Assembly: GCA_029260055.1 (NCBI GenBank)
Contig: JAJDDX010000030.1
Span: 1 to 35,996, forward strand
Direction of reading: 5' to 3'
DNA length: 35,996 nucleotides
DNA from: Phycisphaerae bacterium
GTDB taxonomy: Bacteria > Planctomycetota > Phycisphaerae > UBA1845
The notes beneath the pieces were generated by a model. That model was not told the DNA's origin. It did not search any database and worked only from the letters and a program-made list of their open reading frames with translations. A program made the position numbers and the translations under genes. Shown piece by piece: positions 1 through 35,996 of the stretch (positions are counted from its first letter, which is position 1; the number at the start of each line of letters is the position of its first letter).

Positions 1-1
1 G

Positions 2-1183
2 GCTCGATCTCATATGCAAATTCTTGATAATACTATTAACCGATATAAAAAATCAAAACCTCTAAAGGGAATTACCCTTGGATTTTGTCTTCACATTACT
101 AAAGAAACATCCGTTTTGCTAATGGGTGCAAAAGAGTTGGGCGCTACAGTTGCATGCTGTGGTGGAAATCCTCTCACTACTCAAGATAATATTGCTGCAT
201 TTTTGGCCTCTCAAGGAATCAATGTGTATTCCTGGCATGGACAGTCAGTCAAAGATTATGATTGGTGTATTGATCAAGTACTAAAACACAAACCAACAAT
301 TCTCACTGATGATGGTGCTGATATGAATATCAAAGCTCATTTTGATAAACGATTTAAAGACATGGAGATACTTGGGGCAACTGAAGAAACCACTGCAGGT
401 GTTACTAGAATTAGAGCTGTAGAGAACCAAGGGAAATTACGATATCCTGTTATCTTAGTTAATGAGGCATACACAAAACACATGTTTGATAATAGATATG
501 GAACTGGTCAAAGTACTATAGATGGATATCTTCGTGCAATGAATCTCCTCATGGCATCAAAACGTGTTGTAGTTGTAGGTTATGGGTGGGTAGGACGTGG
601 TGTTGCATCTAGATTTAATGGAATGGGCTCCAAAGTAATTGTAACTGAAGTTGATCCTATCAAAGCTCTTGAAGCTCACATGGATGGATTTGAAGTAATG
701 CCTATGAGTGAAGCTGCAAAGATTGGTGATATGTTTGTTACATGTACTGGAATGACTAGTGTAATTAGAAAAGAACACATTCTGAAAATGAAATCTGGTG
801 CAATTATGGGCAATGTTGGTCACTTTGATGTTGAAATTGATAGTAAATTTTTGTTAAAATCTTCAAAATCTGTAAGAGAAGTGCGCCCAAATCTTGATGA
901 ATGCACATTGAAGAATGGAAAAATAGTATATCTTATTGGACAAGGCCGTCTTGCAAATTTGGTTGCTGCAGAAGGACATCCTCCAGAAGTAATGGCCCAA
1001 TCATTTTCAAATCAAATACTTTCTGTTTTGTATATTCTTAAAAATCATAAAAAAATGGAAAATAAAATCATCGATGTACCTGAGGAAATTGATCAACAAA
1101 TTGCAGTTGATGCCCTAAAGGCAATGGATGTTAAAATTGACAAATTAACTTCTGAACAAGTAAAGTATACAAACAACTGGTAA
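2..1183 (+). CDS. ahcY: S-adenosylhomocysteine hydrolase (adenosylhomocysteinase), 5' end outside window
   Basis: The enzyme cleaves S-adenosylhomocysteine to adenosine and homocysteine, clearing the product inhibitor of methyltransferases in the cytoplasm. The reading frame is open from base 2 (A-R-S-H before the first ATG at 14). That segment matches the family's WAE-type helix before the PLKG segment, so the real start lies upstream and the ATG at 14 is internal. Counting from that ATG, I see the substrate-binding HITKET segment, DDGAD, EETTAG, the TKHMFDN stretch carrying the catalytic Lys and Asp, and the NAD-binding GYGWVGRG at residues 189-196. The C-terminal NAD-capping segment ends in KYTNNW, where the family usually ends in a K-x-x-x-Y type tail. 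The gene is followed after 37 bases by metG on the same strand, linking methyl-cycle and methionine use. Function is secure; only the N-terminus is missing. Confidence 0.95.
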   Translation, partial: ARSHMQILDNTINRYKKSKPLKGITLGFCLHITKETSVLLMGAKELGATVACCGGNPLTTQDNIAAFLASQGINVYSWHGQSVKDYDWCIDQVLKHKPTILTDDGADMNIKAHFDKRFKDMEILGATEETTAGVTRIRAVENQGKLRYPVILVNEAYTKHMFDNRYGTGQSTIDGYLRAMNLLMASKRVVVVGYGWVGRGVASRFNGMGSKVIVTEVDPIKALEAHMDGFEVMPMSEAAKIGDMFVTCTGMTSVIRKEHILKMKSGAIMGNVGHFDVEIDSKFLLKSSKSVREVRPNLDECTLKNGKIVYLIGQGRLANLVAAEGHPPEVMAQSFSNQILSVLYILKNHKKMENKIIDVPEEIDQQIAVDALKAMDVKIDKLTSEQVKYTNNW

Positions 1184-1220
1184 ACTTCATAACCTCACTT
1201 CCGTCACTAAATAATACCAA

Positions 1221-2876
1221 ATGAACAAAAAAGCTATAATCACAAGTGCATTACCATATGCAAATGGCGAAATTCATTTAGGGCATGTTGCATCTACCTA
1301 TCTTCCAGCTGATGTAACTACTAGATTTTTAAAAATGAATGGTGTTGAAGCTTACTATGTTTGTGCATCTGATGATTTTGGAACTCCGATCTTAATTCAA
1401 TCTGAAAAAGAAGGAAAAACCCCTGCTGAATATGTGGCACACTGGAATAAGAGAGACTATGATGATTTTTCAGCATTTAATATTGATTTTGACTATTTTT
1501 ACAAAACAAGTTCTAGTGAAAATATTTCCTTTGTTCAAGATGTTTTCAAAAAACTAAATGATTCTGGGCATATTTATGAAAAAGAGATAATCCAGTTCTA
1601 TTGCAATAATGATAAAAAATTCTTGCCTGACAGATATGTGAAAGGCATCTGTCCTTACTGTAAGGCCGATGATCAGTATTCTGATCTTTGTGAAAGTTGT
1701 GGTCGTGTACCTGAAGAAATTACCGATCCAAAGTGCTCTTTATGTGGAGCAACACCTACAAAAGAAAAAATTAAACATTATTTTTTTAAACTCAAAAACT
1801 TTAGCGATTCATTAGCCCAATGGTTAGATGAGGCACCACATTTACAAAAAGATGTAAAAAAATACGTTCAGAATTGGATCAAATCGGGACTAATTGATTG
1901 GGATATAACGCGAGATATCACTTGGGGTGTGCCAGTGCCACTTGATGGTGCAGAAGGTAAGGTCTTCTATGGTTGGTTTGATAACCATCTGGCATACATT
2001 TCAACTGCATTAAAGTTTCTTAACGATAAAGGAATTGACGGAAAAGATTTTTGGAATTCTGCTGACATTTACCATTTTATTGGAAAAGATATTGTATATC
2101 ACCACTACCTTTTCCTACCTGCAATGAGATTGGGGATTGATTCGGAATACAAACTTCCAGATTACATTCCAACTCGTGGACATCTGACATTGCAATCAAA
2201 GAAAATTTCAAAAAGCAGGAATTGGTATATTGGACTAAAACAATTTTTAGAATACTATCCCGCAGACTATCTTCGATTCTATCTTGTATCCATCAATCCG
2301 TATTCTCAAGATGATCTAAATTTTGATTGGGATGATTTCACAACTAGAATTAATTCTGAATTAATTGGAAATCTTGGAAATTTTATAAACAGGGCACTTG
2401 GTTTTACAAAAAAAGCATTTGATGGACAAGTTCCAAAACCTGATTCATTTGATGAAAAAGATTCTGAGGCTGAACAAAAAATTAAAAACCTTGCAGCCGA
2501 TTTGGGTATGCTCATGGAACAAAATCATCTTGATAGGGCATTGAAGAAAATTATGGAGTTTTCATCATTTTTTAATCAATATTTTCAACATAAAGAACCT
2601 TGGAAAAAAGGACCCGGAACTGCAAACTGTGTGTATCTTTCAGTGAATGCTGCACGGGCCTTATCAATAGCACTTTTTCCTTTCTTGCCTGAATCCTCAC
2701 AAAAAATTTGGGGCCAATTGGGATTGGATGGTGAAGTTAACCGTTCTTCATGGAGTGACATGTCATTGCTTGGAATCTCCCCAAACCATCTACTAGGTAA
2801 TGCATCTCCAATATTTGCTAAAGTTGAAGAATCTGATATTGAAAAACACAAAAGTCAATTGGGACCTTCTGAATAA
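1221..2876 (+). CDS. metG: Methionyl-tRNA synthetase
   Basis: Class I aminoacyl-tRNA synthetase that charges tRNA-Met with methionine. The 551-residue protein has the HIGH-type signature HLGH at residues 19-22 and the KMSKS-type loop as KISKS at 328-332. Between them is the connective-peptide zinc knuckle with two CxxC pairs (CPYC, CESC, CSLC), as in archaeal MetRS. The C-terminal half is the helical anticodon-binding domain. There is no fused tRNA-binding OB-fold at the C-terminus, so this is the short form. The ATG at 1221 lies 37 bases after ahcY and the stop is 2 bases before the next ATG, so it is probably transcribed with both neighbours. Confidence 0.96.
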   Translation: MNKKAIITSALPYANGEIHLGHVASTYLPADVTTRFLKMNGVEAYYVCASDDFGTPILIQSEKEGKTPAEYVAHWNKRDYDDFSAFNIDFDYFYKTSSSENISFVQDVFKKLNDSGHIYEKEIIQFYCNNDKKFLPDRYVKGICPYCKADDQYSDLCESCGRVPEEITDPKCSLCGATPTKEKIKHYFFKLKNFSDSLAQWLDEAPHLQKDVKKYVQNWIKSGLIDWDITRDITWGVPVPLDGAEGKVFYGWFDNHLAYISTALKFLNDKGIDGKDFWNSADIYHFIGKDIVYHHYLFLPAMRLGIDSEYKLPDYIPTRGHLTLQSKKISKSRNWYIGLKQFLEYYPADYLRFYLVSINPYSQDDLNFDWDDFTTRINSELIGNLGNFINRALGFTKKAFDGQVPKPDSFDEKDSEAEQKIKNLAADLGMLMEQNHLDRALKKIMEFSSFFNQYFQHKEPWKKGPGTANCVYLSVNAARALSIALFPFLPESSQKIWGQLGLDGEVNRSSWSDMSLLGISPNHLLGNASPIFAKVEESDIEKHKSQLGPSE

Positions 2877-2878
2877 CA

Positions 2879-3631
2879 ATGAAGCCTATTCCACGAATTT
2901 CTACAAGAGGTTACTATGATCTTTCAAGTGGGGTGACTCTGAAAGATAATTCATATCACACATATCCAAAAAATTATTTTAAAAAATTAAATAATTCACA
3001 AGAAGTCACTATCATGATTCATGGATTAAGAAATGATAATGCGGGGGCTATTGCTAAAGTTGTTTTAGCTAAAAAACAATTACGTAAATTGGGATATGCT
3101 CATCCTGTAATTGGTTATAGTTATGATTCAAACACAACTGGCGCACATTTAATAAAACATGCAAAACGTGCGCTTGCAGTCGGTCAAAAAATTGCAACAA
3201 AAAATGGAAAAAACCTTGGAAATTTTATTGAAGATTTCAAAACTACCAGTCCTAAAACAAAGATAAGATTAATTGGCCATTCTTTAGGATCGCAGGTAAT
3301 TTTGAGTACTTTGGAATATCTTGCAAAAAAGAAACAAAATATTGGAATTGTAGAGGCCGCATATTTTTTTGGTGCGTCAATAACTGAAGATGTTCCATCT
3401 TCAAAAAAATATGGAATCATCTTTCAAACTATAGTTAACTCCAAAATAGTAAACCACTATGCTCCAAAAGACGAAGTTCTTCTTTGGGCAAGCAAGGAGA
3501 AATATGTTGAAGGCCCCCTTGGTCTAAACGGTGCAATCGGAAAACCTGTAAAAAAATATCGTCAAAAATTAGTAAAGCCCAAAAATCATCGTTTTGCAAG
3601 TTATGCTCAAGTTTTGAATTCTTACCCTTAA
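2879..3631 (+). CDS. Alpha/beta-hydrolase fold protein (DUF726/lipase-like)
   Basis: A 250-residue protein with the features of a serine alpha/beta hydrolase. An early strand ends in MIHG (oxyanion-hole type HG) near residue 47, and the nucleophile elbow G-H-S-L-G is at residues 133-137 with Ser135 as the likely nucleophile. Candidate acid and His residues sit near the C-terminus (YAPKDEVL and the final NHRFAS). No signal peptide or membrane segment is apparent, so it is probably cytosolic. The layout resembles the DUF726/TMCO4-like or lipase-like hydrolases, but I cannot name a substrate. The ATG follows the metG stop by 2 bases, suggesting coupled translation. Confidence 0.75.
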   Translation: MKPIPRISTRGYYDLSSGVTLKDNSYHTYPKNYFKKLNNSQEVTIMIHGLRNDNAGAIAKVVLAKKQLRKLGYAHPVIGYSYDSNTTGAHLIKHAKRALAVGQKIATKNGKNLGNFIEDFKTTSPKTKIRLIGHSLGSQVILSTLEYLAKKKQNIGIVEAAYFFGASITEDVPSSKKYGIIFQTIVNSKIVNHYAPKDEVLLWASKEKYVEGPLGLNGAIGKPVKKYRQKLVKPKNHRFASYAQVLNSYP

Positions 3632-3664
3632 TTTCATGAATGTATTGGTCTAGTATGATCCCCT

Positions 3665-3689
3665 TGTTAATTTTTTTATAAAAAATCAA
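3665..3689 (+). terminator. T-rich probable transcription stop
   Basis: A run of seven T followed by TATA and six A lies about 35 bases after the hydrolase stop. Archaeal RNA polymerase commonly terminates at T tracts. No strong hairpin is needed or seen. Inferred from sequence only. Confidence 0.35.
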
Positions 3690-3715
3690 ATTCATACTTT
3701 ATTGTGACGACAAGT

Positions 3716-3976
3716 ATGGGCTCATCTGATAACAAATCTGTCTTGTACCATCTTCATATTTTAGATAAACAGCACGCTGTGCCTACATATCTTTCTAGAT
3801 ATCTTGTTAGAGCCTTTAATCATTTTTAGAGTAGAAATTTCAAAAATATCTGTAGATGGAACTGCATATGATGTTATTTCACTGAATGTTGTCCAGTGCA
3901 ATTAATTTCATATGCACGATGCGGATCAAAATTCTGTGATCGATGTATTAAAAATATGGGGATTGATCAAATTTAG
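3716..3976 (+). pseudogene. Decayed small Cys-rich gene (two apparent frameshifts)
   Basis: A 37-codon ORF begins with ATG at 3716 (protein starts MGSSDNKSVLYHLHILDKQH) and stops at 3829. A different frame then reads VEISKISVDGTAYD around 3831-3870. The first frame resumes near 3872 with CYFTECC, then ISYARCGSKFCDRC, and ends in NMGIDQI at the TAG at 3974. Read across two frame changes (about 3818-3828 and 3865-3872), the product would be about 85 residues with a C-terminal cluster of six Cys, including CGSKFCDRC. This looks like a zinc-binding microprotein broken by two indels. I do not recognise the family. It could also be chance ORFs; the Cys pattern is the main argument against that. Confidence 0.4.
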
Positions 3977-4017
3977 AATCTTCAAAACTTCATAAAGTCT
4001 ATTTTTAGCAAATCATT

Positions 4018-4938
4018 GTGGTACAATCAATAAATTTTGTTGTTTTGGGTAAGCAAGATATTGCATCCGATTTTGGAAAAAAAGGTACTGAATCTGATCT
4101 GACTCTTTATGATAGAAAGGAGTCTGATATTATCAAAACATGGGTGATCCCGAATGGATTTCCTGATAAAATTCAGCCCCTCTTTCAAGCAATTAATTTG
4201 GCTGAATATGTGATATTTCATGTTGATAAATTAGATAAATTTACTGGTGAGCAAATCATTGCACTTGATTCTTTGAAAAAAGAAAAAGGAATTTTATCTC
4301 ACACTTTTGATGTTGATGAATCAAAATTGGAGATGATGATTAAAGGAACAGTTGTAGAAAATTACATCCAAGTTGAACAAGATAAAATCAAAGAAGAGAT
4401 GGATAAACTAGAACCTATTACAAATGATTACCCTTCTGAATTATTAATTGATCATTGTTTTGATGTTAAAGGAGTTGGAACTGTAATTTTAGGCAAGGTA
4501 ACCAATGGAACTGTGAAACAATATGATAATTTAAAATTATATCCTGCAGGAATTGATGTTTTAATAAAGTCAATCCAAATGCACGATGATCCTGTGTCTG
4601 AATCAATTTGTCCTGCAAGAGTTGGATTGGCAGTCAAGGGTGTAAAACCTGATGAAGTTAGTCGTGGAGATGTTATTTCAGTAGAAGGTGCAGTTGATGT
4701 AAAAACTGAGATAGAACTTGATTTTCAAAAGAGCCCCTTTTACAAAAGCAACATTGCAGAAAATCAAGGATGTCTAGTAGGTATTGGTTTACAAATCAAA
4801 GCCGCCAAATTCTCATCTATATCTCCTCTAAAATTAACTTTTGAGAAACCCATTGTTTGCAAAAAGGGCCAAGTTGCAGTCATTTTAAAACCCGAATCTA
4901 CAACAATTCGAATTCTTGGTAGTGGTACTATCAAATAA
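4018..4938 (+). CDS. EF-Tu/SelB-like translation-factor family protein with degenerate G domain
   Basis: A 306-residue protein starting at a GTG. Residues about 145-215 resemble the beta-barrel domain 2 of EF-Tu/EF1A/SelB (hallmarks GVGTVILGKVTNGTV and the later VSRGDVIS), and the remainder resembles domain 3. The first roughly 110 residues occupy the place of the GTPase domain, but there is no GxxxxGK[ST] P-loop, no DxxG in the expected context and no NKxD. It is therefore probably unable to bind or hydrolyse GTP in the usual way. Archaeal genomes carry such EF1A/SelB-related proteins of unknown role. It is followed by a zinc ribbon microgene 38 bases downstream. The role in translation is inferred from fold family only. 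Confidence 0.7.
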   Translation: MVQSINFVVLGKQDIASDFGKKGTESDLTLYDRKESDIIKTWVIPNGFPDKIQPLFQAINLAEYVIFHVDKLDKFTGEQIIALDSLKKEKGILSHTFDVDESKLEMMIKGTVVENYIQVEQDKIKEEMDKLEPITNDYPSELLIDHCFDVKGVGTVILGKVTNGTVKQYDNLKLYPAGIDVLIKSIQMHDDPVSESICPARVGLAVKGVKPDEVSRGDVISVEGAVDVKTEIELDFQKSPFYKSNIAENQGCLVGIGLQIKAAKFSSISPLKLTFEKPIVCKKGQVAVILKPESTTIRILGSGTIK

Positions 4939-4976
4939 GCTGGTTTAATTAAATCAAAAATTATGATTGAATTATT

Positions 4977-5096
4977 ATGGAACCTCCACGTTCATGTCCC
5001 ATTTGTCCAAAATGTGGTTCAAAGAGATTCATTAGACTTGCAGGTGAAAAGGTTACTGTCAAATGTCGTTCATGTGACAAAATAATTGAAATTTAG
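4977..5096 (+). CDS. 39-residue zinc-ribbon protein
   Basis: A complete small ORF from ATG 4977 to TAG 5096. It has two clear metal-binding pairs: CPICPKC near residues 7-13 (C-x2-C-x2-C) and CRSC at 30-33, about 17 residues apart, as in a zinc ribbon. Codon use and direction match the neighbours. It lies between the EF-Tu-like gene and ilvC on the same strand. Binding of zinc and nucleic acid or protein is typical of such ribbons, but its target is unknown. Confidence 0.7.
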   Translation: MEPPRSCPICPKCGSKRFIRLAGEKVTVKCRSCDKIIEI

Positions 5097-5134
5097 ATTC
5101 TATAGTTAATATTTGCAATATTTTTTCTAGAATC

Positions 5135-6133
5135 ATGGCAAAAACATGGAAAGATGCCGATATCAGTCTTGATCCAATTAAAGATCAAACAATCGCTGTA
5201 ATTGGTTATGGAATTCAAGGTGATGCACAAGCAAATAACATGAAAGACTCTGGTCTTGATGTGATAATTGGTCTTAAAGAAGGCGGTAACAGCTGGAAAA
5301 AGGCAAAATCTGATGGTCACAAAGTAATGTCTGTTGCAGATGCAACAAGAAAAGCTGATGTTGTACACATATTGATTCCTGATATGATTCAAGGTCAAGT
5401 ATACAAAGATGAAATCGGACCAAATCTTTCAGAAGGAAAAGCATTGTCATTTTCTCATGCGGCTGCAATCTATTGGAAATGGATTGAAGCACCAAGCAAC
5501 GTTGATTTAATCATGGTTGCACCAAAGGGACCTGGTTCTAAAGTCCGAGAAACATATCTTGATAATTTTGGAACTCCTGCAATTGTTGCAGTTGAACAAG
5601 ATTTTACAGGAAAAGCTTGGGATAGAACATTGGGAATTGCAAAAGCAATTGGTAGTGCAAGAGCTGGACTAATCAAAACTGCTTTCAAAGAGGAAGTAGA
5701 AACTGATTGGTTTGGTGAACAAGCTGACCTTTGTGGTGGAGCAGCTTCTATGGTTACAAATGCATTTGAAACTCTTGTTGAAGCAGGATATCAACCTGAA
5801 ATTGCATACTTTGAAGTTTTACATGAACTTAAACTCATTGTAGATATGATTCAAAGATATGGGATTAATGGAATGTGGAGACGTGTAAGTGAAACTGCTA
5901 GATATGGTGGACTAACACGTGGACCAATGGTTATGGATTCTACAAACAAAGAGAACATGAAAAAAGTTCTTACCATGATTCAAGATGGTACATTTAACAG
6001 CGAGTGGATTTCTGAATATCAGAAAAACGGTAAAGATGCATTTGACAAACACATGAAAGTATATGACGAACACCAAATTGAAAAAGTTGGTAAAGAAATG
6101 CGTAAAATGATGTGGCCTGATTCCACAGAATAA
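5135..6133 (+). CDS. ilvC: Ketol-acid reductoisomerase
   Basis: NADPH-dependent enzyme converting 2-acetolactate or 2-aceto-2-hydroxybutyrate to the dihydroxy acid in valine, leucine and isoleucine synthesis. It has 332 residues, the normal class I (short) length. The Rossmann motif GYGIQG is at about residues 24-29. The Mg-binding region DWFGEQADLCGG (Asp and Glu) is intact, and the C-terminal knotted domain includes the conserved ETARYGG segment. ilvB/N and ilvD are not in this window. It is convergent with the B12-binding mutase subunit, whose stop is 9 bases away. Confidence 0.97.
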   Translation: MAKTWKDADISLDPIKDQTIAVIGYGIQGDAQANNMKDSGLDVIIGLKEGGNSWKKAKSDGHKVMSVADATRKADVVHILIPDMIQGQVYKDEIGPNLSEGKALSFSHAAAIYWKWIEAPSNVDLIMVAPKGPGSKVRETYLDNFGTPAIVAVEQDFTGKAWDRTLGIAKAIGSARAGLIKTAFKEEVETDWFGEQADLCGGAASMVTNAFETLVEAGYQPEIAYFEVLHELKLIVDMIQRYGINGMWRRVSETARYGGLTRGPMVMDSTNKENMKKVLTMIQDGTFNSEWISEYQKNGKDAFDKHMKVYDEHQIEKVGKEMRKMMWPDSTE

Positions 6134-6166
6134 TCTTTTTTCTTATATTTTTCTTAATTTAGATAC
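6134..6166 (+). terminator. T-rich terminator after ilvC
   Basis: Directly after the ilvC stop the plus strand has several runs of T (six, five and shorter), typical of archaeal intrinsic termination. It overlaps the 3' end of the convergent gene. Confidence 0.4.
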
Positions 6167-6565
6167 ACCCGTTGTAATGTGATCAATGATTGTTGACAAT
6201 GGTGTACCTGGGCCAAATACATGATCAACTCCTGCTTTTACAAGATCATCATGATCTATGTCTGGAATTACTCCGCCTCCAACTATTAGCACATCTTTGA
6301 TTCCTTTCTTTTTTAGTGTCTTGACTACTCTTGGGAAAAGTGTTCCATGTGCTCCATTTAGCAAACTCATTGCTATTGCATCCACATCTTCATCTTCTGC
6401 AATTTGTGCAATTCTGTCTGGTGTAGCAAAAAGACCTGAATAGATTATTTTCATTCCTGCATCTCTGAATGTTTTACATAATACTAGGGCGTTTCTATCG
6501 TGACCGTCTAGCCCTAACTTGGCTACCAAAATTTTGATACTTCGTGATGCTGCTTTTTGCTTCAT
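6143..6565 (-). CDS. mcmA2: Methylmalonyl-CoA mutase small (B12-binding) subunit
   Basis: A 140-residue cobalamin-binding domain protein that pairs with the separate large subunit at 13165 to form methylmalonyl-CoA mutase (methylmalonyl-CoA to succinyl-CoA). In thaumarchaea this is a step of the 3-hydroxypropionate/4-hydroxybutyrate cycle. The N-terminal KLGLDGHDRN carries the lower-ligand His22. The later segments AMSLLNGAH and VGGGVIP match the SxL and GG motifs that hold the nucleotide tail. The family motif is D-x-H-x-x-G; here the last position is Asn25, an unusual change at a normally invariant glycine. Start is an ATG with a plausible box A about 25 bases upstream. Confidence 0.93.
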   Translation of the reverse strand: MKQKAASRSIKILVAKLGLDGHDRNALVLCKTFRDAGMKIIYSGLFATPDRIAQIAEDEDVDAIAMSLLNGAHGTLFPRVVKTLKKKGIKDVLIVGGGVIPDIDHDDLVKAGVDHVFGPGTPLSTIIDHITTGVSKLRKI

Positions 6566-6582
6566 AATTATAGTTGAATTTG

Positions 6583-6596
6583 GGATATTTTAAAAT
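6583..6596 (-). promoter_or_regulatory. Probable box A for the B12-binding mutase subunit
   Basis: On the minus strand an A/T-only stretch reading CATTTTAAAATATC lies about 20-30 bases before the ATG, the usual TATA-box distance for a leaderless or near-leaderless archaeal transcript. Motif match only. Confidence 0.4.
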
Positions 6597-6625
6597 GTTT
6601 ATTTGATTTGCACCTTTTATCTCTT

Positions 6626-6635
6626 CAAATATATT
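6626..6635 (+). promoter_or_regulatory. Probable box A for the DnaJ-type zinc protein
   Basis: CAAATATATT lies about 30 bases upstream of the ATG at 6665, in the divergent spacer it shares with the B12-binding subunit gene. Motif match only. Confidence 0.4.
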
Positions 6636-6664
6636 GATTCACCCACAAATAGTGATGATGAGAT

Positions 6665-6928
6665 ATGACTGAGGATGTTTGTGATTTCTGTAAGGGTGTA
6701 GGTTCATCATCTACAAACATTTGTGTATATTGTAATGGTACTGGGGAATGGAATCAAGCCGCCCAAGCATATGTGAAAAATCACATCTGTCAATGCATTG
6801 TACTTGATAGAAAATTTTGCCCTGTTTGTAACAAAGCATGTCATCATGATACTTCACTAAACCCTAAACAAACTATAGATCCGGGATATGGCGGTATGTC
6901 TGCACCTGAAATCACTGTAGTTGTATAG
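6665..6928 (+). CDS. DnaJ-type zinc-finger small protein
   Basis: An 87-residue protein with two CxxCxGxG-type units: CDFCKGVG at residues 6-13 and CVYCNGTG at 20-27. These are followed by CQC and CPVCNKAC further on, then a Gly/Pro-rich tail. This repeated pattern is the zinc-binding core of DnaJ (Hsp40) cysteine-rich domains, but no J domain is present. A stand-alone Cys-rich chaperone-like or RNA/protein-binding zinc protein is likely. It stands between the divergent mutase subunit and TFB. Function unknown. Confidence 0.75.
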   Translation: MTEDVCDFCKGVGSSSTNICVYCNGTGEWNQAAQAYVKNHICQCIVLDRKFCPVCNKACHHDTSLNPKQTIDPGYGGMSAPEITVVV

Positions 6929-7066
6929 TTTGTAAAACTACGTATCTTTTTTGATGAAGATACTCACACTTCTTATAGATGAGAATTGCTTCTAAATCAT
7001 GTTTAATTATGCTGATGCATCTATTGTTTCAATTGTAACTTTTCAAAAAACTATGGTGAGTTTCTA

Positions 7067-7966
7067 ATGGATACTCCCTCTTGTGCACGTTGTGGAAAAA
7101 ATTCTATTTTATCTGATGAAGTTACAGGTGAACAGTTTTGTGGAAAATGTGGGTATGTAATTGATGGAAAGTCACAAGAATCTGGCCCTGAATGGAGATC
7201 ATTCCAAAAAGATGGTGGGGCAGATCCTGCAAGAACTGGCGCACCTTCATCTCTTATGATACATGACATGGGATTGTCTACTGTAATTAATCCTCTAAAC
7301 AAAGATGCATCTGGTAAACCTCTTTCGACATCTATGAAGAGTACAATTGAGAGACTAAGAACATGGGATAGTAGAAGTCAGGTTCATGCACCTGTTGATA
7401 GAAATTTGAGACAAGCCCTTAGTGATTTAAATAAATTAAAAGATAAAGTTTCAGTCCCTGCAAATGTTTTGGAGAAAGCTGCATACATTTACAGAAAAGC
7501 GTTAGAGAAAAAATTAGTTCGTGGAAGATCTATTTCTGCAATGATTGCTGCCTCACTATATGCCGCATGCAGAGATACTGAAACACCTAGAACTCTGAAA
7601 GACGTTGCAGATGCAGCAAATGTTAAACGAAAAGATATTGCACGATGTTATAGATTACTACACCATGAATTAGAATTAAAAATGCCTGTTGTTGATTCTA
7701 TTCAGTGTATTGCTAGAATATCTAGTAAACTTGAGATATCTGAAAAAACTAAACGATATGCAGTCAAAGTACTCAAAGAGGCACAAGAGCGTAAAGAATC
7801 TGCAGGAAAAGATCCTATGGGACTTGCAGCAACAGCACTTTATCTGTCATGTGTAAAGAATGGTGTATCAATCACTCAACGGGATCTTGCAGAAGCTGCA
7901 GGTGTAACTGAAGTGACAATTAGAAATCGTTACAAGGGATTAAAAGCTGATCAAGCACTAAACTAG
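7067..7966 (+). CDS. tfb: Transcription initiation factor TFB
   Basis: Archaeal TFIIB homologue that bridges TBP at box A and RNA polymerase and sets the start site. It has 299 residues, as usual. The N-terminal zinc ribbon has CARC at 6-9 and CGKC at 25-28. The B-reader/linker region includes SQESGPEWRSF and the PLSTSMKS stretch. Two cyclin-fold repeats occupy about 105-195 and 200-295, the second ending in a TEVTIRNRYKGL helix-turn-helix that recognises BRE. Thaumarchaeal genomes usually carry several TFB paralogues; which one this is cannot be told here. A long leader of about 140 bases separates it from the preceding gene. Confidence 0.96.
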   Translation: MDTPSCARCGKNSILSDEVTGEQFCGKCGYVIDGKSQESGPEWRSFQKDGGADPARTGAPSSLMIHDMGLSTVINPLNKDASGKPLSTSMKSTIERLRTWDSRSQVHAPVDRNLRQALSDLNKLKDKVSVPANVLEKAAYIYRKALEKKLVRGRSISAMIAASLYAACRDTETPRTLKDVADAANVKRKDIARCYRLLHHELELKMPVVDSIQCIARISSKLEISEKTKRYAVKVLKEAQERKESAGKDPMGLAATALYLSCVKNGVSITQRDLAEAAGVTEVTIRNRYKGLKADQALN

Positions 7967-8036
7967 AATTTTTTGTAGTGCAGTGCACACATGTGTCTTC
8001 TCAGTGATTATATCAAAATTATACCTTAACTAGATT

Positions 8037-8366
8037 ATGCAAGTAATTAATCAACTAAAAATTGAAGAACCAGAAAGAAAAGAATCTTTTCTTGAAATTC
8101 TTTCTGACAAATACTGTAGATCTATTCTAGAAGCAATAATGGATTCTCCAAAATCTGCAATCGAGGTATCTAGAGAAAAAATAATCCCTCTAAGCACTGT
8201 TTATAGGAGAATTCAACAATTACATGATTCAAAAATGATTAGAACTTCAGGAGTAATCACTGATGAAGGAAAGAGATTATTTTTGTACAAGAGTAAAATC
8301 AAGGCAGTTAATACCAGTTTTCATGATGGAAAAATTGATGTAGATGTAGTTTTTAATCAAAATTAA
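8037..8366 (+). CDS. Winged-helix transcriptional regulator
   Basis: A 109-residue protein whose central part (KYCRSILEAIMDSPKSAIEV, then STVYRRIQQLHDSKMI) is a winged helix-turn-helix of the archaeal ArsR-like type. Residues about 45-65 are the recognition helix and the wing follows. The C-terminal 35 residues form beta strands and carry no obvious metal or ligand site. Two A/T boxes (TTATATC and TTATACC) lie 17-40 bases before the ATG. It follows TFB and is convergent with the next gene. Its target is unknown; autoregulation is common for the type. Confidence 0.8.
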   Translation: MQVINQLKIEEPERKESFLEILSDKYCRSILEAIMDSPKSAIEVSREKIIPLSTVYRRIQQLHDSKMIRTSGVITDEGKRLFLYKSKIKAVNTSFHDGKIDVDVVFNQN

Positions 8367-8380
8367 TCTACTGTTTTTTT
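8367..8380 (+). terminator. T-tract terminator after the winged-helix gene
   Basis: Directly after the TAA the plus strand reads TCTACTG then seven T, in the 14-base gap to the convergent gene. Consistent with archaeal oligo-T termination. Confidence 0.4.
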
Positions 8381-8965
8381 CTAGTAATCATGTTCACTAA
8401 AATCTCCGCCCAGTGCAATGGTTGCAATGACTGTTGATTCTGTGGTTTGACATTTCATTTTTGAATTTGGTAAAAATTCTTTGAATATTTCTTGTAGTAA
8501 TTGTTCGGTGAATATTGACCAGTTGCCTCCTAATTCATGCTGAATGATGAAATGATGTAATTCTCCTTCAATCCTATGATCTGATTTCATACCTGATGCT
8601 CGCATATAGTCCTCTAGTGTTTCAATACATCTTTTCAAATCATATTTTCCTTTGATAAATAACACTGTGTCTTTGATTACAGGTTTTATTACGTTGATGA
8701 TTTCATTGATTTCTTTAGCAGTCATCTCAATTCCTAATGTGTCTAGGATTTTTTTTGGTACTGGAATCATTCCAATTTTAGATGCAAATCTATCCCATTC
8801 GATATATTTTTCTAAAATTTGTCTTGCCATTACATTGTGAGAGATATTTTTGTTCATTGCCTCAGTTTCTATCTCCTCAACTAGCTTCACCGGAAGACGA
8901 TAAGTTACACTACGTGTTTTTTCTTTTTTTGTAGGATGCTGTTGGCGTTTTATTGTGGGTGACAA
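8381..8965 (-). CDS. Ribbon-helix-helix-like DNA-binding protein
   Basis: A 194-residue protein starting at TTG. The basic N-terminus is followed by SVTYRLPVKLVEEIETEAMN (residues about 19-38), which has the strand-then-two-helices pattern of ribbon-helix-helix (CopG/MetJ-like) DNA-binding domains. The remaining 140 residues are mixed helical, contain no transmembrane segment, and hold two Cys. This C-terminal part probably senses or oligomerises. I recognise the type as a thaumarchaeal regulator but cannot assign a target. It has its own promoter (box A at 8990-8998) and is divergent from a 53-residue zinc protein. Confidence 0.65.
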   Translation of the reverse strand: MSPTIKRQQHPTKKEKTRSVTYRLPVKLVEEIETEAMNKNISHNVMARQILEKYIEWDRFASKIGMIPVPKKILDTLGIEMTAKEINEIINVIKPVIKDTVLFIKGKYDLKRCIETLEDYMRASGMKSDHRIEGELHHFIIQHELGGNWSIFTEQLLQEIFKEFLPNSKMKCQTTESTVIATIALGGDFSEHDY

Positions 8966-8989
8966 CTAATCCGTATCTAAAATGGAGTG

Positions 8990-8998
8990 AATATAAAG
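8990..8998 (-). promoter_or_regulatory. Box A of the ribbon-helix-helix gene
   Basis: The minus strand reads CTTTATATT, a near-consensus archaeal TATA box, 25-33 bases upstream of the TTG start at 8965. This supports that unusual start codon and predicts a leaderless transcript. Confidence 0.55.
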
Positions 8999-9087
8999 CT
9001 GATATCTGGATATCCATGTAAATTATTCTCAAATTTGATAATCATATTCAGTTTTAAAATGAATAGATGAATTAGTTCATTTGAGAT

Positions 9088-9249
9088 ATGGGATTATATT
9101 GTAAAAACTGTGAAAAATTTATGAAAAATTCAGAGATGACTCATTGTTCTGATGAGTGTCTACTTGCTTCGATTAAAAATAGTGATACATTAACTGATAA
9201 TGATATTAGTGCAATTACTTGGGATGAAAAATCTGATCCATGGATTTAA
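9088..9249 (+). CDS. 53-residue CxxC protein
   Basis: Small complete ORF from ATG 9088 to TAA 9249. CKNC at residues 5-8 and the later THCSDEC (Cys20, Cys24) form a treble-clef-like pair; the acidic C-terminus ends in SDPWI. A TATA-like TTTAAAAT lies about 30 bases upstream. It precedes the aminopeptidase by 46 bases on the same strand. The spacing resembles small zinc-finger proteins predicted in many archaea. Function unknown. Confidence 0.6.
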   Translation: MGLYCKNCEKFMKNSEMTHCSDECLLASIKNSDTLTDNDISAITWDEKSDPWI

Positions 9250-9295
9250 TTTGAAATAGAAAATCTACTTAAAGTGTAACTAACGCACCAGAATT

Positions 9296-11797
9296 ATGGA
9301 TGTAAATCCAATTAATTACCAATTAACTTTTGAACCTGATCTAAAAAAATTCACATTTCATGGGATGGAATCTATTACTGCAGATTGTAAAAAGTCTACA
9401 AACCTCATCACCATGCATTGTGCTGAACTAAAGATTGTTTCATGCCAAGTAAAATTAAAAGGAAAAATCATCACATCTTCTCCAAAAATTGATGAGAAAA
9501 AAGAAGAATTAAGTATTAAATTATCTGCAAAAATTAAAGGTAAACTTACTATTGATTTAGAGTTCAATGGAATTCTAAATGATAGATTGTTGGGATTTTA
9601 TCGTAGTCAATATGTTCAAAATGGAAAAACCAAATATCTTGCTACTACTCAATTTGAAGCAGCAGATGCCCGACGTGCTTTCCCATGCTGGGATGAACCT
9701 GAAGCAAAGGCAACATTTGAAATTTCTATAATTGCCGATAACAAATTTACTGCCATTTCAAACATGCCAATTAAATCAAAGAAAAAAATTGGAAACAAAA
9801 CACTGTATACTTTTTCAAAAACCCCTGTAGTTTCTACATATTTGATTTATCTTGGAGTTGGAGAGTTTGAATATCTTACAGGCAAAGTTGGTAAAATACA
9901 GATTAGAGTAATTACAACAAAGGGTAACAAATCAAAAGGAAAATTCTCTTTAGATTTGGGGAAGAAACTTCTTAGATCTTATGAGGGATATTTTGGAATA
10001 AAGTATCCTTTGCCTAAATTAGACTTGATTGCAGTTCCTGACTTTGCAGCAGGAGCTATGGAGAACTGGGGTGCAATTACTTTTAGAGAAACTATTTTAC
10101 TATATGATCCTAAAACATCTTCCACTAGAACCAAGCAATTTATTGCTGAAGTAATCTCACATGAAATTGCCCATCAGTGGTTTGGAAATCTTGTAACTAT
10201 GAAGTGGTGGAATGATTTGTGGCTGAATGAGAGTTTTGCAACTTTTATGGCTACAAAATTTGTTGATAAATTCTACCCTGAATGGGATTTGTGGAACCAG
10301 TTTGTAGAAGATGCAATGAATGTAGCGATGGGCCTTGATTCACTTAAAACAACTCATCCAATTGACGTACAAGTAAATTCCCCTGCAGAAATTCGTGAGA
10401 TTTTTGATGCAATTTCATATGATAAAGGTGGTTGTGTTCTTCGAATGCTTGAGCATTATGTTGGTGAACCAAATTTCCAAAAAGGATTAAAAAAATATTT
10501 GTCTGATTTTAAATATCAAAATGCACAGGGACAAGACTTGTGGGATGCAATAGGCAAGGCATCTAAAATGCCTGTGTCCTCCATGGTAAATACATGGCTA
10601 AAACAGCCTGGATTCCCTCTAGTTGAGATTAGCCAAGATGGAAATAATTTGAAATTAAAACAGAAAAGATATCTTCTTGAATCTGATAAAAAATTCAATA
10701 AAGGATTGTGGTCTATCCCTATGTCTTTGGGATTAGAATCTCCTATTTCTCAAAAATTATTCACTACAAAATCAATGTCTGTTAAACTTCCAAAGAATAC
10801 TTTGGGATTTGTTGCAAATTATGGGCGTAAAGGGTTCTATCGAGTAAAATATGATGAAGGCATTTTACTCGATTTGAAAATGTTGGTAGATGAAAAACGT
10901 ATACCTGCAATCGATAGATGGGCTATTCAAAATGATTTGTTTTCATTATGTGTTTCAGGTGATGAACAAGTTAGAAATTATCTGGACTTTTCAGATGCCT
11001 ATTTTGATGAGGATAGTTATCTTGCTTCAGTCAATGTTGCACATAATTTGGCATCACTGTATTTCCGTGCATTTGATGAGCCATTTACAGAGGAAATTCG
11101 TGGATATGCCGTAAACTACTTTAGGAAAATTTTATTCAATTTGGGATGGGAACCACAAAAATCTGATAAACACACTGATGCACTACTACGTGGATTTGCA
11201 ATTTCTGTTTTAGGTAAAATGAATGATGATGAAGTTACGGACGAGGCATTGAAACGATATAAAAAATTCTTAAAATCTCCAAGTTCAATTCCTCCTGATT
11301 TAGTGGAACCCATCCTTTCTATTGCTGCATGGAATGGAAATTTAAAAACACATGCAGAACTGACAAAACTATACAAGAATGCTAAAACTATGGAGGAAAA
11401 ACTTCGATTCTTAGGTGCTCTATGTGGATTTAAAGATAAAAAATTACTTATAAAATCACTTGATTTCTCTCAAACCACTCAAGTGCGTTCACAAAATATG
11501 CAATTACCAATTATGAGAGTGGCTGCAAATCCATACGGTGACAAAGTTCTGTGGTCCTGGTTGAAGAAAAATTGGAAAAAAATCAACAAAAAAGTTGGGC
11601 ATGGAAATCCCCTCTTTAATCGAATTGTAGCAAGCATTACCTTGGTCGCAGATGATTCAATGGAAAAAGAAATTAAAGCATTTTTCAAAACGAATCCTAC
11701 TCCTGGAACTGAACGTACTCAATCTCAAACCCTGGAAAGAATTAGAATAAACTCAAAATTCCTTAGACGTATGAGGAAAGAATTCAAAGATGGCTAA
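9296..11797 (+). CDS. M1-family aminopeptidase (tricorn-factor F2/F3-like)
   Basis: Zinc metallopeptidase that removes N-terminal residues from peptides, in archaea working downstream of proteasome or tricorn. The 833-residue protein has the substrate-anchoring motif GAMEN at residues 253-257 and the zinc site HEIAH at 289-293, with the third ligand in NESFA near 312. The N-terminal beta-saddle domain covers about 1-190, the catalytic domain about 195-440, and an ERAP1-type C-terminal helical domain follows from about 520. No signal peptide, so cytosolic. The next gene overlaps its end by 8 bases. Confidence 0.94.
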   Translation: MDVNPINYQLTFEPDLKKFTFHGMESITADCKKSTNLITMHCAELKIVSCQVKLKGKIITSSPKIDEKKEELSIKLSAKIKGKLTIDLEFNGILNDRLLGFYRSQYVQNGKTKYLATTQFEAADARRAFPCWDEPEAKATFEISIIADNKFTAISNMPIKSKKKIGNKTLYTFSKTPVVSTYLIYLGVGEFEYLTGKVGKIQIRVITTKGNKSKGKFSLDLGKKLLRSYEGYFGIKYPLPKLDLIAVPDFAAGAMENWGAITFRETILLYDPKTSSTRTKQFIAEVISHEIAHQWFGNLVTMKWWNDLWLNESFATFMATKFVDKFYPEWDLWNQFVEDAMNVAMGLDSLKTTHPIDVQVNSPAEIREIFDAISYDKGGCVLRMLEHYVGEPNFQKGLKKYLSDFKYQNAQGQDLWDAIGKASKMPVSSMVNTWLKQPGFPLVEISQDGNNLKLKQKRYLLESDKKFNKGLWSIPMSLGLESPISQKLFTTKSMSVKLPKNTLGFVANYGRKGFYRVKYDEGILLDLKMLVDEKRIPAIDRWAIQNDLFSLCVSGDEQVRNYLDFSDAYFDEDSYLASVNVAHNLASLYFRAFDEPFTEEIRGYAVNYFRKILFNLGWEPQKSDKHTDALLRGFAISVLGKMNDDEVTDEALKRYKKFLKSPSSIPPDLVEPILSIAAWNGNLKTHAELTKLYKNAKTMEEKLRFLGALCGFKDKKLLIKSLDFSQTTQVRSQNMQLPIMRVAANPYGDKVLWSWLKKNWKKINKKVGHGNPLFNRIVASITLVADDSMEKEIKAFFKTNPTPGTERTQSQTLERIRINSKFLRRMRKEFKDG

Positions 11798-12197
11798 AAA
11801 ACTAGGTCCTCCCATTTTCCTTGGAGTTTTCACTGTATTGGCAATTGTGTTTTTAACTGGAGGTGCATCTGATGATAAAGATACTTTGCGTCAAACATTC
11901 CAAGTAGATGCGGTCTACTATGACACTGGCCATGTTGAAATTTCATTTTTTGACAAATCCCAAAAAACAACTAATGTTGTGATGGAAATTCTTGGCATGG
12001 ATGAAACCTTCCAAAAAACTTTTTCTGATTCAGAATTTATTGAAATTGTCCCATTCTCAAACGAGCCAAAATATGGTTGGGCAATTCACCCTATAGTTTT
12101 AGAAATTGATCATGAGGAATTGGGTCATATTCAATTAAAAACTGAAATTCACTCTTTAGGGGAATCTATTCCTACTGTCATCTATTCTACACCGTAG
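11790..12197 (+). CDS. Membrane-anchored small protein of unknown function
   Basis: A 135-residue protein with a hydrophobic segment at residues about 8-25 preceded by Lys residues, so it is either a signal anchor or an uncleaved signal peptide. The rest is predicted to be a soluble beta-rich domain outside the membrane, with no Cys and no recognisable motif. The ATG overlaps the aminopeptidase stop by 8 bases (translation coupling), suggesting co-expression, but a functional link is not evident. I do not recognise the family. Confidence 0.65.
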   Translation: MAKKLGPPIFLGVFTVLAIVFLTGGASDDKDTLRQTFQVDAVYYDTGHVEISFFDKSQKTTNVVMEILGMDETFQKTFSDSEFIEIVPFSNEPKYGWAIHPIVLEIDHEELGHIQLKTEIHSLGESIPTVIYSTP

Positions 12198-12242
12198 ATC
12201 AAATACAAGATTTTATTGCACCTCTAATTCATTTATTGTATC

Positions 12243-13160
12243 TTGGATTTGCTTGTTGATCTAAAAAAAGGAAAACGTGGGGCAATTGCTAAAGCAATAA
12301 CTATTGTTGAAAATGATCAAACAGAAGCAAAAAAATTACTAAAGAAAATTTTCAAATCTAGTGGAAATTCAATTATAATTGGAATTACTGGGCCTGCTGG
12401 TGCTGGAAAAAGTTCATTAATTAACAAGACTGCTATGGAGATGAAAAAATTAGGCACAAAACCTGCTGTATTGGCAGTTGACCCTACGAGCCATGTTACT
12501 GGTGGAGCTATACTCGGCGATAGGGTTAGAATGAGTGAATCAACTGATTCTGGTACATATATTCGCAGTATTGCATCAAGAGGTGCAACGGGAGCTGTAT
12601 CTCGCTCATTACGAAACAGCATTAGAGTTTTAGAATTTGCTGGATTTGATCCGATAATCATTGAGAGTGTGGGAGCTGGGCAAACTGAAGTTGAGATTTC
12701 AAACATTGCAGATATTACAGTCGTTGTGTTTAATCCCAACACTGGTGATAGCATTCAAACAATCAAAGCCGGTTTAACTGAAATTGGGGATATCTATCTT
12801 GTTAATAAAAGTGACCTTAGTGGAACAAATCAACTATTTGATGCTGTACGTGATTTTATAGGAGATTCGGTTAGAAACCCTGTGATTCTAAAAACATCTG
12901 TAAAAAAGAATTCGGGAATTACGGTATTTGCTAAAACGTTGAAAGATATGATGAAATCTAAAAAACAATTCAAAGAAGTTAAGGATAAAGAACGACTGGA
13001 AGCGGAACTAAAAGATATTGTTTTAAATAACCTCAAAGAAAAGATTGATGAGTTGCTAGTTACTGATAAAACCTTTTCAAAATACCTTAAAAAATTACAA
13101 TCAAGAGAAATTGATCCTTTTGTAGCTGGGGACAAAATTACAAAATCTTTGGTAAAGTGA
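12243..13160 (+). CDS. meaB: MeaB/ArgK-type GTPase, methylmalonyl-CoA mutase chaperone
   Basis: A 305-residue G3E-family GTPase that gates adenosylcobalamin delivery to and protects methylmalonyl-CoA mutase. The P-loop GPAGAGKS is at residues 50-57. ESVGAGQTEVE (switch region) and NKSD (guanine specificity) follow, and the C-terminal helical dimerisation arm is present. The start is TTG at 12243; no better ATG exists upstream in frame. It precedes the mutase large subunit by 4 bases, the classic pairing. The older name LAO/AO transport ATPase is a misnomer for this family. Confidence 0.93.
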   Translation: MDLLVDLKKGKRGAIAKAITIVENDQTEAKKLLKKIFKSSGNSIIIGITGPAGAGKSSLINKTAMEMKKLGTKPAVLAVDPTSHVTGGAILGDRVRMSESTDSGTYIRSIASRGATGAVSRSLRNSIRVLEFAGFDPIIIESVGAGQTEVEISNIADITVVVFNPNTGDSIQTIKAGLTEIGDIYLVNKSDLSGTNQLFDAVRDFIGDSVRNPVILKTSVKKNSGITVFAKTLKDMMKSKKQFKEVKDKERLEAELKDIVLNNLKEKIDELLVTDKTFSKYLKKLQSREIDPFVAGDKITKSLVK

Positions 13161-13164
13161 TAAT

Positions 13165-14766
13165 ATGACTGAAAAAAAATCCATAAAATCAAAAACATCT
13201 GAAAAGAAAATATTTACAGACTCTGAATATATTGTAAAACGAATCTATCAAAAATCCATTAAAAAGAGACCTGTGGAAGATGCTGGAAAATATCCCTTTA
13301 CACGAGGAATCCATCCTGGAATGTTCCGTGAAAGATTTTGGACAATGCGGCAGTATTCTGGATTTGGTGATGCAAAATTAACTAATGAGAGATTCAAATT
13401 CATGCTTGAAAAGGGTCAGACTGGTCTTAGTATGGCGTTTGATTTGCCTACGCAGATTGGATATGATTCAGACTCTCCCCAAGCTGAAGGTGAAGTCGGC
13501 AAAGTTGGTGTATCCATTACATCAATTAAAGATATGATGACTGCCTTTGACGGGATACCTCTGGGAAAAGTAAGTTCTTCAATGACTATTAATTCTACAG
13601 CTTCTACACTTTTGGCATATTACATTGCAGTTGGAGAAGCTCAAGGATTCAAAAGTCATGAACTTCGTGGAACGACTCAAAATGACATTCTCAAAGAATA
13701 CATTGCAAGAAACACCTACATTTATCCTCCAGAACCATCTATGCGATTAATTGGTGATATGATAGAATATTGTGCCGAGAAGGTTCCATCCTGGTATCCT
13801 GTATCTATTTCTGGATATCATATGAGGGAAGCTGGTTGCACTGCAACACAAGAAGTTGCATTTACTTTGGCAAATGCTATTGCATATATTCAAACTTGTA
13901 TCGATAAAGGATTGAAAATTGATGACTTTGCACCTCGTTTGTCCTTTTTCTTTTGTTGTACTATAGAATTCTTTGAAGAAGTTGCAAAGTTCAGAGTTGC
14001 AAGAAAAGTTTATGCAAAAATTCTAAAAGAGATGTTTCATGCAAAAAATCCGCGTTCATTACAATTAAAATTCCATACACAAACTAGTGGGGAATCATTG
14101 ACTGCACAACAACCTAACAACAACATTGTTCGTGTTGCAATTCAAACAATGGCTGCAGTTGCAGGAGGTACTCAATCATTACACACAAATTCTCGTGATG
14201 AAGCATTAGCACTTCCAACTCAAGAATCTGCAAAAATAGCCTTGAGGACTCAACAGATTGTAGCTCATGAAAGTGGAATTACAAAGACTGCAGATCCTTT
14301 GGCTGGTTCTTATTATTTGGAGGAATTATGTGACCAAATTGAGGCTGATGTGTGGAAATACCTTAAAAAAATCCAGAAAATGGGCGGTTCTGTCAAAGCT
14401 ATAGAGAAAGGATTCTTTCAATCTGAGATCCGCGCAAATGCATATCGTCTGAAAAAAGAAACTGATGATGCTGAAAGGGTAATTGTTGGCGTAAACAAGT
14501 ATGCTGAAGAAGAAGAGCAACCAGAATTATTGAGAATTGATGGTAGAATTGAAATTCAACAAAAGAAAGCACTTAAAAAATTACGTGCTGATAGGGATTC
14601 TAAAAAATTAGAAAATGCATTATCTGCAATGCAAAGTGCTGCTGATACAGAAGAAAACCTAATGCCTTACATTGTGACTGCTGCTAAAGCATTTGCTACA
14701 ACTGGTGAAATTAGTAATACTTTCCGTAAGGTCTTTGGAGAATACCGTCCAAAAGAGGTCTTCTAA
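13165..14766 (+). CDS. mcmA1: Methylmalonyl-CoA mutase large (catalytic) subunit
   Basis: Catalytic TIM-barrel subunit of adenosylcobalamin-dependent mutase: methylmalonyl-CoA to succinyl-CoA, in the carbon-fixation cycle. It has 533 residues, with no fused B12 domain, matching the separate subunit at 6143. The substrate-binding stretch YPFTRGIHPGMF is at about residues 42-53. The SISGYHMREAGCTATQE stretch (family active-site Tyr-His) and AGSYYLE segments are intact. It probably forms an operon with meaB. In related genomes the epimerase is expected close by; here it lies 3 kb away across an accessory stretch. Confidence 0.96.
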   Translation: MTEKKSIKSKTSEKKIFTDSEYIVKRIYQKSIKKRPVEDAGKYPFTRGIHPGMFRERFWTMRQYSGFGDAKLTNERFKFMLEKGQTGLSMAFDLPTQIGYDSDSPQAEGEVGKVGVSITSIKDMMTAFDGIPLGKVSSSMTINSTASTLLAYYIAVGEAQGFKSHELRGTTQNDILKEYIARNTYIYPPEPSMRLIGDMIEYCAEKVPSWYPVSISGYHMREAGCTATQEVAFTLANAIAYIQTCIDKGLKIDDFAPRLSFFFCCTIEFFEEVAKFRVARKVYAKILKEMFHAKNPRSLQLKFHTQTSGESLTAQQPNNNIVRVAIQTMAAVAGGTQSLHTNSRDEALALPTQESAKIALRTQQIVAHESGITKTADPLAGSYYLEELCDQIEADVWKYLKKIQKMGGSVKAIEKGFFQSEIRANAYRLKKETDDAERVIVGVNKYAEEEEQPELLRIDGRIEIQQKKALKKLRADRDSKKLENALSAMQSAADTEENLMPYIVTAAKAFATTGEISNTFRKVFGEYRPKEVF

Positions 14767-14994
14767 ATAGTATTTTCATCATTTTATTATGTTATGTACT
14801 TTTTTAGTAATTGCTGAGTGTAAAGTTATCAGTCTATACAGTCCTAAAGCAATGATGAAAAGAAGTTAAAATCACATTTGGCACAGTGATACAAGACAAT
14901 ATTTTCAAAATTTGACATTAAGGGATTTGCCTTTGGTCTTTCAGAATTTATCAAAAAATACAAGTTATCTACCAGCCCAACAAGAGCTACAACA

Positions 14995-15180
14995 ATGAGC
15001 ACCTGCTGCAAGGGCTGCTGCTCAGAGTACGCATTAAAACGGGTTGCAAGTTCAGAATACTCTATCAAGGGTCGTAAATTATGTATCTGCTGTAACGCTT
15101 GGTTCACTTATTCTGGTTCACGTTACCTTTGCTGTTCAAGCCAACTGCGTACCAAGCCGCGTCACTCAAACAGAAAATAA
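14995..15180 (+). CDS. 61-residue Cys-rich zinc protein
   Basis: Small ORF from ATG 14995 to TAA 15180 with CCKGCC at residues 4-9, CICC near 31-34 and YLCC near 45-48, followed by the basic tail SQLRTKPRHSNRK. I recall a family of thaumarchaeal microproteins with a CKG-C start, a central C-x2-C and an LRTKPRN-type basic tail; this fits it. Zinc binding and nucleic-acid contact through the tail are inferred. The antisense 87-codon ORF over the same bases shows no such pattern and is rejected. The 228 bases upstream hold no other convincing gene. Confidence 0.7.
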   Translation: MSTCCKGCCSEYALKRVASSEYSIKGRKLCICCNAWFTYSGSRYLCCSSQLRTKPRHSNRK

Positions 15181-15325
15181 TAATTTATCAATATTCATTC
15201 GTACCAAAAAATAAATTGTTAATATTTTGCCTGGATTTTAAATCGTCATAATCCAAATAAAAATATCATAACGGCAAAAAAACTGACAATGCCTAACTGT
15301 TCTAAAAAAAGAATAAAGGGAAAAA

Positions 15326-15490
15326 TTAGAACTTGATTATTGATCCCTTACTGAGGGCGTATTCCTGGCTCTGCGTCTCCCCGTATCCGTCATACCAGCT
15401 GATTTTTAACCCAATCTCGTCTCTTACAGTGCTCTCAACTTCTATGGTGTGTGCCATCTGTATTCTGTCGCTCAATAGTGGTTCTTTCAT
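15326..15490 (-). CDS. 54-residue hypothetical protein
   Basis: ORF on the minus strand from ATG 15490 to TAA 15326 (protein starts MKEPLLSDRIQMAHTIEVES). It has a balanced, soluble composition with two predicted beta strands around IGLKISWYDGYGET and no Cys. An upstream stop (TAG) eight codons before the ATG limits the start. The coding stretch is visibly less AT-rich than its surroundings. I do not recognise it. The amino-acid composition and codon pattern argue for a real gene. Confidence 0.55.
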   Translation of the reverse strand: MKEPLLSDRIQMAHTIEVESTVRDEIGLKISWYDGYGETQSQEYALSKGSIIKF

Positions 15491-15730
15491 GATGTGTATT
15501 CCATATTGAAACTATAGCCAAAAGAGTGAAAAACAATATTTGATCGATTGAAATCTTTTGACAGTTAATAGTCTGATATGGTAGATTTTGGTGAAATATT
15601 TTGATCTAATTGATAAAACAATTATCCGCCAATTTCAAATACGGGATCGCAGTATAATTACGTGTTTTTGGTAACCGCCAGGACTAATCTAGACAGGTTC
15701 AAAGAACAAACCGATTTCAAGGTTCATTAA

Positions 15731-15910
15731 ATGGTGATTTTCAGCGAGATCATGATGCGATACAGGCTTACATGCTCAAAATGTGACATGGATCATACTC
15801 ATGAGACAGACTCAATGGATGGCATCAAAGACTTTTGGGATGGCTGGAACAAGTCCCATGAGAAAAACATGAAGTGCGTTCATGAGTATCTGTTTGAGAA
15901 GTTGAAGTGA
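15731..15910 (+). CDS. 59-residue CxxC protein
   Basis: ORF from ATG 15731 to TGA 15910. It holds CSKC at residues 15-18, then a His-rich stretch DHTHETD, a Trp-rich middle (FWDGWNKSHE) and Cys49 near the end, suggesting a single metal site of Cys and His. It could be a small DUF1059-unlike zinc protein. The start codon at 15734 (GTG) or the Met8/Met9 pair could also be used. Its stop touches the stop of the convergent gene at 15911. Family not recognised. Confidence 0.55.
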   Translation: MVIFSEIMMRYRLTCSKCDMDHTHETDSMDGIKDFWDGWNKSHEKNMKCVHEYLFEKLK

Positions 15911-16006
15911 TCATGAGATTGCAATTCCACATTCAGTGGAGCAAATTCTTCTGTTGAAAACATCTTCGTATTCCCTGTCACCGTGTACACATTTTCTAAA
16001 GACCAT
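15911..16006 (-). CDS. 31-residue Cys-containing microprotein
   Basis: Minus-strand ORF from ATG 16006 to TGA 15911 (starts MVFRKCVHGDREYEDVFNRR). It has Cys6, His8, and CSTEC (Cys22, Cys26), a spacing that could bind one zinc. The two stop codons of this and the convergent neighbour form TGATCA with no base between them. Very short, so confidence is limited, but composition is protein-like and a TGA blocks extension four to five codons upstream. Confidence 0.35.
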   Translation of the reverse strand: MVFRKCVHGDREYEDVFNRRICSTECGIAIS

Positions 16007-16135
16007 GATGTCATTACATCAATTTAGTATTTAACAAGACTACCAATTTCGTAATTTGATCGATGTTTTGATCTGGGTGAATCGTTTTGACAATGACTAA
16101 TCCCTCTTAATTCCAAACTGCCTAATTTCAATCCC

Positions 16136-16264
16136 ATGTCATACCGTTGCCTGCTATGTGATGAAACAATGGACACGCCTCACAATCTGGAGGTGCACCT
16201 GAAGATGTAGTACAAATGGAACAAAAAGAAAGAAGCATCTAAAGGGCTTGATAATTGGACATGA
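16136..16264 (+). pseudogene. C2H2 zinc-finger microgene interrupted by in-frame TAG
   Basis: From ATG 16136 the frame reads MSYRCLLCDETMDTPHNLEV and on to HLKM, then TAG at 16208. It continues in the same frame with YKWNKKKEASKGLDNWT to a TGA at 16262. CLLC (residues 5, 8) and H16, H21 make a C2H2-like finger. The basic, Trp-containing continuation looks like the natural C-terminus. The single-base change TAG from a sense codon is the simplest explanation. Otherwise a 24-residue peptide with a complete finger could still be made. Confidence 0.45.
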
Positions 16265-16333
16265 TTCGTTACATCATCGGAGGTAATTCAAACTTTTTGT
16301 AACGCCTAATGGTAAAATAAGACATCTCATAAC

Positions 16334-16414
16334 ATGTCTCTGAAATTACCGATAATTATGGCAGCAGTTGCAGTCTGTGCTTATTTGATAACAACCATCA
16401 TTAACAGTATCTGA
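16334..16414 (+). CDS. Possible 26-residue membrane peptide
   Basis: ATG 16334 to TGA 16414 encodes a peptide that is hydrophobic from residue 5 to 24 (start MSLKLPIIMAAVAVCAYLIT), enough for one membrane helix, with a Lys at the N-terminal side. There is a TAATGG-rich AT leader but no clear ribosome site. Could be a real micro-membrane protein or chance. Confidence 0.25.
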   Translation: MSLKLPIIMAAVAVCAYLITTIINSI

Positions 16415-16832
16415 TAATGCAAGTCCGATTTGTTTCAAAATTTTGTATGAAAATATGCGGTAATCTCCATCAGAATCCGACCCTTGTGATGAATTAATCG
16501 GATTGGGAATTTCTTTTAGAATCTGTTACAGACAAAGGTGTAATTGTTTTGTCTCAACTTTTTTATCGTTGAAACGTGCTATCGATGTGATGCAAAAAAT
16601 AGTTTTGAAGAAAAAGATAGATCCTGATTCGTTTGATCGGGAAACAATTATGCTGGGTACTCACCAAACCCCGCGCAATTAGTTTTTTAATGATTTCTTA
16701 ATCTCTGAAAGTGAGACCGTCAGGCCGAATGCGTGTTAAAAGTATGATGCAAAAATAACCTATACAAGGTCGTACGGAGAAGGGTTTTTTAGTCTAGACT
16801 TTTCTTGATTTTATTTTCAAAACATTACTGAA
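16415..16832. other. Gene-poor stretch with fragmentary ORFs
   Basis: No convincing gene. It holds a 26-codon ORF at 16417 (Cys10, Cys14). Around 16546-16620, a TTG-started frame ends in ETCYRCDAKNSFEEKDRS, a lone CxxC that may be the relic of another zinc protein. A 30-codon ORF overlaps it in another frame. Near 16784-16790 there is a T6 run consistent with a stop signal. No tRNA or repeat seen. Confidence 0.4.
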
Positions 16833-17651
16833 TTAATTTTTAGATTTTGCTACGTAAAAGTCTGCAAAGAAATTCCCTTCATCTTCATATTCCTTAGTGC
16901 TAATTCCCATTCCATGTAGTAAGGAAATGGTCTGTCCTTTTTCTTTAGGGCCTGAAAAACTTCTTTGACGTATTGGTTTTATTTCACTTTTTACAACAGA
17001 ATAGTCATACATTTTAAAAACTTCTTCAATGTCTTCCATGTCGAATATTCTGAGAACAGAGAATGCAAAAATTGGTGCGATATACTCTTTTTCAGATTTG
17101 ATATAATTGGATTGTCTATTTTTAATTGCTTTTAGTAAATTTAAAAATGACTTGTATCCGATATAGCCAACACAACCAGTTGCAATCACTAAATCTATTT
17201 TCGGTAATGATCCTAACAAATTTAATTTTTCAGCCTCAAGATCAACGTTCATACCTCTTTCACACAAGTTCATCTCTTCAGAGAATTTTAAAGCCTCATC
17301 TGAAATATCTATTTGATAGAAATTCATATTATCATTACAATTACATTCCTCGTAGAATTGTTTGGTCTCTATTCTTGTAGGTTCAGTTCCATTTAGAAAG
17401 AAATCATTCAATTCTGACATTGTTAAATTATATTTCATCAGTGATGAGTTGATACCGTATGAGCTTCCCAAGTCTAAAACATTAATGGGTCTGGATAATG
17501 TCTTTTCAAGTTGCTCTATGATGGAGTTGTACAGCGGTTTTGTAGAATCTGATATGTCATATTCCAATCTATCCATCTCCTTTAGATAACTGCGTGGAGA
17601 ACCTTGCGTGTAAATATCTGTAAAATCTTTTTTTACTTTTAATTCATCCAT
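16833..17651 (-). CDS. Class I SAM-dependent methyltransferase-like protein
   Basis: A 272-residue protein from ATG 17651. Motif I is NVLDLGSSYGINSSLM at about residues 55-70 (the glycine-rich SAM loop is DLGSSYG). An acidic motif-II-like region (NFYQIDISDEAL) follows at about 109-120, and then PKIDLVIATGCVGYIG, a motif IV-like strand near 150-165. There are Cys residues in CNCND but no zinc pair. No membrane segment. The substrate cannot be inferred; the YIGYKSF and SGPKEKGQT regions do not match RNA or protein methyltransferases I know. It stands alone inside the accessory stretch and is transcribed away from the epimerase. Confidence 0.65.
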   Translation of the reverse strand: MDELKVKKDFTDIYTQGSPRSYLKEMDRLEYDISDSTKPLYNSIIEQLEKTLSRPINVLDLGSSYGINSSLMKYNLTMSELNDFFLNGTEPTRIETKQFYEECNCNDNMNFYQIDISDEALKFSEEMNLCERGMNVDLEAEKLNLLGSLPKIDLVIATGCVGYIGYKSFLNLLKAIKNRQSNYIKSEKEYIAPIFAFSVLRIFDMEDIEEVFKMYDYSVVKSEIKPIRQRSFSGPKEKGQTISLLHGMGISTKEYEDEGNFFADFYVAKSKN

Positions 17652-17768
17652 CTTGGAGTATTGGTATCATTCGTCACTTAATAAAGCCAGAACATTGAGC
17701 TAGTCACGAAACAAAAATTTCACAATAACATAAATCCATTAATACTATAAGTTGAGGATGTCTTTTAG

Positions 17769-18167
17769 TTGAAAATTGATCATATTGCAATTGCAGTAAA
17801 TGATGTTGAAGGATCTGCTAAAATTTACCAACAAGCCCTAGGTGTTGATGATGTTGAATTTGAAACAGTAGAGTCTGAAGGTGTTAAAGTTGCAATTTTA
17901 CATTTAGAAAATGCTCGTGTGGAGTTAATGCAACCCACAAATGATTCTAGCCCTATTAAGAAATTTTTAGATAAAAAGGGTCAAGGATTACATCATATGG
18001 CATTAGACACTGATAACATTGAAGGCGAGGTTGAACGAATGGAAGGGTGTGGAATTCAATTTTTAGGTAAGATTAGGCCTGGATCTGCTGGAACTAAAGT
18101 TACTTTCATCCATCCAAAATCATTGCATGGTGTATTGACAGAACTTTGCTCTCATCCTAAAGAGTGA
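17769..18167 (+). CDS. mce: Methylmalonyl-CoA epimerase
   Basis: Glyoxalase/VOC-fold metal enzyme that interconverts the R and S forms of methylmalonyl-CoA so the mutase can act. It has 132 residues with two beta-alpha-beta-beta-beta repeats. The first metal ligand His is in KIDHIAIAV (residue 5), another in GLHHMALD, and the last Glu in the GVLTELC segment near the end. The start is TTG at 17769 with an AT box (AATACTATAA, 17741-17750) about 20-28 bases upstream, pointing to a leaderless mRNA of its own. It belongs functionally with genes at 6143, 12243 and 13165 but is separated from the large subunit by 3 kb. Confidence 0.94.
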   Translation: MKIDHIAIAVNDVEGSAKIYQQALGVDDVEFETVESEGVKVAILHLENARVELMQPTNDSSPIKKFLDKKGQGLHHMALDTDNIEGEVERMEGCGIQFLGKIRPGSAGTKVTFIHPKSLHGVLTELCSHPKE

Positions 18168-18220
18168 ATCGACGTAATCAATCTTATCTAGATGGAACAA
18201 ATAACATGATGTTCAAAGAT

Positions 18221-18475
18221 CTATGCTGGAATGGATAATTCTTGTAAATGATTATAATGAGTTCTCAAAAAATCCATGGTTTTTCTGGCTTCAGTTTTAT
18301 CAAGTGGGGCTCCATTTGCAAGAATACTTGGATGTTTCAGATCAGACTTTAGTTCGTGAAGTGCTTTTTTGAGTTCTTGATCATGATTTGGTCTCAAAAA
18401 CTCTGTAATGCTATTTTCTATTTGTAAAATATCATTTTCTAAATTTGTGATGTCATGACGAATATTATTTTGCAT
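18221..18475 (-). CDS. Small helical protein of unknown function
   Basis: An 84-residue protein from ATG 18475 (a TTG at 18499 would add 8 residues). The sequence is helical with leucine-rich heptad-like spacing (TNLENDILQIENSITEFL, then ELKKALHELKSDLK), suggesting a small coiled coil. It has no Cys and no membrane segment. Convergent with the epimerase. I do not recognise the family. Confidence 0.55.
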   Translation of the reverse strand: MQNNIRHDITNLENDILQIENSITEFLRPNHDQELKKALHELKSDLKHPSILANGAPLDKTEARKTMDFLRTHYNHLQELSIPA

Positions 18476-18695
18476 TAGAATTCTAAAGATGTTATTCAAG
18501 ATAACTTCGATTCTTGCATCTCTTAATTATTGATTAATAATTACTAAAAAATCAAACAGATCTTTCATTTTGGCACCATAATGTTTATTGTCAATTTTGT
18601 ATCAAATGAATTATGGGAGAATATGAAATGGCGGCATACCATGTACGCTCTACTCTTACTTTGAGTGGGATCGAAGGTCAAAATTAGAGGAATTA

Positions 18696-18857
18696 ATGGC
18701 AAAACTGACCTGTGCAAATTATGGTTTTGAGTGTGATTTTATCGCAGAAGGTGAAATGGAAGATGTAATTAAAAAATTCAGAACTCATACAAATGATGAA
18801 CATGGAATAGATTATTCAAAGGAATCCTTAATGCAATTTATTATCCGTCAGAATTAG
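18696..18857 (+). CDS. DUF1059-family small protein
   Basis: A 53-residue ORF from ATG 18696, starting MAKLTCANYGFECDFIAEGE. The pattern C-x6-C, an acidic helix and a conserved HTNDEHG-type stretch is the DUF1059 signature. Family members are short putative metal or ligand-binding proteins common in haloarchaea, thaumarchaea and soil bacteria; biochemistry is unknown. The same frame stays open upstream to a TGA near 18627 with protein-like sequence but no start codon. A second DUF1059 gene lies at 20968 on the other strand. Confidence 0.65.
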   Translation: MAKLTCANYGFECDFIAEGEMEDVIKKFRTHTNDEHGIDYSKESLMQFIIRQN

Positions 18858-18871
18858 ATTAGATGAAAAAT

Positions 18872-18900
18872 ACTAACGAATAATTGACTCGCTTCATCTA
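18872..18900 (+). repeat. Direct repeat A, copy 1
   Basis: 29 bases beginning ACTAACGAATA and ending CATCTA; 23 of 29 bases are shared with copy 2 at 19459-19487. Starts 15 bases after the DUF1059 stop. Confidence 0.45.
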
Positions 18901-18928
18901 CTAAATTATTTCAATTTTTTTCATAATC

Positions 18929-19309
18929 TTATATGGGATTATGGATCAACTCAAGAACTTTGTTGATAATTCTTGTATGATCTACACTGGTTTCAGTAGC
19001 CAGCAATAGCATATGTTTCTCATCTATTGGAAATGTGATTCGTTTTAGTTTGTCATATTCAGCCATGGCATATTTGGTATTGCCTAGTTTGTGCTCGATA
19101 TTTTTTCTAGTTTGCCATCTTTGACTTGCATAATAATGCATCATCTTAAGTTCATCATCACTGAGTATTGGGTTGACTTTGTCCCTAAAACCTCCACAAA
19201 TCTTTTCGCCATTTTTGTCTTGAATAGCAGTATACCGAATTGCAGAATCTATGCTCATGACATCAGCATACAATTTATCAAAATCCAATAATGTCTTAAT
19301 TGGAATCAA
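18929..19309 (-). CDS. DUF6659-like thaumarchaeal protein
   Basis: A 126-residue protein starting at TTG 19309; an ATG at codon 18 is an alternative. The architecture DFDKLYADVMSIDSAIRYTA, then DKNGEKICGG, then the Arg-rich RWQTRKNIEHKLG and the strand RITFPIDEKHMLLLATE resembles the profilin/roadblock-like DUF6659 proteins that occur in many copies in Thaumarchaeota. Their role is unknown; a sensing or scaffold role is inferred from fold resemblance. No membrane segment. It lies between two copies of a direct repeat. Confidence 0.65.
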   Translation of the reverse strand: MIPIKTLLDFDKLYADVMSIDSAIRYTAIQDKNGEKICGGFRDKVNPILSDDELKMMHYYASQRWQTRKNIEHKLGNTKYAMAEYDKLKRITFPIDEKHMLLLATETSVDHTRIINKVLELIHNPI

Positions 19310-19458
19310 CTATTAAAATTTGAATTATCAATTTGCATAACCGTATACAAGATTACGTGATATTGTTTCCCCATCCACTCTCCACTAAATAGTAAATCTC
19401 AAATTATACCTAAGAAAGTCTCAAGTTTCTAAGGAGTAAACCCAAAGAACCTAAAAAA

Positions 19459-19487
19459 ACTAACGAATAGTTGGCCTGATCCATCTA
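19459..19487 (+). repeat. Direct repeat A, copy 2
   Basis: 29 bases matching 23 of 29 positions of copy 1 at 18872-18900; together they bracket the DUF6659-like gene. Confidence 0.45.
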
Positions 19488-19508
19488 AATATAATTTAAA
19501 TTTTAGAT

Positions 19509-19542
19509 GATAAGCTCGTTTTACTTTACCTATCCTAAAGAA
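19509..19542 (+). repeat. Direct repeat B, copy 1
   Basis: 34 bases beginning GATAAGCTCGTTTTACTT and ending TCCTAAAGAA, matching copy 2 (19678-19711) at 31 of 34. In frame from ATG 19507 it encodes ISSFYFTYPKE within a 16-codon ORF, so it could be a duplicated coding relic. The interval 19310-19763 otherwise shows no gene. Confidence 0.5.
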
Positions 19543-19677
19543 CAAACTAGGTCTTAAACACCATCAAAGGTTCGGATTGTAGAGGATTTGGTTCTAAGAG
19601 AATTAAACTAATTTTCTAAAATTCGCCCCCGGCATTAAAAGGATCAAAATAAGCCACTTTCTAACTATTAAGTTACG

Positions 19678-19711
19678 GATAAGCTCGTTTTACTTCACTA
19701 ATCCTAAAGAA
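19678..19711 (+). repeat. Direct repeat B, copy 2
   Basis: 31 of 34 identical to copy 1, 169 bases downstream. In the matching frame it reads ISSFYFTNPKE then a stop, again without a start codon. Confidence 0.5.
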
Positions 19712-19763
19712 TAGCCGCATACTAAACGTATTCTAACTATCAATACGCTTAAGTGAACGGGAA

Positions 19764-19925
19764 ATTCTGATTTGTACGAACTGCCATAAAATAAGCGAAC
19801 CTCATGTTTGGAGATATTCAAAAACCAACAAATTTCGTAGATGTGTTAAATGCAAATCAAAAATTAAAATGAATCAAAAAGAATTTGACCTCAAATGGGG
19901 TAAAAATCAAATCATTGTTCAATAG
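19764..19925 (+). pseudogene. Zinc-ribbon ORF without a standard start codon
   Basis: The frame is open from a TAA near 19731 to TAG 19923. It has a clear ribbon: CTNC (from 19773) and, 21 residues later, CVKC, followed by the basic KSKIKMNQKEFDLKWGKN. No ATG, GTG or TTG precedes the first CxxC in frame; only ATT and CTG (19764-19772) are available. Either it starts at a rare codon, or a 5' part was lost. Its end lies one base from the end of the convergent zinc ribbon gene. Confidence 0.45.
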
Positions 19926-19926
19926 A

Positions 19927-20043
19927 TTATTTCCTGCTCTCTTTTTGTCTAATTTGGTTGCACCTGTCACATAGTTTGTAATTTTTACCGATTCCTCTAG
20001 AACTTCTACACGATGTCCCGCATTTTTTACATATGTAATCCAT
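19927..20043 (-). CDS. 38-residue zinc-ribbon protein
   Basis: Minus-strand ORF from ATG 20043 to TAA 19927. CKKCGTSC (residues 5-12) and CDRC (25-28) frame a basic loop with RSSRG; the tail NQIRQKESRK is basic. This is a typical mini zinc ribbon that could bind nucleic acid. It lies tail to tail with the ribbon ORF at 19764 and about 60 bases downstream of the HTH-CBS gene on the same strand. Function unknown. Confidence 0.6.
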   Translation of the reverse strand: MDYICKKCGTSCRSSRGIGKNYKLCDRCNQIRQKESRK

Positions 20044-20104
20044 GTGATGATTGTTTGAAATCAATTGTCTTAAGACTATTTGCTGTTAGAAAAAATTAAC
20101 AATG

Positions 20105-20713
20105 TCATTCCATCATTTTTAAAGTATCTGATGCTGTTATGATGCCTATGATTTTTGTTTTTTTTGAAACTAGAATGCATTTAGAATATCTTATCAAAGG
20201 AACCAGAACATTTGCAGGTGTATCGAAATCTACAATTGGTGGAACTGAATCCATGGTGTCTGATAACTTTGCTTTTTTTAATTCTGTTTCTCCTAAATCT
20301 GAAAGATGTTTCACTATTCCGTCCTCTGAGACCACTCCTACTACATCTGAATTGTCAAACACTGGAATTTGACTAATGGATAACTCATGCATTTTTTTAA
20401 TTGCATCATGAAGAGTGTTTGTTGGTTTTAACTTTACAATACTCTTGCTGCAAAAATCCCCTGCGGTATGAGATGATGATTCTCCTTCTAATTTGGCAAG
20501 ACTTTCAAATATTTTTTTAGCAGTCTCATAACTTGGCTGGCTTCTCCCTGATTCAATTTGGTTGATCATTGAAGTGCTTATTCCTGCCATAGTTGCAAGT
20601 TTTTTTTGAGTAATGCCAATTTTCAACCTAATTTGTTTAATGGAATCAATTCTGGGTAGCAATTCATTTAGAGATGATTTTGATTGATTTAAAAATTTAT
20701 TTTCAGAGATCAT
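20105..20713 (-). CDS. HTH (XRE) plus CBS-pair regulator
   Basis: A 202-residue transcription regulator. Residues about 22-70 form a Cro/C1-type helix-turn-helix (QIRLKIGITQKKLATMAGIS, then SMINQIESGRSQPS). Residues about 85-200 are two CBS modules (SISQIPVFDNSDVVGVVSED and ILVSKKTKIIGIITASDT), which usually sense adenosyl ligands such as AMP, ATP or SAM. This architecture is common in archaea. The ATG lies 6 bases after the stop of the C2H2 microgene upstream, so the two are likely co-transcribed. Targets not evident. Confidence 0.88.
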   Translation of the reverse strand: MISENKFLNQSKSSLNELLPRIDSIKQIRLKIGITQKKLATMAGISTSMINQIESGRSQPSYETAKKIFESLAKLEGESSSHTAGDFCSKSIVKLKPTNTLHDAIKKMHELSISQIPVFDNSDVVGVVSEDGIVKHLSDLGETELKKAKLSDTMDSVPPIVDFDTPANVLVPLIRYSKCILVSKKTKIIGIITASDTLKMME

Positions 20714-20719
20714 TATAGC

Positions 20720-20875
20720 TCAGTCATTGTTTCTTAATCCCCATTTCAATTCCCCCGGTTCTTTCACAAATGATTCTGGGGATTCCCCACTGTGGGTATT
20801 TTTGATATGGGACATGTATACAACAAGTGAAGAACAGGGTTGATTACACATTGGACATATTTTACTAAACGCCAT
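20720..20875 (-). CDS. 51-residue C2H2-type zinc-finger protein
   Basis: Minus-strand ORF from ATG 20875 to TGA 20720. CPMCNQPC (Cys7, Cys10, Cys14) is followed by a helix with SHIKNTHSG (His23, His28), giving a C2H2 finger; the tail is GELKWGLRNND. The gene is six bases upstream of HTH-CBS and in the same direction, which suggests a joint role in regulation. Related small C2H2 proteins are common in thaumarchaea and viruses of archaea. Confidence 0.65.
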   Translation of the reverse strand: MAFSKICPMCNQPCSSLVVYMSHIKNTHSGESPESFVKEPGELKWGLRNND

Positions 20876-20967
20876 GATTAATTATCTCAAATCTGACATA
20901 TTAGCAAGGTTGTAATTTTCAAGTTTGATTCTGTTATTTATTTTAAAAATTAAGATGTTTTTAGAAT

Positions 20968-21144
20968 TCAGATGTCTTTGATAAGTGATTTAATACTGTG
21001 AATGGATTCTGAATTCATCTCGATCTCTTTGTGCTTTTCAATGACATGTTTAGTGACTTTTTCCATTAATTCTTTTTCTGTGGATGCTGTTGCTGACCAG
21101 CTGCAATCTTTCCCTGCATCCGAACAGCTTATACTTTTTGTCAT
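20968..21144 (-). CDS. DUF1059-family small protein (second copy)
   Basis: A 58-residue ORF from ATG 21144 to TGA 20968 (MTKSISCSDAGKDCSWSATA start, then TEKELMEKVTKHVIEKH). It has C-x6-C and the helix KELMEKVTKHVIEKH, which match DUF1059 more classically than the copy at 18696. It lies 21 bases downstream of the PPDK stop, in the same direction, so it may be the last gene of that transcript. Role unknown. Confidence 0.65.
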   Translation of the reverse strand: MTKSISCSDAGKDCSWSATASTEKELMEKVTKHVIEKHKEIEMNSESIHSIKSLIKDI

Positions 21145-21164
21145 GATATTGGTAATTTGTAGAA

Positions 21165-23855
21165 TTATTTATTTTTTTTCTTTGTTTTAGATTTTGCTTT
21201 CTTTGGTTGTTCAATTGCTGCTTGAGCCGCTGCAACTATTGCGATTGGAATTCTATGTGGTGATGCACTTACATAGCTTAGTCCTGCATCATGACAGAAT
21301 TTGATGGAACTTGGATCTCCTCCATGCTCTCCACATATCCCAACTTCCATGTTTGGTCGTAATTTACGCCCAGCAGCAAGACCTATTTTTATTAAACTAC
21401 CTACACCGTTAACATCAATTGATTGGAATGGGTTTCTTTCTAAGAGTTCTTTTTCCATGTATTCTGGAAGGAATTTCCCCTCAACGTCTTCTCGACTGAA
21501 ACTAAAAGTCCCTTGAGTCAAGTCATTAGTACCAAAACTAAAGAATTCTGCTGTGGTTGCAAGTTCATTTGCAGTTAGAGCAGCTCTTACAACTTCTATC
21601 ATAGTTCCAAAGTTGATTTTTAATTTCATTTTGTATTTAGTTTCAGTTTCTTTCTTTATTGCATCGTAAATTTTCTTTATGTGATTTAATTCTGCAATAC
21701 TACTTATTTGTGGAATCATTATTTGTGGATGTGCTTTGACTTTCTTTTTTGTTAACTCAACTAATGCTTCAAAGACTGCTTTAATTTGCATTTCATAAAT
21801 CTCTGGGTATGTGATTCCGACTCTAACTCCTCTATGTCCCATCATTGGATTTATTTCTGCTAACTCTCTTGCTCTTTTGAGGATAATTTTTGTTTTGTTA
21901 ATTTCATTTGTATCTCCACTTGCTTCTAATTTTTGAATTTTTTCTACTAGTTCTTCTGGATTTGGTAAGAACTCATGAAGTGGAGGATCAAGTAGTCTAA
22001 TTGTAACTTCATACCCTTCCATCGCCTTTAAAATTTCAATAAAATCACTTTTTTGTAATTGGCCTAATTTGGTTAAGATTTTGCTTCGATCTTCAATATT
22101 TTCAGCCATGATCATTTCTACGAATAAGTTAATTCTATCACTTCCATTGAACATTCTTTCTGTTCTGCATAATCCAATCCCTTGACCGCCAAACTTTCTT
22201 GCAAGGATTGCTCCTTCTGGAGTATCTGCATTTGCTCTAATTCCTAACGTTTTTGTTTTTTGTGCCCAGTCTAAAATTTGCTCAAAGTCTTTTGTTACTT
22301 TTGGCTCTACTGTTGGGATATCTCCAATATAGACAGTTCCTGCGCTTCCATCAATGGTAATTATTTCTCTTTCTTTGATTGTAATTCCATTTGCTGTACA
22401 TGTGTTGTCATCATAATTAATTTTTAATTCTGGGCATCCTACTATGCATGGTTTTCCCATCCCTCTTGAGACAATCGCTGCATGAGATGATTTTCCTCCC
22501 AAACTAGTCAGAATCCCTTCTGATGAAAAGAATGCGGGCACATCTTCTGGTTTTGTTTCTTTTCTTACTAGGATTACTTTATTTCCTGCATCTCCTAACT
22601 CTATTGCTTTTTTTACGTCAAAGACAACAATTCCACTTGCAGCCCCAGGTGATGCTGGAATTCCTTTTGCTAATAGTTTATAATTTTTTATTTCTGATTC
22701 ATCCATTGTTCTATGAAGTAATGCTTCTAATTGTTGTGCAGGAATTCTTGTAAGTGCCCTTTCTTTATCGATTAATTTCTCTTTTACCATGTCTACTGAT
22801 GTTTTTACAAGAGCTGCTGCACTCATCTTTGCTGTTCTTGTTTGTAACAAGTAGAATTTTCCTTGCTCGATAGTAAATTCAATATCTTGCGGTTCTCTGA
22901 AATGTTTTTCTAATTTTGCACATGCATTACTTAGTTCTTTGTGTGATTTTGGCATGTCTTTTTTTAACAATTCGATACTCAATCCAGTTCTTACACCTGC
23001 AACAACATCTTCACCTTGTGCATTGATTAGATATTCACCTTCCATCTCTTTTTTACCGTTGTGGCCATTTCTTGTAAATACAACTCCTGTTGCACTATCG
23101 TCTCCCATATTTCCAAACACCATCGTAACCACGTTAACTGCAGTCCCATTTGCAATATCTTTTGTTATGTTATTTTTTTCACGATAAACAATTGCTCTTT
23201 CCCCCATCCAACTTTTAAAAACAGCTTCTATGGATAGCACTAATTGCTCATTAGGTGTGTCTGGAAATTTTCTTTTTGTATGCTCTTCACATATTTTTTT
23301 GTACTCTGATACAATTGTTTTTAATGATTCTACGTTTAGCTTGCTGTCGTCTGTAACTCCCTGCTTGGATTTTGCAGAGTCTAGCACATGTTCAAACCTC
23401 TCATCATTGACTCCAAATACGACTTTGCCAAATAACTGAATAAACCTTCTATACGAATCCCATGAAAAACGTGGATTCTTTGTTTGCTCTGCAAAGCCTT
23501 CAACCGTTTTCTCATTTAATCCTAAATTCAAAATTGTATCCATCATTCCGGGCATTGATATGGCCGCACCTGATCGAACCGATACTAGCAATGGATTCTT
23601 TGTGGAATTCCATTTTTTACCTGTCTTTTTCTCCATTTTTGCAATGTTTTTCATCACTGCTGGCATCACATCTTTTGGAAGTTTTTTGCCATTATCGTAA
23701 TACTTGTTACAAACTTCTGTTGTGATCGTAAATCCCGGGGGTACTGGAAGTTTTAATCTAGTCATTTCGCTTAATCCTGCCCCTTTGCCCCCTAGGAGCA
23801 TTCTGTTTTTACTGTCTGCCTCTTCAAATGCATAAACTGGTTTGGTTTTTACCAT
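21165..23855 (-). CDS. ppdK: Pyruvate, phosphate dikinase
   Basis: Converts pyruvate, ATP and Pi to phosphoenolpyruvate, AMP and PPi (reversibly); in this autotroph it drives gluconeogenesis from the CO2-fixation cycle. It has 896 residues, the family's usual length. The N-terminal nucleotide-binding domain starts with GGKGAGLSEM near residue 22. The phosphohistidine loop GGKSSHAAIVSRGMG has the catalytic His458. The C-terminal PEP/pyruvate TIM barrel includes GQGIGLCRTERMF and the CGEHGGDPSSI cysteine (general acid) region. The C-terminus ends in a Lys-rich tail of about 12 residues, possibly an extra. Followed downstream by DUF1059. Confidence 0.96.
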   Translation of the reverse strand: MVKTKPVYAFEEADSKNRMLLGGKGAGLSEMTRLKLPVPPGFTITTEVCNKYYDNGKKLPKDVMPAVMKNIAKMEKKTGKKWNSTKNPLLVSVRSGAAISMPGMMDTILNLGLNEKTVEGFAEQTKNPRFSWDSYRRFIQLFGKVVFGVNDERFEHVLDSAKSKQGVTDDSKLNVESLKTIVSEYKKICEEHTKRKFPDTPNEQLVLSIEAVFKSWMGERAIVYREKNNITKDIANGTAVNVVTMVFGNMGDDSATGVVFTRNGHNGKKEMEGEYLINAQGEDVVAGVRTGLSIELLKKDMPKSHKELSNACAKLEKHFREPQDIEFTIEQGKFYLLQTRTAKMSAAALVKTSVDMVKEKLIDKERALTRIPAQQLEALLHRTMDESEIKNYKLLAKGIPASPGAASGIVVFDVKKAIELGDAGNKVILVRKETKPEDVPAFFSSEGILTSLGGKSSHAAIVSRGMGKPCIVGCPELKINYDDNTCTANGITIKEREIITIDGSAGTVYIGDIPTVEPKVTKDFEQILDWAQKTKTLGIRANADTPEGAILARKFGGQGIGLCRTERMFNGSDRINLFVEMIMAENIEDRSKILTKLGQLQKSDFIEILKAMEGYEVTIRLLDPPLHEFLPNPEELVEKIQKLEASGDTNEINKTKIILKRARELAEINPMMGHRGVRVGITYPEIYEMQIKAVFEALVELTKKKVKAHPQIMIPQISSIAELNHIKKIYDAIKKETETKYKMKLKINFGTMIEVVRAALTANELATTAEFFSFGTNDLTQGTFSFSREDVEGKFLPEYMEKELLERNPFQSIDVNGVGSLIKIGLAAGRKLRPNMEVGICGEHGGDPSSIKFCHDAGLSYVSASPHRIPIAIVAAAQAAIEQPKKAKSKTKKKNK

Positions 23856-23882
23856 GCAAAATTTTGTAAATTATTTGGCTTT

Positions 23883-24539
23883 TTAAACTAATGCCTTGGC
23901 AAATTCTGAAATTATTTTATTCCAGTCCTTTGCTTTGATAATTCCACTAGCTACAAGTATTCCTTTCGATCCCAGATCTATTGCTTTTGCAACGTCTTCT
24001 CCAGATACAATGCCCGCACCGCAAAGTAATTTTGTTTTATTTTTTGCGTTTTTTACGACATCTGCAGCTTTTGTAATCAATTCCGGTTTTTCTTTGGACA
24101 CTGATTTACCTGAACCTATTAACTCTGGGGGTTCGATTGCAATATAATCCGGATTAAGATTCACATATTTTTTTACTTCTGCAACATTTTTTACACATAA
24201 TATGGATGTCATTTTTAATTCTTTTAATTTCAATACCAGTTGCTCAATTTCTTTGCTTGTAATTCTGTGTTCGCTGTGATTGATTAATGATCCTTTGACG
24301 TTGGATTTTTTTAATAACTCTGGAATTACAAAACCTGTCGTGCTTCCAACTTTGGATACGTCAATATGTTGAGCAAGAATTGAAACAGAACTGTTTGCTA
24401 CCAGACCAACCAAGTGCTGTGGCGGTGATATGGCAATTTTAATTTTATATTTTTTAGAAATTTTTTCTGCTATTTTTACAAACTTGACAATGTTGTCTCC
24501 TGCGATCTCTTCATAGTTTTTACAATTTATTACAAACAT
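23883..24539 (-). CDS. tpiA: Triosephosphate isomerase (archaeal type)
   Basis: Interconverts dihydroxyacetone phosphate and glyceraldehyde 3-phosphate. The protein is 218 residues, the short archaeal form. Asn5 and Lys7 form the active-site start of the barrel (INCKNYE). The electrophilic His is in INHSEHR near 89-95 and the catalytic Glu in AIEPPELIGSG near 136. The C-terminal phosphate loop is CGAGIVSG. It is 27 bases upstream of ppdK in the same direction, linking two gluconeogenic enzymes. Confidence 0.94.
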   Translation of the reverse strand: MFVINCKNYEEIAGDNIVKFVKIAEKISKKYKIKIAISPPQHLVGLVANSSVSILAQHIDVSKVGSTTGFVIPELLKKSNVKGSLINHSEHRITSKEIEQLVLKLKELKMTSILCVKNVAEVKKYVNLNPDYIAIEPPELIGSGKSVSKEKPELITKAADVVKNAKNKTKLLCGAGIVSGEDVAKAIDLGSKGILVASGIIKAKDWNKIISEFAKALV

Positions 24540-24575
24540 CTTTTTAAAATCCCCAATATTGTATTTAATTCTTGA

Positions 24576-24866
24576 TTAAGGCTGGTTCATTTTTGCTAAA
24601 CTATCGTATCGTTTTTTCATGGTGGATACAATTATCATTAGGGTCAATCCTGCCAAATTCGTGCCTATGATAAACACATCTGATACGACAATCCCATAAA
24701 TTAACCACAGTATTGATCCTGCAGCTATGAAGATCATCAGAAACTTTGAAACGTCGTTTAGCCGTTTTGTTTTGTAGCCCTTGTAAATTTGCTCCACCCA
24801 CCCCGTGAGAATTAGAACCCCTGCTGTAATGCCAAGTACTGTCAAAAGGGTTCCGTCGACTTCCAT
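24576..24866 (-). CDS. SemiSWEET/PQ-loop family transporter
   Basis: A 96-residue membrane protein with three helices (about residues 6-23, 40-60 and 66-85), matching half of the SWEET/MtN3 fold. The conserved loop after helix 1 reads GWVEQIYKGYKTKRLNDVS, where the usual PQ pair is E-Q. Family members export or equilibrate sugars as dimers, but substrates here are unknown. It begins 8 bases after the polB stop, so it is likely co-transcribed. Confidence 0.85.
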   Translation of the reverse strand: MEVDGTLLTVLGITAGVLILTGWVEQIYKGYKTKRLNDVSKFLMIFIAAGSILWLIYGIVVSDVFIIGTNLAGLTLMIIVSTMKKRYDSLAKMNQP

Positions 24867-24874
24867 GGCTCAAA

Positions 24875-27430
24875 TCAACTCCAAAAAAATTCATCTAATC
24901 CTGTTTGCTTTGGCTTTCCTAACATTGTATCAAAATCTAAATCCATCGACGATGTTATTTGCTCTAACGTTGACTCCATAAACTCCATGTATTTTTTAGA
25001 ATCAATCTCTTCTTTTTTTGCAAGCTCTACTGGTTTTACACCAGGTTTGTTTAGGATCTTGATGAATGAAATCTTATCGCCTTTCTTTATCTCTCTAATT
25101 GATTCTAGCTGTTTTGCTGCTCTGATGTGCTGAGGAATTGTTTTTACATATTCTGAAGGTGCTTTACTCAACATTACATTAAATGTTAAATCTTCTAATG
25201 GGATTTCTTTGGCCTCTACTTTTTTTCCGCAAGTTGAAATTTTTTCTGAAATGTCTTGTTTTGCTTTTACAAAGTCATCCATCGTCTGAACTTTAGATAG
25301 TATGTCCACTAATTCATAAAATAAATTTTTGATAAAAGCTGGCGTATGTGATTTCTTGCCTGTCAATCCTTTGACATCTACTTTGCCTGATTTTGTTACT
25401 CCAAGATAGTTTTTCTTCCTGTTGCTTAATACGCAATATCTGTATGTTTTGTCAATTTCTAAATCCACCCCGTGATCTTTTTTTGCCTGCTCTATCACTA
25501 CCTTGATTTGTTCTGGAGTCGGTTTTTTAAGAAACAGTGAATCTGTATCCCCGTACAGAACTTCAATTCCTGTAGCTTCGCATTTCTTGATTGTCTCTAA
25601 AATAGTATGTCTGCCTATCGCGGTTGTTGCTTCTGCTACTGGTAGGAAATACAGTGGAAATATTTCGGCCCCCATTACCCCATAGCTAGCATTAAGAATT
25701 ACTTTTAGTGCTTGACTGACCACTGTATATTGCTGCTTTTGATCATCAGTTAATGTCTCTTTTTTTGACAGACTTTTGTAGTAGTTTACTCTCAAATCCC
25801 GCAATGATCCGATAACCATTGATGTTAGGCCGTTTTTCTTTGTACATGCCCAATGATTTGTACCGGGTATTGTATTTTTTTTGCATTCTTCATGAGTGCA
25901 TCTTACTGTCTCATATGATAAATTTCGAACTTTGATAATGCTTGGATATAGACTTGCAAAATCCATTACAACAACATCGAAATGAATTCCCTCTTTTGGC
26001 TCAACAACCAGGCCTCCTCTGTACTTTTTATCTTTGATTACTGCATCAGACATTACCCCTTCTGATCTTCTTTGTAATTCTTCACGCTTTGGAATTAGAT
26101 AGTTCCTTCGCCTGTGTTCATAATACAGTAAACTCCTAATCCACTGTGATACCCCTAGTCTTGCGACATCGTCAATTGGCAACCTTCCTATCCTTGAAAT
26201 GATTACAAGCAAGTCCATAAGCAAATCCTTGTTGAAACTGGTAAGTTCGTATGTTAGTAGGGCGTCATTGTAGCAATAATTTGCAGTTTGATAAAGTGTT
26301 AATTCGTCAAATTCCAACCCATAGTCTATCTTTTCTTTTCCTAGGAGTGCCTTTGAGACGCTGTTTAGGGAAAAATCCGTATATGATTGACTGAAGGCAT
26401 AAATCTGAAATGACCTATTTGAGAGAACTTTGTACAGGTCTAGATGAACTCCTTCTTTGAGAGTTGCAGAATCCCTCATCATGTAAAATGGATTTTGTGA
26501 ATTTTTTACTCCTAATCTCTCTGCTCTGTTGTAAAGATACGGTAAATCGAATTCATCTCCGTTGTATGTTAGCACAAATGGGAATGTCTTGATTATTTCA
26601 AACGCATCCTCAATCATTTTTCTCTCATCTGCTAAGTCATAGAATTTTATCCTGATGTTTGGCTCTAACTCATTTGTTCCCTCCTCCGTTCCTTCTGTTT
26701 TGAGCACGAAAATTTGATCAAATCCGTCGGATCCTTTTAGACCGATGGCTGTGACTTTTTTTTCTGCTATTTTTGGGTCTGGAATTCTTCCGATGACTGC
26801 TTCAACTTCGATATCTACGCTGAGTCTTTTTATTCTTGGAATTGGCTGATTTAGCAAATCTGCCCATTCTGAAATAAACACTTTGAATTCTTCTGCATCT
26901 ACCATGCTTTCACTGTCTACTTTGTCCCACAGCAAACTTTTCAATGCAATCTTGACTTCGTCAGAAATTTCTACATCGTAAGGTTCTATTTTTCCATTTT
27001 TTACTTCATAATACCTTCCAACTATCAACCCTCTGTCATAGAGATAGTTTTCATAATATTTGAGATCTGATTCCCATGTTTCAATCTGGTTTTTTATGCT
27101 TTCTCCAAAATTCCCTCCTATGGATAGTGGGTTGTCTACAATTATCTGTGACACTTTGATTTCTTCATCCTTTAGTAGATCGTATTTCTTAATCTGTTTG
27201 ATCTCAAGTACGTCGTTCCTCTCTTGAAGAAAATCTAATTCGTCTGGCTCTAACCTTGAATAGCAATATGGCTTATGGTTTGTTTCGTCGTGCCATAAAA
27301 TTAATTTTTTTAATTCTGGTTCGTAGAATTTCAGAACGACTGATTTTGAAATGTTGTCATATGTGGCTGACACTAACATTGACGGTGACATTGTTTCAAT
27401 TTTTTTAGTTTCAGGCAAATTGACTTGCAT
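24875..27430 (-). CDS. polB: DNA polymerase family B
   Basis: Replicative/repair DNA polymerase with 3'-5' proofreading. 851 residues. Exonuclease motifs: Exo I VDIEVE near 199-204, Exo II YNGDEFDLPYL near 290-300, Exo III YCYNDALLTYE near 370. Polymerase motifs: DFASLYPSI, then KVILNASYGVMG, then YGDTDS with Asp628 and Asp630. All catalytic carboxylates are present. Thaumarchaea carry PolB and the two-subunit PolD together; PolD genes are not here. It lies between dCMP deaminase and SemiSWEET. The C-terminus ends in TGLDEFFWS, a QxxLxxFF-like PCNA-binding motif (T-G-L-D-E-F-F). Confidence 0.95.
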   Translation of the reverse strand: MQVNLPETKKIETMSPSMLVSATYDNISKSVVLKFYEPELKKLILWHDETNHKPYCYSRLEPDELDFLQERNDVLEIKQIKKYDLLKDEEIKVSQIIVDNPLSIGGNFGESIKNQIETWESDLKYYENYLYDRGLIVGRYYEVKNGKIEPYDVEISDEVKIALKSLLWDKVDSESMVDAEEFKVFISEWADLLNQPIPRIKRLSVDIEVEAVIGRIPDPKIAEKKVTAIGLKGSDGFDQIFVLKTEGTEEGTNELEPNIRIKFYDLADERKMIEDAFEIIKTFPFVLTYNGDEFDLPYLYNRAERLGVKNSQNPFYMMRDSATLKEGVHLDLYKVLSNRSFQIYAFSQSYTDFSLNSVSKALLGKEKIDYGLEFDELTLYQTANYCYNDALLTYELTSFNKDLLMDLLVIISRIGRLPIDDVARLGVSQWIRSLLYYEHRRRNYLIPKREELQRRSEGVMSDAVIKDKKYRGGLVVEPKEGIHFDVVVMDFASLYPSIIKVRNLSYETVRCTHEECKKNTIPGTNHWACTKKNGLTSMVIGSLRDLRVNYYKSLSKKETLTDDQKQQYTVVSQALKVILNASYGVMGAEIFPLYFLPVAEATTAIGRHTILETIKKCEATGIEVLYGDTDSLFLKKPTPEQIKVVIEQAKKDHGVDLEIDKTYRYCVLSNRKKNYLGVTKSGKVDVKGLTGKKSHTPAFIKNLFYELVDILSKVQTMDDFVKAKQDISEKISTCGKKVEAKEIPLEDLTFNVMLSKAPSEYVKTIPQHIRAAKQLESIREIKKGDKISFIKILNKPGVKPVELAKKEEIDSKKYMEFMESTLEQITSSMDLDFDTMLGKPKQTGLDEFFWS

Positions 27431-27434
27431 TCTC

Positions 27435-27962
27435 TCACTCTGAATCTTCGTATTTGCTAACTAATGCTTTTGCCCACTTTGTAATTTTGGCTTTGTCCAG
27501 ACTAATCACTTCCACTCCTGCTTCCTCCAACAAATCATAATCTGTTTCAGGATACGCATCAAGGCAAACAAATTTCCTGATTCCGATGGTTATTGCCATC
27601 TTTGTACATTCTAAGCACGGAACAAACGTTGTGTAGAGAATTGCTCCTTTAATCCCTGCCTCGATTCCTAAAATTGCGCAATGCATAATTGCATTGGCTT
27701 CTGCATGATTGCATAGGCATCTGTCCAGCGATGCCCCTGATTCAATTTTCCCCTCCATGCGAAGCTGACATCTCCTACATCCCCCCTCAAAACAGTTTTT
27801 GATCCCAGGCGGAGTTCCGTTATATCCTGTTGCCAACTGTCTGTGGTTTCTGACTATCACTGCTCCTACTTGCCTGGTCATGCAGTTGGAACGAAGCTTT
27901 GCTAGTTCTGCTTGAAGCATGAAATATTCGTTCCAATCTGGTCTGTCAAAAGAACCACTCAC
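27435..27962 (-). CDS. dCMP/cytidine deaminase-family protein
   Basis: A 175-residue zinc deaminase of the ComEB/dCMP deaminase group. The catalytic HAEANAIM (His ligand and Glu proton shuttle) lies near 91-98, and the Cys ligands in PCLECTK near 119-125. An extra Cys cluster (CFEGGCRRCQLRMEG plus CLCNHAE) is typical of archaeal forms. It probably makes dUMP for thymidylate synthesis. The start is GTG at 27962. It ends 5 bases before polB, coupling precursor supply to DNA synthesis. Confidence 0.9.
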   Translation of the reverse strand: MSGSFDRPDWNEYFMLQAELAKLRSNCMTRQVGAVIVRNHRQLATGYNGTPPGIKNCFEGGCRRCQLRMEGKIESGASLDRCLCNHAEANAIMHCAILGIEAGIKGAILYTTFVPCLECTKMAITIGIRKFVCLDAYPETDYDLLEEAGVEVISLDKAKITKWAKALVSKYEDSE

Positions 27963-28076
27963 ATGAATCCTCCCTGCCTGTTCAATATATGGATCACTCT
28001 GATTGGAATTGTGTTTGCGATCATAATTGCAAATGATGATGTCATTTCAAAAAGAAGTGACTGCGGCAGTGTTTAG
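27963..28076 (+). CDS. Possible 37-residue membrane microprotein
   Basis: ATG 27963 to TAG 28076. Residues about 7-24 are hydrophobic (IWITLIGIVFAIIIAN), flanked by charged residues and Cys; it would span the membrane once. It begins at the base next to the divergent GTG of the deaminase, overlapping that gene's promoter region, which weakens the case. Not recognised. Confidence 0.3.
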   Translation: MNPPCLFNIWITLIGIVFAIIIANDDVISKRSDCGSV

Positions 28077-28187
28077 ATATGTGCGAGTTGAGAAAAACCA
28101 TCGGTTCCAATTCCACTTTTGAAAGATCTTCTAAAGATTGAGGGTTCAAGATATAGTTATTATCGAGATTAGAAAAAAAATCTTGGT

Positions 28188-28346
28188 ATGGGATTCAAAA
28201 AAGGCATCAACAAATGTGTAGAATGTGAAAAGAAAATGAAAGAAGATCCTAACGAAACAGGAATGTGTAGTAAATGCGGTTCAGCGCAAACTCGTATCGA
28301 ATCTACAATATACAAAGAATTAATCGATGAAGGAAGATTTCCCTGA
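28188..28346 (+). CDS. 52-residue zinc-ribbon protein
   Basis: ORF from ATG 28188 to TGA 28346 (start MGFKKGINKCVECEKKMKED). CVEC (10-13) and CSKC (27-30) with a 13-residue spacer form a zinc ribbon; the tail is helical and acidic. It is preceded by an AT-rich box (TATAGTTATTAT, about 28152-28162). The gap to the helicase gene is 118 bases. The broad minus-strand ORF over the same DNA is an artefact. Function unknown. Confidence 0.6.
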   Translation: MGFKKGINKCVECEKKMKEDPNETGMCSKCGSAQTRIESTIYKELIDEGRFP

Positions 28347-28464
28347 TCTTGATTCTTGAACCCAGGCATGGGTTTTAGTTGATTAGAACCTGGAAAGTAT
28401 GCGTTAGCTAACAATTGACTATACGAAAGCATAAAATCCACAAATCACGATCTTCGAATGTGCG

Positions 28465-29973
28465 ATGACCGAATTTGTTGAAAAAAAGTACGTGAAAAAA
28501 AATTCTATAGAGAAACGAGACTATCAAATTAATCTGGCAAATCAGGCAATTAAAGAAAACTGCATTGTGGTTTTGCCCACTGGTCTAGGAAAAACCGCTG
28601 TTGCGTTGCACGTGATCTCTGAGTATCTGTCAAAGGGCACTGGCGGCATATTGTTTTTGGCCCCCACTAGAGTTTTGGTCAATCAGCACTATGATTTTTT
28701 AAAAAACAATCTCACTCTGGATGATATCTCCCTAGTCACCGGTGAGGATCCGATCCCGAAGAGGGCAAGACTTTGGAACAACAGTATTGTCTGTGCAACT
28801 CCTGAAATTGCTAGAAATGATCTGATTCGGGGAATAGTCACACCTGAACAATTCAGTCTTGTAATATTTGATGAAGTGCATAGGACCGTGGGTGATTATG
28901 CATACTCTGGAATAGCGGAACGGTTTGGAGATTCCCCTGCAAGATTGATTGGAATGACTGCTACCTTGCCTAGTGAAAAAGAAAAGGCCACTGAAATTCT
29001 GACAAAACTCCGAATCTCAAGCGTTGCAGAGCGTACTGAAGATAGTCCGGATGTAAAACCATACACCCAAGAAACGAACACCGAGTGGATTAATGTTGAA
29101 CTTCCACCTGAACTGAAGGCCATGCAAAAACTATTGAAACTGGCATTAGATGAGAGATATGATGTTTTGAGAAAAAATGGAATTCGTTTGGCAGAGCAGC
29201 AATCTCTTTCTGCACTTCTTCGTATAAGACAATTTGTGCTGAATCAGAATAGGCGTTCGGCAAAACCGCTATTCACTGCAATTAGAATCCACTATGCGTT
29301 GAATATTTTGGAGGCCCATGGAGTTACACCGTTTCTAAAATTCTGTGAACGCGCAAGAGCAAAGAAGGGCGTGGGTGTTAAAGACTTGTTTGAAATTGAT
29401 CCCAACTTCACGCGGGCCATCCATCTGGGAAAGGAGGCTCAGTCTCGCGGTATTGAGCATTCAAAGATTCCGAAACTTAGGGAAATAATTGAATCTGTCC
29501 CTGGCAAAGCGCTGATCTTTACAAGCTATCGTGACTCGGTTGATCTAATCTACAACAAGCTCACTGAATTGGGAATCTCTGCAGGAATTTTGATTGGAAA
29601 AGCGGGGGATGCGGGATTGAAGCAGAAAAAACAGATTGAAACCGTACAGAATTTTCGAGACGGGCTTTTTCGGGTGCTTGTTGCGACACGTGTTGGGGAA
29701 GAGGGGCTGGACATTGCAGAAGTTAACCAGGTGATTTTTTATGACAATGTTCCAAGCTCTGTAAGATTCATTCAAAGACGAGGACGAACGGGCAGAAAGG
29801 ATACTGGTAAGATTGTGGTGCTGATTGCAAAAAACACCATTGATGAGACATATTATTGGATAGGGAAGCGAAAAATGACTGCGGCGAAATCAATGGGTGC
29901 AAAAATGACCGGGATACTGGAGAAAAATCAGGAAACCGAATCTAAAAAGGAAGGTCTGGATGCATTCCTCTAG
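28465..29973 (+). CDS. hef: Hef/FANCM-like superfamily 2 helicase (no nuclease domain)
   Basis: A 502-residue SF2 helicase. Walker A LPTGLGKT with Lys43, DEVH at 136-139 (Walker B), motif III GMTATLP, and motif VI FIQRRGRTGR near the C-terminus are intact. The order and the helical insertion between the RecA domains (about 215-330) match the archaeal Hef/Mph1/FANCM branch, which processes stalled replication forks. Euryarchaeal Hef has a fused XPF nuclease and HhH domain; this protein stops after the helicase, as in other thaumarchaea and crenarchaea, where a separate XPF acts. It is convergent with a small helical protein overlapping by 4 bases. Confidence 0.92.
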   Translation: MTEFVEKKYVKKNSIEKRDYQINLANQAIKENCIVVLPTGLGKTAVALHVISEYLSKGTGGILFLAPTRVLVNQHYDFLKNNLTLDDISLVTGEDPIPKRARLWNNSIVCATPEIARNDLIRGIVTPEQFSLVIFDEVHRTVGDYAYSGIAERFGDSPARLIGMTATLPSEKEKATEILTKLRISSVAERTEDSPDVKPYTQETNTEWINVELPPELKAMQKLLKLALDERYDVLRKNGIRLAEQQSLSALLRIRQFVLNQNRRSAKPLFTAIRIHYALNILEAHGVTPFLKFCERARAKKGVGVKDLFEIDPNFTRAIHLGKEAQSRGIEHSKIPKLREIIESVPGKALIFTSYRDSVDLIYNKLTELGISAGILIGKAGDAGLKQKKQIETVQNFRDGLFRVLVATRVGEEGLDIAEVNQVIFYDNVPSSVRFIQRRGRTGRKDTGKIVVLIAKNTIDETYYWIGKRKMTAAKSMGAKMTGILEKNQETESKKEGLDAFL

Positions 29974-30242
29974 TTCTGATATTGATTTATGATGTTTTCA
30001 AAAACAGATCGTTTTCTTTGAATCACTTTATTTTTCATACTTGATTCTAAATGATGTATGCTGCTTTTTTTTGCAGATAATAGGTTTTCCAGTCTTATGT
30101 CGTATTGACTTTGAAGGAACTCTTTCGCCCCTTGGAACCCTCCTTCCAATTCCATGTTGTCAAATGCCTCTTTTGCTAGATTGTTAATTGACTTTTCCAG
30201 GTATTCTAGAATTCCATCTAGCATTTTATCGTCGAGTACCAT
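29970..30242 (-). CDS. 90-residue helical protein of unknown function
   Basis: Starts at ATG 30242; a TTG at 30314 would add 24 residues of less coding-like sequence. It is rich in Leu, Lys and Glu with heptad spacing (ILEYLEKSINNLAKEAFDN, then IRLENLLSAKKSSIHHLESS), a predicted coiled coil. No Cys, no membrane segment. It overlaps the 3' end of hef by 4 bases in convergent orientation. Role not evident; adjacency with the helicase is suggestive only. Confidence 0.55.
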   Translation of the reverse strand: MVLDDKMLDGILEYLEKSINNLAKEAFDNMELEGGFQGAKEFLQSQYDIRLENLLSAKKSSIHHLESSMKNKVIQRKRSVFENIINQYQN

Positions 30243-30346
30243 GATTTTGTCTGCTTTGCATCTGAAAAAAACGTTGTGTACTTTATTTTGGTTTTTTAGG
30301 CATTCAAATTGCAATTATCTCCCATGCCGTTCAAGTTCATTTTTCA

Positions 30347-30469
30347 GTGTCGTCAACTGGTAGCAAACAAAAAGAAACGAGAGATTTGGTTGAGAAAGAG
30401 AAAAAACTCCACAAGGAAACTAGAAAAGATTTTGAGAAAATTGATGATTTTGAAACGGCCAAAGAATAA
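30347..30469 (+). CDS. 40-residue charged coiled-coil microprotein
   Basis: GTG 30347 to TAA 30469. The peptide (start MSSTGSKQKETRDLVEKEKK) is nearly all Lys, Glu, Asp, Thr with few hydrophobics, and helical. Neither other frame over the same bases has this regular pattern. It lies between two leftward genes and is transcribed rightward. Not recognised. Confidence 0.4.
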   Translation: MSSTGSKQKETRDLVEKEKKLHKETRKDFEKIDDFETAKE

Positions 30470-30484
30470 AAACTACGTTCTAAG

Positions 30485-30760
30485 TCATGCTTGTCTTTTG
30501 ATGATGTGGTATCCGAATTCTGATTTGATTGGCTCGGAAATTTCTCCGACTTGGAGTTTGAATGCGGCCTCCTCAAATGGTTTCACCATCATGCCTTTTG
30601 TAAAATAGCCTAGATTCCCCTCTTTTTTACCGCTGCCAGTGTCCGTTGAAAATTCTTTTGCCAAGTTGCCGAATTTTTCGCCCTTTTTGATCTTTTCAAG
30701 AATTGCTAGAGCCTCACTTTGTTTTGCTACCAGTATGTGGGAGCATTTTATTTTGTTCAT
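30485..30760 (-). CDS. Parvulin-type peptidyl-prolyl isomerase
   Basis: A 91-residue stand-alone PpiC/parvulin domain: KCSHILVAKQSEA (residues 5-17) with the first active-site His, FGNLAKEFSTDTGS, the GNLGYFTKGMMVKPFEEAAF loop and the final GYHIIKRQA with the second conserved His. It has no signal peptide, so it acts in the cytoplasm to catalyse prolyl cis-trans isomerisation. Such small parvulins are typical of thaumarchaea. Confidence 0.92.
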   Translation of the reverse strand: MNKIKCSHILVAKQSEALAILEKIKKGEKFGNLAKEFSTDTGSGKKEGNLGYFTKGMMVKPFEEAAFKLQVGEISEPIKSEFGYHIIKRQA

Positions 30761-30828
30761 GGTTTTTCACGTGTTTTTTTATCGTGATATACTTTTCCAT
30801 AACTGGTGTAAAAGATGACGCAGGTAAG

Positions 30829-30921
30829 ATGCAGGCTAATAGAATCGTTTGCTCCAAATGGAAACGTGGTATGAAAACCACACACCAAGTTTCACAATGC
30901 TTGCAAATTTTAGGGAAATGA
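30829..30921 (+). CDS. Possible 30-residue microprotein
   Basis: ATG 30829 to TGA 30921, peptide starting MQANRIVCSKWKRGMKTTHQ, basic, with Cys at 8 and 24. The frame stays open upstream into the parvulin's 5' region, so a start cannot be fixed. Weak case. Confidence 0.2.
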   Translation: MQANRIVCSKWKRGMKTTHQVSQCLQILGK

Positions 30922-30976
30922 AGATAATCGTGTGTAAAATGACATCTGCTGGTCATATTTTACTAAGGAATATATC

Positions 30977-32095
30977 ATGAAAGGGGAATATGCGATTATG
31001 CTCGAACAACTGGTTGGGGATTCTCAAGCTTTAGATCGTGCTCTTGCCGGCGAAGAACTCTCTTACAAAGATGGCATGGAATTGATGGATTATGATAATT
31101 TACATTTGCTTGGGGCTGTTGCTGATCACTCTAGAAAAAAACTAGTTGGCGACACTGTGACATTTGCAGCATCATACTACATGAATTACACCAATGTCTG
31201 TGCAGCTAGCTGTCAGATGTGTGCATTCTATAGAAAAGACGGTGCGGATGATGCATACACCCTAACTCCTCAGGAAATTGAAGCGAGGGTTGGAATCGCG
31301 AAGCAAATGGGTGCAACTGAGGTCCATATCGTTGGGGGATTTCATCCAAAACTTCCACTAGAATATTATGAAGATATGATGAGGTCCATCAAAAAGAGTC
31401 ATCCCCAACTTAACATCAAAGCATTGACTGCAGCTGAGATTTACTACTTGTCAAAACTAACAAAAAATTCCACAAAGGAAATTCTATCCCGCCTGAAAGA
31501 TGCCGGACTTGATTCGATGCCAGGTGGAGGGGCAGAGCTGTTTCATCCGGACATTAGAGGAAAGATTGTCCGAGGAAAATGTACTGGACAGCAATGGCTC
31601 GATGTAATTGAGGAGGCTCACAACATGGGCATCAAAAGCAATGTCACCATGCTTTATGGGCATATTGAGAAGCCTGAACACGTTGTTGATCATCTGATCA
31701 AGGTCCGTGAATTGCAAAAGAAAACAAATGGGTTTCTGACCTTAATCCCTTTAAAATTCAGCTTGGATAATACTGAACTAGAGCAAGAGCATTTGGTGAA
31801 CAACGAATGCTCGTCAGTTTATGATTTACGGGTTGTCGCATTGTCAAGATTGATGCTTGCAAATGTTCTAAACAACATCTCTGTCTACTGGGTGGCATAT
31901 GGCAAAAAGCTAGCCCAAGTGGCATTGTCTAATGGCGGAAATGATCTGGTCGGAACTGCATTCTCTGAAGAGATTTACAAATCCGCTGGAAAGGCAACAT
32001 CTTCATCAGTGGAGGAACTTGCGACAATGGTGAAGGAGATTGGACGTACACCTGCCCAAAGAAATACTCATTTTGGCATTCTGAAAAAATTCTAA
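30977..32095 (+). CDS. Radical SAM enzyme, MqnE/CofH family
   Basis: A 372-residue radical SAM protein with the iron-sulphur ligand motif CAASCQMC (Cys75, Cys79, Cys82: C-x3-C-x2-C). The following sequence MPGGGAELF, TMLYGHIEKPEHVVDHL and the aromatic-rich FHPK segment are closest, from memory, to aminofutalosine synthase MqnE. It also resembles the CofH subunit of FO synthase used for F420, since MqnE, MqnC and CofH are homologous. Thaumarchaea make menaquinone and F420-type cofactors, so either is plausible; MqnE is favoured. A second start at 30998 (MLEQLVGDS) is possible. The stop overlaps the next gene's stop by 4 bases. Confidence 0.85.
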   Translation: MKGEYAIMLEQLVGDSQALDRALAGEELSYKDGMELMDYDNLHLLGAVADHSRKKLVGDTVTFAASYYMNYTNVCAASCQMCAFYRKDGADDAYTLTPQEIEARVGIAKQMGATEVHIVGGFHPKLPLEYYEDMMRSIKKSHPQLNIKALTAAEIYYLSKLTKNSTKEILSRLKDAGLDSMPGGGAELFHPDIRGKIVRGKCTGQQWLDVIEEAHNMGIKSNVTMLYGHIEKPEHVVDHLIKVRELQKKTNGFLTLIPLKFSLDNTELEQEHLVNNECSSVYDLRVVALSRLMLANVLNNISVYWVAYGKKLAQVALSNGGNDLVGTAFSEEIYKSAGKATSSSVEELATMVKEIGRTPAQRNTHFGILKKF

Positions 32096-32397
32096 CTCAT
32101 CTGCTTCTTAATCGAATCTAGCTTTTCTTCCATCCTGACTTGCTTGTCTCGCCTTGAATCAATCTTGATGATCACCTCGACCCGTGCTATTCCTAGATTG
32201 TGCACTGTTTCCATCATTTGTTTCGTGGCCGTGTTTATGTCGTCAATGCTGTCTGATTCCAGAATTGTTCCCATTGCGTTGATTTCGTATCTTACGTTTT
32301 CCATTTTTTGAACTGACTCAATTGCCTTTGCGATGTAAAAACTGGCACTGGTAGTTCTAGTTGCCATTGGATATATGCTGATTTCAGCTTGAATCAA
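32092..32397 (-). CDS. MTH1187/YkoF-type thiamine-binding protein
   Basis: A 101-residue protein of the MTH1187/YqgV (UPF0045) family: ferredoxin-like fold, compact N-terminal IQAEISIYPMA with characteristic strand, then YEINAMGTILE and the C-terminal VIIKIDSRRDK. Family members bind thiamine or related molecules, and probably act in thiamine balance. The start is TTG 32397. The 134 bases upstream (32398-32531) hold a plus-strand open frame without start codon that looks like a coding relic (FLDAINSLELDEKSK). Confidence 0.85.
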   Translation of the reverse strand: MIQAEISIYPMATRTTSASFYIAKAIESVQKMENVRYEINAMGTILESDSIDDINTATKQMMETVHNLGIARVEVIIKIDSRRDKQVRMEEKLDSIKKQMS

Positions 32398-32531
32398 GAC
32401 ACAAAAGTGATTTCCTTGATGCTATTAATTCCTTAGAACTGGATGAAAAGTCAAAAGATCACATTCAATCTTTAAAATTCAGAGTAGATTGCTTTGGAAT
32501 GCTGTCAATTAAAGTATCTTCTAGTATGCTC

Positions 32532-33539
32532 TTAAATTTCAGGTTTTATAGACAGAAATCCCAACAGTATGCTCAATCCGATAAAAATGGATATCGTAAT
32601 TATCATGTGATTCCTGGCTTTCTCTTTTTCATAGAACTTTCTGGGGGTGACACCGCTGATGAAAAATATTATCATCATGCCGAGTACCAAACCAATGATG
32701 TTCGCTGCAGTAAGGATTAGCGCGCTAGAAAAAATGTCAAAATTCAACAAGGCCAGTCCGATTCCTGCAACAGATGCAGGAGGTACCAAAGCGGCTGCAA
32801 TTGCCACGCCTACCAAAATTCCAGGAATGTTTGTAGACATTGCAATTCCGCCAGCCAAGCCGAGTGCAATTGCAACGGCCAAAAACACAGGAGACATTTC
32901 TGTTCTCGATAGAATCTCGCTAGTCAATGGCAAATCCGTAAACTGAAGTGCAATTCCTGTGAGGATGGCTCCGGTACCGACAACTGACACCAATAAAATC
33001 GAACCCGAAATCAATGCCTTGAACATTTTATGGGTCTTGCCTACTGCAGTGTTAAACGAGAATGCGGAGATCGGTCCGAGCAATGGCGATATCAGCATCG
33101 CGCCGATTACCAGGGATGCGTTGTTTGCAAACAATCCTACGGTGGCCACTCCGGCAGCTATGACTATCATGAAAAGGAGGTTCTTGTTGAATTTTACATT
33201 GGGATCTATCAATAGCTCGTATTCTTCGATTAGTTTTTTCTTTTTTGTTTTGATTTGCTTCGTTTCAAGCTCTTTTGAGTAATTGGAAAGATAGTCCGAG
33301 AGTGTCGCCTCAATTGCAGTGTTGATGACGTACAGTTCTTTTGTTCTGGTGTCTATGATCTTGTTTAGCTCATTTGTCAGTGCATCTGATATCAAATCGG
33401 GAGAGATTCCAACATATCGTAAAAGCTTTTGATTATCGACCATTGCCAGCTCGACATGGTAAGGGACTTTGTATTTTTTAAAAGTAAACTCTAAACTTTC
33501 ACTTTGCTGCTCGTAGCAAATGACTTCAACTTTTCTCAA
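32532..33539 (-). CDS. DUF389 (TIGR00341-type) membrane protein
   Basis: A 335-residue integral membrane protein starting at TTG. The N-terminal cytoplasmic part (residues 1-about 120, including helix KELYVINTAIEATLSDYLSN) is followed by about seven hydrophobic helices from 120 to 325. The signature GAMLISPLLGPISAFSFN (about 165-180) and the GVAIAAALVPPASVAGIG stretch match DUF389/TIGR00341. The function of the family is unknown. No partner genes nearby. Confidence 0.88.
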   Translation of the reverse strand: MRKVEVICYEQQSESLEFTFKKYKVPYHVELAMVDNQKLLRYVGISPDLISDALTNELNKIIDTRTKELYVINTAIEATLSDYLSNYSKELETKQIKTKKKKLIEEYELLIDPNVKFNKNLLFMIVIAAGVATVGLFANNASLVIGAMLISPLLGPISAFSFNTAVGKTHKMFKALISGSILLVSVVGTGAILTGIALQFTDLPLTSEILSRTEMSPVFLAVAIALGLAGGIAMSTNIPGILVGVAIAAALVPPASVAGIGLALLNFDIFSSALILTAANIIGLVLGMMIIFFISGVTPRKFYEKEKARNHMIITISIFIGLSILLGFLSIKPEI

Positions 33540-33629
33540 TTTTCTATGTTTGATTTACTGAACTAATATCTTTATTCATCATTTAAGATTTGCATCCATG
33601 ACATTCATCAATCACTTTATGAATTAAAC

Positions 33630-33782
33630 ATGATTATTTTTCTCGTGAAAGATACCTTTGATTCAATGGTAAATGATGTAAAATTTTATTCAAATGGGTT
33701 GATCATAGCATTAGAAAATAAACGACATGTGGAAGATTCTGACTGTGTACAAAAAAATCAAAAAAATGCTGAAATGCTGTAG
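33630..33782 (+). CDS. 50-residue ORF, possibly the 5' part of a frameshifted gene
   Basis: ATG 33630 to TAG 33780-33782, protein start MIIFLVKDTFDSMVNDVKFY. The neighbouring frame continues protein-like from 33776 (AVDEYLEMRKDRNLKIDLI) past this stop and runs to 33886, so a single-base indel near 33776 probably split one ORF. The joined product would be about 85 residues. I do not recognise the family. Confidence 0.35.
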   Translation: MIIFLVKDTFDSMVNDVKFYSNGLIIALENKRHVEDSDCVQKNQKNAEML

Positions 33783-33840
33783 ATGAATATCTGGAAATGA
33801 GAAAAGATAGGAATCTAAAGATTGATTTAATTTTTCTGTG

Positions 33841-34283
33841 TCATTTCACTATTAACAAGGGGCATGTTAACCCTTGTACAAGATAGTTCGCCATACTCTG
33901 ATGGTATTTTTCCTCAACATGCTTTATTTTTGTCTGACCTATGATTACCATGTCGACTTTATTTTTTTCAACATATTCGACTATTGAATCAGGGGCAAAT
34001 GATGATTTTAAAATGGCATGTTTAATCGGTATGGACAATCCCTTGACATCCGATTCGATTTTTTGCAATTCTTTTTCAATGAGTTTTTCTTCTTCTTCAA
34101 ATTTTTCATCCCTGCTTTTTCTAAAAAAAGATAGACCAGATTGGTTTTCTATGCATGTGATTAGAGTAATTTGGGCATCAAGTTTTTTTGCAAGTTCAAT
34201 TGCGGATTTTAGACACCCTGTTTGGCACCTTCAGTTGCGTTGTAGGGTACTAAAATGGACTCAAACTTGAAATTTTTTTCCAT
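33841..34283 (-). pseudogene. Universal stress protein (UspA family), frameshifted
   Basis: From ATG 34283 the first frame gives MEKNFKFESILVPYNATEGA then stops at the TAA read from 34211. The next frame continues directly with LKSAIELAKKLDAQITLITC and the rest to 33841, ending CPLLIVK. Joined across one missing base in the GGG/TGTC region (about 34208-34218), the protein is about 147 residues, the right UspA length, with the usual N-terminal strand ILVPYNAT. The ATP-loop G-x2-G-x9-G(S/T) is replaced by GQTKIKHVEEKYHQSMANYL, so nucleotide binding was already doubtful. Either a true pseudogene or a sequencing error; only a C-terminal 75-residue ORF is otherwise translated. Confidence 0.65.
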
Positions 34284-34479
34284 TGTTCAATTACTGATTA
34301 ATTAATGTAGAATTTAACCTTAAGATTAATGTCAAAAACGAGAATTAGGTAATTGATAAAATACACAATCATCAAGAACGGATAGGGTTTGCATGAAGTT
34401 AGATCCCATTTGAAAAAAAGGTGTTTTCATAATTGAGAAATTTGAATCAGTTTAATTATGGACTGATCAGTCCAAGATC

Positions 34480-34611
34480 ATGAGCGTTAAAGGAATGTAT
34501 ATTCTAAACAGTGGGGAATATGCAGAAGAGAAAATCCGAGAAGCCCTTAGAATATTATGCACAGACAGAAAAAATGAATTTCAAGAATTTGATCTGATAA
34601 TTAAAGAATGA
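34480..34611 (+). CDS. 43-residue hypothetical protein
   Basis: ATG 34480 to TGA 34611 (start MSVKGMYILNSGEYAEEKIR), acidic and helical, with a single Cys. A possible AT box (TTTAATTATG) lies about 25 bases upstream. Not recognised. The 196 bases upstream (34284-34479) hold nothing else I can name. Confidence 0.45.
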   Translation: MSVKGMYILNSGEYAEEKIREALRILCTDRKNEFQEFDLIIKE

Positions 34612-34786
34612 CCCTGAATCAGTGTAAATGAATACTGATTCCATTTTGAATCACTGTCTCATTTTGCAATTTTTTGCTTAATGATGTGTTCCTAAGTTGT
34701 TTTTTTTGAAACCCTTGCTGCTTTGGGTGGCTTTCCCAACATTCAAAGATGGGTGATTCTTGATAAATTTGAATTGGATCAAAACT

Positions 34787-34897
34787 ATGATTAAAACAAA
34801 ATGTGACCGATGCGGTTCTGACTTAGGCACGGAAAGTAAGAAAACCAAGCAACGATTTTGTGGAAATTGTAAGAAAAAATTTGATTTGTATAAATAA
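34787..34897 (+). CDS. 36-residue zinc-ribbon protein
   Basis: ATG 34787 to TAA 34897. CDRC (6-9) and CGNC (25-28) separated by a polar basic loop (GSDLGTESKKTKQ) form a mini zinc ribbon; the tail is KKKFDLYK. It fits the group of CxxC microproteins in this window. 11 bases separate its stop from the convergent membrane gene. Confidence 0.55.
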   Translation: MIKTKCDRCGSDLGTESKKTKQRFCGNCKKKFDLYK

Positions 34898-34908
34898 TAA
34901 TTTTTAAA

Positions 34909-35184
34909 TCATTCTGCCGGTTTCCTTTCCTTTCTTTTAACAGTGTCTTTTTTCCTTCGTGCACCAAAGCTAATCAAAACCAGTAAGAACCCTACGCCGA
35001 TTAAAATGCCTGATAGCATTCGATAAGCTTGATTTTGGTCTTCAGATATTAGCAGATCAATGACTTCCTCCTCGCTCATCCCTGATTGACCTATTGGCTC
35101 TTCTGCAGATATGATGGTGAATACCATGCCTACAATTATCATTGCAATTCCTCCGGCTAGAATCCTTTTATCTACTAAGACCAA
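34909..35184 (-). CDS. Two-helix membrane protein of unknown function
   Basis: A 91-residue protein starting at TTG 35184, with two membrane helices (about residues 8-26 and 56-75). Between them is an acidic loop (SEEEVIDLLISEDQNQAY) and after them a Lys/Arg-rich tail (RRKKDTVKRKERK), which fits an inside-positive C-terminus. No family recognised. Its stop faces the zinc ribbon gene. Confidence 0.6.
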   Translation of the reverse strand: MVLVDKRILAGGIAMIIVGMVFTIISAEEPIGQSGMSEEEVIDLLISEDQNQAYRMLSGILIGVGFLLVLISFGARRKKDTVKRKERKPAE

Positions 35185-35286
35185 TTATTTTTTAATAATT
35201 TTCATCATATATTAGGCATTTTCTTTATGCTGTTTTTAGCACTAGTCCGAACTAGTGGTTTTTTTAAATAGCGAACATCTAAAATT

Positions 35287-35808
35287 ATGCTTGTGAAGAA
35301 AATTCTGGTGCTGCTGTTTTCGCTAGTAATTTTAATGCCGTTTGCATTTGCAGATGATTCGAATGTCGGTACAGTCGAATGGAAAAAGCAAATCATTTCT
35401 CCAAACTCATTTGTTGACATAATTGTCAAAGATGATGATATGAACAAAAAAGAATATCCTAATTTTGCAGATAAATTTTCAATTTTTGTCTGGTCTGATA
35501 CTTCTTTAGGTGGTCTGGAAATCCCTGTAGTTGAAACAGGTGTGTACAGTGGAATTTTCAAAGGGAGTGTGTACATTGCTGATTCTGGTCAAACTCTCAG
35601 CAATCGTCTAGTTTCAATGCCAGGTGATATTTTATATGCAAAATATGTTGATTTTACATTACCTGACGGTGACACTAGAGAAATTATTTCATCAGCCATT
35701 GTAAAAATTCCCGGTCAAAATATGGATGTCCTTCTTAGCCAGTTGAATCCTCCTGCATCTCAGTCTGCTGAAAATCATTCCCAATTCTTTTTTCCATTGG
35801 AGTCATGA
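35287..35808 (+). CDS. Secreted or surface protein of unknown function
   Basis: A 173-residue protein with a classic signal peptide: basic start MLVKK, hydrophobic core (ILVLLFSLVILMPFAF) and cleavage near ALA-like FAFA-D at residue about 22. The mature part is beta-rich (VETGVYSGIFKGSVYIAD), typical of thaumarchaeal surface beta-sandwich proteins. The last 20 or so residues (QSAENHSQFFFPLES) are read from DNA antisense to a VWA-like gene start at 35735-35950, so the natural C-terminus may have been replaced. No lipobox or sortase-like motif. Confidence 0.65.
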   Translation: MLVKKILVLLFSLVILMPFAFADDSNVGTVEWKKQIISPNSFVDIIVKDDDMNKKEYPNFADKFSIFVWSDTSLGGLEIPVVETGVYSGIFKGSVYIADSGQTLSNRLVSMPGDILYAKYVDFTLPDGDTREIISSAIVKIPGQNMDVLLSQLNPPASQSAENHSQFFFPLES

Positions 35809-35950
35809 TCACTTTGTTTTCTTTTAGACGTGTTTTTGTTTCTGTTTTATCTGACATTTCTACAATTATGTTTTCATTTTCAGACCATCTTCTAACAAGA
35901 AAAGTTGCTATTTCAACTAAAGAGTCATTTTGTAATTGAATTGATTGCAT
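35735..35950 (-). pseudogene. Truncated N-terminus of a VWA/CoxE-like gene
   Basis: From ATG 35950 the first about 54 residues (start MQSIQLQNDSLVEIATFLVR; then NENIIVEMSDKTETKTRLKE, IMTPMEKRIG) match my memory of the N-terminus of a large thaumarchaeal von Willebrand A domain (CoxE/CobT-like) protein, which is several hundred residues long. Here the frame ends after 71 codons in unrelated sequence antisense to the secreted gene. The stop codon of the preceding gene touches its ATG (TAA-ATG). A 3' deletion or rearrangement is inferred; a gene of this length could instead be novel. Confidence 0.5.
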
Positions 35951-35996
35951 TTAGTTTCCAAACATTGAAGTTATGATGTCACTTACTTTTTGATAC
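35951..35996 (-). CDS. C-terminal end of a gene truncated by the window edge
   Basis: The last 14 codons of a leftward gene (YQKVSDIITSMFGN then TAA) are visible at the right end. It directly precedes the VWA-like start, the position where a MoxR-type AAA ATPase usually sits beside a VWA protein. The identity of the ATPase is inferred from context only. Confidence 0.4.
   Translation of the reverse strand, partial: YQKVSDIITSMFGN

Follow-up and report, generated by a model that had tools for sequence, protein, structure and literature searches.

The 3′ end of mcmA1 as a probable attachment site for integrative elements and small recombinase-less modules in Nitrosopumilaceae

Comparison of related sequences indicates that the 3′ end of mcmA1, the gene for the methylmalonyl-CoA mutase large subunit, is probably an attB used by integrative elements, and also by small modules that lack a recombinase and derive from such elements or are mobilised by them. 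About a quarter of Nitrosopumilaceae carry 0.14–14 kb of DNA, with varying genes, at the junction between mcmA1 and mce, the gene for methylmalonyl-CoA epimerase. In the window, which is the whole stretch of DNA analysed here (35,996 nt; contig JAJDDX010000030.1 of assembly GCA_029260055.1), the insert between the two genes measures 3.0 kb. Such a site would mark a specific attachment point within a core-pathway operon of archaea that rank among the most abundant microbes of the sea, and would explain why the epimerase gene belongs to the operon in some genomes and stands apart from it in others. It would also offer a marker of gene gain and loss in archaea whose gene-exchange routes are poorly known and, as these archaea have little genetics, a recombinase and site that can be tested together. 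A prior description of the mcmA1 target and its modular arrays was not found in the open-access literature searched.

The source assembly comprises 7.6 Mb in 500 contigs, and its relatives are large genomes with epimerases that are at most 44% identical. The conserved genes of the window are mostly 80–98% identical to Nitrosopumilus counterparts, and the archaeal 3-hydroxypropionyl-CoA synthetase has no close copy in the source assembly (best 53%). Given a bacterial-looking assembly and Nitrosopumilus-like window genes, the contig is probably an archaeal (Nitrosopumilus-like) contaminant in a bacterial bin. The comparison was therefore made against Nitrosopumilaceae genomes and not against the assembly's own bacterial-looking relatives.

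Of 80 Nitrosopumilaceae loci that have mce, 66 have mcmA1 as well (the window counted). Alignment of the mcmA1–mce interval over these relatives, the check that had been set beforehand, shows the mcmA1 stop directly abutting the mce start in 46 of the 66, with a gap of 2–4 nt, and the other ~20 loci carry an insert of 0.5–4 kb at the exact junction. A second survey, in which a 300-bp junction probe was run over 200 genomes, found a match spanning the junction in at least 89 genomes (compact) and both probe halves on one contig, 0.14–14 kb apart, in at least 23 (split). Some of the split genomes are single contigs of 1.5–2.2 Mb, so the split alleles are no assembly artefact. Since mcmA1 and mce abut in most relatives and the remainder differ in content at the exact junction, the locus is both an insertion and a hypervariable spot, as the original prediction had proposed.

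That prediction also placed the end of mcmA1 at 14766 and the start of mce at 17769, both correctly, and its naming of the mutase, MeaB and the epimerase agrees with NCBIfam models TIGR00641, TIGR00750 and TIGR03081 (Table 1). The content it described for the interval is likewise found, in that the 272-aa methyltransferase-like gene is the single long gene and the remaining ORFs are short. As for the proposed microgenes, the Cys-rich 61-mer matches a small Cys-rich family at 30–34% over its full length; this family occurs in 60 of 61 surveyed genomes of Nitrosopumilaceae with up to 14 matches each (e.g., L023:8618-8821), and no Pfam model was found for it. A Pfam scan gave no support to the window microgenes, the 54-mer and the broken C2H2 finger among them, and an Rfam scan of the window returned no match. 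The observation is confirmed only in part, and its argument from composition fails: the first part of the interval, taken to be less AT-rich, has 36.2% GC (14767–16780) versus 35.5% for the remaining window sequence, a difference at chance level, since 30% of windows of that size are as high. The repeat copies, the recombinase-bearing element, the tandem modules and the second site described below were not part of the prediction.

Table 1. Features of the mcmA1–mce region of the window, and the recombinase gene of the Nitrosarchaeum sp. BD3 insert (L124).
Feature	Position	Strand	Basis
meaB, mutase-associated GTPase	12243..13160	+	TIGR00750 E=1.7e-78 (NCBIfam); meaB-mcmA1-mce order kept across loci
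mcmA1, methylmalonyl-CoA mutase large subunit; proposed attB at its 3′ end	13165..14766	+	TIGR00641 E=3e-226 (NCBIfam)
Core copy 1 (attL side), GAGGTCTTCTAA; last 3 codons and stop of mcmA1	14755..14766	+	Sequence; repeat statistics
Module 1, degenerate, with short ORFs; missing in closest relative G146 (L218)	14767..16780	.	Boundary by comparison with L218
Cys-rich 61-aa ORF, distant member of a multi-copy small Cys-rich family	14995..15180	+	Related ORFs in same-site inserts of L023, L062 and L206
59-aa Cys-containing ORF; family search without result	15731..15910	+	
Core copy 2 (internal), AGGGTTTTTTAG; 9/12 identical to GAGGTCTTTTAG	16781..16792	+	Junction HMM; homologous position is the mcmA1 end in L218
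Methyltransferase module, left edge (TCTAGACTTTTCTTGATTTTATTTTC...)	16793..16836	.	Junction HMM; L218 comparison
272-aa SAM-dependent methyltransferase-like gene	16833..17651	-	Weak Pfam Methyltransf_23 match, E=8e-4
Right module edge, including TATA-like TTAATA at 17739-17744 (30 nt before mce)	17716..17768	+	HMM E=1e-11
Core copy 3, GATGTCTTTTAG; directly before mce	17757-17768	+	Within right module edge
mce, methylmalonyl-CoA epimerase; start codon TTG	17769..18167	+	TIGR03081 E=2e-40 (NCBIfam)
BD3 tyrosine recombinase; gene nearest mce, start 69 bp away	L124 13463-14980	-	Pfam Phage_integrase E=1e-8

On an mcmA1 DNA tree, the compact and split states require at least 11 changes, 8 of which are forced by well-supported branches. 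Because the deep-branching MnTg01 and Nitrosopelagicus are compact, the compact arrangement is probably ancestral on this tree, for which the root is not inferred. At L217, a 140-bp remnant of a putative promoter is left at the junction, indicating that not every loss was precise. A separate case is G218 (L222), where an unrelated stretch that includes an apparent aminoacyl-tRNA synthetase gene comes after mcmA1 and no mce lies within ~11 kb, which suggests a rearrangement in this genome.

The final ~12 nt of mcmA1 (GAGGTCTTTTAR) are repeated just before mce and between the modules of some inserts. Across 33 split alleles, the 12 nt before mce and the 12 nt that end mcmA1 in that genome share a mean of 8.24/12 identities, with 15 of the 33 reaching at least 9/12; slid control positions average 2.3–4.0, and a value of 9 is not attained at any of 621 other ORF starts. 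The repeat before mce is little or absent in 3–5 of the 33 (L024, L054 and L213; weakly L053 and L069), so that other routes of gain exist. Both insert edges are conserved across split alleles, including a second conserved edge after the mcmA1 stop (TTAGACCTTTCATGAATTTATTTTC), and nearly all significant edge matches belong to the mcmA1–mce site. The mcmA1 end encodes ..KEVF-stop and, where mce abuts it, is also placed like a Shine-Dalgarno sequence of that gene. In 25 of the 33 split alleles, TTAATA lies 29–30 nt before the mce start, about where an archaeal TATA box is expected when the transcript is leaderless. This TATA-like box at −30 suggests that mce of split alleles has a promoter of its own.

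A junction profile consisting of right edge, core and left edge was built from fused ends. Complete internal junctions are found with it inside the inserts of L024 (E=1.2e-18) and L027 (2e-12), and also of G079 and G251, which indicates several modules in tandem; in the window it matches 16781–16836 (left edge, E=5.6e-4). The closest relative found, G146 (mcmA1 93% and methyltransferase module 89% identical), has an insert that consists of the methyltransferase module alone, starting at the homologous base without module 1, and its methyltransferase gene is interrupted. By this comparison, the insert of the window is composed of module 1 (14767 to ~16780) and the methyltransferase module (~16793 to 17768), a cassette of ~990 bp. 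No recombinase gene was found among the window ORFs, and thus the insert can be no more than a non-autonomous or decayed relative. Most inserts are without a recombinase, and cargo genes at the site are of many kinds (DnaJ-TPR, MFS, histidine kinase, CBS, nitroreductase, hemerythrin, CorA and AsnC). Defence genes were absent from the cargo scanned with PADLOC, apart from a weak CorA match.

In Nitrosarchaeum sp. BD3, 14.1 kb lie between mcmA1 and mce. This insert has a ~16-nt repeat on its two sides (AAAAGAGGTCTTTTA at the end of mcmA1, AAACAAAAGAGGTCTTTTAG directly before mce) and holds a tyrosine recombinase gene (Table 1). The sole NCBIfam match of the recombinase is XerC, at 24 bits versus a cut-off of 335, and its residues R274, K321, H402xxR405 and H428 are conserved in 13–15 of 15 family members. 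Some match to it occurs in 29 of the 200 genomes, with full-length relatives 31–41% identical, and at four recombinase-family loci a tRNA gene lies ~0.1–0.3 kb from the recombinase. Between mcmA1 and mce, the search for integrases gave this one intact gene and two N-terminal remnants (L086 and G251), in which nothing beyond the first 38–48 residues is left and which lie equally far from mce. When the right edges outside the core were scored with a profile made from the remaining inserts, none of 811 control upstream regions scored as high as L124 and L086; the match of G251 (L205) outside the core alone is not significant. The features of integrative elements found at the site are thus an empty state in relatives, a recombinase beside att in BD3 along with the two remnants, and direct repeats matching attB at both ends, as seen in BD3 and in the repeat statistics and not recognisable in a minority of alleles. 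Neither an excised circle nor a population with both empty and filled alleles was observed. Other genes of the BD3 element specify a 1102-aa fibronectin-type-III/HYR protein (L124:1207-4515) and a matrixin-like metallopeptidase (5854-6474). A PHROGs scan of the element found no viral structural gene, and neither the recombinase nor the methyltransferase was found in IMG/VR viral contigs.

The methyltransferase-like gene is recurrent cargo at mcmA1–mce, and is also found at three other places in other genomes. Close relatives (≥72%) occur in eleven genomes, in three of them elsewhere than at mcmA1–mce. In G258, the gene lies between a PAS gene, beside that for 3-hydroxypropionyl-CoA synthetase, and a FEN1-like gene, with its left edge recognisable, though mcmA1–mce of this genome is compact. 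The PAS site of G071 and G079 features the left edge together with AAAAGAGGTCTTTTA, and one cargo ORF is common to the PAS site and the mcmA1 site of G170. In G218, the methyltransferase gene adjoins a DnaJ-TPR gene like that of the L013 mcmA1–mce insert. A methyltransferase tree intermixes mcmA1-site copies with those of other sites, at modest support. The empty PAS–FEN1 gap (ancestral state) is 42–45 bp and was searched for the core without a match, so a pre-existing core does not explain integration there. No sequence relative of the methyltransferase was found in the PDB.

These data are best accommodated if the last ~12–17 bases of mcmA1 (CAAAAGAGGTCTTTTAG) act as the attachment site for tyrosine-recombinase elements. 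Through a crossover in the core, catalysed by the recombinase, mcmA1 would take the element's copy of the stop (often TAA for TAG), and a second core would be left before mce; repeated integration at either core copy would then give tandem arrays. Small modules such as the methyltransferase cassette may be what is left by recombinase loss, or may be spread by mobilisation in trans. Cut off from its operon, mce would probably gain the right-edge promoter with its predicted leaderless transcript, and recombination between the flanking cores could bring back the compact operon without a scar. Points that count against this account are the single intact recombinase at the site, the empty PAS–FEN1 gap without a core, the split alleles with little or no repeat, the edge of G251, the imprecise loss at L217, and the lack of any observed circle or mixed population.

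Part of the evidence can also be read as a single ancient insertion that split the operon, after which its contents turned over and many lineages lost the insert, by slippage at the short core repeats or recombination between them, while site-specific integration played no recent part. Conserved edges whose significant matches lie nearly all at mcmA1–mce agree with such a history, and direct repeats permit precise deletion. It is nonetheless unlikely, as the tandem internal junctions, the 14-kb recombinase-bearing element with an intact repeat and the module found elsewhere all need renewed integration or transfer. Somewhat less likely still is a passive hotspot, where accessory DNA would be exchanged by homologous recombination via the flanking core genes, like integrase-free hotspots elsewhere, and the repeat would be a remnant of the original junction. 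The diverse cargo and the missing recombinase of most inserts are in its favour, but in close split/compact pairs the divergence shows no rise or step near the junction, which argues against import by flanking homologous recombination, and core copies inside arrays and the second-site module are left unexplained.

Insertion of a transposon or casposon with a target-site duplication of ~12–15 bp is very improbable. Tandem insertion of thaumarchaeal casposons into ef-2 is known (PMC6563490), and the two edges of the mcmA1–mce inserts resemble weak inverted repeats. However, these terminal inverted repeats, seen by eye, fold no better than shuffled sequence, the sole autonomous element found carries a tyrosine recombinase, and neither Cas1 nor a transposase was recognised among the selected cargo proteins scanned (Pfam, with PADLOC for Cas1). 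The tandem casposons in ef-2 of N. adriaticus NF5 (PMC6563490) resemble the mcmA1–mce inserts in that one protein-gene 3′ end is re-used for tandem insertion, and differ from them in the enzyme, which at mcmA1–mce is a tyrosine recombinase.

Site-specific integration into protein-gene 3′ ends is known in these archaea (PMC6563490). The element NitEve-E2 has a 13 bp att at the 3′ end of its target gene, whose stop TAG is exchanged for the element's TAA (Krupovic et al., 2019, PMC6563490). The mcmA1 site shares with it the short att, the position at a gene 3′ end and the change of TAG to TAA, and has a tyrosine recombinase as do many surveyed elements; unlike NitEve-E2, it involves mcmA1 and the splitting of an operon, and its inserts are mostly small recombinase-less modules, some of them in tandem. 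The target list of that survey does not include mcmA1, and the word "methylmalonyl" is absent from its text (PMC6563490). Tandem single-gene modules, a repeated junction and an often missing recombinase are also features of integron cassette arrays and archaeal CALINs (Ghaly et al., 2022, PMC9668308). Unlike these, mcmA1–mce inserts lie at the end of a core gene, with no adjacent intI or attI found and no attC-like fold at the junctions, for which RNAalifold predicts no pairs and shuffle z-scores range from −0.6 to 1.8; assignment to integrons or CALINs was rejected.

A broader and more speculative possibility is a cassette system of ammonia-oxidizing archaea, in which single-gene modules with conserved ends would be moved in trans between at least two docking sites beside carbon-fixation genes (mcmA1–mce and 3-hydroxypropionyl-CoA synthetase/PAS/FEN1), with each integration swapping operon read-through for a module-borne promoter.

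Other variable regions and methyltransferase relatives were also observed. The PAS/FEN1-like junction is a second hypervariable junction (L122, L123, L221, L226, L230 and L235), of ~0.5–4.2 kb when filled. In the window, the stretch at 18168–20104, which separates mce from HTH-CBS (20105–20713), the conserved gene that follows, is variable as well; DUF1059 and DUF6659 genes lie in it, and the 80 related loci contained no match to any of its ORFs. A second methyltransferase subfamily (56–61% identical) occurs elsewhere in Nitrosopumilaceae genomes, and bacterial plasmids carry methyltransferase relatives at 27–31% identity.
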